A stretch of DNA of 46,349 bases from an uncultured Sulfuricurvum sp. (GTDB lineage Bacteria; Campylobacterota; Campylobacteria; Campylobacterales; Sulfurimonadaceae): assembly GCA_903844635.1 (NCBI GenBank), contig CAIMUF010000072.1:1-46349 (forward strand), given 5' to 3'. How positions within the stretch are numbered: position 1 is the stretch's first letter; every line of letters begins with the position of its first letter. The notes under the pieces are model-generated. The model ran no database searches. It was not told the origin of the DNA and saw only the letters and a program-made list of their open reading frames with translations. Positions 1 to 46,349 of this stretch are shown here, piece after piece. Both the position numbers and the translations under genes were made by a program.

Positions 1-261
1 AACAATTCACGATCTAAGACGCTCGTTTAATACGCTTTTGAAGCAATACGGATACCCGACTGATTGGATACTGGATATTATGGGTCACATGGACGACAAA
101 GTAAACCGCAACCACTACACTGGGACTGTGCGCGTAGATATGTCAAAATTGGATAGAATAGCATTATAATAACGCATACACTATGGCAACTATATGGCAA
201 CCTTTGCCAAATAGGGGCTTAAAAGCCCACAATATAGGGCTTAACCGATATGTGATTAAAA
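1..261. repeat. Left att repeat (attL) including an integrase 3' end
   Basis: This segment matches 32503-32763 base for base except at 128 (g versus t) and 143 (t versus a). Identity stops at 262, where phage left-arm sequence begins here and host fapA leader begins in the other copy. It contains the last 56 codons of an integrase gene, then 92 bases with two TGGCAAC heptamers, one inverted partner and the dyad GGGCTTAAAAGCCC (215-228). Because the match may continue left of the window, 261 bp is a minimum length. Confidence 0.9.
2..169 (+). CDS. Tyrosine integrase, C-terminal fragment (runs off the left edge)
   Basis: The reading frame from base 2 to the stop at 167-169 encodes the last 55 residues of a phage tyrosine recombinase. 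The catalytic His and Arg of the HxLR box, the second His of MGHMDD and the nucleophile Tyr of NHYTG are all visible. It differs from the complete integrase at 31604-32671 by two residues (Leu to Val and Thr to Ser). It may be the end of an intact integrase of an upstream element or a remnant left in the attachment site; the window does not show which. Confidence 0.85.
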   Translation, partial: TIHDLRRSFNTLLKQYGYPTDWILDIMGHMDDKVNRNHYTGTVRVDMSKLDRIAL

Positions 262-384
262 CAACGAACAAGGCTATTGAAAGCCCTATAATAGGAGCTT
301 CAAGCCCAATAAATAAAGCATAATGTCGGCTATTGAACTACCAATATTATGCTTATATGGCAACGGTTGCCACGTAGGTTGCCA
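184..384. promoter_or_regulatory. attL arm with TGGCAAC and GGCTATTGAA repeats (candidate Int/Xis sites)
   Basis: TGGCAAC occurs at 184-190, 195-201 and 358-364. Inverted copies are at 366-372 and 378-384, with a shorter one (TTGCCA) at 204-209. The 358-372 pair forms an odd-length palindrome. GGCTATTGAA occurs at 272-281 and 328-337 and is found inverted just upstream of the integrase gene (31575-31584). Clustering at both prophage ends suggests arm-type integrase or excisionase binding sites. This is inference from position and repetition. The stretch 170-454 contains no gene. Confidence 0.5.
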
Positions 385-454
385 CAACCCTTCATTTATA
401 AAATTACCCAAAATCTTCATAACAAAATAATCAAATCACCATAAGGAAACACCT

Positions 455-1279
455 ATGCGTATTCGTACTGTAAAGCCTGAATTTTTTAAGCATGAAGAAC
501 TATTTGAAGCAGAAAAACAATTGGGGTTACCACTTCGATTATCATTCATCGGACTCTTTGGAGTATCAGATCGTAATGGTCGCTTCAAGTGGAGACCAAG
601 ACAGATTAAGATCGATATTCTACCCTATGATGATGATATTGATTTTTCAATGGTTATGGATGCTTTAGAGCTTTATGGCTTTATTGTCAAATACACTTCA
701 AATGGTGAAGAATTTGGGTTTATACCATCATTTTTAAATCATCAAACTATCAACAGTAAAGAGGCTCAATCTACTATCATAGACCCTTATTCGGATGATT
801 CAACTATCAATGCATGTGAAGGCACATGTAATTCACGTGAAAGTATGGTGAAGGCACGTGTGTTTCCAGTGCTTACACGTGGGGAAGGGAAGGGAAAGGA
901 AGGGAAAGGAAGGGAAAAGGAAGGGAAGGAGATATACGTCGAAACTAACGTTTCTGACTTCAACCTCTTCTGGGACCATTACCCTAAAAAAGTAGCTAAA
1001 GACGATGCTCTAAAAATGTGGAATAGCAAAAAGAATAAACCTTCCATTGAAATTATTATCAAAGCAGTTGAGCAGTACAAGCAATCAAAGGATGTTATAG
1101 AGGGATTTATATCTAACCCTGCAACATGGATCAATAAGGGAAGATGGTCAGATGAGCTTAAGCCATACAGACCAAAGCAATCAAAAACTGATGTATCAAT
1201 GCAAACCTACGAACGAGTGCAGGAAATAAAGAGGCAAGCATCAGAGCAAGATAAAATTATCGAAGGAGAGATAGCATGA
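455..1279 (+). CDS. Phage replication protein (replisome organizer type)
   Basis: This 274-residue protein starts with the pattern typical of phage replisome-organizer N-terminal domains: RIRTVKPEFF, then a winged-helix region with FIGLFGVSDRNGRF and IKIDILPYD (about residues 1-110). A low-complexity Gly/Lys/Glu linker (about 125-160) follows. The C-terminal part (about 165-255) has FNLFWDHYPKK and PATWINKGRWSDEL, a common ending in such proteins. The role would be origin binding and helicase recruitment at phage replication start. A good ribosome site (aaggaa) precedes the ATG. It overlaps the next gene by ATGA. The linker-coding DNA holds repeats that could be the origin. Confidence 0.8.
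   Translation: MRIRTVKPEFFKHEELFEAEKQLGLPLRLSFIGLFGVSDRNGRFKWRPRQIKIDILPYDDDIDFSMVMDALELYGFIVKYTSNGEEFGFIPSFLNHQTINSKEAQSTIIDPYSDDSTINACEGTCNSRESMVKARVFPVLTRGEGKGKEGKGREKEGKEIYVETNVSDFNLFWDHYPKKVAKDDALKMWNSKKNKPSIEIIIKAVEQYKQSKDVIEGFISNPATWINKGRWSDELKPYRPKQSKTDVSMQTYERVQEIKRQASEQDKIIEGEIA
816..931. other. Candidate intragenic phage replication origin (iterons plus polypurine tract)
   Basis: Inside the replication gene, between the parts coding for its two domains, a 14-bp repeat GTGAAGGCACRTGT occurs at 816-829 and 848-861. A perfect palindrome TTCACGTGAA lies at 832-841 and another CACGTG at 876-881. A purely purine tract of GGGAA units runs from about 881 to 931. Phage lambda places its origin iterons in the middle of gene O in the same way. 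The function here is inferred from that analogy. Confidence 0.5.
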
Positions 1280-1830
1280 AAGACCTCATTGAATACATCA
1301 TCGAAATATTTGGACTCAACATCAAATCAACAATAGCAATGATGGACATGGAAAACGATATCGGAGAAATACGAGATCATGTTAATTATACAAAGTATCT
1401 AAAATCTTCATTCAATCTATCAGACCTACAATATTTAACCGCATATCAAAAATTCTTAGAGCTAACGAAACGGTACAAACGAATCGAGCAAGAAGAGATC
1501 AACCGAAACAAGATCGAGAAGATGGGGACTGCTGCGGAACGATTAGCAAGTAAGGTACACGAAATAGACACGATGGTGCTCAACGCTCAGAACGATAACC
1601 ACCAGTGGGGAAAATTCAAACTATCCACCGGAGAGCAGTATTTCACTGATAAAGAGATCAAGGCGCTATCAACGATAGGATCACCGCTTCATTGCGTAAG
1701 GTTGCAACGGTCAGTATCAGGTAGAGATATGCTTTGTGAACGGTTGGAGGCGCTATTTGTTGAGAGAGTAATATACCCACAGCTTGAAGCACCGGTGCAA
1801 TCGAACGGATTAATTAAAAATCTCGCTTAA
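1276..1830 (+). CDS. Hypothetical protein following the replication gene
   Basis: This 184-residue protein starts inside the end of the replication gene (ATGA overlap), so the two are probably translated together. I do not recognise the family. There is no Walker A motif, so it is not an obvious DnaC-like helicase loader, although that is a common partner at this place. Residues 60-115 are charged and helical in character (KRYKRIEQEEINRNK). The rest is soluble, with no membrane segment. A replication or accessory role is inferred from position only. Confidence 0.6.
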   Translation: MKDLIEYIIEIFGLNIKSTIAMMDMENDIGEIRDHVNYTKYLKSSFNLSDLQYLTAYQKFLELTKRYKRIEQEEINRNKIEKMGTAAERLASKVHEIDTMVLNAQNDNHQWGKFKLSTGEQYFTDKEIKALSTIGSPLHCVRLQRSVSGRDMLCERLEALFVERVIYPQLEAPVQSNGLIKNLA

Positions 1831-1956
1831 GCAATGAACGCACAAAGATAAAACCCGCACCACAATCACACATAGCCACCACAACAGACAAACAAGCATA
1901 AAAGCGTATAAATACTTGGATATAGATATAAAAGGCTTTAAAGGGCTTTAAAATGA

Positions 1957-2007
1957 TTAAGTTAGTTATTAATCAACTTAAACAAAATTTGCATTAATAT
2001 CATGCAA
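1957..2007. promoter_or_regulatory. Two dyads in the 245-bp gap before the putative late regulator
   Basis: The gap 1831-2075 holds no gene. Two inverted repeats stand out: TTAAGTT (1957-1963) with AACTTAA (1975-1981), and TTGCAT (1989-1994) with ATGCAA (2002-2007). Just upstream, 1920-1933 (ATATAGATATAAAA) resembles the start of the repeated elements at 5363 and 10230. This is probably a promoter/operator zone for the genes from 2076 on; no exact promoter can be assigned. Confidence 0.35.
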
Positions 2008-2075
2008 CATTTTAGTTAAGTACGCTAAACTTTCTTTATAACAAATGACTCAACTATTTTTTAATAAGGTATTTT

Positions 2076-2414
2076 ATGAGTAAACGAGAAGACGTACTCG
2101 ATATGGTAATGATTCAGATAGCAAACAGAACGAACCGTGAAGATATAAAGAAGATCGTGAGCGATGCAATCACCGATACTCGGCAGATATACCAAGGTCA
2201 GGCATACGTCAGGCAGGACAACCAACACAGTAAAACCGCTTACACACTGTGGCTACAGCAGAAGACCACCGACAAAACAATGAAAGAGATATACGTGTTC
2301 ATTGCAGATCATATCGGTACTGTAACCCCGCGAACAATAGAGTCTTACATTCGGAAGTTTCTTAAGGGATACAACCCGCATACAGAGAACGAACGATATG
2401 CCAATACAATATAA
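2076..2414 (+). CDS. Putative phage late-gene regulator (hypothetical, HTH-like C-terminus)
   Basis: This 112-residue, mostly helical protein is not a family I can name. The segment TMKEIYVFIADHIGTVTPRT followed by IESYIRKF (about residues 67-95) has the spacing of a helix-turn-helix. The position directly before the HNH and terminase genes is where phages often keep late transcription regulators (Q, ArpU or RinA analogues). The gene follows a long non-coding region with dyads, has its own start region, and overlaps the HNH gene by 17 bases. Regulatory function is inference. Confidence 0.6.
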   Translation: MSKREDVLDMVMIQIANRTNREDIKKIVSDAITDTRQIYQGQAYVRQDNQHSKTAYTLWLQQKTTDKTMKEIYVFIADHIGTVTPRTIESYIRKFLKGYNPHTENERYANTI

Positions 2415-2739
2415 AAGATGTAAATGTGGTGAGAAGATACCGCGCAACCTTAAGTCGTGTGTGAAGTGTGAGGCAAGCAAGCAAAAGGAATACGACACTA
2501 CATCACGTAACCAAGATGCAAAGGCGTTCTACAACTCGAAAGCATGGTGGAGAGTGAGAACAAAAGTATTGATGGCAAACCCGTTGTGTGTTGTGTGTGG
2601 TCGCCCTGCTAATGTCGTAGATCATATCGTAGAGTTAAAAGATAATGGAGATCCACTAAGTTTTGATAATCTTCAAGGCTTATGCCATGCTCACCATAAT
2701 CAGAAGAGTGCAGATGAAAGAAAAAAGAGAGGGGAATAG
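2398..2739 (+). CDS. HNH endonuclease (packaging-associated)
   Basis: This 113-residue protein has an N-terminal zinc-ribbon-like Cys pattern (CKC...CVKC, residues 8-24) and a full HNH domain: CVVCGRPANVVDHIVELKD followed by NLQGLCHAHHNQK (about residues 60-102). HNH proteins encoded next to the terminase, as in phage HK97, are known to assist terminase cutting of cos DNA. Here the gene sits just before a candidate cos region and the small terminase gene, which supports that role. The ATG at 2398 lies within the preceding gene. Confidence 0.9.
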   Translation: MPIQYKRCKCGEKIPRNLKSCVKCEASKQKEYDTTSRNQDAKAFYNSKAWWRVRTKVLMANPLCVVCGRPANVVDHIVELKDNGDPLSFDNLQGLCHAHHNQKSADERKKRGE

Positions 2740-2742
2740 AAA

Positions 2743-2913
2743 ATGAATATTGAATAGCTCAAGCAAGACATGAAGAAAGCAGAACAAGAGATACAAGAAT
2801 CAATCAATACTATATACGATACATACCGTGAGATTGATTTTAAGGTATCTTTTGAGGGTTATAAGACAATGGGTAATAATCATGTGGTGGTTTGTGTTTC
2901 GGATTCGTTGTGA
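2743..2913 (+). pseudogene. Small phage ORF interrupted by an amber codon near its start
   Basis: An ATG at 2743, closely following the HNH gene and a purine-rich stretch (gaggggaa), opens a frame that meets TAG at codon 5 (2755-2757). It then stays open to 2911-2913. The continuation (MKKAEQEIQES..., 47 residues from the ATG at 2770) looks like a real helical small protein. Either the gene is broken by one substitution, or translation starts at 2770, or the amber is read through. Function unknown. Confidence 0.45.
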
Positions 2914-3030
2914 AGGGTATATAGGGGGGGTAAAATCTCTACATATTGGGCGACGGAAGACCGACCGTTCCCTAATCTATTTACAAACTCCATTTTTGAA
3001 AATTAACAAAGGTGGACACTATCAAGAAAG
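2914..3030 (+). other. Candidate cos / terminase recognition region
   Basis: Between the small ORF and the terminase small-subunit gene lies sequence with an unusual G tract followed by taaaatctctac (about 2919-2942). Next come the mini-repeat gaccgaccg within ggaagaccgaccgttccc (about 2955-2972) and a paired repeat ggtggacactat / ggcggacactat (3011-3042). A G tract with a TAAAATCT-like string followed by a GACCG motif before terS is a layout I recall from cos-type HK97-like phages. The cut site itself cannot be read. Confidence 0.4.
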
Positions 3031-3039
3031 GCGGACACT

Positions 3040-3660
3040 ATGGGAAGAGATATAACAACTGATAGAGCTATTGCCATTTTGGGGTGTAGTGCAAAAACTC
3101 TTCAACGCAAAAAAAAAGACGGTGAAATAAAAGCTACAAAAAAGGGGCGCACTTGGTTTTTTGATGAGGATGAAATTTTATCATTAGTTGAGGATGTAAA
3201 AAAACAGCAGTCAATTTATGCACCATCAGCTATTAATAAACAATTGAAAAAACAAGACAAAGCAGAAGACAAAATAAAAGAGCTTGAAGAAAAAAGAAAA
3301 CTTGCAAATAAAAAAGATGATGACGATGTTTTAACCGACGTTGGAAGAGAAATTTTAACAACCATTACCGATCAGCTCAAAGAGTTAGGGACATATAAAG
3401 AGGCATTTAATTATGATATTTTCACCGCTGCTATTTCCTATCAAGATTTTATGATTTATCTAAAATTGGCGCGAGAGTTAGATTACACAGATATGAAGCC
3501 CACCGGGGAATCGAAAGAACATCACTACCTTGCAGTCGCAGAAAAGCACAACAAGAGATATGATAAAGCTTGCGAAAAATTAGGGCTTACGGTTGGAGCT
3601 ATCCAAAAACTAAAACAACCCGAAGAAAAAGAATATAACCCGTTTGAAGAGTATCTGTGA
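3040..3660 (+). CDS. terS: Terminase small subunit (P27 family-like)
   Basis: This 206-residue protein begins with a MerR/excisionase-like DNA-binding region (residues 5-50, AIAILGCSAKTLQRKKKDGE). A lysine-rich helix follows (70-100). The C-terminal domain has the P27-type pattern DFMIYLKLARELDYTD, KHNKRYDKACEKLGL and the ending NPFEEYL. Small terminases bind the packaging site and hand DNA to the large subunit. It overlaps terL by GTGA. The start ATG at 3040 has a ribosome site (aaggcgg) and lies at the end of the candidate cos region. Confidence 0.85.
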   Translation: MGRDITTDRAIAILGCSAKTLQRKKKDGEIKATKKGRTWFFDEDEILSLVEDVKKQQSIYAPSAINKQLKKQDKAEDKIKELEEKRKLANKKDDDDVLTDVGREILTTITDQLKELGTYKEAFNYDIFTAAISYQDFMIYLKLARELDYTDMKPTGESKEHHYLAVAEKHNKRYDKACEKLGLTVGAIQKLKQPEEKEYNPFEEYL

Positions 3661-5363
3661 TTTATCCAAAAGAGTTGTTACAAAAAGCAAAATTAAGAAT
3701 CAATGACAAAGACATTGGAAAGCTCCTACGACTTGCACGGCAACGGCACTATGATGATTTACTTACTGGTCACGAGCGTGGGCTATGGTACGACGAAGTA
3801 TCAGCCAATAAAACTGTAAATTTTATAGAGAATCTGAAACATACAAAAGGAATTTGGGCGGGTACAAATATCACCCTTGAAGAGTGGCAAAAAGAAGACA
3901 TTATCAAACCGATTTTTGGATGGAAAAAAAAGAATGATGATCCGCTGTCAATGGAGCGTTACCCATACGTAAGACGATTTAATGTTGCTTACAATGAAGT
4001 TGCAAGGAAGAACGGAAAATCTACCTTAGCGTCAGGCGTTGGGCTTTATCTCGCATTTGGAGACCGTGAACAAGGGGCGGAAGTTTACGCAGTAGCAACA
4101 AAAAAAGATCAAGCAAAAATCGTATGGAACGACGCGGAGCGAATGAAAAATAAATGCGGATTAAAGGGGCTTGTAAAGACCGCATATTCAACAATGACAA
4201 TGGATAAGCTCAACAGTGTGTTTAAGCCTCTTGGACGTGATAGCGATACAGAAGACGGGCTAAATGTCCATGGCGGTATAGTAGATGAGTACCATGGTCA
4301 TCCTGATAGTGGAATGTTTGACGTTCTACGTTCGGGGATGGGTTCACGGATACAACCTCTCATTATGATTATCACTACTGCAGGTTTTAGCCGGGTATCT
4401 CCTTGTTATGACGAAAGAGAATATGCAATAAAAATTCTAACCGGAGTTTTACAAAATGATAACTATTTCGTTTTCATTGCTGCACTCGATGAAAAAGATG
4501 ATCCATTCGATCCTAAAAATTGGAAGAAAGCAAATCCTAATTTAGGGGTGTCGCTCAACTATAAAGACTTTGAAGCAATGAGCCAAGAGGCGCGCGGTAA
4601 AACAACAGCTTATAATAATTTCCTCGTTAAACGGCTCAACGTATGGACTACCGCGAAAGAGCAATGGATTTCTTACGAAAAATGGGATGCTTCCGCTACA
4701 GCTCCACAAATAACGCTTGAAGATATGAAAGGAAGATCATGTTATGCAGGGCTTGACCTTTCCTCTACTACCGACTTGTCGGCATTAGTATTTATTTTTC
4801 CCAAAGAAGGTGGAGCTTTTGACGTATATTGTAAATTTTTCATGCCCGAAGATACCCTAGCAGATCGAAAAAATCAAGATAAAGTACCCTATCCTGAATG
4901 GGTAAGGGATAGTTTAATCATTGCAACTCCCGGCAACGTGATAGATTATGATTATATCGAGTCAGAAATTATAAAAATTAGCGAAATAGCAGATATAAAA
5001 GAACTTGCATTTGATAGATATAACGCTACTCAAACTACAAACAACCTCGCAAAGCATGGTATTAATGCCCTACCGTTCGGGCAAGGTACGGCACAAATGA
5101 ACGCACCAACAAAGTTAATCGAGACTCTTATACTTGGTAAAAAACTACACCATGGGGCAAATAAAGTTTTAAATTGGATGTGCTCAAACGTAGAAATAAA
5201 ATCCGATTCAGGCGGGCAAATTAAAATTTCTAAGAATGACGCACGATCTATTTATCGCGTGGATGGGATGGTATCACTAGCGATGGCTCTTGGTGCATAC
5301 TTGGCAGATACTAAAGAAGAAACATCATCCCCATACGAAAGCGGTGAGATTAGATTTATATAA
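3657..5363 (+). CDS. terL: Terminase large subunit
   Basis: This 568-residue DNA-packaging motor has an N-terminal ATPase with Walker A-like ARKNGKST (residues 116-123) and Walker B GGIVDEYHGH (Asp210, Glu211). The C-terminal RNase H-like nuclease domain begins with GLDLSSTTD (Asp367) and has a second acidic site in AFDRYNATQT (Asp453) and a third near RVDGMVSLAMA. This is the Terminase_1/HK97 type. The start codon is GTG, overlapping the terS stop. It pumps phage DNA into proheads at the portal and cuts unit-length genomes. Confidence 0.95.
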   Translation: MIYPKELLQKAKLRINDKDIGKLLRLARQRHYDDLLTGHERGLWYDEVSANKTVNFIENLKHTKGIWAGTNITLEEWQKEDIIKPIFGWKKKNDDPLSMERYPYVRRFNVAYNEVARKNGKSTLASGVGLYLAFGDREQGAEVYAVATKKDQAKIVWNDAERMKNKCGLKGLVKTAYSTMTMDKLNSVFKPLGRDSDTEDGLNVHGGIVDEYHGHPDSGMFDVLRSGMGSRIQPLIMIITTAGFSRVSPCYDEREYAIKILTGVLQNDNYFVFIAALDEKDDPFDPKNWKKANPNLGVSLNYKDFEAMSQEARGKTTAYNNFLVKRLNVWTTAKEQWISYEKWDASATAPQITLEDMKGRSCYAGLDLSSTTDLSALVFIFPKEGGAFDVYCKFFMPEDTLADRKNQDKVPYPEWVRDSLIIATPGNVIDYDYIESEIIKISEIADIKELAFDRYNATQTTNNLAKHGINALPFGQGTAQMNAPTKLIETLILGKKLHHGANKVLNWMCSNVEIKSDSGGQIKISKNDARSIYRVDGMVSLAMALGAYLADTKEETSSPYESGEIRFI

Positions 5364-5397
5364 TATAGACATAAAATCTTATAAATAATGTTTACTT
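5363..5397 (+). promoter_or_regulatory. Repeated 35-bp element, copy 1, before the portal gene
   Basis: This element starts with ATATAGACA, continues AAAATCTTATAAAT and ends TGTTTACTT. It matches 31 of 35 bases at 10230-10264, upstream of the tail tube gene. Both copies lie in the only sizeable gaps of the late region and begin at, or one base from, the upstream stop codon. A phage late promoter or RNA processing site that boosts portal/capsid and tail-tube expression is inferred. Confidence 0.45.
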
Positions 5398-5432
5398 AGT
5401 TCATACACTTTGGAAAAAGTATAGGGGAACGA

Positions 5433-6650
5433 GTGGGCTATTTTAGCAATATTGCATCAGCGTTACTAGGACAGCGTGGCGAAGTTTCAACCGGTTCAAA
5501 AGAATACGGTGAATTATTCGCGCGTCCGGGCGTAACAACTGTAACCGCTGACAATGCAATGCAAGTGGCAACAGTTTTCGCGTGTGTAAGATTACTATCC
5601 GAAACAGTCGCAACCCTTCCCCTAAACTTAATGCAGAACTACAAAGGCAAAAAACGCCATGCAGTAGAGCACCCTCTTTATTCCCTCCTCAAAAACAAAC
5701 CAAACGCAGATATGAACACGGTGCAACTCAAAGAAGCTCTAGTCGCTTCCATGTGCCTACGCGGTAACGGATACCTTCAAAAAGTTACTACACGTGGAGG
5801 CGTTATCGCTGAAATCCCGTTCCTTGATGCTGCCCGAATGTCTATGGTGCGAAAAGCAGATGGCTCAATTGTTTATTACTATATAAGCCTTACGGGAAAA
5901 TCATATACGTTTAATGCGGATGAGTTGGTAAACATCCCATACTTTAGCCTCAACGGTATCGAAGGAATCACACCAATTAAGATGTGCCGTGATGGTATTT
6001 CGTTGGCTATGACCGCACAGAATCACGCCAAAATGTTCTATGAGAACGGAGGCAAGCCAAATCTCGCAATCGAACTTCCTCAAACACTTTCAGAAGATGC
6101 TTATAAGCGTTTAAAAACTTCTTTCAATAATGCGTATAGTGGACAAAACAGCTATAAAACTGCAATTTTAGAGGGTGGAGCTACTGCAAAAACTCTAACA
6201 ATGACAGCAAAGGATGCGGAATTTATCGCAACTCGTAAGTTCCAAAAGTCCGAAATAGCCGCGATGTTTAACATCCCCCCTCACTTAGTCGGTGATTTAG
6301 AAAAAGCAACCTTCTCAAATATAGAGCAACAATCGATCGAGTTTGAAAAGTTTACTATCCGACCTCTTGTAACAAAAATAGAAGCCGCGCTAAATGCCTC
6401 GATGCTTTCAGACAAAGAACGCTTAGAAGGCTATTACTTCCGATTCAACACCGAAGCACTTTTACGCGGTGATACCAAAACAAGATACGACGCTTACGCA
6501 ATCGCTCGCCAATGGGGTTGGATGAGTGCAAACGACATTAGACAAATAGAAGATTTAAACCCTATTGATGGGGGTGATATTTATTTGTCCCCTCTCAATA
6601 TGGTTGATACTTCAAACCCACAACCACAAGGAGGCGCGAACAATGCCTAA
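5433..6650 (+). CDS. Portal protein (HK97 family)
   Basis: This 405-residue protein has the classic HK97 portal signature near the N-terminus (AMQVATVFACVRLLSETVATL, residues about 41-61). Further family features are LLKNKPNADMN, the conserved central NGGKPNLAIELP and FGIPP-like MFNIPPHLVGDLEKATFSNIEQQ (about 278-300). The portal forms the dodecameric vertex through which DNA enters. The start is GTG at 5433 after ataggggaac. It overlaps the protease gene by 8 bases. The standard order terL-portal-protease-capsid confirms the call. Confidence 0.95.
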   Translation: MGYFSNIASALLGQRGEVSTGSKEYGELFARPGVTTVTADNAMQVATVFACVRLLSETVATLPLNLMQNYKGKKRHAVEHPLYSLLKNKPNADMNTVQLKEALVASMCLRGNGYLQKVTTRGGVIAEIPFLDAARMSMVRKADGSIVYYYISLTGKSYTFNADELVNIPYFSLNGIEGITPIKMCRDGISLAMTAQNHAKMFYENGGKPNLAIELPQTLSEDAYKRLKTSFNNAYSGQNSYKTAILEGGATAKTLTMTAKDAEFIATRKFQKSEIAAMFNIPPHLVGDLEKATFSNIEQQSIEFEKFTIRPLVTKIEAALNASMLSDKERLEGYYFRFNTEALLRGDTKTRYDAYAIARQWGWMSANDIRQIEDLNPIDGGDIYLSPLNMVDTSNPQPQGGANNA

Positions 6651-7251
6651 AACTTTATTAGATGCGCTTCGTAGTAGAAGTTTTGACAAAAATATTCGAG
6701 CAGATACCGCACTAATCAGCGTTGAAACTCGCACTATCCCTTTCATCCTCGTTTCTAAAAACAATGCAGGTGAACGTTATGACTGGTGGGATGGAGAAAC
6801 ATACATCGAAGAACTCGATCCAAAAGGGGCGATTCTAACAGAGTTACGAACATTCTTTAAAGATCACAATCCAAGCGTAGACAATGCTATCGGGCGTGTT
6901 GAAAATCTTAGGATTGATGGGGGCGAAATTAAATGTGATGTCGTTTTTGGAAGTGATGAGGATAGCCTCAAAGTCTTTCAAAAATATGCTGAGGGTATCT
7001 TAACTGACGTTTCAATCGGCTACACCATTGAGGAAGTAATCGAAACGGAGAAAAAAGGAGAATTGACTCATGTAATGGTGACAAAGTTCACCATCATGGA
7101 GCTTTCAGCAGTTTGGAAGGGCTTCGACAGCGGAGCAATTGCAAGCCGTAAAAAAGAACAAGCTAGTCAAGAAACGGATGGCTCAAACCTTATTCAAAGC
7201 GAATCAATCGCACGTGAATTAAACCTAAAAGAAATGGAGTTATCCCTATGA
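6643..7251 (+). CDS. Prohead maturation protease (HK97 family)
   Basis: This is a 202-residue serine protease of the HK97 prohead type. A candidate catalytic His lies in FKDHNPS and the catalytic Ser in ILTDVSIGY, both diagnostic of the family. FTIMELSAVWKGFDSGA matches the typical third region ending in ELS-V. I chose the ATG at 6643 because aaggaggcg sits 8 bases upstream; a longer frame from 6565 would run deep into the portal gene. It cleaves the N-terminal scaffold of the capsid protein during head maturation. Confidence 0.92.
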   Translation: MPKTLLDALRSRSFDKNIRADTALISVETRTIPFILVSKNNAGERYDWWDGETYIEELDPKGAILTELRTFFKDHNPSVDNAIGRVENLRIDGGEIKCDVVFGSDEDSLKVFQKYAEGILTDVSIGYTIEEVIETEKKGELTHVMVTKFTIMELSAVWKGFDSGAIASRKKEQASQETDGSNLIQSESIARELNLKEMELSL

Positions 7252-8423
7252 AAAAAGAATTAAAAGACTTGCGCGAAAATGCTCAAAAACTTCTTAATGA
7301 TATGCGTGCTATTCACTCAGGTGCATCAGCTCAAAAGCGTTCAATGAACGACGAAGAGAATTCACAATATGAGCGTATGCAAGCAGATTTTAACGAATCT
7401 CGCAAAGAAATTGGGCGTATTGAACAAATGGAAGAAGCAACCCGCTACATGGGTGAAATTCTAACAGCTCCGGTACGCGATGCAATCGGTGGAGATCATA
7501 AAGATTCAGACATGGAGTCACACAAACGTGAGTTTTTATCAATGATTCGCGGTGGTGAGTTTGATATGCGTGTACTTCGTGCCCTTACAGTCGGTTCAGA
7601 TGCTAACGGTGGTTACACAGTCCCAACGGTTCTATTGAACACAGTAATCAAAGCGTTGTCAGAAACTAACTTCATGCGTCAGCTTGGAACAGTAGTAACG
7701 ACTACAAGCACAACAAACATTCCAATTGGTGCAACTAAGCCTACTTTTGCTCTTATCGCTGAAAATGGCGCATATCCTGCCGTAGATGCAACTTTCGGAG
7801 TTAAAACCCTCAAAGCATACAAAGTGGGTGGTGTAATCCTTGCATCAGACGAATTGCTAAATGATAGCGGCGTGAATATCGAGCAGTATATCACTGGTTT
7901 GATTATCGAAGGAATCGGAGCGTTTGAAGAAAACAAATTCATTCTTGGAAGTGGCACATCAGATTACCAAGGTTTGACAACTGCAACCGTGGGCGTTACT
8001 TCTGCATCACCAACGGCTTTGACTTCTGACGAAGTTCTAGATCTGTTCTATTCAGTCGGTGCAAAATATCGTCCACAATCTACATTCGTAGTCGGTGATT
8101 CTTTTGAAAAAGCAGTAATGAAATTGAAAGATACTACTGGGCGTTATCTTTGGAATATGGGAATGACCGCAGGCGTACCAAATATGCTTAATAACCGTCC
8201 TATCTACAACAGCGCATACGTTCCTGCACTTGCGGCAACAAACGTAGTAGCGGCTTTCGGTGATATGAGTTATTTCAATATCGCAGACCGTGGAACTATG
8301 ATAATGAAACGTCTTAACGAATTATACGCGGGTAGTGGACAAGTTGGTTTCCAAGTTTCAAAACGTGGAGATAGCCGAATCACTCTTGACGAAGCAATCA
8401 AAACATTCAAAATGCACGCGTAA
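7248..8423 (+). CDS. Major capsid protein (HK97 fold)
   Basis: This 391-residue protein has an N-terminal coiled-coil delta (scaffold) domain of about 105 residues (KKELKDLRENAQKLLNDMRA onward). The mature capsid domain begins around VGSDANGGYTVPTVLL. Family landmarks include FEENKFILGSGTSDYQGL and the C-terminal GDMSYFNIADRG. The scaffold part should be removed by the protease encoded just upstream (ATGA overlap). It forms the icosahedral shell and probably has the highest expression of the head genes. Confidence 0.95.
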   Translation: MKKELKDLRENAQKLLNDMRAIHSGASAQKRSMNDEENSQYERMQADFNESRKEIGRIEQMEEATRYMGEILTAPVRDAIGGDHKDSDMESHKREFLSMIRGGEFDMRVLRALTVGSDANGGYTVPTVLLNTVIKALSETNFMRQLGTVVTTTSTTNIPIGATKPTFALIAENGAYPAVDATFGVKTLKAYKVGGVILASDELLNDSGVNIEQYITGLIIEGIGAFEENKFILGSGTSDYQGLTTATVGVTSASPTALTSDEVLDLFYSVGAKYRPQSTFVVGDSFEKAVMKLKDTTGRYLWNMGMTAGVPNMLNNRPIYNSAYVPALAATNVVAAFGDMSYFNIADRGTMIMKRLNELYAGSGQVGFQVSKRGDSRITLDEAIKTFKMHA

Positions 8424-8433
8424 GGTGTGCATA

Positions 8434-8664
8434 ATGAAAAAGATTGTTTTACTTGTAACTTTGAGTAGCGAACGTTTCCATTTTGTGCCGGGGCAAGAAG
8501 CAGAGTTTGAAGCCGACGAAGCACAACGATTAGTCGATAATCATTACGCTAAATTCGTGGATATCGAAGAAGTTACACCAATCGAAGAAGTAACAGCTGA
8601 TACCGTTGAGGTAGTTGAAGTTATCGAAGAAGTTGCACCAAAAAAAGGTAAGGATAAAGTATGA
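8434..8664 (+). CDS. Small head-region protein (hypothetical)
   Basis: This 76-residue protein starts at the ATG at 8434, just after the capsid gene; an upstream in-frame start would overlap the capsid gene heavily. Residues 1-43 form a compact domain (RFHFVPGQEAEFEADEAQRL) seen in many small proteins between capsid and head-tail connector genes. The rest is a Glu/Val-rich repeat (IEEV, VEVVEVIEEV) ending in a Lys-rich tail. Role unknown; a head decoration or connector-associated function is only positional inference. Confidence 0.75.
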   Translation: MKKIVLLVTLSSERFHFVPGQEAEFEADEAQRLVDNHYAKFVDIEEVTPIEEVTADTVEVVEVIEEVAPKKGKDKV

Positions 8665-9170
8665 AATTAACTTGTATATCTCAACCGATCACACAGCCTA
8701 TCACACTCGAAGAAGCTAAAAGCTTTTGTCGTGTAATGTCCAATGATGATGATGCGATAATATCAATCCTGATCGATGCGGCAACTGATTACGCACAAAG
8801 TGTTACTGGTCGGAAGATATGCAATTCTACTTTTCAGATTTTAACGGGGGCTTTATCGTCCCCGCTTCAATTACCAAAAGCTCCATTTAAAGCGATCACG
8901 TCCGTAATGTCGGGAGGGGTAGCTATTGATTACTCTCTTCATTATGATGTGGACGTATGCTTTATCGAGTTTGTAGCGATTGAAGATGTAACGATTATTT
9001 ATACGTGCGGATACGATGTTATACCCGCAAGTTTGAAAGCATGGGCATTAAATAAGGTTTCAAGCCTATACGAACAACGTGAAGAAATTATAGTGGGGCT
9101 AAGTGTTGCAGAAATCCCCAAAAGTATGATTGATTGTATTTTAGATCATTACAAAGTTCGATATTTATGA
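8661..9170 (+). CDS. Head-tail connector protein (gp6-like)
   Basis: This 169-residue protein has the gp6-like connector pattern: an N-terminal PITLEEAKSFCRV with NDDDAIISILIDAATDYAQ (residues 13-48), then a beta-rich middle with LPKAPFKAIT and a Tyr-rich strand IIYTCGYDVIPASLKAWALN (about 112-131). Such proteins form the first connector ring below the portal. Overlaps with both neighbours (ATGA type) place it in the head-tail joining operon. Confidence 0.85.
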   Translation: MKLTCISQPITQPITLEEAKSFCRVMSNDDDAIISILIDAATDYAQSVTGRKICNSTFQILTGALSSPLQLPKAPFKAITSVMSGGVAIDYSLHYDVDVCFIEFVAIEDVTIIYTCGYDVIPASLKAWALNKVSSLYEQREEIIVGLSVAEIPKSMIDCILDHYKVRYL

Positions 9171-9484
9171 GAACTGGAAGCCTACGCCATAAAATCAAGT
9201 TTATAGCGATAATAGACGTTCAGGACGAATTTGGAGGCACTACATCAGCAGAAGTATATTTAGCGTTTGCAATGGCTGAGATACGACCGATAAGCGGTGG
9301 TGAGCGATTTATGAGTAATCAAATATTTACTGAGGCTACAAGTCAAATAAAATGCCGATACGTTGCAGGAATTACCCCAAAACACAAAATCAAATTTGGA
9401 GATCGTACTTTTGATATTATCGACTCACAAAATAAAGATGAGCGGAATATAGAGCTCTTTATTATTGCAAAAGAGATCATGTGA
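9167..9484 (+). CDS. Head closure / head-tail adaptor protein
   Basis: This 105-residue protein fits the SPP1 gp16-like adaptor family: MRTGSLRHKIKF at the start, then DEFGG, a Trp-less AEIRPISGGERF segment and a C-terminal DRTFDIIDSQNKDERN. The ATG at 9167 overlaps the stop of the connector gene (ATGA), so it is preferred over an earlier start at 9134. It would form the stopper ring that closes the filled head. Confidence 0.82.
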   Translation: MRTGSLRHKIKFIAIIDVQDEFGGTTSAEVYLAFAMAEIRPISGGERFMSNQIFTEATSQIKCRYVAGITPKHKIKFGDRTFDIIDSQNKDERNIELFIIAKEIM

Positions 9485-9879
9485 GTGCTGAAATTATAGG
9501 GTTAGAAGCAATTATCGCAAAGCTCAACGCACTGCCCGACAAACTCGAAAAGAAAGTATTACGCGCAGCAGTCCGAAAAGGTGCGAATATTATCCGGGAC
9601 AAAGCGCGCTCATACGTTCCCTATGATAGTGGTGAGTTAAAAAAATCTATCACAACAAGCTCAATCAAGGCAAAAAGAGGCGTTATAGCATTTAATATTA
9701 GACCTCGGAATAATAAAAAGCGCGGCGTGTCGGTATTTTACGGGAGATTTATAGAATATGGAACTTCTAAAATGTCGGCAAAACCATATATGCGCCCTGC
9801 ATATGATGAAGCGGAAAATCAAGTTTTGGAAACTGTCATAAATGACATTAAACTAAAACTAGAAGAGGCAACAGTATGA
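9481..9879 (+). CDS. HK97 gp10-like tail completion/joining protein
   Basis: This 132-residue protein has the gp10 family core: KLEKKVLRAAVRKGANIIRD, ARSYVPYDSGELKKSI (residues about 41-56) and the strongly conserved FIEYGTSKMSAKPYMRPAYDE (about 90-110). The start is GTG at 9481, overlapping the previous stop. Proteins of this family join the head completion complex to the tail. Lys/Arg richness is usual for the family. Confidence 0.88.
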   Translation: MSAEIIGLEAIIAKLNALPDKLEKKVLRAAVRKGANIIRDKARSYVPYDSGELKKSITTSSIKAKRGVIAFNIRPRNNKKRGVSVFYGRFIEYGTSKMSAKPYMRPAYDEAENQVLETVINDIKLKLEEATV

Positions 9880-10229
9880 GCATAGAAGCAGGACTATTTA
9901 ATCTTTTAAAAACAATTACCGCGATCGGTACGCGAATATATCCGTCAGTAATGCCACAAAATCCCATCTATCCAAACGTAGTTTATCAGCGCATCAGCTC
10001 GTTTGATGCTGGGACAATAGGCGGAACGGAAAGCCTCGACATGGGACGATTCCAAATTAAAATATATTCCCCAAACTTTGCCGATACCGTAAGCGTGTTG
10101 TCTTCTATCAAGTCGGTAATGAGTGGAAAGTCAAACAAGCTCATGCAGATGATGGATTATGAAAGCGACACAAAGCTACACGTTCAAATTATTGATTTCC
10201 AATTATCAGACGACATCGTAAACGGATAA
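9876..10229 (+). CDS. Tail completion protein (DUF3168 / gp17-like)
   Basis: This 117-residue protein matches the DUF3168 layout: an N-terminal short helix with IGTRIYPSVMPQNPIYPNVVYQ (residues about 17-38), the middle RFQIKIYSPNFADTVSVLSS, and a C-terminal strand with HVQIIDFQL. These proteins cap the head-proximal end of siphophage tails. It overlaps the preceding gene by ATGA and ends the joining operon; the next gene is preceded by a 77-base gap with a repeated regulatory element. Confidence 0.83.
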   Translation: MSIEAGLFNLLKTITAIGTRIYPSVMPQNPIYPNVVYQRISSFDAGTIGGTESLDMGRFQIKIYSPNFADTVSVLSSIKSVMSGKSNKLMQMMDYESDTKLHVQIIDFQLSDDIVNG

Positions 10230-10264
10230 ATATAGACAGAAAATCTTATAAATTCTGTTCACTT
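10230..10264 (+). promoter_or_regulatory. Repeated 35-bp element, copy 2, before the tail tube gene
   Basis: This copy differs from 5363-5397 at only four of 35 positions and begins directly after the stop of the preceding gene. It is followed by TTGACA (10263-10268) and a strong ribosome site (gaggag) before the tail tube ATG. Placement ahead of an abundantly needed structural gene supports a promoter or mRNA processing role, which is inference. Confidence 0.45.
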
Positions 10265-10306
10265 GACATCTAAACTCTCTTCATTATTTTATGAGGAGAA
10301 TCACAA

Positions 10307-10750
10307 ATGGCAACAGGTGCAAAAAATTCACTCGGTACAGTTTTTAGTATTGAAACAATTACTCCGGGTACATATATCGCTATCGAAGAGATTATTGATA
10401 TTCCCGGTATCCTTGGTGACAAATCAGGGAAAATCGACGTAACAAGTCTTGACAGCGTTGGGTATAAAGAATATATCAGTGATGCTTTAAAAGATGCACC
10501 TGAGGTTTCATTCAAGTGTAACTTCGTTGAGTCAGCATTAGGACAAACACGCGTAAAACTACTTGCAGGAACTGGCGCAACAACTAGTTTCCAATTGGTA
10601 CTTCCAAACAAAGTAGCCACAAAAGGTACGACAATCACACGTTCAGGTTATATCACTTCACGTTCGATCACATCTGCAAAGGGTGGACAGCTCATCCTTG
10701 ATTTTTCCATTCAATTCTCAGGCGCGCCAGTCGAAACGGTAGCCGTCTAA
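10307..10750 (+). CDS. Major tail (tube) protein
   Basis: This 147-residue protein follows the joining genes and precedes the G/T chaperones and tape measure, the fixed place of the siphophage tail tube gene. Seen motifs include GTVFSIETITPGTYIAIEEI, the conserved IDVTSLDS turn (about residues 44-51) and beta-rich repeats typical of the tube fold. It has a strong ribosome site (atgaggag). It polymerises around the tape measure to make the tail tube. I assign it mainly from position and the ITPG/DVTSLDS pattern. Confidence 0.82.
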   Translation: MATGAKNSLGTVFSIETITPGTYIAIEEIIDIPGILGDKSGKIDVTSLDSVGYKEYISDALKDAPEVSFKCNFVESALGQTRVKLLAGTGATTSFQLVLPNKVATKGTTITRSGYITSRSITSAKGGQLILDFSIQFSGAPVETVAV

Positions 10751-10751
10751 G

Positions 10752-11147
10752 ATGGCTCTCGATAAAAATGCAATTAGCGTCGTAAAAGACCTAAAGTATG
10801 GAAAATTCGAGATTCCTGAATGGGGCGGATTCGCTCACGTTAAAAGTACAAGCGTAATCGAACAAGATCATTTACGAGCATTATTTTCAATGCTTGGTGA
10901 GCACAACAAAAAAGGCGAATTTGTCCCATATAAAACGGTTGAGGCTGAAAAGTATGCGTCAGATTTTAAACTTCACACCGTGGGTTATGCGCTTTGTGAT
11001 GAAGATGGAGTAAGACTTTTCAACAATGAAGAGATCGAAACAATTTTATCCAAAAAAGCTCCGGACGTTATCGACCGAATTTTTAATGAATTGGGAAACG
11101 TACTAAATCCAAGCTCGACGAAACAAGAAGATTCCGTTTCCGCTTAG
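10752..11147 (+). CDS. Tail assembly chaperone (gpG analogue)
   Basis: This 131-residue protein lies between tail tube and tape measure, matching lambda gpG in place. It is acidic and carries GKFEIPEWGGFAHVKS near the N-terminus. Near its end the zero frame reads G GGA AAC at 11093-11099, a slippery heptamer that would let some ribosomes continue in the -1 frame into the T part. The unshifted product ends at 11147. It keeps the tape measure soluble during tail assembly. Confidence 0.8.
   Translation: MALDKNAISVVKDLKYGKFEIPEWGGFAHVKSTSVIEQDHLRALFSMLGEHNKKGEFVPYKTVEAEKYASDFKLHTVGYALCDEDGVRLFNNEEIETILSKKAPDVIDRIFNELGNVLNPSSTKQEDSVSA
11093..11099 (+). other. Programmed -1 frameshift site GGGAAAC (G/GT)
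   Basis: The heptamer G GGA AAC is in the correct zero frame of the chaperone gene. After a -1 slip, codons GGG AAA CGT lead into a frame open to 11419. Lambda uses the near-identical GGGAAAG for its G-T fusion. The -1 frame is open only from 11090, three bases before the heptamer, because a TGA sits at 11087-11089. Confidence 0.85.
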
Positions 11148-11419
11148 CGTTAAAGCTTGGAATGACAGTCGAAAGACTTGAAAGAGAAATGAGCAGTGAA
11201 GAGTTCGATCAATGGATTGAATTCTATGCCCTTGAACCCTTTGGTAACGAAGAGAAAATGAATGATATGAGGCACGCTTCACTTTGTTCATTATCCGTAA
11301 GTGTTGCGGGTTCAGATTCAAGCCCTACCGATTTTATGATGTACAAAGATAAAGATTATGAAGAAGAAGAGAATAGCGGATGGGAAGCAAAGCTCATCAA
11401 AGCTATGACAACAACATAA
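11099..11419 (+). CDS. T domain of the GT tail chaperone, made by -1 frameshift
   Basis: The -1 frame encodes RTKSKLDETRRFRFRLALKL and then GMTVERLEREMSSEEFDQW with EPFGNEEKMND, the typical T-domain arrangement (MS-EEF-W...Y-LEPFG). Conserved-looking sequence (FRLALKLG) lies before the first ATG at 11162, so this part is best read as a fusion to the G protein (about 222 residues in all). An independent start at 11162 would lose that part and has little ribosome site. The GT protein binds the tape measure and recruits tube subunits. Confidence 0.8.
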   Translation, partial: RTKSKLDETRRFRFRLALKLGMTVERLEREMSSEEFDQWIEFYALEPFGNEEKMNDMRHASLCSLSVSVAGSDSSPTDFMMYKDKDYEEEENSGWEAKLIKAMTTT

Positions 11420-11428
11420 AGGCATAAC

Positions 11429-14400
11429 GTGGCCCTAGGCGCACTCGACATCATCATTGCCGCTGATACTGCACAACTACGTAAAGGGATGGATACCGCC
11501 GTAGATATTATGCAGTCATCAACTAAGACGATGGAGAATGTAGCCAAAACCGCCGCCACTACAATTGCAGGAGTATTCGCCTTTAACGGTATAAAAGACT
11601 CAATCACCCAAACACTTAACCTTGCCGATTCCCTCAGTAAAATGTCTCAAAAAGTCGGCGTTTCCGTCGATTCTCTTTATGCTATGCAAGCGGCGGGGAA
11701 ACTTTCCGATGTAAGCATGGAGTCACTTGAAAAAGGACTTTTGAAGTTTAATAAAGGTTTAGGCACTGCTCAAATGGGAAGCGGTGACACTGCAAACGCA
11801 CTCAAAAATCTAGGCATTTCACTTAAGGACTCATCAGGACATTTAAGAAATTCCGATCAGTATTTAAACGAGGTAGCAGATAAATTTAAATCAATGCCCG
11901 ACGGTATCGCTAAATCAACTCTTTCAATGCAATTATTCGGGAAATCAGGGGCGGATTTAATTCCACTTCTAAACGGTGGGAGCGAATCATTAAAAGAGTT
12001 TAGCGGGATAATGGACGCTAACACTGGTAAAGCCGCAGAACGTTTAAATGATAGCTTTACGCGCATGGGGCTTGCTTTTGAGGGTAACAAGGTTCAAATA
12101 CTTACTGGGATGCTTCCTGCTATTGAATCATTATCTTCAACAATGGAAGATTTTGCAAAATGGACTACTGCAAACAAGGATACCATCGCATCTTTTACAG
12201 ATCAAGCAGGTAACGACTTAACCGCCCTTGGCATGGTAGGACATGATGCGTTTAACTTAATATCTGACACATCAATGGACATGATAAAAATAATATCAAG
12301 TGTGTTTAATGAAATCCCAAATCTAATAGGCGAATCTTCAAATGATGCGATTAACAATTTCGGATTTTTTGAGTATTTTATTTTAGGTTTAAGCACTGCA
12401 ACAAATGGCGTGACTCAATTTATTTCCAACGCTAAAATGGCGTATGCTACATTAGCAGAAATGCAAGCAAAATATGGTTCAGTAGGCGGAGTGATTACAA
12501 ACGGAGGCGGAAGGGCGGCATCTGCAAGACTTGATTATGCGTATGCTAAAGCAGATGCAGACGAAGCAACAAAAAACGTCGTTGATACATATAACACACT
12601 GCTTGGGTTAAAAAAGCAGTTTGTTGCAAAGTCAAACGATATAAATTTGCCTCCCCCATCAGTTGATTTAACAGATTTCAAAGGTCAAGAAACAGCAAGA
12701 GAAAAAGCTGATAAAAAAGCCAAAGCAGAAGCAGAGCGATACGCAAAAGAAATGCTCGCGCTAGATCAAAAGTATCTTGGAGAGCGTGAAAGCATTTGGA
12801 TTAAAAAGTTTGATGATGATTTAAAATCTCAAAAAACCTATAAAGATGATATTTTTCAACTTACTGCAACAGATTATGAAAAAACCCAAAAAACCATTGA
12901 GGATAAAGCACAGTTATATCGAGAGAGTGGGCGTACTGAAATAGAGATAGCTAATTTTGTATCACTTGCAAAAGGCGATATTTTAGAGAAAGAAATGGCT
13001 AAATTTGAAAAAGAAATGGATGATTTGGATACTAATTCTAAAAATAAATCAGACAAATGGAGTAGCTATTTATTAGATTCTAATATCAAGATGATAGATG
13101 CTCAAATTTCATTATCTGATAGTGCTATTTCGTGGGCAAATGGACTTGACGGAGTAGCGGCATCAGTTGTAAATGTAGCTGAAAAATTAACCAAGATTGG
13201 CGATATTGAGCTAAAAACACAAAAAGCAAAACTAGAGGCTCAACAAGAATATCAAAAAGGGATAATTGAGGCTGGGGCAAATCAAGAAAAAATATCTCTT
13301 GTAGAATCAAAATATGTTAAAGCTAAAATGGTTATTGATGAAAAATCAATAGATCAACAAATTCAAGGATACGGCTCACTTGCAGGTGCAATCGGTGGGA
13401 TGATGAAGCAAGGCAGTAAAGAAGCTATAGCTATGCAAGCTATTCAGGGTACTCTTGCCATTATCCAAGGTATTAGAGTTGTAATGAATGTTGGAGCATC
13501 AGGGGATGGATATACAGCAATTGCAAGGATGGCGGCGGCTGCTGCTGTAGTTGCGTCTACTTTGCAAATTGCAGGATTAAATTTTAGCGGTGGTGGAAGC
13601 GGTGGCTCTTCAACTCCTGCACCTGCTACATCAATGGGAACAGTTCTAGGCGGTGGAGCTTATGGACAATCCGAAAGTATGACAGCTATCACTGACCTCT
13701 TAAGCTCAATACACACTTCGGAATACTCACAGCTTCGGGACATTAACCGTGCCGTAACTTCTATGTCAGAGAACATCCTAAGTGCAGTTACAAACATATT
13801 CAGAACTGGCGTAACTGATACAAGCGGAGTATCTTTGAATTCTGTACAAAATGGCATCACTTCTTCAATGGCTAAAGTAGACTCGTTCTTTAGCAAACTG
13901 ACTGGCGGAATTATTGGCTTTGACCCAATTACAAGCTTTGCTAATAATATGCTTACTAAAATTGGTTTCGGTGGTTCATCTAAACAATACATTGCAGGGA
14001 GTGGCTTTAATGTTGCAGGCGGTACAGTCGGAGATAAAGCAAGTGGAAACGTAGGAGCTTCAACATACGTGGACGTTGAGACAGCATCAAAGAACTTTTG
14101 GGGTTCAGCCTCCTACTCCCACAATATTACAAGTACCGCACTAGATAGCGCATCATCACAATCAATTGCATTAATATACCGCTCATTCAGCGACACGATG
14201 TTGAGTATCAATAAAGGGTTAGGGCTAGACCTTGGTAGCAGTATCGCAGGGTACGCCGTTAAAGCGATTAATATCAGCACAGCGGGATTGACTGGCGAAG
14301 AAGTAGTTAAGAAGCTTAACGACACTTTCTCGGCTCTTGGCGACACGATGGCAAACGATGTATTCAGAACTGTTTTATCTCAGTACCAAAAACTCGGCGA

Positions 14401-14959
14401 GGGTATGCTAGAGACAGCGGTACGCGTCATCACAGAAAAAGAAGTGCTATTACAAGACCTTGCAAACGTAAACAAAACGATCACCGGAAACGTTCTAGAC
14501 ATCACTCAAAGCTTAGTAGATTTATCGGGTGGATTGACAAAGTTTTCCGATGCAAACTCATCATACTTTGAAAACTATTTTACCGATGCTGAAAAATCAG
14601 CGGTGTATCAAAAGAACTTAGAATCTGCATATAAATCTATGAATGTGACTATGCCTACAACTATCGCAGGCTTTCGCTCAACGGTTGATGCACTTGACCT
14701 AAACACAGCAAGTGGAAGAGAAACTTATGTTTCTTTGATGAACATAGCAGATGCTCAAAAAACCTATATGGACAGCTTGAAAGACCTTACCGATTTAGTT
14801 CCAAAGCCTGACATGATGCTCTCAAAAACCAATGACGGAACAGTCATTTTCAAACAGATTCAAGATGACAATACCACAATGAAACTCATGTACGCTGATA
14901 TGCTTAGAACTATGAAATCAATGCTAACAATTCAGCAATTTGGGGTAGTAGTCGCATGA
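11429..14959 (+). CDS. Tail tape measure protein
   Basis: This 1176-residue protein is the longest in the phage, as expected for a tape measure. Residues 1-230 have the usual start (LGALDIIIAADTAQLRKGMD, FGKSGADLIPLL). A coiled-coil Lys/Glu-rich region spans about 405-620. A hydrophobic stretch with GSLAGAIGGMM and AIIQGIRVVMNV (about 648-710) is followed by a Gly/Ser-rich segment and a long C-terminal part. The start is GTG at 11429. It sets tail length and may help DNA cross the cell envelope; its size predicts a tail of very roughly 170-180 nm. Confidence 0.93.
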   Translation: MALGALDIIIAADTAQLRKGMDTAVDIMQSSTKTMENVAKTAATTIAGVFAFNGIKDSITQTLNLADSLSKMSQKVGVSVDSLYAMQAAGKLSDVSMESLEKGLLKFNKGLGTAQMGSGDTANALKNLGISLKDSSGHLRNSDQYLNEVADKFKSMPDGIAKSTLSMQLFGKSGADLIPLLNGGSESLKEFSGIMDANTGKAAERLNDSFTRMGLAFEGNKVQILTGMLPAIESLSSTMEDFAKWTTANKDTIASFTDQAGNDLTALGMVGHDAFNLISDTSMDMIKIISSVFNEIPNLIGESSNDAINNFGFFEYFILGLSTATNGVTQFISNAKMAYATLAEMQAKYGSVGGVITNGGGRAASARLDYAYAKADADEATKNVVDTYNTLLGLKKQFVAKSNDINLPPPSVDLTDFKGQETAREKADKKAKAEAERYAKEMLALDQKYLGERESIWIKKFDDDLKSQKTYKDDIFQLTATDYEKTQKTIEDKAQLYRESGRTEIEIANFVSLAKGDILEKEMAKFEKEMDDLDTNSKNKSDKWSSYLLDSNIKMIDAQISLSDSAISWANGLDGVAASVVNVAEKLTKIGDIELKTQKAKLEAQQEYQKGIIEAGANQEKISLVESKYVKAKMVIDEKSIDQQIQGYGSLAGAIGGMMKQGSKEAIAMQAIQGTLAIIQGIRVVMNVGASGDGYTAIARMAAAAAVVASTLQIAGLNFSGGGSGGSSTPAPATSMGTVLGGGAYGQSESMTAITDLLSSIHTSEYSQLRDINRAVTSMSENILSAVTNIFRTGVTDTSGVSLNSVQNGITSSMAKVDSFFSKLTGGIIGFDPITSFANNMLTKIGFGGSSKQYIAGSGFNVAGGTVGDKASGNVGASTYVDVETASKNFWGSASYSHNITSTALDSASSQSIALIYRSFSDTMLSINKGLGLDLGSSIAGYAVKAINISTAGLTGEEVVKKLNDTFSALGDTMANDVFRTVLSQYQKLGEGMLETAVRVITEKEVLLQDLANVNKTITGNVLDITQSLVDLSGGLTKFSDANSSYFENYFTDAEKSAVYQKNLESAYKSMNVTMPTTIAGFRSTVDALDLNTASGRETYVSLMNIADAQKTYMDSLKDLTDLVPKPDMMLSKTNDGTVIFKQIQDDNTTMKLMYADMLRTMKSMLTIQQFGVVVA

Positions 14960-15834
14960 AAATAATCAAGCCAATTAATACTACCTTGGTGAGTTCTACA
15001 GTAGCAGATACTACCTATACAGCGTGGAATAGTGCGACGGCTTACACTATCGGGCAGTATGTATCTTTTACGAATCATGGCGAATATCAAGCATTAACGG
15101 CAAGTACGAATAAATCTCCTGACGTTAGTACACTGGAATGGAAGTTTTTAGGCACTACTAATAGATGGAAGCTATTCGACCAATTTTTAAATACTCAAAC
15201 TATAAAAACAACTTCAATGCAATACCTTCTAACTGCTTATGACATACAAGCTATTTTCATAGGAAACATCACGAATGTGATTAGTGTACGAATCGAAATT
15301 ATTGATAATCCTTCAAGTGTGGCAATTGAAGATGTTACACTTTCCGCAAGCAGAGAGCCTAAAAATTGGTATGAATACTTTTTTGGAGTTTTGAGCGGTG
15401 GAAACTATCGCACTTTACTTTATGAGCGGACTACATTATCCCGTGATGTATCAGTAAGAATTACGATAAATGGAGCTTTGGGAGTTTCAGTAGGAGTTGG
15501 AACTCTTATTATTGGTACTGTCAAAGATATTGGTTATATGAAGTACGGATTCTCACTTGGTTCACTCGATTATTCAACCGTCAAAACAGACATAACGGGT
15601 GCTACATATCTAAGCAAAGGAAACAGTGTAAAGATGCTCACGGGCACGAATTTCATCCCTACAACGCTTGCAGATGCTTGCTATGATGACTTAATAGAAA
15701 TTCAAGGCGTACCCGCTGTTTTTTATGATGGCATTGAAGCAACACGCGTCTATGGGTTTATAAAGAAATTCACTATGCCTATTAAAACACCCGTCGAAAC
15801 TTTAGTTGAAATTGAAATACAAGGATTAATATAA
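14956..15834 (+). CDS. Tail tip protein with carbohydrate-binding-like segment
   Basis: This 292-residue protein overlaps the tape measure stop (ATGA). Residues 20-68 (TAWNSATAYTIGQYVSF...GEYQAL...W) resemble small CBM5/12 chitin-binding-like modules common in tail tip and fibre proteins. The remainder is beta-rich, with no recognisable catalytic motif. Its place just after the tape measure is that of distal tail or tail-tip hub genes. Exact role uncertain; receptor contact or hub assembly is inferred. Confidence 0.7.
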   Translation: MKIIKPINTTLVSSTVADTTYTAWNSATAYTIGQYVSFTNHGEYQALTASTNKSPDVSTLEWKFLGTTNRWKLFDQFLNTQTIKTTSMQYLLTAYDIQAIFIGNITNVISVRIEIIDNPSSVAIEDVTLSASREPKNWYEYFFGVLSGGNYRTLLYERTTLSRDVSVRITINGALGVSVGVGTLIIGTVKDIGYMKYGFSLGSLDYSTVKTDITGATYLSKGNSVKMLTGTNFIPTTLADACYDDLIEIQGVPAVFYDGIEATRVYGFIKKFTMPIKTPVETLVEIEIQGLI

Positions 15835-17201
15835 TGGCAATATCACAGACAATAACAGCGTTACCAACTGCACCGACGACGGCCGATCCCGCATCATTCA
15901 GAGCGAGAGGTGACGCATTTTTAACAGCACTAAACACATTTGACGATGAGTTAAACACTGTCATTAGTCAAATAAACTCTACTGAAACAAACATCAATAG
16001 TAAAGAAGCAAGCGCAACAGCTTCGGCAGTATCGGCAAGTACTTCGCAAGCTATTTGTACATCAACTGCAAATTTTCAAGGTACATGGACGAATCAGACA
16101 ACGGTATTGGGGCAAAGTTGGTATTACAATGGAGTGCTTTATAGAGTCCTTATTGCAGGAAATACATCGCCAATTGCATCACCAAGTAATTGGGTAGCGA
16201 TTATTCAGCCAAGTGGTAAGAACTATATCATCAATGGAGGCTTTGATTACTGGAACTATGCTACATCACAGACTATGAGTGGATATGGCAGCGATGATAG
16301 ATGGTATAACTTTAATTTCGGTTCAACTAAGACACACTCACAAGTAGCTTCAACAGATACTGAACGAGCTTTGTTTAGTGCAAGTAAGTTTTCACGTACT
16401 GTAGTAACAAGTGTTGTTGGGGCTACTAATAGGGTAGATAAATTTCAACGTATTGAAAATGTCACTAAACTTGCGGGTAAAACAGTAACTATTTCATTTT
16501 GGGCTAAAGCTAATTCAACTAAAAATATAGCAATAAACCTATGGCAAGAATTTGGTACTGGAGGAAGTAATTCCGCTACAATAACTGGATTAGGCAAGCA
16601 GTTAGTTTCATTAACATCTGCTTGGCAGAAGAAAACTATTACTGTATCAATTCCTTCTATCATAGGTAAGACATTAGGAACTGATGGCGTTCACACTACT
16701 TGTACTACTTTGCAGTTCTGGTTTGATGCAGGAAGTTCATATTCTGATGCCGTAGGTCTTGGACAACAATCAGGTACATTCGATATTGCAGAAGTCAAGC
16801 TAGAAGAAGGTTCAGTAGCTACACCATGGACTCCTTATGAAGGTGAATTTGGTGGAGAGATTCAGGCTTGTCAGCGGTATTATGAAGCCATTGTGCCAAA
16901 AATAATAAACTATAGATTTGCAACTTCTGGAAATGCGAATGGAGTAACTACCTTTCCTTGTTTGGTATTTAACACCATTAAGCGTATACCTCCCACTTCT
17001 GTACTATTCTCAACCCCTTCTACATTTAAAGTTGAACCGACATACGGATCAGTACAGGTATTGACTAATATCAGTGTTAATAGTGTTAATGTTAATGGAT
17101 GCACATTTAATTGTACAGTCGGCTCAACTATAGCAAGCCTTAATCATACTTTACAAGCGGCAGACACTACCGCATGGATTAGTTTTTCGTCAGAATTATA
17201 A
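15834..17201 (+). CDS. Tail fibre / receptor-binding-like protein
   Basis: This 455-residue protein starts with an Ala/Ser/Thr-rich helical stalk (residues 1-70). It then has a carbohydrate-binding-like start, PSGKNYIINGGFDYWNYATS (about 124-143), a motif common in phage tail fibre and tip proteins. A jelly-roll-like region ends with GTFDIAEVKLEEGSVATPW and EIQACQRYYEAI, again a frequent fibre signature. Probably it mediates host recognition. It starts at the last base of the previous gene. Confidence 0.75.
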   Translation: MAISQTITALPTAPTTADPASFRARGDAFLTALNTFDDELNTVISQINSTETNINSKEASATASAVSASTSQAICTSTANFQGTWTNQTTVLGQSWYYNGVLYRVLIAGNTSPIASPSNWVAIIQPSGKNYIINGGFDYWNYATSQTMSGYGSDDRWYNFNFGSTKTHSQVASTDTERALFSASKFSRTVVTSVVGATNRVDKFQRIENVTKLAGKTVTISFWAKANSTKNIAINLWQEFGTGGSNSATITGLGKQLVSLTSAWQKKTITVSIPSIIGKTLGTDGVHTTCTTLQFWFDAGSSYSDAVGLGQQSGTFDIAEVKLEEGSVATPWTPYEGEFGGEIQACQRYYEAIVPKIINYRFATSGNANGVTTFPCLVFNTIKRIPPTSVLFSTPSTFKVEPTYGSVQVLTNISVNSVNVNGCTFNCTVGSTIASLNHTLQAADTTAWISFSSEL

Positions 17202-17213
17202 AAGGAGAAATAA

Positions 17214-17516
17214 ATGAAGTTAAAAATATGTGGCAATGGCTTTAAAGATCTAGATAATCCTAATATATGGTACAGTAATGAGAATAGTGATGTAATACAA
17301 TGGCTATCAGAAGGTAACGTCCCTGAGCCTGAGTTTACAGAAGCAGAGTTGGCTCAACGAGAGCTTAATAATAGTATCAGTGAAGCTAAGCAATATCTAG
17401 CATCTACTGATTACAAGATGACTATGGATTACTATGCAACTTTGACGTTAGCTGAAAGTAGTGAGCTCACATTGAAACGTGTAGAAGCTCGTGAGTTTAT
17501 TAGGCTGAGTGTATGA
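17214..17516 (+). CDS. Probable tail fibre assembly-type small protein
   Basis: This 100-residue protein lies directly after the fibre gene with a good ribosome site (aaaggag). Its second half (LAQRELNNSISEAKQYLAST onward to EAREFIRL) resembles the helical C-terminal part of tail fibre assembly proteins, which usually read YL-STDW....R. The N-terminal part (LDNPNIWYSNENSDVIQWLS) looks like the small beta domain found before it. A fibre chaperone role is inferred from both position and pattern. Confidence 0.6.
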   Translation: MKLKICGNGFKDLDNPNIWYSNENSDVIQWLSEGNVPEPEFTEAELAQRELNNSISEAKQYLASTDYKMTMDYYATLTLAESSELTLKRVEAREFIRLSV

Positions 17517-18142
17517 AGTACTTAGAATACATTCTAATCCTTATTTGGCACGTACTATCCAAAGCTATTGGCTACGCATGGTTCTTTGCAGTAGTACCCT
17601 TTAGACGATATGCTAACAATGTAGTGTTTAACTATGTATTGCAAAACGGTATCTATTTGAAGCGGTTGAGAGAAAGAGAAATCGAATATATAAATGGTGA
17701 ATTCGGCAAGTTTTATATTATTCGCCAATATCACGATACCCAAGGTGGCTTTATAGAATACCGAAAAGTATCTTGGCTTGAATACCAATTAGTCTTTTGG
17801 TTCATTTGGGGCTTTCTCGATGCTGATACTAACGATGATACGTTTGACGTTGGAAGAGTTGAAGAGTTACGTAAAGACTCTAAAGTGTGGAAGTTTCTAC
17901 TCAAAGGCGCTACTCGTAAGCAGTATGGAAATAGTTTTGATTTAGGTGACGCTAGAGAGGATAACTTTCATTTCTTTGCCACTATGTTTTGGAACACACG
18001 CAATACAGCACAGAATTTCTTGTATATGCAGTTCCAAAAAGAGATTCAACCGTTCTTACATATTATAAGCGGCAGACAGTTTGGATGGGGTATCACTCCT
18101 GATGGCAAGGGCTATCAACTTTATTATGGAAAGGTATTGTGA
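17513..18142 (+). CDS. Phage protein of unknown function with N-terminal membrane segment
   Basis: This 209-residue protein begins with a hydrophobic region (residues 5-31, ILILIWHVLSKAIGYAWFF, followed by VVPFRR). It has another aromatic stretch at about 86-103 (VSWLEYQLVFWFIWGFL). The second half is soluble, with DNFHFFATMFWNTRNTAQNF and QFGWGITPDGKGYQLYYG, which looks strongly constrained. I recall similar proteins in phage lysis/tail-end regions without an assigned role. It overlaps both neighbours. Not a lysozyme or recognisable hydrolase. Confidence 0.65.
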   Translation: MKYLEYILILIWHVLSKAIGYAWFFAVVPFRRYANNVVFNYVLQNGIYLKRLREREIEYINGEFGKFYIIRQYHDTQGGFIEYRKVSWLEYQLVFWFIWGFLDADTNDDTFDVGRVEELRKDSKVWKFLLKGATRKQYGNSFDLGDAREDNFHFFATMFWNTRNTAQNFLYMQFQKEIQPFLHIISGRQFGWGITPDGKGYQLYYGKVL

Positions 18143-18552
18143 TTATGAGTGAAGGTGAAGTAATAGAGTTAGTTATTAGGCACGATTCAGCCATCGAGCA
18201 CTTAGCGGAATCTTTAACTAGAATTGCTACTTCTTCTGAAAAGCAAGATGAAAAGCTTGATGTGGTTCTAACAGTAATAAGTCAAAACGCTCTTATCCTG
18301 GAGAAAATTGCTAACGTAGACAACACTCACAAAGAGTCAGTGCGTTTGCTTAATAGACGTTTCGATGATGATATAAAAATTAGAGAAATAGCAAGCACCA
18401 TATTAAATACTCGTATTACTGCAATTTCTACAAAAGCAGACCGTGGCAGTTTTATTTATGATGTGTTGGTGGCTATTGCTGTTGCAATTCCAGTATTAGG
18501 CGTGCTTGGTTCTAGTTTAATGTGGCTAATTTCACATTACTATAAAGGATAG
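18139..18552 (+). CDS. Coiled-coil protein with C-terminal membrane anchor (lysis-region)
   Basis: This 137-residue protein has a helical, coiled-coil-like N-terminus (residues 5-95) and one clear hydrophobic segment near the end (about 107-131, VLVAIAVAIPVLGVLGSSLM), followed by WLISHYYKG. The layout recalls XhlA-like lysis accessory proteins. It could start at GTG 18139 (overlapping the previous stop) or ATG 18145; an aaagg ribosome site suits either. It sits immediately before the lysis genes, so a holin or holin partner role is possible. Confidence 0.65.
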   Translation: MIMSEGEVIELVIRHDSAIEHLAESLTRIATSSEKQDEKLDVVLTVISQNALILEKIANVDNTHKESVRLLNRRFDDDIKIREIASTILNTRITAISTKADRGSFIYDVLVAIAVAIPVLGVLGSSLMWLISHYYKG

Positions 18553-18556
18553 AAAT

Positions 18557-18976
18557 ATGGAAATTAAAGTAGTAAGAAAAAAAGGTACAGCAGGTTTTAC
18601 GGAAGGTAGATTATATATAGATGGTGAGTTTGAATGCTTCACCGTAGAAGATGCGGATCGTGGGCTAGAAAGTGGAGGAGTTAAAATACAAGATAAGACA
18701 GCTATCCCGAAAGGTGTTTATCCTATTACTATTTCAATGTCAAATCATTTTAAAAAGATGCTAATTGAAGTGCAAAAAGTAACTGGATATGCAGGCGTTC
18801 GTATTCATAGCGGTAACAGCTCAAAAGATACAGAGGGCTGTATTATCGTTGGTTCAATTAATGACCGTGAAGACGACGACTGGGTAGGCGGTTCTAAAGT
18901 TGCTTATGAGCGTTTACACTCTAAAGTCAAACAAGCCTTATCGGCTAAACATACCGTCACTTTAGCGGTTGCATAG
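18557..18976 (+). CDS. DUF5675 protein, candidate endolysin
   Basis: This 139-residue protein matches the DUF5675 pattern: GRLYIDGEFECFTVEDADRG, then IPKGVYPITIS, then GVRIHSGNSSKDTEGCIIVG with His84 and Cys95. The HxGN...DTEGC box resembles the His/Cys active site of L,D-transpeptidase-like (YkuD) enzymes, so action on peptidoglycan is plausible. It lies directly before holin-like and spanin genes, and no other lysozyme, amidase or transglycosylase gene is visible in the phage. It would be the lysis enzyme by elimination; that is inference. Confidence 0.7.
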   Translation: MEIKVVRKKGTAGFTEGRLYIDGEFECFTVEDADRGLESGGVKIQDKTAIPKGVYPITISMSNHFKKMLIEVQKVTGYAGVRIHSGNSSKDTEGCIIVGSINDREDDDWVGGSKVAYERLHSKVKQALSAKHTVTLAVA

Positions 18977-19189
18977 ATGACTGAGTATTTAAAACAAATG
19001 CTATCAAATGACAGTAATAAATCATCAGCGCGCCTAATCAATTTTATGGGGGCGATACTTGGAGCTTCATTAATTGCGTATGATACAGCCATACACAGCA
19101 AACTAGACAGCACAAACTTAGGTCTATTTTTGGGGTATTGTGGCGGTGGATATATTGCTTCAAAAACGCTCGATAAGGTGGGCGCATGA
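18977..19189 (+). CDS. Holin-like small membrane protein
   Basis: This 70-residue protein starts right at the end of the DUF5675 gene. It has two hydrophobic segments, about residues 20-37 (RLINFMGAILGASLIA) and 47-62 (LGLFLGYCGGGYIAS), with charged ends (KTLDKVGA). That is the profile of a small two-segment holin. Its place between the candidate endolysin and the spanin pair supports a holin, the pore that times lysis. No experimental family recognised. Confidence 0.65.
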   Translation: MTEYLKQMLSNDSNKSSARLINFMGAILGASLIAYDTAIHSKLDSTNLGLFLGYCGGGYIASKTLDKVGA

Positions 19190-19548
19190 TGTGGACTCTA
19201 GCGCAACAATACTGGAAGCAATTAGCTGTTATTTGTTTGCTATCTTTAGTTTACTTTTATATTGTTGGGTTGAAGAGTGAGCTATCCGTAATTACCGGAC
19301 AACTTAAAGCCGCACAAGCTGAAAAAATAAGCGATGATCTTCAAAAAGAAGCTTTGCGCTCGGCTATTTTAGATCAAAGCGATGCGGTGGATAAACAGCG
19401 CGTTGATGCGGTTAAAAAGCTTCAAGAGTTTAAGACGGCTCAATATACGATTATCGCTAAATATGAACGTGAGCGTGTTGCAGTGCGTGATTTGAATGGT
19501 TCTAATGAGTGCGATGCTATGCGTGAAATTATTAGGAGTGCATTATGA
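19186..19548 (+). CDS. Rz-like inner-membrane spanin
   Basis: This 120-residue protein has a single N-terminal membrane anchor (residues 10-29, WKQLAVICLLSLVYFYIVGL). A long periplasmic coiled coil follows (GQLKAAQAEKISDDLQKEA and on), then a short C-terminal part (NGSNECDAMREIIRSAL). This is the standard Rz (i-spanin) architecture. It overlaps both the holin-like gene and the lipoprotein gene after it. Spanins fuse inner and outer membranes in the last lysis step of Gram-negative hosts. Confidence 0.85.
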   Translation: MMWTLAQQYWKQLAVICLLSLVYFYIVGLKSELSVITGQLKAAQAEKISDDLQKEALRSAILDQSDAVDKQRVDAVKKLQEFKTAQYTIIAKYERERVAVRDLNGSNECDAMREIIRSAL

Positions 19549-19784
19549 AAGATATTGTCACATTTTGGCTTAGTGTTTTAATACTTGGTGTAATTTTAAT
19601 TTCCTTAGTAGGTTGTGCAGAAAAAATAGTTTATGTGGATAGAGTTGTAAAAGTAAATGTTCCAGTTCGGTGTATCGCGCCCGATGTGAGTAAATCGGTT
19701 CAAGGTAAAAATGATGCTGAGAGTTTGATTGGTATTGTTCAGGAGAGGGATGAGCTTAGGAAGGCTGTTGAGGTATGTAGGTAA
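19545..19784 (+). CDS. Rz1-like outer-membrane lipoprotein spanin
   Basis: This 79-residue protein has a signal peptide ending in a lipobox (ISLVGC, Cys23), followed by EKIVYVDRVVKVNVPVRC. It overlaps the Rz-like gene by ATGA. Together they form the two-component spanin pair, with this lipoprotein as the outer-membrane subunit. Its stop is one base from the end of the convergent lipoprotein gene on the minus strand. Confidence 0.82.
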   Translation: MKDIVTFWLSVLILGVILISLVGCAEKIVYVDRVVKVNVPVRCIAPDVSKSVQGKNDAESLIGIVQERDELRKAVEVCR

Positions 19785-19785
19785 T

Positions 19786-20223
19786 TTACTTAGCTTTATC
19801 CTCTTCCACGCATCTACAGCTCTTACACTCTCCGGTATAGGTTCTTTTAATTATACTCATCATATTCTCGGAGTTCATGCCATAGTAGTAAATCATCAAA
19901 TCGGTTTTATTGTCTGCAGTAGCATTCATCGTTGCACCAAACCTCATCTGTTTACCAAAGCCACCAATTACATAGGTGTAGAGCTCTGCCTCTTTCAAGT
20001 CACCATATAGCTGACCGTATGTAGTAAGCGCCCCAGTAATTAACCCCATATCAAAACACTCATGAGATTTTTCTAGGCTATTTTTGAATAAGTATTGGTA
20101 GTTTTAGTTTACTGAATACTTTTGCTTTAATACGCTTTGGTCATTTTTAATTTCATTGAAGCTTGATGAAGTGCATCCCGAGAATAAGAATATCATTACG
20201 AAACTAATTATTATTTTTAGCAT
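19786..20223 (-). pseudogene. Lysogeny-operon lipoprotein gene interrupted by one in-frame stop
   Basis: Reading the minus strand from the ATG at 20223 gives a lipoprotein signal peptide (MLKIIISFVMIFLFSGC). The frame runs to a TAA at 20104-20106 (codon 40) and then stays open for over 100 more codons to 19786. The part after the stop (including LITGALTTYGQLYGDL and a Cys cluster GECKSCRC) reads as real protein. A ribosome site (aaaagg) precedes the start and the gap to the HIRAN gene is 3 bases. Probably a 145-residue lipoprotein recently lost to a nonsense change; restart at ATG 20049 would give a product without a signal peptide. Function unknown. Confidence 0.7.
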
Positions 20224-20226
20224 CGG

Positions 20227-20685
20227 TTAGCCTTTTATTAAAATTTCATATTCGATAAAGTGAGCCTCACCAACTCGTATTGATAGTAATCGTGGTATGA
20301 TTTTTTTTACTAGATCATTTGATACTATATCATCTGCAATATCAGCTTCTACGTATCCAATTTTTTTACTGCCTTGATCATTTTTACCATATATGGCTAT
20401 AGCATTATCATCATATTTATTATTTGGTTCTCTTCTAAAAGATAGTGATAGATTATTGCCATTAACCCACCATTCACAGCTATCTCGTCTAAAAGTTACT
20501 CCTGCAATAAAAAAGCTTTGATCCTGATATACGGTGTATCCATCCAGTATGCCCTCCAAATTGATCGGTATTTCTACCGCCTCTTTTTTTGGCTGAGGTT
20601 CATTTTTATTTTGTTTTTTTTGCTGATCTTTTTTACGGAATATGAAGTATGCAACAATTAATAAAAATGCTATTGTGAGTTCCAA
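20227..20685 (-). CDS. Membrane-anchored HIRAN-domain protein
   Basis: This 152-residue protein starts with TTG at 20685 (aagg seven bases upstream). Residues 2-16 are a membrane anchor (ELTIAFLLIVAYFIF). A Lys/Gln-rich linker (17-35) follows, then a HIRAN domain (about 55-140) with FFIAGVTFRRDS, LSLSFRREPNNKYDDNAIAI and KKIGYVEADIADDIV. HIRAN domains occur in DNA-repair helicases, where they bind DNA ends, and as stand-alone proteins. It is 30 bases downstream of the repressor gene, so it is probably expressed in the lysogen. A role in superinfection exclusion is an inference only. Confidence 0.8.
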   Translation of the reverse strand: MELTIAFLLIVAYFIFRKKDQQKKQNKNEPQPKKEAVEIPINLEGILDGYTVYQDQSFFIAGVTFRRDSCEWWVNGNNLSLSFRREPNNKYDDNAIAIYGKNDQGSKKIGYVEADIADDIVSNDLVKKIIPRLLSIRVGEAHFIEYEILIKG

Positions 20686-20715
20686 AAATAAACCTTTTTT
20701 GTTTATTGTATCTTT

Positions 20716-21402
20716 TTATCGTTGAATCCGTAGAATTACTTTTCCGATAATATGAAAAGTACGTTGATCTTCCGTTGGGTTATATTCCATACTCTCGAAT
20801 GATTGGTTATCGCTCAAAACCTTAATAATCATATTTCCCGCTTGCAATCGCTTTACAAGTAAAATTCCATCCCATGACAGAACATAGATACCATCACCGC
20901 TGAACTGCTCTTCAAGCTCTATAACCACGTAATCATCTTCGCGTAGTGTTGGGTTCATAGAATCACCACGAACTCGCACCGCTTGTATATTATCTAACTG
21001 TGGAAGTATTTTAAATAGCATACGATCAAGAGTTAATACCCCATTCGCTTCAACTTCAAAATGCTCAATCCCGTTAATCAACTTTGAACCGCTTGTAACT
21101 GCTGACATAATTGGAACCTTTATTGTATCGGGAGCAAGACTCCATGAAAGTCCTTGACGCTCAGTATGCCCTCCAAGTCCATTTAGGTAGTGATCTCCCT
21201 CTCCCGTAATCAAATAAACTGGGTTCAGTCTATATTTTTCAACTAAGAAGTCAATTTCTTTGCCTTCAAAGCCTTTTTTTGACGTAGTAGCTAAATATTT
21301 TATTCTACCTACTGGAACGCCCATAAATACGGCTATTTCATCATAGTTTGAGAACCCTTGAAGCCTCTTTATCATATCAAAAACATCTCTAATGTGTTCC
21401 AT
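20716..21402 (-). CDS. LexA/CI-like phage repressor with S24 peptidase domain
   Basis: This 228-residue protein has an N-terminal helix-turn-helix (residues about 18-42, NYDEIAVFMGVPVGRIKYLA) and a C-terminal S24 domain with catalytic Ser148 in RVRGDSMNPTLREDDYVVI and Lys184 in ILLVKRL. The family represses lytic genes and self-cleaves when RecA is activated. A cleavage site is not obvious (perhaps near SAVTSGS, 100-106, without the usual Ala-Gly). It is divergent from the early operon across a 148-base operator region and begins a minus-strand operon with the HIRAN and lipoprotein genes. Confidence 0.92.
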   Translation of the reverse strand: MEHIRDVFDMIKRLQGFSNYDEIAVFMGVPVGRIKYLATTSKKGFEGKEIDFLVEKYRLNPVYLITGEGDHYLNGLGGHTERQGLSWSLAPDTIKVPIMSAVTSGSKLINGIEHFEVEANGVLTLDRMLFKILPQLDNIQAVRVRGDSMNPTLREDDYVVIELEEQFSGDGIYVLSWDGILLVKRLQAGNMIIKVLSDNQSFESMEYNPTEDQRTFHIIGKVILRIQR

Positions 21403-21550
21403 TTAGCTACTCCTTAGACAAATTTATTGACTAAATACTTGACACGGTCAAAAATATTGACTATAATTTGACTGTTAGAAAGTAATATCGACTAAAAGTT
21501 AAAAACCTTTAACCATAGTTTGACCATTATATCAAAAATAAGGAGTTTTT
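21403..21550. promoter_or_regulatory. Divergent operator/promoter region with repeated TTGAC half-sites
   Basis: TTGAC occurs at 21427-21431, 21439-21443, 21457-21461, 21468-21472 and 21520-21524. An inverted GTCAA at 21447-21451 makes the dyad TTGAC-ACG-GTCAA. ATTGACTA is repeated at 21426 and 21456. These are the likely repressor sites, and several double as -35 boxes. On the minus strand, TTGACC (21452 downward) with AATAAA 17 bases on is a candidate repressor promoter. Confidence 0.6.
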
Positions 21551-21760
21551 TTGTCAATTATTGAAGTGAATAAAGAAAAAATCCTTAAAGATTACCCATC
21601 AATAAGAAGCTTTATTAAAGATTATGGGTTAACAACCCCCCATTTTTACGCGATTGTAAGCAAAAAGCAATGGGGATTTCAAGAGGGAAGTAAATCGTAT
21701 AAAGTTTTTAAGAAAATGGAAGCTGGCGGATATTTAAAACGTAATGAATGCGTGGCCTGA
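21551..21760 (+). CDS. Small early regulator, HTH-like (Cro/CII-position)
   Basis: This 69-residue protein is the first gene divergent from the repressor, where Cro or CII-like regulators lie. It starts at TTG 21551 after a good ribosome site (aggag). Residues 15-40 (IRSFIKDYGLTTPHFYAIVS) read as a helix-turn-helix. The segment EGSKSYKVFKKMEAGGYL is matched in the second small protein at 23017 (K-x-K start, EGSK box), so the two are paralogues. It probably binds the operator region, but this is inference. Confidence 0.7.
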   Translation: MSIIEVNKEKILKDYPSIRSFIKDYGLTTPHFYAIVSKKQWGFQEGSKSYKVFKKMEAGGYLKRNECVA

Positions 21761-21821
21761 GATGGTTACTAGAATAAGCACGACCCCTGAAACGGTCGCA
21801 CTAAATAAAGAAGGAACAGCA

Positions 21822-22505
21822 ATGTTACCACAAATGAATGTAATAGTAAATGAAGTTGAGGTTCACCTCGTATCGGTTGATGGAAAAGTTTTTGCAAACT
21901 CTTTGGATGTTGCGGCAGTTTTTGAGAAAAGACACGATGATGTTTTAAAAAAGATTCGTTCTTTCAGCGAAAGAGGTCTCCGCAATTTTACCGACACCTC
22001 TTATACAGATGAAAGCAATAGACAAAGTCCAATGTTTGAAATGAACCGAGATGGTTTTATTTTTCTTGTAAGTAAATTCACTGGTGCAAAAGCTGAACAA
22101 TGGCAGTTAGATTTTATCGACGCATTTAACCAAATGGAAAAATCAATTTATAAACCAGTCGTTTTAACAAATGACGAGAAGCTTGCCGTAATCGCACAAA
22201 GTACTATTGAAGTATCTTCAAGAGTTGAAACAGTAGAGCATAAAATAGTAGAGATTGAGCAAAAAATGACTGCTAACTATGCTCAACAACAAAAACTACA
22301 AAAACAAGTAAAAATTAGAGCGCATACCCTCCAAAACATTCACAATCTACCAAAAGAATATAACCGCAAATTGTATTCAGGTATTTACCGCGAAATGTAT
22401 ACCCACTTTGAAGTTCCTTCTTATAAAGATATTCCAATGGTTAAATTTGACGAAGCAGTTAATTTTATCCAATCGCTACCACTTGAACGAGTTTTAGCAG
22501 CCTAG
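21822..22505 (+). CDS. Rha-family antirepressor-like regulator
   Basis: This 227-residue protein has an N-terminal pRha domain: VFANSLDVAAVFEKRHDDVL, then MNRDGFIFLVSKFTGAKAEQW and FIDAFNQMEK (about residues 24-115). A coiled coil follows, then an ORF6C-like C-terminal region (THFEVPSYKDIPMVKFDEAV). Both are typical of phage antirepressors. I chose the ATG at 21822 because aaggaac precedes it; the frame is open from 21744, inside the previous gene. It likely counteracts the repressor or controls early genes. Confidence 0.85.
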   Translation: MLPQMNVIVNEVEVHLVSVDGKVFANSLDVAAVFEKRHDDVLKKIRSFSERGLRNFTDTSYTDESNRQSPMFEMNRDGFIFLVSKFTGAKAEQWQLDFIDAFNQMEKSIYKPVVLTNDEKLAVIAQSTIEVSSRVETVEHKIVEIEQKMTANYAQQQKLQKQVKIRAHTLQNIHNLPKEYNRKLYSGIYREMYTHFEVPSYKDIPMVKFDEAVNFIQSLPLERVLAA

Positions 22506-22524
22506 CCATACCCTCACAATCCCC

Positions 22525-22979
22525 TCTTAGGAGGTGATTAATGAGCGTAGCTCAAAGTCTATGGAGTTCATAGCGATACTATAAGTCCACCAAGTCAATG
22601 GATTAACCGCGCCGTAAAACCTCTATTAAGTTGGAGTTGTTTGCAATGGGACAATAGCGCAAAGAAAGCTTTTAATGATGCACACAGCGTTTCCGACAAA
22701 TGACGTTCAGTGTGTTTCAAAGAGAGTTTAAACCTTCAATAAACCAATATCAGAGTGTTTCTACCGATTGCTATTAGGTAGAAGTCAGCAGTTGATCGGG
22801 TGATGGTATTGGTGTATTGAGGGTTTTGAGTGGAATACGGGATTAACTGATTCATCGGTTGCAACCATAACGAACATCGGGCGACGCACTCACTACTTGA
22901 AGAAACGGACTGCTACGAACAGCCCGCAATATCCAAATTAACAAAGGAATACGAAATGATACACCAAAAACAAGAAAAA
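22525..22979 (+). repeat. Duplicated non-coding leader element, copy 1
   Basis: The stretch 22506-22955 has no credible gene. It starts with a CCTC-ttag-GAGG hairpin followed by ATGAGCG. It continues with a 51-base block (22665-22715) containing cacacagcg...gttcagtgtg. It ends with an AAACGGACTGCTACGAACAG block (from 22903) running into aattaacaaaggaatacg and a short start. All three blocks recur in order at 23248-23603. Candidate structured RNA or regulatory leader; function unknown. Confidence 0.6.
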
Positions 22980-23030
22980 AAGATTTTACCACAAAAACGA
23001 ATAAAGGTTAACAATAATGCTGAGATTTGA
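22956..23030 (+). CDS. Short peptide ORF, copy 1 (24 residues)
   Basis: An ATG with a good ribosome site (aaagga, 9 bases upstream) opens a 24-residue frame starting MIHQKQEKKILPQKR. It overlaps the start of the next small regulator (23017). The same beginning recurs at 23580 (MIHQKQEK, then LP-KR), suggesting either a real small protein or a leader peptide that couples translation to the regulator gene. No function can be named. Confidence 0.4.
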   Translation: MIHQKQEKKILPQKRIKVNNNAEI

Positions 23031-23235
23031 GATTGATAAAAAGAAAATGATGACAGATAGTGGTGGATCAGTAACTTCATTCTGTAAGAGACATGGAATT
23101 GACTATCGAACACTTACAAACATAATGGCTTCAAAGCGTAAGAGATTTGATGAAGGCAGTAAGGCGCAGTCTGTAGCTGAAAGATTGATATCTTTAGGCA
23201 TTGCAAGATGGGAAGAAACTCAAATTAGCGCATAA
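23017..23235 (+). CDS. Second small HTH-like regulator, paralogue of 21551 gene
   Basis: This 72-residue protein shares its layout with the product of 21551-21760: an EIDKKKMM start, then SVTSFCKRHGIDYRTLTNIM (helix-turn-helix-like, residues about 18-37), then FDEGSK. It likely binds DNA. It starts inside a leader-like short ORF and lies between the two copies of the duplicated non-coding element, so the element and this gene may have been duplicated together. Function inferred only. Confidence 0.65.
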   Translation: MLRFEIDKKKMMTDSGGSVTSFCKRHGIDYRTLTNIMASKRKRFDEGSKAQSVAERLISLGIARWEETQISA

Positions 23236-23247
23236 CCTCTAATAGAG

Positions 23248-23603
23248 TCCTCTCGGGAGGGCTTATATGAGCGGTTAAACGTTCAGCTTTGGCTCCATGA
23301 CGTTCATGGTAAGCCCTTTTATACTGCCCCACAAGCTAACAAGTGCAGTCAATAAAGTATCTCAATGGTTGGAACCAGTGGGGATGATACTTATAAAAGC
23401 TTTTAATGATGCACACAGCGTTTCCGACAAATGACGTTCGGTGTGTATCGCTAAAGGCTTTGAGTGTAAGAGTTGTAAAACCGTTCTATAAAACCCGTCA
23501 CAACACGCAGGGTCACTCACTGTCTTAAACGGACTGCTACGAACAGCCCGAAATATCCAAATTAACAAAGGAATACGAAATGATACACCAAAAACAAGAA
23601 AAA
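23248..23603 (+). repeat. Duplicated non-coding leader element, copy 2
   Basis: The stretch 23236-23579 has no credible gene. It repeats copy 1 in order: hairpin CCTC-tcgg-GAGG (loop differs, stem kept) with ATGAGCG, the 51-base block (23396-23446, one mismatch), and the AAACGGACTGCTACGAACAG block from 23527 followed by aattaacaaaggaatacg. Sequence between blocks has diverged. An extra inverted repeat AAGTATC...GATACTT lies upstream of the 51-base block. Confidence 0.6.
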
Positions 23604-23705
23604 CAGCGTTTACCGCTAAAACGTACCGGATTACGGATTGTTAAAAAGAAGTCAGACATAACCCACAACATCCTACATTGTGGCTCAGGGTGGATGGAAT
23701 TATGA
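23580..23705 (+). CDS. Short ORF, copy 2 (41 residues)
   Basis: This 41-residue frame begins MIHQKQEKQRLPLKR, a near copy of the peptide at 22956, and continues with a basic segment (LRIVKKKSDITHNIL). The same ribosome site (aaagga) lies 9 bases upstream. It overlaps the tiny ORF at 23702 by ATGA. The chain of overlaps leading to the methyltransferase gene supports translation. Function unknown. Confidence 0.45.
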   Translation: MIHQKQEKQRLPLKRTGLRIVKKKSDITHNILHCGSGWMEL

Positions 23706-23773
23706 AAAAGATTGAAACGATTATGAATCGGTTCGAAAACTGGATGGAAAAAATGGGAACGAGGATTTTTTGA
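23702..23773 (+). CDS. Tiny ORF coupled to the methyltransferase gene
   Basis: This 23-residue frame (starts MKKIETIMNRFENWMEK) begins within the stop of the preceding short ORF and ends one base into the methyltransferase ATG (TGATG). Such back-to-back overlaps suggest translational coupling rather than an independent function. It could be a chance frame; no family recognised. Confidence 0.35.
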   Translation: MKKIETIMNRFENWMEKMGTRIF

Positions 23774-24570
23774 TGAGCCTATTTGACGAACCACCAAAAG
23801 GGTTATCAACAATAAATCTATTCGCTGACAAAAAAACGAAATGCGAATTTTATAACGATAACTTCCAAAACTACAAACGATACGGGATAAGAAAAGCTCA
23901 ACTTGTTATCGCTGACATTCCCTATAACTTAGGGATTAACGCTTATGCAAGCTCGACAGAGTGGTACATAGACGGTGATAATAAAAAAGGTGAGAGCAAG
24001 AAGGCTGGAAAAGCTTTTTTTGGTACTGACTTTAATTTTAATATCGCTGAATATATGCACTTTTGTAGCAAACTCCTTGTTAAAGAGCCGAAAGAAACTG
24101 GTAAAGCTCCTGCAATGATCGTATTTTGTGCGTTTAACCAAATGCAAACGGTTATGGATTACGGCAAAAAATACGGGTTTAAAAATAGTTACCCCATCTT
24201 TTTTATCAAAGATTATTCCCCACAAGTTTTAAAAGCAAACATGAAAATCGTTGGAGCGACTGAGCACGCAGTTGTTTTATATCGGGAAAAACTTCCAAAG
24301 TTCAACAACAATGGAAAGATGGTTTTTAACTGGATGAAATGGAATAGTGACTCAAAGAATATCCCAAAAATTCACCCAACACAAAAGCCCGTAAATGTGC
24401 TTGCGGAATTGATACGAATATTTACCGATGAGGGCGACGTAGTGATCGACCCATGCGCGGGTAGTGGCTCAACGCTTCGAGCGTGTGCGGAACTAAACAG
24501 ACACTCATACGGCTTTGAAATATCAAGAGATATGTACAAAAAAGCTAAAAAAGAAATGTTATTACAATGA
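23773..24570 (+). CDS. Site-specific DNA methyltransferase (N4/N6 type)
   Basis: This 265-residue orphan methyltransferase has the catalytic motif IV as ADIPYNLG (residues about 47-54) before the cofactor-binding motif I VIDPCAGSGST (about 222-232), an order typical of beta-class enzymes. HPTQKP and CAELNRHSYGFEIS are further family landmarks. No partner restriction gene is nearby. In phages such enzymes usually protect DNA against host restriction. The ATG at 23773 is preferred; TTG 23770 is directly upstream. Confidence 0.92.
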   Translation: MSLFDEPPKGLSTINLFADKKTKCEFYNDNFQNYKRYGIRKAQLVIADIPYNLGINAYASSTEWYIDGDNKKGESKKAGKAFFGTDFNFNIAEYMHFCSKLLVKEPKETGKAPAMIVFCAFNQMQTVMDYGKKYGFKNSYPIFFIKDYSPQVLKANMKIVGATEHAVVLYREKLPKFNNNGKMVFNWMKWNSDSKNIPKIHPTQKPVNVLAELIRIFTDEGDVVIDPCAGSGSTLRACAELNRHSYGFEISRDMYKKAKKEMLLQ

Positions 24571-24580
24571 AGGAAATTGA

Positions 24581-24823
24581 ATGATTAACAAACGCCAAAG
24601 AGACGAATTACTCCTCTCGTTTTTTCCTAAAGAGAAAGAGATTTTAGTAAACGCATACAACCTCCAAAAAGAGCTACAGCAAAAAGACGAAATAGAACGA
24701 GCATTGATCGACTTAACAACTCGCTTTATGGCTTTAAAAGACAAACTGGAACAAACGCGCTATGAGGTTTTTGAGCTGAAAGCGACTGCTCCATATTATG
24801 AAAGATTTGAGGTAGTAGCATGA
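24581..24823 (+). CDS. Hypothetical coiled-coil small protein
   Basis: This 80-residue, strongly helical, charged protein (KEKEILVNAYNLQKELQQKD) has no membrane segment or known motif. A ribosome site (aagga) precedes its ATG and it overlaps the RecE-like nuclease gene by ATGA. Its place in the recombination operon suggests an accessory role, but I do not recognise it. Confidence 0.6.
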   Translation: MINKRQRDELLLSFFPKEKEILVNAYNLQKELQQKDEIERALIDLTTRFMALKDKLEQTRYEVFELKATAPYYERFEVVA

Positions 24824-25626
24824 GCAAATTAATCCAACCAATGACAAACGAACAATATCACGCCCACCCTGCACTTGGTTCAACAAACATAAAAGAGATC
24901 CTGAAAAATCCTTACAAATTCAAAATGGGTGTTAAAAAAGAACAAACCCCCGCGATGGTGATGGGTTCCGCTATTCACTGCATGGTTTTAGAGCCTCACC
25001 TATTCGATGAGGATTACGCAATAGCCCCTCAGTACGACGGAAGAACGAAAGAGGGAAAAGCTATCAAGGAAGAGTTTGAAACTCAATCAATCGGGAAAAC
25101 TGTGTTGAGAAATGATGACTATGTTATCGCCAAAAGTTGTGCCGATGCAATACTTCAAAGCGATGCAAAATGTTTCTTTCAAGGCGGTATCGCTGAAAAA
25201 GAATTCTTTGGAGAAATTGACGGTATCGAGGTTAAATGCAAGCCCGATTATTTCATTGAAGAGTTAGGACTGGTCGTTGATATTAAAAAGACGGTCGATG
25301 CTTCAAAGGATGGATTTGCCAAAGCGTGTGCTAATTTCGGTTACCACGTGTCGGCTGCACACTACATCGATACTTTACGCTCAATCGGAAAGCGAGTTGA
25401 TAAATTCGTACTGGTATGCGTTGAGCCTGAATTTCCATTCATGGTGGCAGTGTATGAATTCTGTGAAGCGGATTTAGATTTAGGACGCGAGAAAGTCAAA
25501 CAAGCCATTGAGATTTACAAGCGTATTGATGAATTCGACAAACCGTTGTATCGAGACAAAGAGGACACGACGCAACTTGCTCAAACTATTGTGCTTCCAT
25601 CGTATGCACATTATCAAAATAATTAA
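24820..25626 (+). CDS. RecE-like exonuclease (PD-(D/E)XK, exodeoxyribonuclease VIII type)
   Basis: This 268-residue protein matches the DUF3799/RecE nuclease domain: the start with NEQYHAHPALGSTNIKEILK, MVMGSAIHCMVLEP (residues about 46-59), and the nuclease core VKCKPDYF with VVDIKKTVDAS (Asp and Lys of the PD-DxK site, about 137-165). A Tyr/His-containing ending, FGYHVSAAHYIDTL, is also typical. It would resect double-stranded ends to give 3' tails for RecT, encoded two genes later. This is the phage's single-strand annealing recombination pair. Confidence 0.88.
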   Translation: MSKLIQPMTNEQYHAHPALGSTNIKEILKNPYKFKMGVKKEQTPAMVMGSAIHCMVLEPHLFDEDYAIAPQYDGRTKEGKAIKEEFETQSIGKTVLRNDDYVIAKSCADAILQSDAKCFFQGGIAEKEFFGEIDGIEVKCKPDYFIEELGLVVDIKKTVDASKDGFAKACANFGYHVSAAHYIDTLRSIGKRVDKFVLVCVEPEFPFMVAVYEFCEADLDLGREKVKQAIEIYKRIDEFDKPLYRDKEDTTQLAQTIVLPSYAHYQNN

Positions 25627-25638
25627 GAGGTTGAAGTT

Positions 25639-26175
25639 ATGAAATTAGAGCAATTCAATGAAATGGTAGCATCGGTTGAAGCAGAACAAAGAGCTATTTT
25701 TAACAAAGCAAAAGAGCTAAAAAATAATGGCGTTACTGTTCTTAAAGAGTACGAAAAAATAGGGGCTATGTCGCACGGTTGGTGGTCACATAAAGGGTTA
25801 GTCATAAAAGTAGAAGTCCAATGCGATACGCTCAAAGGCATGGACATTGAAGATTTAATTGAAGAGCTAAACGAGCTTATGAAAGGATATGAATCTTGCG
25901 ATGGTATTGCAAAAAGTGCAATTAAAAACGAGGTAGATGTTGGTAATGAGTATATTTCATATATTGGATATAAGTATGAATATTATGAGCTTTCAGAAGA
26001 AAAACTAGAAAGTGAAATTATGCGCTTATGTCGTGAAAAAATTGCAGAAGAATTAAAGCCAATCGATGTTGAAAAATCAGTTATTCCAGATTGCAAAATC
26101 GTTCAATTATTTAGAGATGGCTCGATTGATTGGGAAACTTTACAGAAAATTACATATAAAAATTGCCAAATATAA
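25639..26175 (+). CDS. Hypothetical protein between RecE-like and RecT genes
   Basis: This 178-residue, acidic, soluble protein is not a family I can name. It is helical at the start (FNEMVASVEAEQRAIFNKAK) and has a motif-like GAMSHGWWSHKGLVIKVEV (about residues 42-60), then further Glu/Lys-rich helices. A ribosome site (gaggt) precedes it. It lies inside the recombination operon and ends 10 bases before recT, so an accessory recombination role is possible. Confidence 0.65.
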   Translation: MKLEQFNEMVASVEAEQRAIFNKAKELKNNGVTVLKEYEKIGAMSHGWWSHKGLVIKVEVQCDTLKGMDIEDLIEELNELMKGYESCDGIAKSAIKNEVDVGNEYISYIGYKYEYYELSEEKLESEIMRLCREKIAEELKPIDVEKSVIPDCKIVQLFRDGSIDWETLQKITYKNCQI

Positions 26176-26185
26176 GGATAAAAAA

Positions 26186-27157
26186 ATGAGCGCATTAACA
26201 GTAAGAGATCAGGCAATTAGTAGCGGATTGGTTGCAAAACAAAAAATGATTACCTCCCTACTTATGGGGGATAAATCAAAATCAGATAAGTTCTTGGCCA
26301 CGGCCGTCAAGGTAGCAGGTGATAGCAAATTATCAGCGTGTAAAGTTGAATCGGTAATCGATGCGTGTATCTTGGTTGCTCAGTTGGGATTAGATTTAAA
26401 TCCCGTTATCTCACACGCATATCTTGTCCCGTACAAAGACAGTGTGCAAGTGATCGTCACAGCTCGCGGATATACAGCAATCGCAACGCGTACCGGATGG
26501 AAGATTAAAAGTTTCATTGTTTACGAAGATGACTTTTTCAATTACGAGATAAACGGCTTCCAAGAAACAATCACTTTCCGTAAAAATCTTGATACAGCTG
26601 GCGAAACGTTCAAATACGCAGTAGCAATGGCAGAAAGCCCAGATGGTGAGCTTTATATCGAAGTTATGAATAAAGGGCAGGTAGACAAAATTAGAGCTAC
26701 AAGCCAAAGCGGTGGCAAGACTGACAAATGGGGCAAACCTACAATTTGGGAGCAATGGTACGATCAGCAAGCACTTAAAACGGTAATTAAACGACTTAAT
26801 AAAAAGCTTCCACTCGGTGAACAAATGATGTTAGCCATCGCATCAGATGAAAATACAATCGAAACAGTTGAAGCAATTGAAAGTCCAAAGAACGTTGATT
26901 TAAACGCAATGATGCAAACAAAGGTAGCACCGAAAGTCGAACCAATCAAAGAGGCAGAAGTTATCGAGCCTGAACTGTCAGGATTGGAAAAATTCTTTAA
27001 CGGTCGCGGTATGACAGACGATGAGAAAAGCAACTTCATAAAGTGGGCAAATATCACCGATGAAACAGAAGATGGATTTTTAGCATTAGGTCAAGGAAAA
27101 TGTGAAGAAATCTTGGAAGAGTTTTATGCTGAAAAAGAGGCGGATATAAACGTATGA
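26186..27157 (+). CDS. recT: RecT-family recombinase
   Basis: This 323-residue single-strand annealing protein has the RecT core: FLATAVKVAGDSKLSACKVE, VAQLGLDLNPVISHAYLVPY, VIVTARGYTAIATRTGW, and SGGKTDKWGKPTIWEQWYDQ with ALKTVIKRLNKKLPL (residues about 35-225). An acidic variable tail follows. I chose the ATG at 26186 (aagga upstream); an earlier in-frame start at 26066 would overlap the previous gene by over 100 bases. It pairs with the RecE-like nuclease. Confidence 0.95.
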   Translation: MSALTVRDQAISSGLVAKQKMITSLLMGDKSKSDKFLATAVKVAGDSKLSACKVESVIDACILVAQLGLDLNPVISHAYLVPYKDSVQVIVTARGYTAIATRTGWKIKSFIVYEDDFFNYEINGFQETITFRKNLDTAGETFKYAVAMAESPDGELYIEVMNKGQVDKIRATSQSGGKTDKWGKPTIWEQWYDQQALKTVIKRLNKKLPLGEQMMLAIASDENTIETVEAIESPKNVDLNAMMQTKVAPKVEPIKEAEVIEPELSGLEKFFNGRGMTDDEKSNFIKWANITDETEDGFLALGQGKCEEILEEFYAEKEADINV

Positions 27158-27306
27158 ATAGCAACCTAAAAAAAGCAATTCAATATTACGAACTGCATCA
27201 ATCGCTTTCGTTTCACCACGTGGGGCAGAAGTTTTTTATCGATGCTCAATACTTACAGCAAAAATGGGCTGAATATCAAAACAATAAAAAGGTAAAAAAT
27301 GCTTAA
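27154..27306 (+). CDS. Small hypothetical protein (50 residues)
   Basis: This short frame starts in the stop of recT (ATGA) and overlaps the next gene by 8 bases. The product (NLKKAIQYYELHQSLSF... QYLQQKWAEY) is helical and soluble. Overlaps at both ends in a tightly packed operon make it likely to be translated. Family unknown. Confidence 0.6.
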   Translation: MNSNLKKAIQYYELHQSLSFHHVGQKFFIDAQYLQQKWAEYQNNKKVKNA

Positions 27307-27541
27307 AAAATTTGACAAAACATACGAAGAACAACAAAAGTCAATCCGATTTTATCGAATAATTACGGCTTTATTATCTGTAATATTCCTTGTAATTACT
27401 CTTAAATATGAAAGTGAAAATAATGCTCTTCTTGGGGAGCTTACTGTTCAAGTGAAGGCACATGAAAAGCTTTCTATCACGTATGATACTTTGAACCGTG
27501 ATGTCGTTAGTGGCTCGTGCCTTCTACGCTCGCAATTATGA
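27299..27541 (+). CDS. Small protein with one membrane segment
   Basis: This 80-residue protein has a single hydrophobic segment (residues 20-37, YRIITALLSVIFLVITL) and a C-terminal helical tail. It overlaps both neighbours (8 bases upstream, ATGA downstream). No family recognised. A membrane-located phage accessory function is all that can be said. Confidence 0.6.
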   Translation: MLKKFDKTYEEQQKSIRFYRIITALLSVIFLVITLKYESENNALLGELTVQVKAHEKLSITYDTLNRDVVSGSCLLRSQL

Positions 27542-27882
27542 CCGGAATATCGAAAGCCGATCAACTAAAACGCAATGCACCGCTAAAAGAAAAACCATTC
27601 AAATCAAAACATTACTTAGCGTGGTTTCACAGCCAAGGCTTCGGGTGTATAGTTTGCGCCAATCCACAGATAGAAGCCCACCACGTAAAAGAACATTCAA
27701 GCGACAATAGAGACGATCGGTACATTTTGCCACTATGTGAATACTATCACCGATACAGCGAATTTATGTCCCCTCACGGCTCACCTAAAATATGGCGTGA
27801 AACCTATCCGCTCGATGTTCAAAAATCAATCGCTACGAAATTATTTGAGGTATGGAAGAATGAATCTATGGATACCGATTAA
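27538..27882 (+). CDS. HNH-like zinc-binding phage protein (recombination region)
   Basis: This 114-residue protein carries CIVCANPQIEAHHVKEHSS followed by YILPLCEYYHR (about residues 38-75), a Cys/His arrangement of HNH or DUF968-like phage nucleases found near RusA and SSB genes. PHGSPKIWRETYP after it is typical of this group. I chose ATG 27538 (ATGA overlap with the previous stop) over GTG 27517. It likely acts on DNA in recombination, like Ref- or Nin-type proteins; the exact activity is uncertain. Confidence 0.72.
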   Translation: MTGISKADQLKRNAPLKEKPFKSKHYLAWFHSQGFGCIVCANPQIEAHHVKEHSSDNRDDRYILPLCEYYHRYSEFMSPHGSPKIWRETYPLDVQKSIATKLFEVWKNESMDTD

Positions 27883-28243
27883 ACCACAACCCGCACCACG
27901 ACCACGAGTTACAAGAAACGGAACGTACAACGATCCAAAATATACAAACTACAAAAAAGCTATCTCCATGATAGCAAAGTCAAAAATCAAAACCCCCACG
28001 ATGTCACCAATATTTATGAAGATTGAATTTTTCTTTGAGATTCCGAAATCATGGAGCAAGGTTAAAAAAGATGGAGCTAAATGGCATATATCTCGACCTG
28101 ACACGGATAATTTGGTAAAGGGTGTGAAAGATGCGTTAAATGGTATCGCGTACCGTGATGATGCTCAGGTGTGCTTTTTACAAGCACGTAAACAATACGC
28201 TCAAACGAGTGGTATTTTAATTGAAATTGAGGAAATTTTATGA
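27860..28243 (+). CDS. rusA: RusA-type Holliday junction resolvase
   Basis: This 127-residue protein shows RusA motifs: IPIKPQPAPRPRVTRNGTYN at the N-terminus and SRPDTDNLVKGVKDALNGIA followed by RDDAQVC (about 81-109), which hold the conserved Asp residues of the active site. It resolves recombination junctions before packaging. I use the ATG at 27860; an upstream in-frame start lies inside the HNH-like gene. It overlaps the next small gene by ATGA. Confidence 0.92.
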   Translation: MNLWIPIKPQPAPRPRVTRNGTYNDPKYTNYKKAISMIAKSKIKTPTMSPIFMKIEFFFEIPKSWSKVKKDGAKWHISRPDTDNLVKGVKDALNGIAYRDDAQVCFLQARKQYAQTSGILIEIEEIL

Positions 28244-28419
28244 AAGCATTAATGGTTATTTTATTTATAGTTGCACTTTTGGGAGTTGCGTTTTTATTTT
28301 CAGTAGGACTGACATGGGTTATCTGTTGGGCGTTTGGATTGCAGTTCTCATGGAAAATTGCAGTAGGTGTATGGATTTTAGTGATTATTTTAAAATCTAT
28401 TTTTGGAGCACGTAAATGA
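28240..28419 (+). CDS. Small membrane protein between rusA and ssb
   Basis: This 59-residue protein starts in the rusA stop and ends in the ssb start (ATGA overlaps at both ends, ribosome site gagga upstream). Nearly all of it is hydrophobic: about residues 3-29 (ALMVILFIVALLGVAFLFSV) and 34-52 (FGLQFSWKIAVGVWILVIIL), with a basic end. Two membrane helices are likely. Function unknown. Confidence 0.65.
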   Translation: MKALMVILFIVALLGVAFLFSVGLTWVICWAFGLQFSWKIAVGVWILVIILKSIFGARK

Positions 28420-28904
28420 GCTTTAACAAAATAATTCTAGTTGGAAATTTAACAAAAGAAATTGAGCTTCGTTACGCTCAATCAGGAAGCGCAATCGCAA
28501 ACACATCAATTGCAACGAGCCGAAAATTCACTGTAAACGGTGAGAAAAAAGAAGAGGTTTGTTTCGTTAATTTAACCTTTTTTGGACGTTCAGGCGAAAT
28601 TGCCAATCAATACCTTCGTAAGGGTTCAAAAATACTCGTTGAGGGACGATTGAATTTCGACCAATGGGTTGATAAAGAGGGGCAAAAACGCTCTAAACAC
28701 TCCGTAATCGTTGAGACAATGCAAATGCTTGATACTAAGCCGAAAGAAGAATACGGGCAAAGCGAACAACAACCATACACCCCACCAACACCAACCTACG
28801 AAGCACCTGCACGACATACAGACTACAAACCTGCACCGCGCCAAGAGATGCCGAAAAATACTCTTCCTGAGATAGATATAGATAGTGAAGAAATCCCATT
28901 TTGA
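28416..28904 (+). CDS. ssb: Single-stranded DNA-binding protein
   Basis: This 162-residue protein starts with the OB-fold pattern SFNKIILVGNLTKEIELRYA and has VCFVNLTFFGRSGEIANQYL and KGSKILVEGRLNFDQWVDKE (residues about 1-100). A Pro/Thr-rich linker follows, and the acidic tip ends in EEIPF, which recruits partner proteins in SSB. It is a phage copy within the recombination operon, supporting replication and RecT recombination. Length is usual. Confidence 0.95.
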   Translation: MSFNKIILVGNLTKEIELRYAQSGSAIANTSIATSRKFTVNGEKKEEVCFVNLTFFGRSGEIANQYLRKGSKILVEGRLNFDQWVDKEGQKRSKHSVIVETMQMLDTKPKEEYGQSEQQPYTPPTPTYEAPARHTDYKPAPRQEMPKNTLPEIDIDSEEIPF

Positions 28905-28915
28905 AAGAATAAATA

Positions 28916-29095
28916 ATGAAAAAACAATACAAAAATTTTACAATTGAACCAACAAATGGCAAATGGTGGGTAGTTCGCAAAGATGGAAATCTTATCGCAC
29001 GAACTCCCGATGAAGAAAGTGCAAGGCAAAAAATTTGGTTAGAAACTGAACTTACGATGCCGATTACCGATGATATGATGGAAATACTAAAATGA
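28916..29095 (+). CDS. Small hypothetical protein (59 residues)
   Basis: This short protein follows ssb by 11 bases. Its sequence FTIEPTNGKWWVVRKDGNLI with TPDEESARQKIW reads as a compact beta-hairpin plus helix, similar in style to many small phage proteins of unknown role. It overlaps the next frame by ATGA. No ribosome site better than gaaag is visible. Confidence 0.6.
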   Translation: MKKQYKNFTIEPTNGKWWVVRKDGNLIARTPDEESARQKIWLETELTMPITDDMMEILK

Positions 29096-29259
29096 AATAA
29101 AAACAACGATGCGGAAACGCCACAACACTAAACGGAAAAGAAATAAACAACGTCGCGCTAAATAGAAGTGGAATTCCTCAATTAGGTGCTAATCATAGCT
29201 TCCTCACAATCGGAAAAAGTAGGAGTGTAAAAGATCGAAGTAAGAAGGTTGAGGTATGA
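29092..29259 (+). pseudogene. Small phage gene with a stop at codon 3, otherwise open
   Basis: The ATG at 29092 overlaps the previous stop (ATGA). The frame meets TAA at 29098-29100 and then stays open for 52 codons to a TGA at 29257-29259, which overlaps the next ATG in the same ATGA manner. The continuation (QRCGNATTLNGKEINNVALN) looks protein-like, but has no in-frame ATG. Matching overlaps at both ends argue for a true gene broken by a nonsense change. Confidence 0.5.
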
Positions 29260-29477
29260 CAAGAGAAGAATATTTTGAAAGATGGAATTTGCAAGTTACA
29301 GGTCTTGGAAAAGTTATACTTACTAACAAGTATATTGATTTCCTTGAACAACGCATAAAAGAACTAGAAACACCTAAAAAATGCGATGATTGTATACATT
29401 ATGATGGTGATTTTGAAATATACCCATGCAGTATATGCTCTTATGCTTTTAATGATATGTACGAACCAAGGGAATAG
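29256..29477 (+). CDS. Small CxxC zinc-ribbon-like hypothetical protein
   Basis: This 73-residue protein has a helical N-terminal half (EEYFERWNLQVTGLGKVIL) and a C-terminal pair of Cys motifs (KKCDDCIHY... YPCSICSYAF, about 42-63) that could bind zinc. A ribosome site (gaggt) precedes it. Family not recognised; such proteins in early phage regions often bind DNA or host proteins, which is only a guess here. Confidence 0.6.
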   Translation: MTREEYFERWNLQVTGLGKVILTNKYIDFLEQRIKELETPKKCDDCIHYDGDFEIYPCSICSYAFNDMYEPRE

Positions 29478-29479
29478 GT

Positions 29480-30298
29480 ATGACTCCATACGAAAGATAT
29501 TGCGCTCAAATGAAAGAGCGCGGATTGAAACCAACAATGAACGAAGTGCAACTCCATGAAGCATGGGGCATTAAAACTGAAGCCGATCATATCCCGCTTG
29601 TAGCTCGCAAAAGTGCAACTGGCAAAAGAGTCGAGCCGTCACTACATAATCATGGGGCTAACAAAAAAGATACCAATCCACCACTAAAAGTGAACCTCTT
29701 AGACACTCCAAAGCCAACATCAAACGAGCTTTTGCAAGTTCTTGAAAATAGACTAAACGCAAAGAAAAAATCCCCAAAGCTAAAGGCTGTGAAGCCTCCA
29801 AAAATCAAAGCGGTAAAAGTTCCGAAGCCTCCGAAAGTATCAAAGCCAAAGGCAGTTTTGAAATATTCTACCCCCGAAGAGAAACGATTACGTACGAATA
29901 TGTTATATGCGGAACGAATGAAGAAGAAACGGGAAGCGGAAGGGAAAACGGGACGGTTCTTGATGGAGAGTCTATCTCCGGAAGAACAATTGGAGCACAA
30001 ACGAATTCAACGCAAACAGTATCGAGAAGCTCACAAAGCAAAATACGGTGTGAAAGTATTAAATGTAGAAGAGATCGAACGCAAGAAACAAATCGCGCGG
30101 GAATGGTACGCTCGGAACAGAGAGAAGCGATGGATTGTACGCAACGAATACATAGCAACCAATCCCGAAGCGCGAGCACTGAAAAATCAAGCAGTACGAG
30201 TATGGGAAGAGAAGAACCGCGAACACCGTCGGGAATATTCAAGACAATGGGCGTTAGCGAAACGGAAGAAATTGAGAGAAGAGACTTTGGCAGCATAA
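29480..30298 (+). CDS. Highly basic Lys/Pro-rich hypothetical protein
   Basis: This 272-residue protein has an N-terminal domain (residues 1-60) and a Lys/Pro repeat linker with KAVKPPKIKAVKVPKPPKV (about 98-125) like histone H1 tails. A long Arg/Lys/Glu-rich helical half follows, with repeated R-x-Y-x-x-N/H-R units (IAREWYARNREKRW, REYSRQWALAKRKK). The net charge is strongly positive, so nucleic acid binding is likely. No known family identified. Confidence 0.65.
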   Translation: MTPYERYCAQMKERGLKPTMNEVQLHEAWGIKTEADHIPLVARKSATGKRVEPSLHNHGANKKDTNPPLKVNLLDTPKPTSNELLQVLENRLNAKKKSPKLKAVKPPKIKAVKVPKPPKVSKPKAVLKYSTPEEKRLRTNMLYAERMKKKREAEGKTGRFLMESLSPEEQLEHKRIQRKQYREAHKAKYGVKVLNVEEIERKKQIAREWYARNREKRWIVRNEYIATNPEARALKNQAVRVWEEKNREHRREYSRQWALAKRKKLREETLAA

Positions 30299-30378
30299 AC
30301 GATTATTTCGATGCGATTGAAGCTCAACAGATTTTAAAAAAGATGAGAAACAAAAATGGCAAAATTAACACACGGTGA
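30247..30378 (+). CDS. Small hypothetical ORF overlapping the basic protein gene
   Basis: A 43-residue frame from the ATG at 30247 overlaps the end of the previous gene by 52 bases. The part beyond the overlap (DFGSINDYFDAIEAQQILKK) looks like real protein and bridges to the next gene, which it overlaps by 23 bases. The start is uncertain and no good ribosome site is seen. Confidence 0.4.
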   Translation: MGVSETEEIERRDFGSINDYFDAIEAQQILKKMRNKNGKINTR

Positions 30379-30535
30379 GCACGTTTTTATAAAGAGACAA
30401 AACCTTGATTTTACGTTGTCTCTTGATAGGATGGTGCAATGTTTAAGCAAGCAAATTCCACCGCGCATGAGCTACGAAAAAGTAATGACGTATTACAAAA
30501 ATAAACTAAATTGTGTTTGGGAGAGTTTGAAATGA
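30356..30535 (+). CDS. Small hypothetical protein (59 residues)
   Basis: This frame runs from ATG 30356 to a stop that overlaps the next ATG (ATGA). The product (LTHGEHVFIKRQNLDFTLSL, then helical) is mildly basic with no motif I recognise. The gene fills the interval before the 30532 gene with the same overlap style as its neighbours, which supports translation. Confidence 0.5.
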   Translation: MAKLTHGEHVFIKRQNLDFTLSLDRMVQCLSKQIPPRMSYEKVMTYYKNKLNCVWESLK

Positions 30536-30813
30536 AAGAGTGTATCGAATTAGAACACAGCGATGAATACCAACGCGGATATGCAGATGGAATCGAGAGT
30601 TTTAGAGCTACGTTTGAGAGCATTACACAACCTAAAACGTGTGAAACTTATAGACGATACCGTCCATGGAAATGTACCGATGGAAGTTTTCTTGATATTG
30701 GAGACTGTGATTATGATATTCGCTATGGAAGAGAACTTGTAGATGAGAGCTATCAAGGATTTGTAAAAGATGATTTTGGATGTACTGAATATGAACAAAA
30801 GGTAATCGAATGA
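30532..30813 (+). CDS. Hypothetical acidic protein (93 residues)
   Basis: The ATG at 30532 (overlapping the previous stop) gives a 93-residue acidic protein with HSDEYQRGYADGIESFR near the start and an aromatic middle (ETYRRYRPWKCTDGSF). The YQRGYADGIE motif is frequent in small phage proteins of unknown role. It overlaps the following gene by ATGA. An upstream in-frame start at 30511 is less likely. Confidence 0.6.
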   Translation: MKECIELEHSDEYQRGYADGIESFRATFESITQPKTCETYRRYRPWKCTDGSFLDIGDCDYDIRYGRELVDESYQGFVKDDFGCTEYEQKVIE

Positions 30814-31277
30814 ATAAACAAATAACCCCCAATTCAGACCGTTTCGCATTCTCATTAGGGCTATTCCTTGTAGTCCTAATCGACCAAGTTACACCCGACG
30901 AAGGAGCTTTTAGAGCTGACGTAATGGCAATCATGGGCGCATTAAAAAAACGACATTTGAAAGAAGAACGACAACGTAATCAAAACTATTTTAAAGCCGT
31001 AGCGTTTGCAGGTGAAGCGTATCGTAGAGCGATGGACGAAATGACCGGAACAGACGTAACGATCAACGCAACAATCGCAAGAATATTTATGCAACACAAA
31101 GAGCTTTTAAAGCGGGTATACGGCTTAAACGGTAACGCCATTGAGTCACTTACTAAAAGCGGTATTCAAACAAACGTGATGGCAAGTGTGCGTGTATCTA
31201 ACTGTTTTATGAAACACTTGAAAGTGTGTTATGGGATTGAAGAGATTACGAAAAAGAAAGTGAGGATGGTAGCATGA
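30810..31277 (+). CDS. Hypothetical protein before excisionase
   Basis: This 155-residue, largely helical protein has a hydrophobic first 30 residues (FAFSLGLFLVVLIDQVTPDE), perhaps a buried helix rather than a membrane anchor. Basic helices follow (KKRHLKEERQRNQNYFKAVA). I do not recognise it. It belongs to the string of small early genes read toward xis and int. Confidence 0.6.
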   Translation: MNKQITPNSDRFAFSLGLFLVVLIDQVTPDEGAFRADVMAIMGALKKRHLKEERQRNQNYFKAVAFAGEAYRRAMDEMTGTDVTINATIARIFMQHKELLKRVYGLNGNAIESLTKSGIQTNVMASVRVSNCFMKHLKVCYGIEEITKKKVRMVA

Positions 31278-31317
31278 GAGAGATAGAAACGAAGTCATAT
31301 TGTGAAAGGAAAATAAT

Positions 31318-31560
31318 ATGTTGCAAGAGAAATTTGAAGAGTTAAATAATAAGCTTGATCAAGTCTTGAAAATTCACAAATCATTACCTGAATGGTATCC
31401 AATAACGAAAATTTTTGCGGATGAGTGTGGATATAGGACTGTTTGGGGATTAACAAAATGGTGCAGAAGTAATTTAAGACCTGATGATTTTGTAAAGCGT
31501 GGCAAGTTTTGGTTCATACATGTAAGATCGTTATCGCATGTAAAAATGAAAGCATCTTAG
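31318..31560 (+). CDS. Putative excisionase
   Basis: This 80-residue protein has an N-terminal coiled coil (residues 1-20) and a winged-helix-like domain, WYPITKIFADECGYRTVWG with RSNLRPDDFVKRGKFWFI (about 26-68). That pattern is common to phage excisionase-type proteins. It lies 43 bases before the integrase gene on the same strand, the usual xis-int order. It would direct Int toward excision by binding near the att sites. Confidence 0.72.
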   Translation: MLQEKFEELNNKLDQVLKIHKSLPEWYPITKIFADECGYRTVWGLTKWCRSNLRPDDFVKRGKFWFIHVRSLSHVKMKAS

Positions 31561-31603
31561 TGTAAAATATGTCGTTCAATAGCCGACATATCAAGGAGAA
31601 ATC
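31561..31603 (+). promoter_or_regulatory. Integrase leader with dyad TATGTCG-N9-CGACATA
   Basis: Just before int, TATGTCG (31568-31574) and CGACATA (31584-31590) form a 7-bp dyad. The segment 31574-31589 is the exact reverse complement of 323-338 at the left prophage end (16 bases). TGTAAAAT (31561-31568) could be an extended -10. A ribosome site (aaggag) precedes the int ATG. This may be an operator or an Xis/Int binding site shared by both ends. Confidence 0.5.
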
Positions 31604-32671
31604 ATGATACGTCGAATCTATGAAAATCAACACGGCATTATAACATTAGATAGCGATATATTCGGAGAAAGAAAGAGACTTTCTACTGGTAAAAAGAGTG
31701 ATAAGTATCTACTCAAATATTATGAGAAGAATTTTGAAACCGAATATAAAAAACTCTATGATGAAAAGTTCAACGTTAAGCCTGATATTACCGATTTAAC
31801 ACTTCGAGAATATGGGAAAATGATCTTAGAATTAACGAGCTGTAATCGAAAGAAAAACGTTCAAACTCACGTAGAGCGTATTTTTAGATTGACTTGCGAT
31901 TTTAAGATGATGGGTAAATTGTTCGGCGATATGATGCTGAATGATATTAAACCGACTCATATCTTAATGTGGCAAAAAGATTGTGGGCTTGCGAGCCAAA
32001 CGATAGCAAGCCATAGAGTTTATATTGGAATGGTATTGCAAGCAGCAATGAATGACGATATTATCCGAAAGAATCCGGTCCCGTTGGTAAAACTGCCAAA
32101 ACGGGTTCCGGTACGTAAAAAGAACTTTTACAATGAGGATGAGATCAAAACAATCATTGGAGTTGCAAAAGGTCAGTTAAAAAATTACATTCAGTTAGCG
32201 TGTTTCACCGGATTACGCGGATCAGAACTTATCGCTTTAAGATGGAATGATATTGACTTCGACAAAAATGTTATTCGGGTTGATACTCGTATCGTTGATG
32301 GCGAAGAGGATATAACGAAATCAGGTAAAACACGATTCGTTCCTATTTTCAAGCAAGCAATGGAAGCAATAAGTAAACAGCGTATTTTTAGTGGGTTACG
32401 TGAATTCGTATTTATAGCGCATCATGGCGGATCACTTTATGATTCCGACGTAATGCAAAAAGCATTTAGAAGATTATTAGATAAGCATGAAATGGAGAGT
32501 GGAACAATTCACGATCTAAGACGCTCGTTTAATACGCTTTTGAAGCAATACGGATACCCGACTGATTGGATACTGGATATTATGGGTCACATGGACGACA
32601 AAGTAAACCGCAACCACTACACTGGGACTTTGCGCGTAGATATGACAAAATTGGATAGAATAGCATTATAA
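31604..32671 (+). CDS. int: Tyrosine-family phage integrase
   Basis: This 355-residue protein has an N-terminal arm-binding region (residues 1-60), a core-binding domain (about 62-165) and the catalytic domain. Arg205 lies in TGLRGSEL, Lys242 in SGKTRF, His303 and Arg306 in IHDLRRSF, His329 in MGHMDD and Tyr339 in NHYTG. It inserts and excises the phage at the att repeat. The att region starts immediately after its stop, and the last 56 codons are part of the repeat also found at the left end. Confidence 0.95.
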   Translation: MIRRIYENQHGIITLDSDIFGERKRLSTGKKSDKYLLKYYEKNFETEYKKLYDEKFNVKPDITDLTLREYGKMILELTSCNRKKNVQTHVERIFRLTCDFKMMGKLFGDMMLNDIKPTHILMWQKDCGLASQTIASHRVYIGMVLQAAMNDDIIRKNPVPLVKLPKRVPVRKKNFYNEDEIKTIIGVAKGQLKNYIQLACFTGLRGSELIALRWNDIDFDKNVIRVDTRIVDGEEDITKSGKTRFVPIFKQAMEAISKQRIFSGLREFVFIAHHGGSLYDSDVMQKAFRRLLDKHEMESGTIHDLRRSFNTLLKQYGYPTDWILDIMGHMDDKVNRNHYTGTLRVDMTKLDRIAL

Positions 32672-32763
32672 TAACGCATACACTATGGCAACTATATGGC
32701 AACCTTTGCCAAATAGGGGCTTAAAAGCCCACAATATAGGGCTTAACCGATATGTGATTAAAA
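32503..32763. repeat. Right att repeat (attR) with int 3' end
   Basis: This copy matches 1-261 with two mismatches. It includes the integrase C-terminal codons, two TGGCAAC heptamers (32686-32692, 32697-32703) and the dyad GGGCTTAAAAGCCC (32717-32730). After 32763 host leader sequence for fapA begins. The identity limit marks the outer edge of the exchange; the crossover core must lie inside. Confidence 0.9.
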
Positions 32764-32792
32764 TAGCTCATTATATTGTGTGGAGGACTTTG

Positions 32793-34688
32793 ATGGCATT
32801 GTTTGCAAAAAAAACTGAATTGTCCACTACTACCTCTCAAATACCTTCTATTGTGATTCGAACGAGTAATGTCGCCAAAGAGTTGATGGGCGTTGCTAGT
32901 AATCACAAAGTATCTATCAAAACACTTGATTTTAGACTTTTAGAAACACAAACTTTTATCCGTCTTCTCACGGATGGTGACGATTGGATTGAGGTAAATC
33001 CAGAGGAACTTGAGGACATTACTGAAGAGATGTATCTAAACCCGAAATTTGAACTCAAGCAAATTTATGAAATAGAAATTTTTACGATAACACAAGCTGG
33101 ACCTTTAGATTTATTAGATATTTCTATTGCCGGAAATGGAACACTGTGCAAAATTTATTTGACGATCAAAGCGGGCAGTGTAGCGACTTACAATGAAACA
33201 TTTGAGAGTAATTTTTTTGAACTTATTAAAAAGAAAAAGCTAAGAGCTAATGTGTTTATCGGTATGTTTGATTCAATGATGTCGTCTAACTTGTCTGAAG
33301 TCATTGCGAAAGTAAGAATCAATGGAACGTATCAGTTTGAAACACAAGAACGTTATATTGTTGCTGAAGGGTTCGAGCCTATCTTGACAATTGATGACAA
33401 GCTTATATTGCATTATGACAAAAAACATCAGGATATGGACGAAGATGGCAGAATTAATTATGCTAAGCGCGGTTATATTGTCAGTGTAGTGAAAGATGAT
33501 TTATTGATTGAATACATTAAACCCATCAAGGGGACGTTAGGTCGAAATGTTCGAGGCGAATTGATTGTTCCAAAAGAGCCTGTTATCCGTAATGAGCCTA
33601 CTTTTACCATTAGTGACAAAATTAGACGTGATGAGAGTGATACGACGGTAGGTTTTTATGCATCTGTTGGTGGATATGTGACATTCGAAGGCGGGATGTA
33701 TGATGTCAAAACTGAAATGGATGTGAGTGAGATTAGTTTTCGCTCTACAGGCTCCATTGATACTGAACTGGATGCAGATGTATCGATCAATGTCAAAGAG
33801 AAAGACTCTCTCAAAGATGCCATTGGTGTAGGAATGGTGGTAACCGTAAATGTTATCAATGTTGAAGGAAATGTAGGAGCTGAAGCTAAAATTACTGCAC
33901 ACAAAGCAAATATCGAAGGACAAGTACATAGCAGTGCGACGGTCATTGCTGATGAGTTGTCCATTAATATTCACAAAGGCAAAGCGTACGGGAAAGAAAT
34001 TCATATTACTCGACTTGAACATGGTGAAGTTGAAGGAGATCGTGTTTTCATTACCCAAGCTGTTGGCGGAAAAGTGCGTGCAAAAGAGATTTTTGTTGAA
34101 TTATTAGGATCACATACAAAGTTGACTGCATCTAAGAGTATTGAAATTAAAAAACTTCAGGGCGGAGAAAATGTTTTAACAATCGATCCTCTTTTGAATG
34201 AATCACGTGATAGTTTAGATGATGAAGAAATAAAAATGAATGAAGCCAAGAAAGCGCTTTACAGTGTTGAAAAAGAGCTTTTAGAGTATGAGAATACTAT
34301 GAAAGAGAACAAGAACTCCTATGAGGATATTAAACAAAAATTGATTCACTATAAACGAAATAATATCGCTCCCCCTTCCGTATATGTCCAAAAATATCAG
34401 CAGTTTTTGCAGTTTCGACGTAAGCTTGAGTCATTACAGGATGAATTTATTGAAAAACAATCGTATCTTACCCTTATTAGCAATCAACATACGTCATTGC
34501 AAAGTGAAATTTTTGAGGCACGTATTGTTAATCATGATCTTTGGCGTAACTATAATGAAATTGTTTTCAAATTGATCGAGCCTCGTATTGATGTCACTTA
34601 TTTTCCAGCAGATAACAGTGATGAAAATGTTTTGGGACTGCATGAAGATGAAGAGGGTGAATTTAGTATTAAGGTTTTGAGTAAATGA
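32793..34688 (+). CDS. fapA: FapA-family protein (DUF342), flagellar assembly-associated
   Basis: This 631-residue protein has a beta-rich polymer-forming central region with many Val/Ile/Gly repeats (VNVINVEGNVGAEAKITAHK, about residues 345-470) and a C-terminal coiled coil (about 490-590), the DUF342/FapA layout. FapA affects flagellar protein localisation in polar flagellates. I place the start at ATG 32793 with ggagg at 32782-32786. The frame is open farther back through the att repeat to 32685, which is an accident of prophage insertion. It overlaps ruvA by ATGA. Confidence 0.85.
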   Translation: MALFAKKTELSTTTSQIPSIVIRTSNVAKELMGVASNHKVSIKTLDFRLLETQTFIRLLTDGDDWIEVNPEELEDITEEMYLNPKFELKQIYEIEIFTITQAGPLDLLDISIAGNGTLCKIYLTIKAGSVATYNETFESNFFELIKKKKLRANVFIGMFDSMMSSNLSEVIAKVRINGTYQFETQERYIVAEGFEPILTIDDKLILHYDKKHQDMDEDGRINYAKRGYIVSVVKDDLLIEYIKPIKGTLGRNVRGELIVPKEPVIRNEPTFTISDKIRRDESDTTVGFYASVGGYVTFEGGMYDVKTEMDVSEISFRSTGSIDTELDADVSINVKEKDSLKDAIGVGMVVTVNVINVEGNVGAEAKITAHKANIEGQVHSSATVIADELSINIHKGKAYGKEIHITRLEHGEVEGDRVFITQAVGGKVRAKEIFVELLGSHTKLTASKSIEIKKLQGGENVLTIDPLLNESRDSLDDEEIKMNEAKKALYSVEKELLEYENTMKENKNSYEDIKQKLIHYKRNNIAPPSVYVQKYQQFLQFRRKLESLQDEFIEKQSYLTLISNQHTSLQSEIFEARIVNHDLWRNYNEIVFKLIEPRIDVTYFPADNSDENVLGLHEDEEGEFSIKVLSK

Positions 34689-35248
34689 TAGTAGGACTAA
34701 TCGGTAATATCGAGCATAAAGAACCTAATAAACTTCATTTAGAAGTAAATGGAATTATTTATGAAGTGTTTATTAGTCTCCATACCTATGGTGAATTAAC
34801 AACTCAAAATGTGCGATTGCATATCAGTCATATTGTACGTGAAGATGCACAGCAGCTTTATGGATTTTCCCAAAAAGGTGAAAAAACGCTTTTTGAGGGG
34901 ATGCTGAAAATCAACGGGATCGGGCCAAAAGCAGCTCTTGCAATTTGCAGCACCTTTACGCCGGAGCAGTTTGCGGGTATTATTTCATCTAAAGATGTCA
35001 ATGCATTAAAAAAAGTTCCGGGGATCGGTCCCAAAAGTGCCGCTCGAATTATGGTCGAATTGGCTGGATTCGATGCGATATTGCTCCAAGGCGATACATT
35101 TACGACCAGTGCATCTAGCGAAGCATTAATGGCGCTTGAATCACTTGGATTTAAAAAAGAGGTGATTGTTAATGCGCTTAGTAAGTGCAGTGCAACTGAT
35201 ACCCCAACGCTAGTCAAAGAAGCGTTAAAGCAACTGCAAAAATTCTAA
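34685..35248 (+). CDS. ruvA: Holliday junction branch migration protein RuvA
   Basis: This 187-residue protein has the RuvA start MIVGLIGNIEHKEPNKLHLE, two helix-hairpin-helix motifs (KINGIGPKAALAI and VPGIGPKSAARIMVEL, residues about 77-126) and a C-terminal domain III (ALESLGFKKEVIVNAL) that contacts RuvB. Length is normal. It is a host gene, tightly coupled to fapA (ATGA) and followed by ddl 10 bases later, matching Campylobacterota order. Confidence 0.95.
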   Translation: MIVGLIGNIEHKEPNKLHLEVNGIIYEVFISLHTYGELTTQNVRLHISHIVREDAQQLYGFSQKGEKTLFEGMLKINGIGPKAALAICSTFTPEQFAGIISSKDVNALKKVPGIGPKSAARIMVELAGFDAILLQGDTFTTSASSEALMALESLGFKKEVIVNALSKCSATDTPTLVKEALKQLQKF

Positions 35249-35258
35249 AAGGAAAATA

Positions 35259-36296
35259 ATGAAATTAGCTATTTTATTCGGCGGAGCGAGCTTCGAACAC
35301 GAAATCAGTATCGTTAGTGCGATTACGGTCAAAGGAAAACTCAGAGGATTTGATTTAAGCTTTATCTTCTGTGATCAGGATCATCGTTTTTATCTCGTGG
35401 AAGGCTCTAAGATGAAAGCGGTTACTTTTTCTCGCGGTGAACATCTTAAAATGCCTCAAATTTCTTTGATGAAGGGTGGTTTTGAGCAGAGAGGGATGTT
35501 TGGCTCCAAGATGCACACAATGCCAATTTTGAACCTTATCCATGGTGGAGACGGTGAAGACGGCACTATCGCGGCTTTACTGGATTTTTACGGAATTTCG
35601 TTTATCGGACCTCGTAAAGAAGCGTCGATGCTCAGTTTTGATAAGCATTACACCAAATGGCTCGCCGCATCTTTGGGGGTTAAAACTCTTCCTTTTGAAG
35701 CGATTACCCAAGAAAAGCGTAATGCGATTACCACACAGTATCCTTTTATTGTTAAACCTGCACGTTTAGGAAGCTCTATCGGGGTCAGTATCGTTCGTGA
35801 GGCCAGTGAGCTTGACTATGCGTTGGATGTCGGATTTGAATTTGATGAGGTAATGCTGATCGAGCCATTTATCAGCGGAGTAAAAGAATATAACCTTGCC
35901 GGTTTCAGTGCGCGCGGTGAGATTACTTACTCTATCGTTGAAGAGCCTCAAAAAGCGGAATTTTTAGATTTTGAGAAAAAATATCTTGATTTTTCACGTT
36001 CCAGCACTGTAGCTGAAGCATCGATTCCTGAAGCTCTCGTTCAACAGTTGCAAGCAGCATTCAAAACGATTTATACACCGTTGTTTGAGGGTGCACTGAT
36101 TCGTTGTGATTTCTTTGAGATCGAGGGTGCAGTGTATCTCAATGAGGTCAATCCGATTCCTGGTTCGATGGCAAATTACCTATTTGAAGATTTTAGTGCT
36201 TCTATCACAAAATTGTTAGGCTCCCTCCCTGCTAAAAAAGAGATTCGAGTACAGTACGATTACATTCACTCTATCTCACAAGCTAAGGGCAAATAA
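35259..36296 (+). CDS. ddl: D-alanine-D-alanine ligase
   Basis: This 345-residue ATP-grasp enzyme joins two D-alanines for peptidoglycan precursors. Seen: the start KLAILFGGASFEHEISIVSA, the HGGDGEDGTIAALLDFYGI segment (about residues 94-112), VKPARLGSSIGVSIV (about 166-180) and the metal-binding end YLNEVNPIPGSMANYLF (about 290-306). The ribosome site is aaggaaa. It supplies the substrate of MurF, encoded two genes downstream. Confidence 0.95.
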   Translation: MKLAILFGGASFEHEISIVSAITVKGKLRGFDLSFIFCDQDHRFYLVEGSKMKAVTFSRGEHLKMPQISLMKGGFEQRGMFGSKMHTMPILNLIHGGDGEDGTIAALLDFYGISFIGPRKEASMLSFDKHYTKWLAASLGVKTLPFEAITQEKRNAITTQYPFIVKPARLGSSIGVSIVREASELDYALDVGFEFDEVMLIEPFISGVKEYNLAGFSARGEITYSIVEEPQKAEFLDFEKKYLDFSRSSTVAEASIPEALVQQLQAAFKTIYTPLFEGALIRCDFFEIEGAVYLNEVNPIPGSMANYLFEDFSASITKLLGSLPAKKEIRVQYDYIHSISQAKGK

Positions 36297-36298
36297 AC

Positions 36299-37024
36299 GT
36301 GGCAGTAAAATCGTTCCTCTATAAGGGCAATGGATTTGCCATTAGCTATGAAATTCTCAATCCTGCGCAGAAAAAAGATATTATATTTTTACACGGATGG
36401 GGTTCTTCGAAAGCGTTGATGAAGCAAGCCTTTGGGCGTACTCTTCCGGATTTTCGCCATATTTACATCGATATGCCTGGATTTGGTGGGAGTAATTGTG
36501 ATGTTGCTCTTACTACTGAGGACTACGCTGCTATTATGGAACTGCTTTTACATGAGATAGATGCTTCTAAAGAGATTGTTTTAGGACATTCATTTGGCGG
36601 AAAAGTTGCTACACTGCTTAGCCCGGATCTATTAGTTTTAGTTGCATCTGCTGGGATTTTAGTTCCGAAACCGTTCAAAGTTCGTGTCAAAATCGCTCTC
36701 TTTAAAATTTTAAAATTGACAGGACTCACATCGTTACGTCGTTTTTTCGTTGCTCCTGATGCAGCCGGAATGTCTGAAGCAATGTATCAAACGTTTAAAA
36801 ATGTCGTAAATGAAGATTTTAGTAAGCACTTTAAAGCATTTAAAAACAAGGCCTTATTGTGTTTTGGAAAGACGGATACGGCAACGCCTTTGTGGACGGG
36901 TGAAATGATACATACACTGATTACAGATTCACGATTGGTGGCGTATGAAGGGGATCATTATTTTCTTTTTAAAGAGGGAAAATTAATTGCAAATGAGATT
37001 GAGAAAAATTTGAGAGGAAATTAA
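36299..37024 (+). CDS. Alpha/beta-hydrolase fold protein
   Basis: This 241-residue protein has an oxyanion-type motif (FLHGWGSSKALM, about residues 29-40), the nucleophile elbow LGHSFGGKVATLL (Ser98) and a late catalytic His in YEGDHYFLF. The start is GTG at 36299, two bases after the ddl stop. The substrate is unknown. Its constant place between ddl and murF in Campylobacterota suggests a link to cell-envelope metabolism, but that is inference. Confidence 0.88.
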   Translation: MAVKSFLYKGNGFAISYEILNPAQKKDIIFLHGWGSSKALMKQAFGRTLPDFRHIYIDMPGFGGSNCDVALTTEDYAAIMELLLHEIDASKEIVLGHSFGGKVATLLSPDLLVLVASAGILVPKPFKVRVKIALFKILKLTGLTSLRRFFVAPDAAGMSEAMYQTFKNVVNEDFSKHFKAFKNKALLCFGKTDTATPLWTGEMIHTLITDSRLVAYEGDHYFLFKEGKLIANEIEKNLRGN

Positions 37025-38463
37025 TGGATAATATACAGTTAATCAGTTTTATGAGTAATACTATTTTTGTCATGGCACTGGGATGGTATTTGATTACCAA
37101 TCTACAATGGTACGATTATCGTATTGAACGAGTTGTGCTTCGTCATCATAAGTCATGGTGGCATGCACTTTATTTTGTTATTCCATTCTTAGCCTATTAT
37201 GCACTTGGAATGTATTCCCCTCTTGTTTTGGTTGCTTATCTTCCACTGTTGGGATATTGGCATTTTAAACTTGATAAAAAGCTTGTCATGACATGGCGTG
37301 TGAAGCGATTCTTAATCCTCCTTTTCTCGATTACCCTCTTTTTAAATATACTGTGTACTCTCAAAGGTATTTCTCAAACATACAGTGTCTTTTTTCCTTT
37401 ATTCTTAACGTACGCTCTATCTTGGGCAACTGAAAAGTTTTTATTTGAAGCGTATAAACGAGAAGCGAAGAAAAAAATAGCATCTATGTCAGAACTTACT
37501 ATTATATGTGTGACGGGGAGCTATGGCAAAACATCGATGAAAAATTTCATTGCTCAGATCCTTGCATCTAAATTTAACGTCTATGCTACACCACGAAGTG
37601 TTAATACATTGGGTGGCATTATTCGTGATGTGAATGAATCTTTGCCTTCTGATACCCAAATTTATGTGTGTGAAGCAGGTGCTCGTGAAATCGGTGATAT
37701 TTATGCGATTACACAGCTTCTTAATCCTCAAATCGTGGTCGTAGGAAAAGTCGGACCTCAACATTTGGAATATTTTAAAACGTTAGAGCGTATTCAGCAG
37801 ACTAAGCTGGAGATTATCCACTCTAATCGACTCAAACGAGCCTTTATTCATACCTCGGTTACCGATGTACCACACGAAAAAGTAACCTTCTTTGGGGATG
37901 GGATTTTAAATCTTAATGCAACACTGACCGGTACAGATTTTGATTTGTTATTTGGGAATCAGTCTTATCATTTTCATACGTCAGTGTTAGGTGGATTTCA
38001 GACGATGAACATCAATGCGGCCCTTTTAATCGCTGATGAATTGGGAATGAGCAGGGATGAGATGATAGAAGCCGTTAAAAATCTCAAAAGTGTTGAACAT
38101 CGGTTAGAGCGTATTGATGCAGGTGGGAAGATTATTTTAGATGATGGATACAATGGAAATATCGACGGGATGCTTGAGGGAATCCGTTTATGTTCACTTC
38201 ATACAGGACGCAAGGTGATCGTTACTCCTGGACTAGTAGAGAGTACGAATGAACTGAACTCTGAGCTTATTGAAGCAATCAATCATGTGTTTGATATTGC
38301 TATTATCACGGGTGCTCTTAATGCAATGCAGTTTGAAAAAGAGTTGAGAGTGCCTGAAGTGATAATGTTAAGTGATAAATCTCAAATGGTTAAGACTCTA
38401 GGGGAAGTGACACGTGCAGGAGATATCATCCTCTTTGCCAACGACGCACCGAATTTTATTTAA
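37024..38463 (+). CDS. murF: MurF, UDP-MurNAc-tripeptide D-Ala-D-Ala ligase, with membrane domain
   Basis: This 479-residue protein has an N-terminal block of about four hydrophobic segments (residues 5-25, 48-75, 96-115, 118-135), then a Mur ligase with the ATP loop CVTGSYGKTSMKNF (162-175), TPRSVNTLGGIIRDVNES and YVCEAGAREIGDIY, and the ending with DDGYNGNIDGM. Standard MurF lacks the membrane part; I recall it in Campylobacterota. It adds the D-Ala-D-Ala made by Ddl. Overlap with the hydrolase gene is one base. Confidence 0.9.
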   Translation: MDNIQLISFMSNTIFVMALGWYLITNLQWYDYRIERVVLRHHKSWWHALYFVIPFLAYYALGMYSPLVLVAYLPLLGYWHFKLDKKLVMTWRVKRFLILLFSITLFLNILCTLKGISQTYSVFFPLFLTYALSWATEKFLFEAYKREAKKKIASMSELTIICVTGSYGKTSMKNFIAQILASKFNVYATPRSVNTLGGIIRDVNESLPSDTQIYVCEAGAREIGDIYAITQLLNPQIVVVGKVGPQHLEYFKTLERIQQTKLEIIHSNRLKRAFIHTSVTDVPHEKVTFFGDGILNLNATLTGTDFDLLFGNQSYHFHTSVLGGFQTMNINAALLIADELGMSRDEMIEAVKNLKSVEHRLERIDAGGKIILDDGYNGNIDGMLEGIRLCSLHTGRKVIVTPGLVESTNELNSELIEAINHVFDIAIITGALNAMQFEKELRVPEVIMLSDKSQMVKTLGEVTRAGDIILFANDAPNFI

Positions 38464-38472
38464 TTGAAACGA

Positions 38473-38493
38473 AAAAGGAGCAAAGCCCCTTTT
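38473..38493 (+). terminator. Rho-independent terminator after murF
   Basis: AAAAGG-a-GC-aaa-GC-c-CCTTTT forms a stem of eight pairs with one mismatch and a three-base loop, ten bases after the murF stop. The stem ends in a run of T. It probably terminates the fapA-murF operon and may work in both directions. Confidence 0.6.
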
Positions 38494-38550
38494 ACTACGT
38501 TAAAACTGAGTTTCACCCAGAGGGCACTTCGCCTTCGGCAGGAAGCCCAC

Positions 38551-38576
38551 GCACGCTTGCGTGCTTTTATTATTTT
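38551..38576 (+). terminator. GC-rich hairpin with T-rich tail before the HIT gene
   Basis: GCACGC-tt-GCGTGC is a perfect inverted repeat followed by TTTTATTATTTT. A smaller gcCTTCGgc-type hairpin (38531-38539) precedes it. Together with the element at 38473 it gives a double terminator between murF and the HIT gene. Confidence 0.65.
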
Positions 38577-38606
38577 CAAAATCTGAATAAATAATAGGGA
38601 TACAAT

Positions 38607-39101
38607 ATGGAAAATACTTTATACGCTCCATGGCGCAATGAGTACGTAGCGGGTGCAAAAGATCAAGGGTGCGTTTTTTGTAATATTAGTGAGAATCCCA
38701 CGTTAGATGAAGAGCATCACGTACTGTATCGTGATGAGTACTGCTTTATGGTGATGAATCGTTATCCCTATACTCCAGGACATTTTATGATTATTCCTCA
38801 TCATCATACCGATGCTCTTGAATCACTTGATCCTGCGACATGGTTGCATATAACTGCATTGGCGCAACGGGGAGTTAGAATGCTTAAAGAGTCATTGGGT
38901 GCACATGGGGTAAATATCGGAATGAATTTGGGAAGGGCAGGGGGGGCTGGAATAGCAGAACACATTCATCTGCATCTCGTTCCACGATGGGAGCGAGATA
39001 CGAACTTTATTACTTCTATCGCGCAAACACGAGTTTATTCGACCGATTTTGAGCGGATTTATCTCAAGCTGAAAGAGGTGTTACCCTCTTATTTGATTTG
39101 A
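38607..39101 (+). CDS. HIT-family nucleotide hydrolase
   Basis: This 164-residue protein has an N-terminal Cys pair (GCVFCNISEN), the segment RYPYTPGHFMIIPHHHTDAL and the diagnostic histidine triad HIHLHLVPRW (about residues 117-126). HIT proteins of this branch (Ap4A hydrolase/phosphorylase-like) split dinucleoside polyphosphates or AMP adducts. It ends 13 bases inside the 3' end of the convergent OmpA-like gene. Confidence 0.92.
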   Translation: MENTLYAPWRNEYVAGAKDQGCVFCNISENPTLDEEHHVLYRDEYCFMVMNRYPYTPGHFMIIPHHHTDALESLDPATWLHITALAQRGVRMLKESLGAHGVNIGMNLGRAGGAGIAEHIHLHLVPRWERDTNFITSIAQTRVYSTDFERIYLKLKEVLPSYLI

Positions 39102-39745
39102 ACTTCTATGCGACGGTTTTGGGCACGACCCGCATCCGTTGCGTTGGAAGCAATTGGATTTTTTGCCCCTCGACCTGATGTCTTAATTCGGTTCATATCA
39201 ATTCCATTTGAAATTAATTTATCTCCTAATGCCTTTGCTCTGGCTTCTGAACGAGGTTGATTACGCGCATCAATCCCGTTATTATCAGTATGCCCGATAA
39301 TCGTTACCATGGATGCAGGACTTTCTTGCAGGAAGGCTGTTAATGTCTCTACATCTTTTGCAGAAGACGCGGGAAGGACATTAGATGCGAAAGGAAAATT
39401 GATGTGAAGAGTAACATTTTTTGGACATCCTGTTGAATTAACCTTATACCCTTGTGGAGTTTGAGGACATTGATCTAAAGTATTTTCGACTCCATCATGG
39501 TCATCATCGCTAAGTATTGGAATAGCTACTACAGCGATAGGAGCAACTATTGGAGCCGCTTGTGCAGTAGGTTGATTTTTGATAATCTCTTGATAGCTTG
39601 GAGTAAAAGTTGTTTGCTTATAATGCTCTGGGCATGTTTCATGCCGTATTATGCATTGCTGATCGACAGCATAACCTGAGAGGGACAAGCCAACAGTAAA
39701 AAGATAGACAAATGAGGGAATCTTAGAATTAGTACGAATAGACAT
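39089..39745 (-). CDS. OmpA-family outer membrane protein with TSP3 repeat
   Basis: This 218-residue minus-strand protein has a signal peptide (SFVYLFTVGLSLSGYA), a Pro/Ala-rich stretch, and a calcium-binding thrombospondin type 3 repeat (DDDHDGVENTLDQCPQTPQG). The C-terminal OmpA peptidoglycan-binding domain has TIIGHTDNNG and GRAQNRRIEVQIK. I use the ATG at 39745 because aggaa precedes it; an earlier start at 39796 adds residues without a signal. It anchors the outer membrane to the cell wall. It could be an accessory of the adjacent secretion locus, which is not shown. Confidence 0.88.
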   Translation of the reverse strand: MSIRTNSKIPSFVYLFTVGLSLSGYAVDQQCIIRHETCPEHYKQTTFTPSYQEIIKNQPTAQAAPIVAPIAVVAIPILSDDDHDGVENTLDQCPQTPQGYKVNSTGCPKNVTLHINFPFASNVLPASSAKDVETLTAFLQESPASMVTIIGHTDNNGIDARNQPRSEARAKALGDKLISNGIDMNRIKTSGRGAKNPIASNATDAGRAQNRRIEVQIK

Positions 39746-39897
39746 AGGTATTCCTAATATTTGATTATGATAAGTGCTATTATTACAAGTTCTCAATAAA
39801 AGAATCTATAATATAAGGTTAAATCATCTAAATAATATGATATTTATTGATTTTTACGTTAAACTTATTTTGCAGTTATAATTATAGTGTTGAATTG

Positions 39898-39926
39898 TTG
39901 ACAAATTGTCACATTTCAATTATTAT
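39898..39926 (+). promoter_or_regulatory. Sigma-70-like promoter with overlapping palindrome upstream of the T1SS operon
   Basis: TTGACA (39898-39903), 17 bases, then TATTAT (39921-39926) is a near-consensus promoter 100 bases before the TolC-like gene. The palindrome TGACAA-a-TTGTCA (39899-39911) covers the -35, a plausible repressor site. The gap 39797-40026 contains no gene and is very AT-rich. Confidence 0.6.
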
Positions 39927-40026
39927 TTTTATATAGAATTGCTATTGATAATAAAAAACATGATTTACCTACAATCGGCACGTGGTTTTACGATTTGTAA
40001 ATCTTTATAATATAAAGGCTATATAA

Positions 40027-41436
40027 ATGAAAAACAAATGGGCTATTATTACAACACTTTCAATGTGTGCCATTTCTGCATTAAATGCACTTTCTTTACA
40101 AGAGGGGGTCGATGATACTCTTAGCACCAATCCAATCGTACAAGAGCGGCTTCACAACTATCGTGCAACTTTAGAAGATTTACGAACGACTGAGGCGCAG
40201 TATCTTCCCACATTGGATTATACAGCGACCATTGGACGTGAGAAAACAAATTCACCAAGTACAAGCTTTAATAGTGTTTCACTAAATGGATATGAGCACT
40301 CATTGCAACTGACACAAAATCTTTTTAATGGCTTTGGGACGACACACGAATCGGATTATAATAAAGCACGTATTTTAGCCGCAGCATACAATTATGTCGA
40401 AAACGCCAATGACGTAGCTTTTAACTTTACGACAGCTTATATAAACGCTCTTAAAACACGCGATATCATGTTTGTTGCGCAGTCCAATGTGAAATACAAT
40501 GATGACATTGTAATCAAAGTAGAAAAACTTTTTAATGCGGGTCTAACAACGCGTTCAGAGGTTGAAAAAGCTGATACTTCTCTTTCTCTGGCTAAATCAA
40601 ATTTTGTCGTTGCTCAGAATAATCTCGATGATGCACTTTTTAATTTAGAACGTATTTATGGTAAAAAAGTTTCTCCTTCCCAAATGGAAGGACTCTCTTT
40701 TTCGGGAGAATTACCAGATTCAATTGAAGAAATGAAAGAATATGCACAGCTTCATAATCCTTCTATTTTAGTCAACGATTACAATATCAAAGCAGCTCAA
40801 GCTCAAAAACAGGTTGCACAAAAAGGATATTATCCTAGCATTGATGCCTTTGCACGGCAAAGTTGGGCAAATAACGTTGGTGGAATACCCGGGAATGATG
40901 ATCGTTTTAAAGCTGGACTGACTCTTAATTATAATTTGTATCGTGGTGGAGCTGATGAGTCTCAAATTCATAAAAGTTTGAGTAAGATCAATCAGGAATC
41001 TGAAACGAGAAGAGATAATCTACGTAAGTTAGACGAACAAGGATCGCTTTCATGGTCTGCTAAGAAAAATTTAGCGGATCAAATAGTTCATCTTAAGCGC
41101 TATGAGATTTCAAGTAAAAGAACATTGGAACTGTATCAAAAAGAGTATGATTTAGGTCGCCGTACGTTGCTGGATTTACTCACAGCTCAAAGTGATCATG
41201 TCTCAGCACAAACACAAATAATTCGTGCTGAAAATGATTTGATGCTTGCTCATTATCGAATTTTAGATTCCATGGGAACGATGGTTCCATCGATTCTTAG
41301 GACCCAAGAAAGTGCCCTGATTGCACGAGTTGGATTGAAATCATTGGATAATCGACTGGATAATAATGAGCGTATTGAAAACCTTATTTTCGCAGATAGA
41401 AAAATAGATAAATATAAAAGAGAAATTGAAAAGTAA
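40027..41436 (+). CDS. TolC-family outer membrane protein of type I secretion
   Basis: This 469-residue protein has a signal peptide (KWAIITTLSMCAISALNALS) and the doubled TolC repeats: NPIVQERLHNYRATLEDLRT with QYLPTLDYTATIGRE in the first half, NPSILVNDYNIKAAQAQKQV and LLDLLTAQSDHVSAQTQI in the second. It forms the outer-membrane channel for the ABC transporter and adaptor encoded next. It most resembles the LapE/AggA branch that serves large adhesins. A Lys-rich ending is usual. Confidence 0.9.
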   Translation: MKNKWAIITTLSMCAISALNALSLQEGVDDTLSTNPIVQERLHNYRATLEDLRTTEAQYLPTLDYTATIGREKTNSPSTSFNSVSLNGYEHSLQLTQNLFNGFGTTHESDYNKARILAAAYNYVENANDVAFNFTTAYINALKTRDIMFVAQSNVKYNDDIVIKVEKLFNAGLTTRSEVEKADTSLSLAKSNFVVAQNNLDDALFNLERIYGKKVSPSQMEGLSFSGELPDSIEEMKEYAQLHNPSILVNDYNIKAAQAQKQVAQKGYYPSIDAFARQSWANNVGGIPGNDDRFKAGLTLNYNLYRGGADESQIHKSLSKINQESETRRDNLRKLDEQGSLSWSAKKNLADQIVHLKRYEISSKRTLELYQKEYDLGRRTLLDLLTAQSDHVSAQTQIIRAENDLMLAHYRILDSMGTMVPSILRTQESALIARVGLKSLDNRLDNNERIENLIFADRKIDKYKREIEK

Positions 41437-41487
41437 TATTTAGATACACTGTGAAGTAAAAGAATTTGTTGATTAGGGTAATAATAG

Positions 41488-43665
41488 ATGAAGAATGAGC
41501 AATCCAGTATAAGTGATCCAGAAGGAGCAGCTTTTGGTGTTGATCCTCTATTGCAATGTTTGGTTTTATTTACCCATATTTATCATAAGCCTTACAGTGC
41601 TGAAGTCCTTATGGCCGGACTGCCTGTTTCTCCTTTTGGGGGAGCTCTTCAGCTTTTTAATTTAAAGTCATCTAAAGGGCTTTTTGCTCGTGCAGCAAGT
41701 CGTGCTGGGTTAAAAAGTACATTAGTACATCGTCATTTACGTGATATTTCTCCTTTGCAATTACCCATGATTTTACTTTTGGAAAATAATAGTGCTTGTA
41801 TATTGGACTCTTTTTCCTCGGATTTAAAAACATGTAAAGTTATACTTCCTGCTGAAGAAGCAGTAGAAGAAATTGTCCCTATTGACGTTTTAGAAAAAGA
41901 ATATGCAGGGTATGGATTTTTGATCAAGCGACCATTTGTGTATGATGAAAATGACTCTTTGACACTTGATGTTAAGCATAAACATTGGTTCTGGGATACT
42001 TTAAAGCTTTCAAAAAATATTTACCGTGATGTAATTTATGCTACTGTACTTGTCAATTTATTTGTCTTGGCAACTCCAATGTTTACAATGAGTGTTTATG
42101 ACCGTGTTATTCCTAATAATGCAACTGAAACGCTGTGGGTGTTTGCTGTAGGTGTGTTGATAATTTATTTACTTGATACTTTTTTAAAATTTACTCGGGC
42201 AATGCTGTTGGAGAGTGCGGGTAAAAAAAGTGACGTCATTATGTCATCCATTATTTTTGAAAAAGTTTTGGATCTTAAAATGTCATCTCACCCAAAATCC
42301 GTTGGGTCCTTTGCCAGTAATCTGAAAGACTTTGATTCGATACGTTCATTTTTAACCAATGCGACACTCACGGCGTTAGTAGATTTTCCTTTTGCTATTT
42401 TATTTTTAATCGTCATTGGATATATCGGTGGTTGGGTTGTCGTCGTTCCGATCACAATCATGCTTCTTATCGCAGCGTATGCTCTATTTATGCGCCATCC
42501 CTTGCGAGAAAGTATTGAACAAAGCCATAAAGCATCTGCGGCCAAAAGTTCCATTCTTATTGAAGCGTTACAAAACATCGAAACGTTGAAAACCTTGGGA
42601 ACAATGGGGCAGATGCAATGGCAATGGGAAGAAGCCACTGGGGAAATTGCCCAAAAAAGTTTAAAATCACGTCTTATCTCAACATCAATCTCAACGATTA
42701 CTGGCTATCTCACACAATTGACGACAGTTGTAACGGTTATCGTTGGGGTTTATATGATTGGTGAACATGAATTGAGTATGGGTGGATTAATCGCTATTAT
42801 GACTTTGGCTGGTCGAACGGTTGCCCCGATGGGACAAGTGGCTTCCCTGATTTCAAATTACTCAGATGCAAAATCCGCTTATGATGTTATCGATACGATT
42901 ATTTCACAACCGATGGAGCGACCGCACGGTAAGAAATTTGTAGCCCGTTCCCAATTGAAAGGTGAAATTGAGTTTCAAGGCGTCAATTTTGGATATGAGG
43001 ATTCCCAGTTTAGTGCTTTAAAAAATCTCTCATTTTCGATTAAAGCGGGAGAAAAAATAGCGATTATTGGTCGTATCGGTTCCGGTAAAAGTACGATAGC
43101 CAAGTTGTTGCTTAATTTATATCAACCTCAGAGCGGTTCGATTTTACTGGATGGTATTGATATCAATCAAATTGATCCTGCAGATTTGCGTAAAAACATT
43201 AGTTACGTTTCCCAAGATATTAATCTTTTTAAGGGTAATGCAAAAGACAATATTGCGTACAGAAATACACAAGTATCGGATGAACAGATGATTCGTGCAT
43301 CGGTTATCTCAGGCTCTGATGAGTTTATACGTCGTCATCCTTTGGGCTACGAAATGCCTATCGGTGAGCGTGGAATGGGTCTTTCAGGCGGCCAGCGTCA
43401 AAGTATCGGGATTGCTCGAGCCTTATTATTGGAATCACCAATCGTCATCATGGATGAGCCGACAAATGCCATGGATCAACTTAGCGAGAATCGATTGATT
43501 GCTAATTTACAAACGTATTTAGTGGATAAGACAGCCATCATTATTACGCAAAAAAATACGGTTTTACCTTTGGTTGACAGAATAATTGTAATGAATGAAG
43601 GTGAAATTTATTTGGATGGACCTCGTGACAGTGTCATCGCGAAGCTTTCAGGAGGTCAAGTATGA
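41488..43665 (+). CDS. Type I secretion ABC transporter (LapB/RTX-adhesin type)
   Basis: This 725-residue protein has an N-terminal C39-peptidase-like domain (about residues 15-130). It begins DPLLQCLVLFTHIYHKPYSA as in adhesin exporters, where the domain binds substrate without cutting. A six-helix membrane domain follows (about 180-470), with MFTMSVYDRVIPNNATETLW. The ATPase domain has IIGRIGSGKST (about 526-536), LSGGQRQSIGIARALL and VIMDEPTNAMD. It overlaps the adaptor gene by ATGA. It likely exports the adhesin encoded at 45713. Confidence 0.93.
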   Translation: MKNEQSSISDPEGAAFGVDPLLQCLVLFTHIYHKPYSAEVLMAGLPVSPFGGALQLFNLKSSKGLFARAASRAGLKSTLVHRHLRDISPLQLPMILLLENNSACILDSFSSDLKTCKVILPAEEAVEEIVPIDVLEKEYAGYGFLIKRPFVYDENDSLTLDVKHKHWFWDTLKLSKNIYRDVIYATVLVNLFVLATPMFTMSVYDRVIPNNATETLWVFAVGVLIIYLLDTFLKFTRAMLLESAGKKSDVIMSSIIFEKVLDLKMSSHPKSVGSFASNLKDFDSIRSFLTNATLTALVDFPFAILFLIVIGYIGGWVVVVPITIMLLIAAYALFMRHPLRESIEQSHKASAAKSSILIEALQNIETLKTLGTMGQMQWQWEEATGEIAQKSLKSRLISTSISTITGYLTQLTTVVTVIVGVYMIGEHELSMGGLIAIMTLAGRTVAPMGQVASLISNYSDAKSAYDVIDTIISQPMERPHGKKFVARSQLKGEIEFQGVNFGYEDSQFSALKNLSFSIKAGEKIAIIGRIGSGKSTIAKLLLNLYQPQSGSILLDGIDINQIDPADLRKNISYVSQDINLFKGNAKDNIAYRNTQVSDEQMIRASVISGSDEFIRRHPLGYEMPIGERGMGLSGGQRQSIGIARALLLESPIVIMDEPTNAMDQLSENRLIANLQTYLVDKTAIIITQKNTVLPLVDRIIVMNEGEIYLDGPRDSVIAKLSGGQV

Positions 43666-44999
43666 GTCCTAAAAAAAAGTTTAATTTTGATGCCAATGAT
43701 TATCAGTTTATGCGAAGTATCTCTGCAGCTGTTTTAGAGGATACGCCGCATAAATTGCGTTTTGTGTTTATTTTTTGGATGGTAACGGTATTCGCTTTTT
43801 TCTTGTGGGCAGCTTTAGCACCTATTGATGAGCTTGTAAGAGGAGATGGTAAAGTTATTCCCGGTGGTGAAAATCAAATGATTCAACATCTTGAGGGTGG
43901 AATTCTTAGTGGAATTATGGTTAAAGAAGGACAAAAAGTCAAAACTGACGAAATCCTGCTTAAAATTGATAATATAAAATCCTCTTCTACGTATGAAAGT
44001 TCTCAGTATAAATCAGGTGAATTACGTGCACGAATTATACGTTTGCGTGCTGAATCCACTGGTGGATCTTTTTCACCATCTGATGCGGATATGAAAGCAA
44101 TTCCCATGAAGATTATGGAAGAAAGAAGCTTGTTTTTATCCAATAAAGAGCATTTGGAATCTCAGATAGCTTCATTGCAGGATCAATATGCACAAAAGCA
44201 AAGCGAACTGCTCGAAGCTCAAGGTCATATTAGTGAGCAAAAACATGCTCTTGATCTTATTCGTGAAGAGGTCGCTATTTCTGAACCGATGGTGGCTCAA
44301 GGGATTAAACCTCGTGTAGAATTTCTAAAATTACAGCGCGAATATAGTGATGTTAATGAACGATATAATGCGGTACGATCATCTATCCCAAGACTCCGCT
44401 CAGCTATCAATGAAATTACCAGCAAGATGCGTGAAGCGCGATCAGAATACGTTACAAAAGCACGTTTAGATCTTAACCAAGCCATAACTGAGTATCAGCG
44501 TGTCGGTGCTGAAAGTTCGGAATTGGCCGATCAAGTAACGCGTACGACAATTAAATCACCCATTAATGGTATTGTCCAAAAATTGTATGTTAACACAGTT
44601 GGCGGAGTTATAAAACCTGGGGATAATTTAATTGAAATTGTCCCGACAGAAGGTGGATTGCTTATTGAGGCAAAAATAAAACCTGCGGATATTGCATTTA
44701 TTTATCCTGGACAAAAAGCTGTTGTTAAAGTAACGGCCTATGACTTTTCAACGTATGGTTCATTAAATGGTATTGTATCAACCATTAGTCCTGATACGGA
44801 AACGGATGATAAGCAAAATGTTTATTATATTGTTCGAATTCAAACGAATAAAAAGTATCTTGGTACAAAAGAAAAACCACTGAAAATCATTCCCGGAATG
44901 ATGGTAAATGTTGATGTCATTACTGGTCAAAAGACGGTTTTGGAATACATTCTCAAACCTTTGCTTCGTGCAAAACAATATACTTTTTCGGAGCGTTAA
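43662..44999 (+). CDS. HlyD-family membrane fusion protein of type I secretion
   Basis: This 445-residue adaptor has one membrane segment (about residues 29-50, FVFIFWMVTVFAFFLWAALA). APIDELVRGDGKVIPGGENQ and HLEGGILSGIMVKEGQKVK (lipoyl-type half) follow, then a long coiled coil (about 120-270), then the second half with TTIKSPINGIVQKLYVNTVG. It bridges the ABC transporter to the TolC-like channel. A strong ribosome site (ggagg) lies upstream. The regulator gene starts at its last base. Confidence 0.93.
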   Translation: MSPKKKFNFDANDYQFMRSISAAVLEDTPHKLRFVFIFWMVTVFAFFLWAALAPIDELVRGDGKVIPGGENQMIQHLEGGILSGIMVKEGQKVKTDEILLKIDNIKSSSTYESSQYKSGELRARIIRLRAESTGGSFSPSDADMKAIPMKIMEERSLFLSNKEHLESQIASLQDQYAQKQSELLEAQGHISEQKHALDLIREEVAISEPMVAQGIKPRVEFLKLQREYSDVNERYNAVRSSIPRLRSAINEITSKMREARSEYVTKARLDLNQAITEYQRVGAESSELADQVTRTTIKSPINGIVQKLYVNTVGGVIKPGDNLIEIVPTEGGLLIEAKIKPADIAFIYPGQKAVVKVTAYDFSTYGSLNGIVSTISPDTETDDKQNVYYIVRIQTNKKYLGTKEKPLKIIPGMMVNVDVITGQKTVLEYILKPLLRAKQYTFSER

Positions 45000-45592
45000 T
45001 GAAACTTTATATTGTGAGTTCAGTGGATACTGTTTTAGAACATTGGGGTAGGGCGTTAAAAATTTTTCATCCTATACAACTCAAAACTATTACGGAGCTC
45101 AATCGTCCTAACGAAGGTGTAGTTTTTATACATGATTCGTCGCTGAGTGATTCTGAACTGGATGATTTTATCCGTGCCGGATTAAGTAAAATTATGATTT
45201 TATCCATGGTACCTGATTTTAATAAGGCTCAACAAGTGCTCAATGCTGGTGCTATGGGGTATGGAAATGCTTTGATGCATGAATCCCATCTTCAATCGGC
45301 ATATCAAACCATTGAAGAGGGAAAAGTATGGCTGTATCCTGATTTTATTGCAGCCCTTATCAGTCGTCTAGCTGAATCTCAACCGAAGGCTATTAGCGAG
45401 CATAAAGAGCTGAATAAATTATCAGTTCGAGAAAGAGAAGTTGCCTTGTTGCTGGCTCAAGGAATGACACATAATGAAATCTCTGAAAAGTTAGATATTA
45501 CTGTCCGTACGATCAAAGCTCATTGCTCGGCTATTTATGAAAAACTCGCTGTCAAAGACCGTTTAGCCCTTTCTCTTCTCCTTCATTCATAA
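44999..45592 (+). CDS. LuxR/NarL-type regulator with degenerate receiver
   Basis: This 197-residue protein ends in a LuxR-type helix-turn-helix (LSVREREVALLLAQGMTHNE and TVRTIKAHCSAIYEKL, about residues 141-183). The N-terminal part resembles a receiver domain, with Asp46 in VVFIHDSS as possible phosphoacceptor. The usual acidic pair near the start is reduced to SSVD, and the conserved late Lys after GAMGY is absent. It may work without phosphorylation. It is transcribed with the secretion genes and directly before the adhesin gene, so it may control that gene. Confidence 0.85.
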   Translation: MKLYIVSSVDTVLEHWGRALKIFHPIQLKTITELNRPNEGVVFIHDSSLSDSELDDFIRAGLSKIMILSMVPDFNKAQQVLNAGAMGYGNALMHESHLQSAYQTIEEGKVWLYPDFIAALISRLAESQPKAISEHKELNKLSVREREVALLLAQGMTHNEISEKLDITVRTIKAHCSAIYEKLAVKDRLALSLLLHS

Positions 45593-45620
45593 TTTATACT
45601 TTAATATGACAAGTATGTGA

Positions 45621-45641
45621 TACTAAACCTTTTGTTTAGTA
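45621..45641 (+). promoter_or_regulatory. Perfect hairpin TACTAAAC-N5-GTTTAGTA between regulator and adhesin genes
   Basis: An eight-base perfect inverted repeat (45621-45628 and 45634-45641) lies 28 bases after the regulator stop and 72 bases before the adhesin ATG. There is no clear T tract, so it may be a weak terminator or an operator. A candidate -10 (tacaatagtat region, 45648-45658) lies just downstream. Confidence 0.4.
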
Positions 45642-45712
45642 CCTTAGTACAATAGTATTACTTTCTTAATAGTGTTAAAATAAGAGAATTATTTATATTA
45701 TGAGGATTTACT

Positions 45713-46349
45713 ATGGCACGAATTATTGGATATGTAAAAGCAGTAGAGAATGGAACATTTTTTGTCAAAGATATACACGGAAATATTCGTCAGTTAAAAG
45801 CTGGTGATGTTATTTCTGAGGGTGAATTGGTCTATGGTGACCAAACAAATGTAAAAACTGCAAAAATTATTATTGATATGGCTAATGCAGGTGCTGCTGA
45901 TATTACACTTGCTGGAAATAGTGCTCTAAATTTTGATACTTCTTTACTCAAAAGTATTTTTTTAAGTGATGACGCTGTTATTCATACTGATTCTCTCAAA
46001 AGTGCCCTTAACATTGTTGATCCTGCATTAATAGATGATAAAAATAATGATAATGAAACAGCTGCCGGTAATGAAGTCATTATGAGTGAAGATTCGACTT
46101 CCGTTGTATTTGCAGATCGTGACGGATTAGTTAAGGATGTTAGAACACTATTGGATTTTACGGCAGTAAATGTAGAGCAGCCTAATGAGACTATTGATAC
46201 TTTTAGACCGGTTCTTACCATTACTATTAACGGTAACACCGATGGGGCACCTACGATCACGATTCCAGACACCAATGGAGCAACCGCTGGGGATAAAACC
46301 GTTACGGAAACGGATGGCCCAATTGCGGGTGACTTTACCATCACGGCAC
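45713..46349 (+). CDS. LapA-like giant adhesin, N-terminal part (runs off the right edge)
   Basis: The ATG at 45713 (gagga upstream) opens a frame that has no stop before the window ends (212 codons seen). Residues 1-105 form a retention module (IIGYVKAVENGTFFVKDIHG, LKAGDVISEGELVYG, then ITLAGNSALNFD). In LapA-type adhesins this module plugs the TolC channel. TAAG at residues 116-119 matches the LapG protease cleavage motif of Pseudomonas LapA in both sequence and approximate place. Repetitive Thr/Gly/Asp-rich sequence (TITINGNTDGAPTITIPDTN) begins near residue 175. It is presumably exported by the adjacent type I system and mediates surface attachment. Confidence 0.85.
   Translation, partial: MARIIGYVKAVENGTFFVKDIHGNIRQLKAGDVISEGELVYGDQTNVKTAKIIIDMANAGAADITLAGNSALNFDTSLLKSIFLSDDAVIHTDSLKSALNIVDPALIDDKNNDNETAAGNEVIMSEDSTSVVFADRDGLVKDVRTLLDFTAVNVEQPNETIDTFRPVLTITINGNTDGAPTITIPDTNGATAGDKTVTETDGPIAGDFTITA

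Follow-up and report, generated by a model that had tools for sequence, protein, structure and literature searches.

The window analysed here is a 46,349-nt contig of a draft genome, whose positions 1-261 repeat positions 32503-32763 at 99% identity; the repeated stretch comprises the 3' end of an integrase gene and the next ~90 nt. Because the repeat holds the integrase 3' end, we read the start of the contig as the attP junction of a 32,502-bp phage, which is probably present as an excised circle or in tandem within the sequenced DNA. In the early region, an S24 repressor gene on the minus strand (20716-21402) is followed by a sigma70-type promoter on the plus strand (21439..21467, TTGACA-17-TATAAT, consensus match 12/12), which lies between the divergent repressor and Cro-like genes and is the probable early rightward promoter. 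Further downstream are the plus-strand gene of a 69-aa Cro-like protein (21551-21760), a Rha/ORF6C antirepressor gene (21744-22505) that ends just before copy 1 of the element described below, the plus-strand gene of a 72-aa paralogue of the Cro-like protein (23017..23235; BLASTP 32% identity, E 3e-8), copy 2, two mini-ORFs, a plus-strand gene for a DpnIIB-like N6/N4 DNA methylase (23773..24570; Pfam N6_N4_Mtase, E 6e-25; annotated dpnA in phage relatives), DUF3799 and RecT. Within the structural region, a 36-nt intergenic repeat, AATATAGACA.AAAATCTTATAAAT (89% identical), was seen at 5362-5397 and 10229-10264; none is expected by chance, and it is possibly a late-gene regulatory site.

The element is present twice in this prophage early operon, with its parts in the same order and on the plus strand, and the copies are about 620-730 nt apart. 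A repeat search returned a 54-nt block (22665-22718 and 23396-23449, 96% identical) and a 97-nt block (22903-22999 and 23527-23623, 94% identical). Long repeats are few in the window, and the length and identity of these two are far above chance. Including the start of a mini-ORF, copy 1 extends over ~22519-22999 (about 480 nt) and copy 2 over ~23243-23623 (about 380 nt); the non-coding stretch of each is 340-430 nt. The first-pass annotation had described three blocks occurring twice in one order, and this arrangement was recovered on one strand. Its 51-base block with one mismatch is the inner part of the 54-nt repeat, its hairpin with a kept stem and a differing loop corresponds to CCUC-UUAG-GAGG (22523-22534) and CCUC-UCGG-GAGG (23249-23260), and its last block does end in a ribosome site and a peptide start, AAAGGA and then ATG at 22956 or 23580. 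The sequence between the blocks, which it had called diverged, can hardly be aligned between copies 1 and 2. Beyond the three blocks, we found the further conserved islands GUUCAU, GUUGGA, UUUGAGUG and CACUCACU, and an extra hairpin region of ~100 nt in copy 1 (22730-22826) that is absent from copy 2.

The mini-ORFs of both copies begin MIHQKQEK..., behind the Shine-Dalgarno sequence AAAGGA. The mini-ORF of copy 1 encodes 24 aa (MIHQKQEKKILPQKRIKVNNNAEI, 22956..23030, plus strand), and its end overlaps the start of the HTH gene at 23017. The 41-aa mini-ORF of copy 2 (23580..23705, plus strand) overlaps by ATGA a 23-aa ORF (23702-23773), which in turn overlaps by TGATG the methylase start at 23773.

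We compared the predicted folding of the element with that of shuffled sequences. The z-scores were -2.5 and -3.0 for the whole of copies 1 and 2, and -4.3 and -6.3 for their long hairpin P4, the core of which is the 54-nt block. On the plus strand, copy 1 is predicted to form the hairpins P1 (22519..22538, loop UUAG), P2 (22542..22554, UGAGC/GCUCA) and P3 (22559..22573, CUAUG/CAUAG); P4 (22662..22731) with the conserved loop UUCCGACAAAU; P5 (22730..22826), a long hairpin of 22 bp in two helices that only copy 1 has; the P6 domain (22827..22892) with the closing stem UGAGUG/CACUCA; and P7 (22906..22926, CGGaCUG/CAGcCCG), which is weak alone (z -1.1). The counterparts in copy 2, on the same strand, are P1 (23245..23264, loop UCGG), P2 (23268..23285, UGAGCG/CGUUCA), P3 (23295..23309, CCAUGA/UCAUGG), P4 (23387..23470), P6 (23461..23519), which has the closing stem UGAGUG/CACUCA and a 5' arm that overlaps the outermost part of P4 in the longest fold predicted for that hairpin, and P7 (23530..23550). 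Outside these named helices, copies 1 and 2 differ in their predicted global folds.

The stems of P1 to P3 are kept between the copies, with three pairs differing on both sides, three on one side and one P1 pair broken; P1 has two compensatory changes, one one-sided change and the pair that is broken in copy 1, the only broken one across P1-P4 and the possible pseudoknot, and P3 has one compensatory pair. P4 has an unchanged 5' arm, and every pair of it that differs between copies 1 and 2 (5/5) is still paired. The islands GUUGGAG of copy 1 (22630..22636, plus strand) and GUUGGAA of copy 2 (23368..23374, plus strand) are complementary to the P4 loop sequence UUCCGAC and may form a pseudoknot, in which one-sided consistent changes also occur; this putative pseudoknot and P7 comprise few pairs each. 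Further, UGAGUG can pair with CACUCA, and AUGAGC with GUUCAU. Each of the islands (5/5) finds a partner with which it can form 6 bp or more, which was equalled in 4/3000 shuffles; since the islands were picked after looking, we take this complementarity as supportive and attach no formal p-value to it. An intrinsic terminator was also considered and rejected: the hairpins are without a following U tract, and none was reported inside the copies on the plus strand.

Searches with the Rfam covariance models, including those of ROOL and GOLLD, gave no match at the gathering score and only chance-level matches at a relaxed threshold, in agreement with the first-pass remark that no known RNA family came to mind. 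The curated Rfam models of group I/II introns and riboswitches did not match either, and a tRNA/tmRNA scan returned nothing. Elsewhere in the host genome, no additional copy of the element was found. When the element was compared by BLAST with genomes of the genus and the order, phages and plasmids, only its own phage rose above background, and searches for exact patterns in viral and genome contigs returned either nothing or matches that their context marked as coding and due to chance. The first-pass annotation had also pointed to a covariance search and to further copies in related phages. In the former, our P4 model matched only the two known copies among 200 relatives, and it gave one borderline match (G513, E 0.034, 22.8 bits) in 175 genomes of another family. 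As to the latter, exact copies were not found, but one candidate homologue was obtained from the same genus.

This candidate was reached by means of a profile built from both Cro-like paralogues, which led to a phage in genome G013 (locus L116). Its gene order is the same, with repressor, Cro-like and Rha genes and then a structured non-coding part before a Shine-Dalgarno sequence and ATG (4449-4771). Positions 4677-4741 align with the P6 domain of copy 1, with 36 of about 52 interior columns identical (69%), and the flanking stem pairs are different in 6/6 cases and all Watson-Crick in both sequences. Because the sequence similarity alone is not significant, the weight of the candidate lies in synteny and in the exact position of the compensated stem. 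After the P6 domain it likewise has a short hairpin, a Shine-Dalgarno sequence and ATG, whereas the other blocks are unrecognisable and the downstream gene is different. The L116 leader looks like a third, if weak, member of the element. Copy 2 retains the P6 stem, not the P6 interior. A P6 model, built from copy 1 and L116 themselves, found no others above background in 160 related genomes and 37 loci, and a P6 likeness noticed at another locus, L067, was not confirmed by it. In-frame tandem repeats, GCTCATGCCAACACAAGCGGAAACGAA, were observed in an early phage gene at L116:5060-5415 and at the start of contig C67 (L068); they code for a repeat of the ANTSGNEAH type.

We favour the view, at a probability of roughly 0.55, that the element, in both its copies, is a structured leader RNA that acts in cis, an intercistronic 5' UTR in the rightward early operon. 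This reading draws on the folding z-scores, the paired islands, the compensatory changes, the position directly before a start codon, the overlapping ORFs behind each copy, the candidate homologue, the similarly placed leaders of other phages described below, and the lack of a coding frame common to the blocks and of an Rfam match. A structured RNA or cis-regulatory leader acting on small downstream genes had been proposed from the first inspection, and it is still the best reading; support for the structure from outside this phage comes from the one candidate homologue in the same genus only. Read-through from the promoter at 21439-21467 would produce an RNA in which each element folds into P1-P3, the long hairpin P4 with its possible loop-GUUGGA pseudoknot, P6 and P7, leaving the A-rich Shine-Dalgarno sequence and the ATG free just 3' of the structure. 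Copy 1 would then set expression of the cassette behind it, most likely at the translation start of the mini-ORF overlapping the HTH gene, and copy 2 would do so, most likely at the translation start of the ORF chain leading to the methylase. As the ORFs overlap in a chain, translation of the cassette is probably coupled to the element-controlled start. Stems of at least 20 bp are plausible RNase III targets, and processing at the long stems may be a second step; an effect on elongation would also be possible. The duplicates are best viewed as a plug-in leader that would move together with cassettes of early genes, and the element probably helps to control the timing or strength of early phage gene expression.

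A different role for a cis RNA would be that of a put-like processive antiterminator, in which the nascent RNA binds RNA polymerase and lets it pass terminators down the early operon. In HK022, the early operons contain a structured cis RNA in two similar versions, putL and putR (PMC9378689). The window's phage, also temperate, likewise has two copies in its early region, downstream of an early promoter and before different genes, and phages of the same order have a ~180-nt structured domain at a promoter-like site with any gene following. However, put measures ~70 nt and has two stem-loops, whereas the element measures 340-430 nt and has six or more helices. The two put sites lie in opposite operons, whereas the window's copies share a single operon and follow the promoter at about 1.05 and 1.8 kb; copy 1, on the promoter's strand, is further away than putR (about 270 nt; PMC9378689). 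No clear excess of terminators is seen downstream, and we regard this role as unlikely. In a search for lambda nut boxA/boxB, no boxA-like match was found on the plus strand inside the copies, and the matches in the window were not clearly above chance.

It also seems quite unlikely that the blocks are simply tracts or boundaries kept by recombination, left by a segmental duplication with mosaic exchange and having no RNA function. Blocks almost identical beside unalignable neighbours, no further copies at the sequence level, and copies that flank a small cassette, as is typical of modular exchange, would all fit such a history. The near-identical blocks reach 76/77 nt between the copies, which exceeds what structure needs and matches the expectation after recombination between the copies, and could partly reflect it. 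Nevertheless, complementary islands and compensatory changes are found in the diverged parts, the L116 candidate keeps P6 with all six pairs replaced, and the copies fold better than shuffles.

A trans-acting non-coding RNA cut from the early transcript, like ROOL, GOLLD or immunity RNAs, is improbable in our view. Large ornate phage RNAs of unknown function do exist (PMC12286853), and the element, with its size, its elaborate structure, a conserved loop left unpaired and a possible pairing of that loop, recalls the large, elaborately folded ROOL and GOLLD with their loop-loop contacts. But Rfam gives no match, an own promoter or terminator is not evident, and the most conserved block runs via the ribosome site into the ORF, which fits a cis role; the element is also shorter and tied to a start codon, whereas ROOL and GOLLD are linked to tRNA islands. 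Finally, that the conserved blocks are coding through an unusual frame or recoding is highly improbable and was rejected: one frame across the 54-nt block gives KAFNDAHSVSDK and then a stop in both copies and is open for ~45-50 codons upstream, but a shared start codon is absent, the residues upstream of KAFNDAHSVSDK are unconserved, a stop breaks the 97-nt block in copy 2, no start occurs in that block ahead of the mini-ORF, the short peptides are without a family match, and among all frames read no open frame with a common start spans the blocks of both copies, which upholds the label "non-coding" given at first pass.

In kind, the element is akin to cis RNAs already known from phages (put, nut, ESAS), and it matches no catalogued family. 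The ESAS of cluster K mycobacteriophages consists of a 13-bp consensus and 17-bp inverted repeats and occurs in many copies (PMC3203893); like the element, it is a repeated non-coding sequence immediately upstream of the starts of small phage genes of different families, with an inverted repeat that encloses a variable spacer. The 13-bp SAS/ESAS sequence GGGATAGGAGCCC had 4 matches with 3 mismatches vs 3.5 expected, none of them in the element.

Similarly placed leaders were found in other phages. In the Fusobacterium phages Funu2 (L049:3500-4180), FNU4 (L050:4500-5130) and a relative (L033:4385-4990), a stretch of 600-800 nt lies between the Cro-like gene and methylase or replication genes; it is strongly folded (z -9.4 for L033 and -7.1 for FNU4) and not in Rfam. 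A long hairpin closes the stretch, and its tip can pair with the small hairpin that follows, over 7, 14 and 10 nt in the three phages; the contact covaries, with different sequences each time. These leaders share with the element an end formed by a hairpin and a Shine-Dalgarno sequence, and conserved end blocks around a variable middle, but their loop pairs with a downstream hairpin, whereas that of the window's element pairs with an upstream island. A motif, CCGACA-N-UGA, common to the element and a Fusobacterium phage hairpin loop was dropped because it has too few bases and covariation is seen in the other loops there. When the element was aligned overall with the leaders from Fusobacterium or Campylobacterota, no sequence homology reached significance. 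In the G173 group, genomes that belong to the host's order, a promoter-like site marks the start of a ~180-nt domain, and the genes behind it differ from phage to phage; six pairs of the domain's hairpin differ between sequences and are still paired in 8/8 full-length sequences, a difference that is probably a single ancestral swap. We regard the Fusobacterium and G173-group leaders, all Rfam-negative, as analogues of the window's element.

It is a tentative possibility that temperate phages of Campylobacterota and Fusobacteria have in common a class of leader RNAs, large, modular and so far undescribed, in their early operons. Just as tentatively, such a class might be marked by long hairpins and loop-loop or loop-island pairing, stand before varied cassettes and act purely at the RNA level in controlling early expression; the window's phage would carry two members. 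Large structured early-operon leaders of phages are a blind spot: Rfam has no entry for any of the examples described here, and across unrelated sequence families they sit at one recurring genomic position, flanked by lysogeny control on one side and replication or early genes on the other. Should they work as RNA, they would be new switches of antitermination, translation start or RNA processing at the lysis-lysogeny decision, and the natural duplicate in one phage together with the covarying loop contacts opens the way to direct mutational tests.

A promoter-proximal structured leader of ~180 nt before various cassettes was also observed at L070:3189-3650 (minus strand), L069, L071, L072, L096-L098, L101 and L102. 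At ~2150-2270 of the oriented locus L101, the sequence directly behind the structured leader is tRNA-like (GGCGGACG...CGTCCGCC, including an arm similar to GGTTCGACTCC); ARAGORN did not call a tRNA gene there. Leaders of the L070 type have a second long hairpin module, which contains the Shine-Dalgarno sequence of the next gene.
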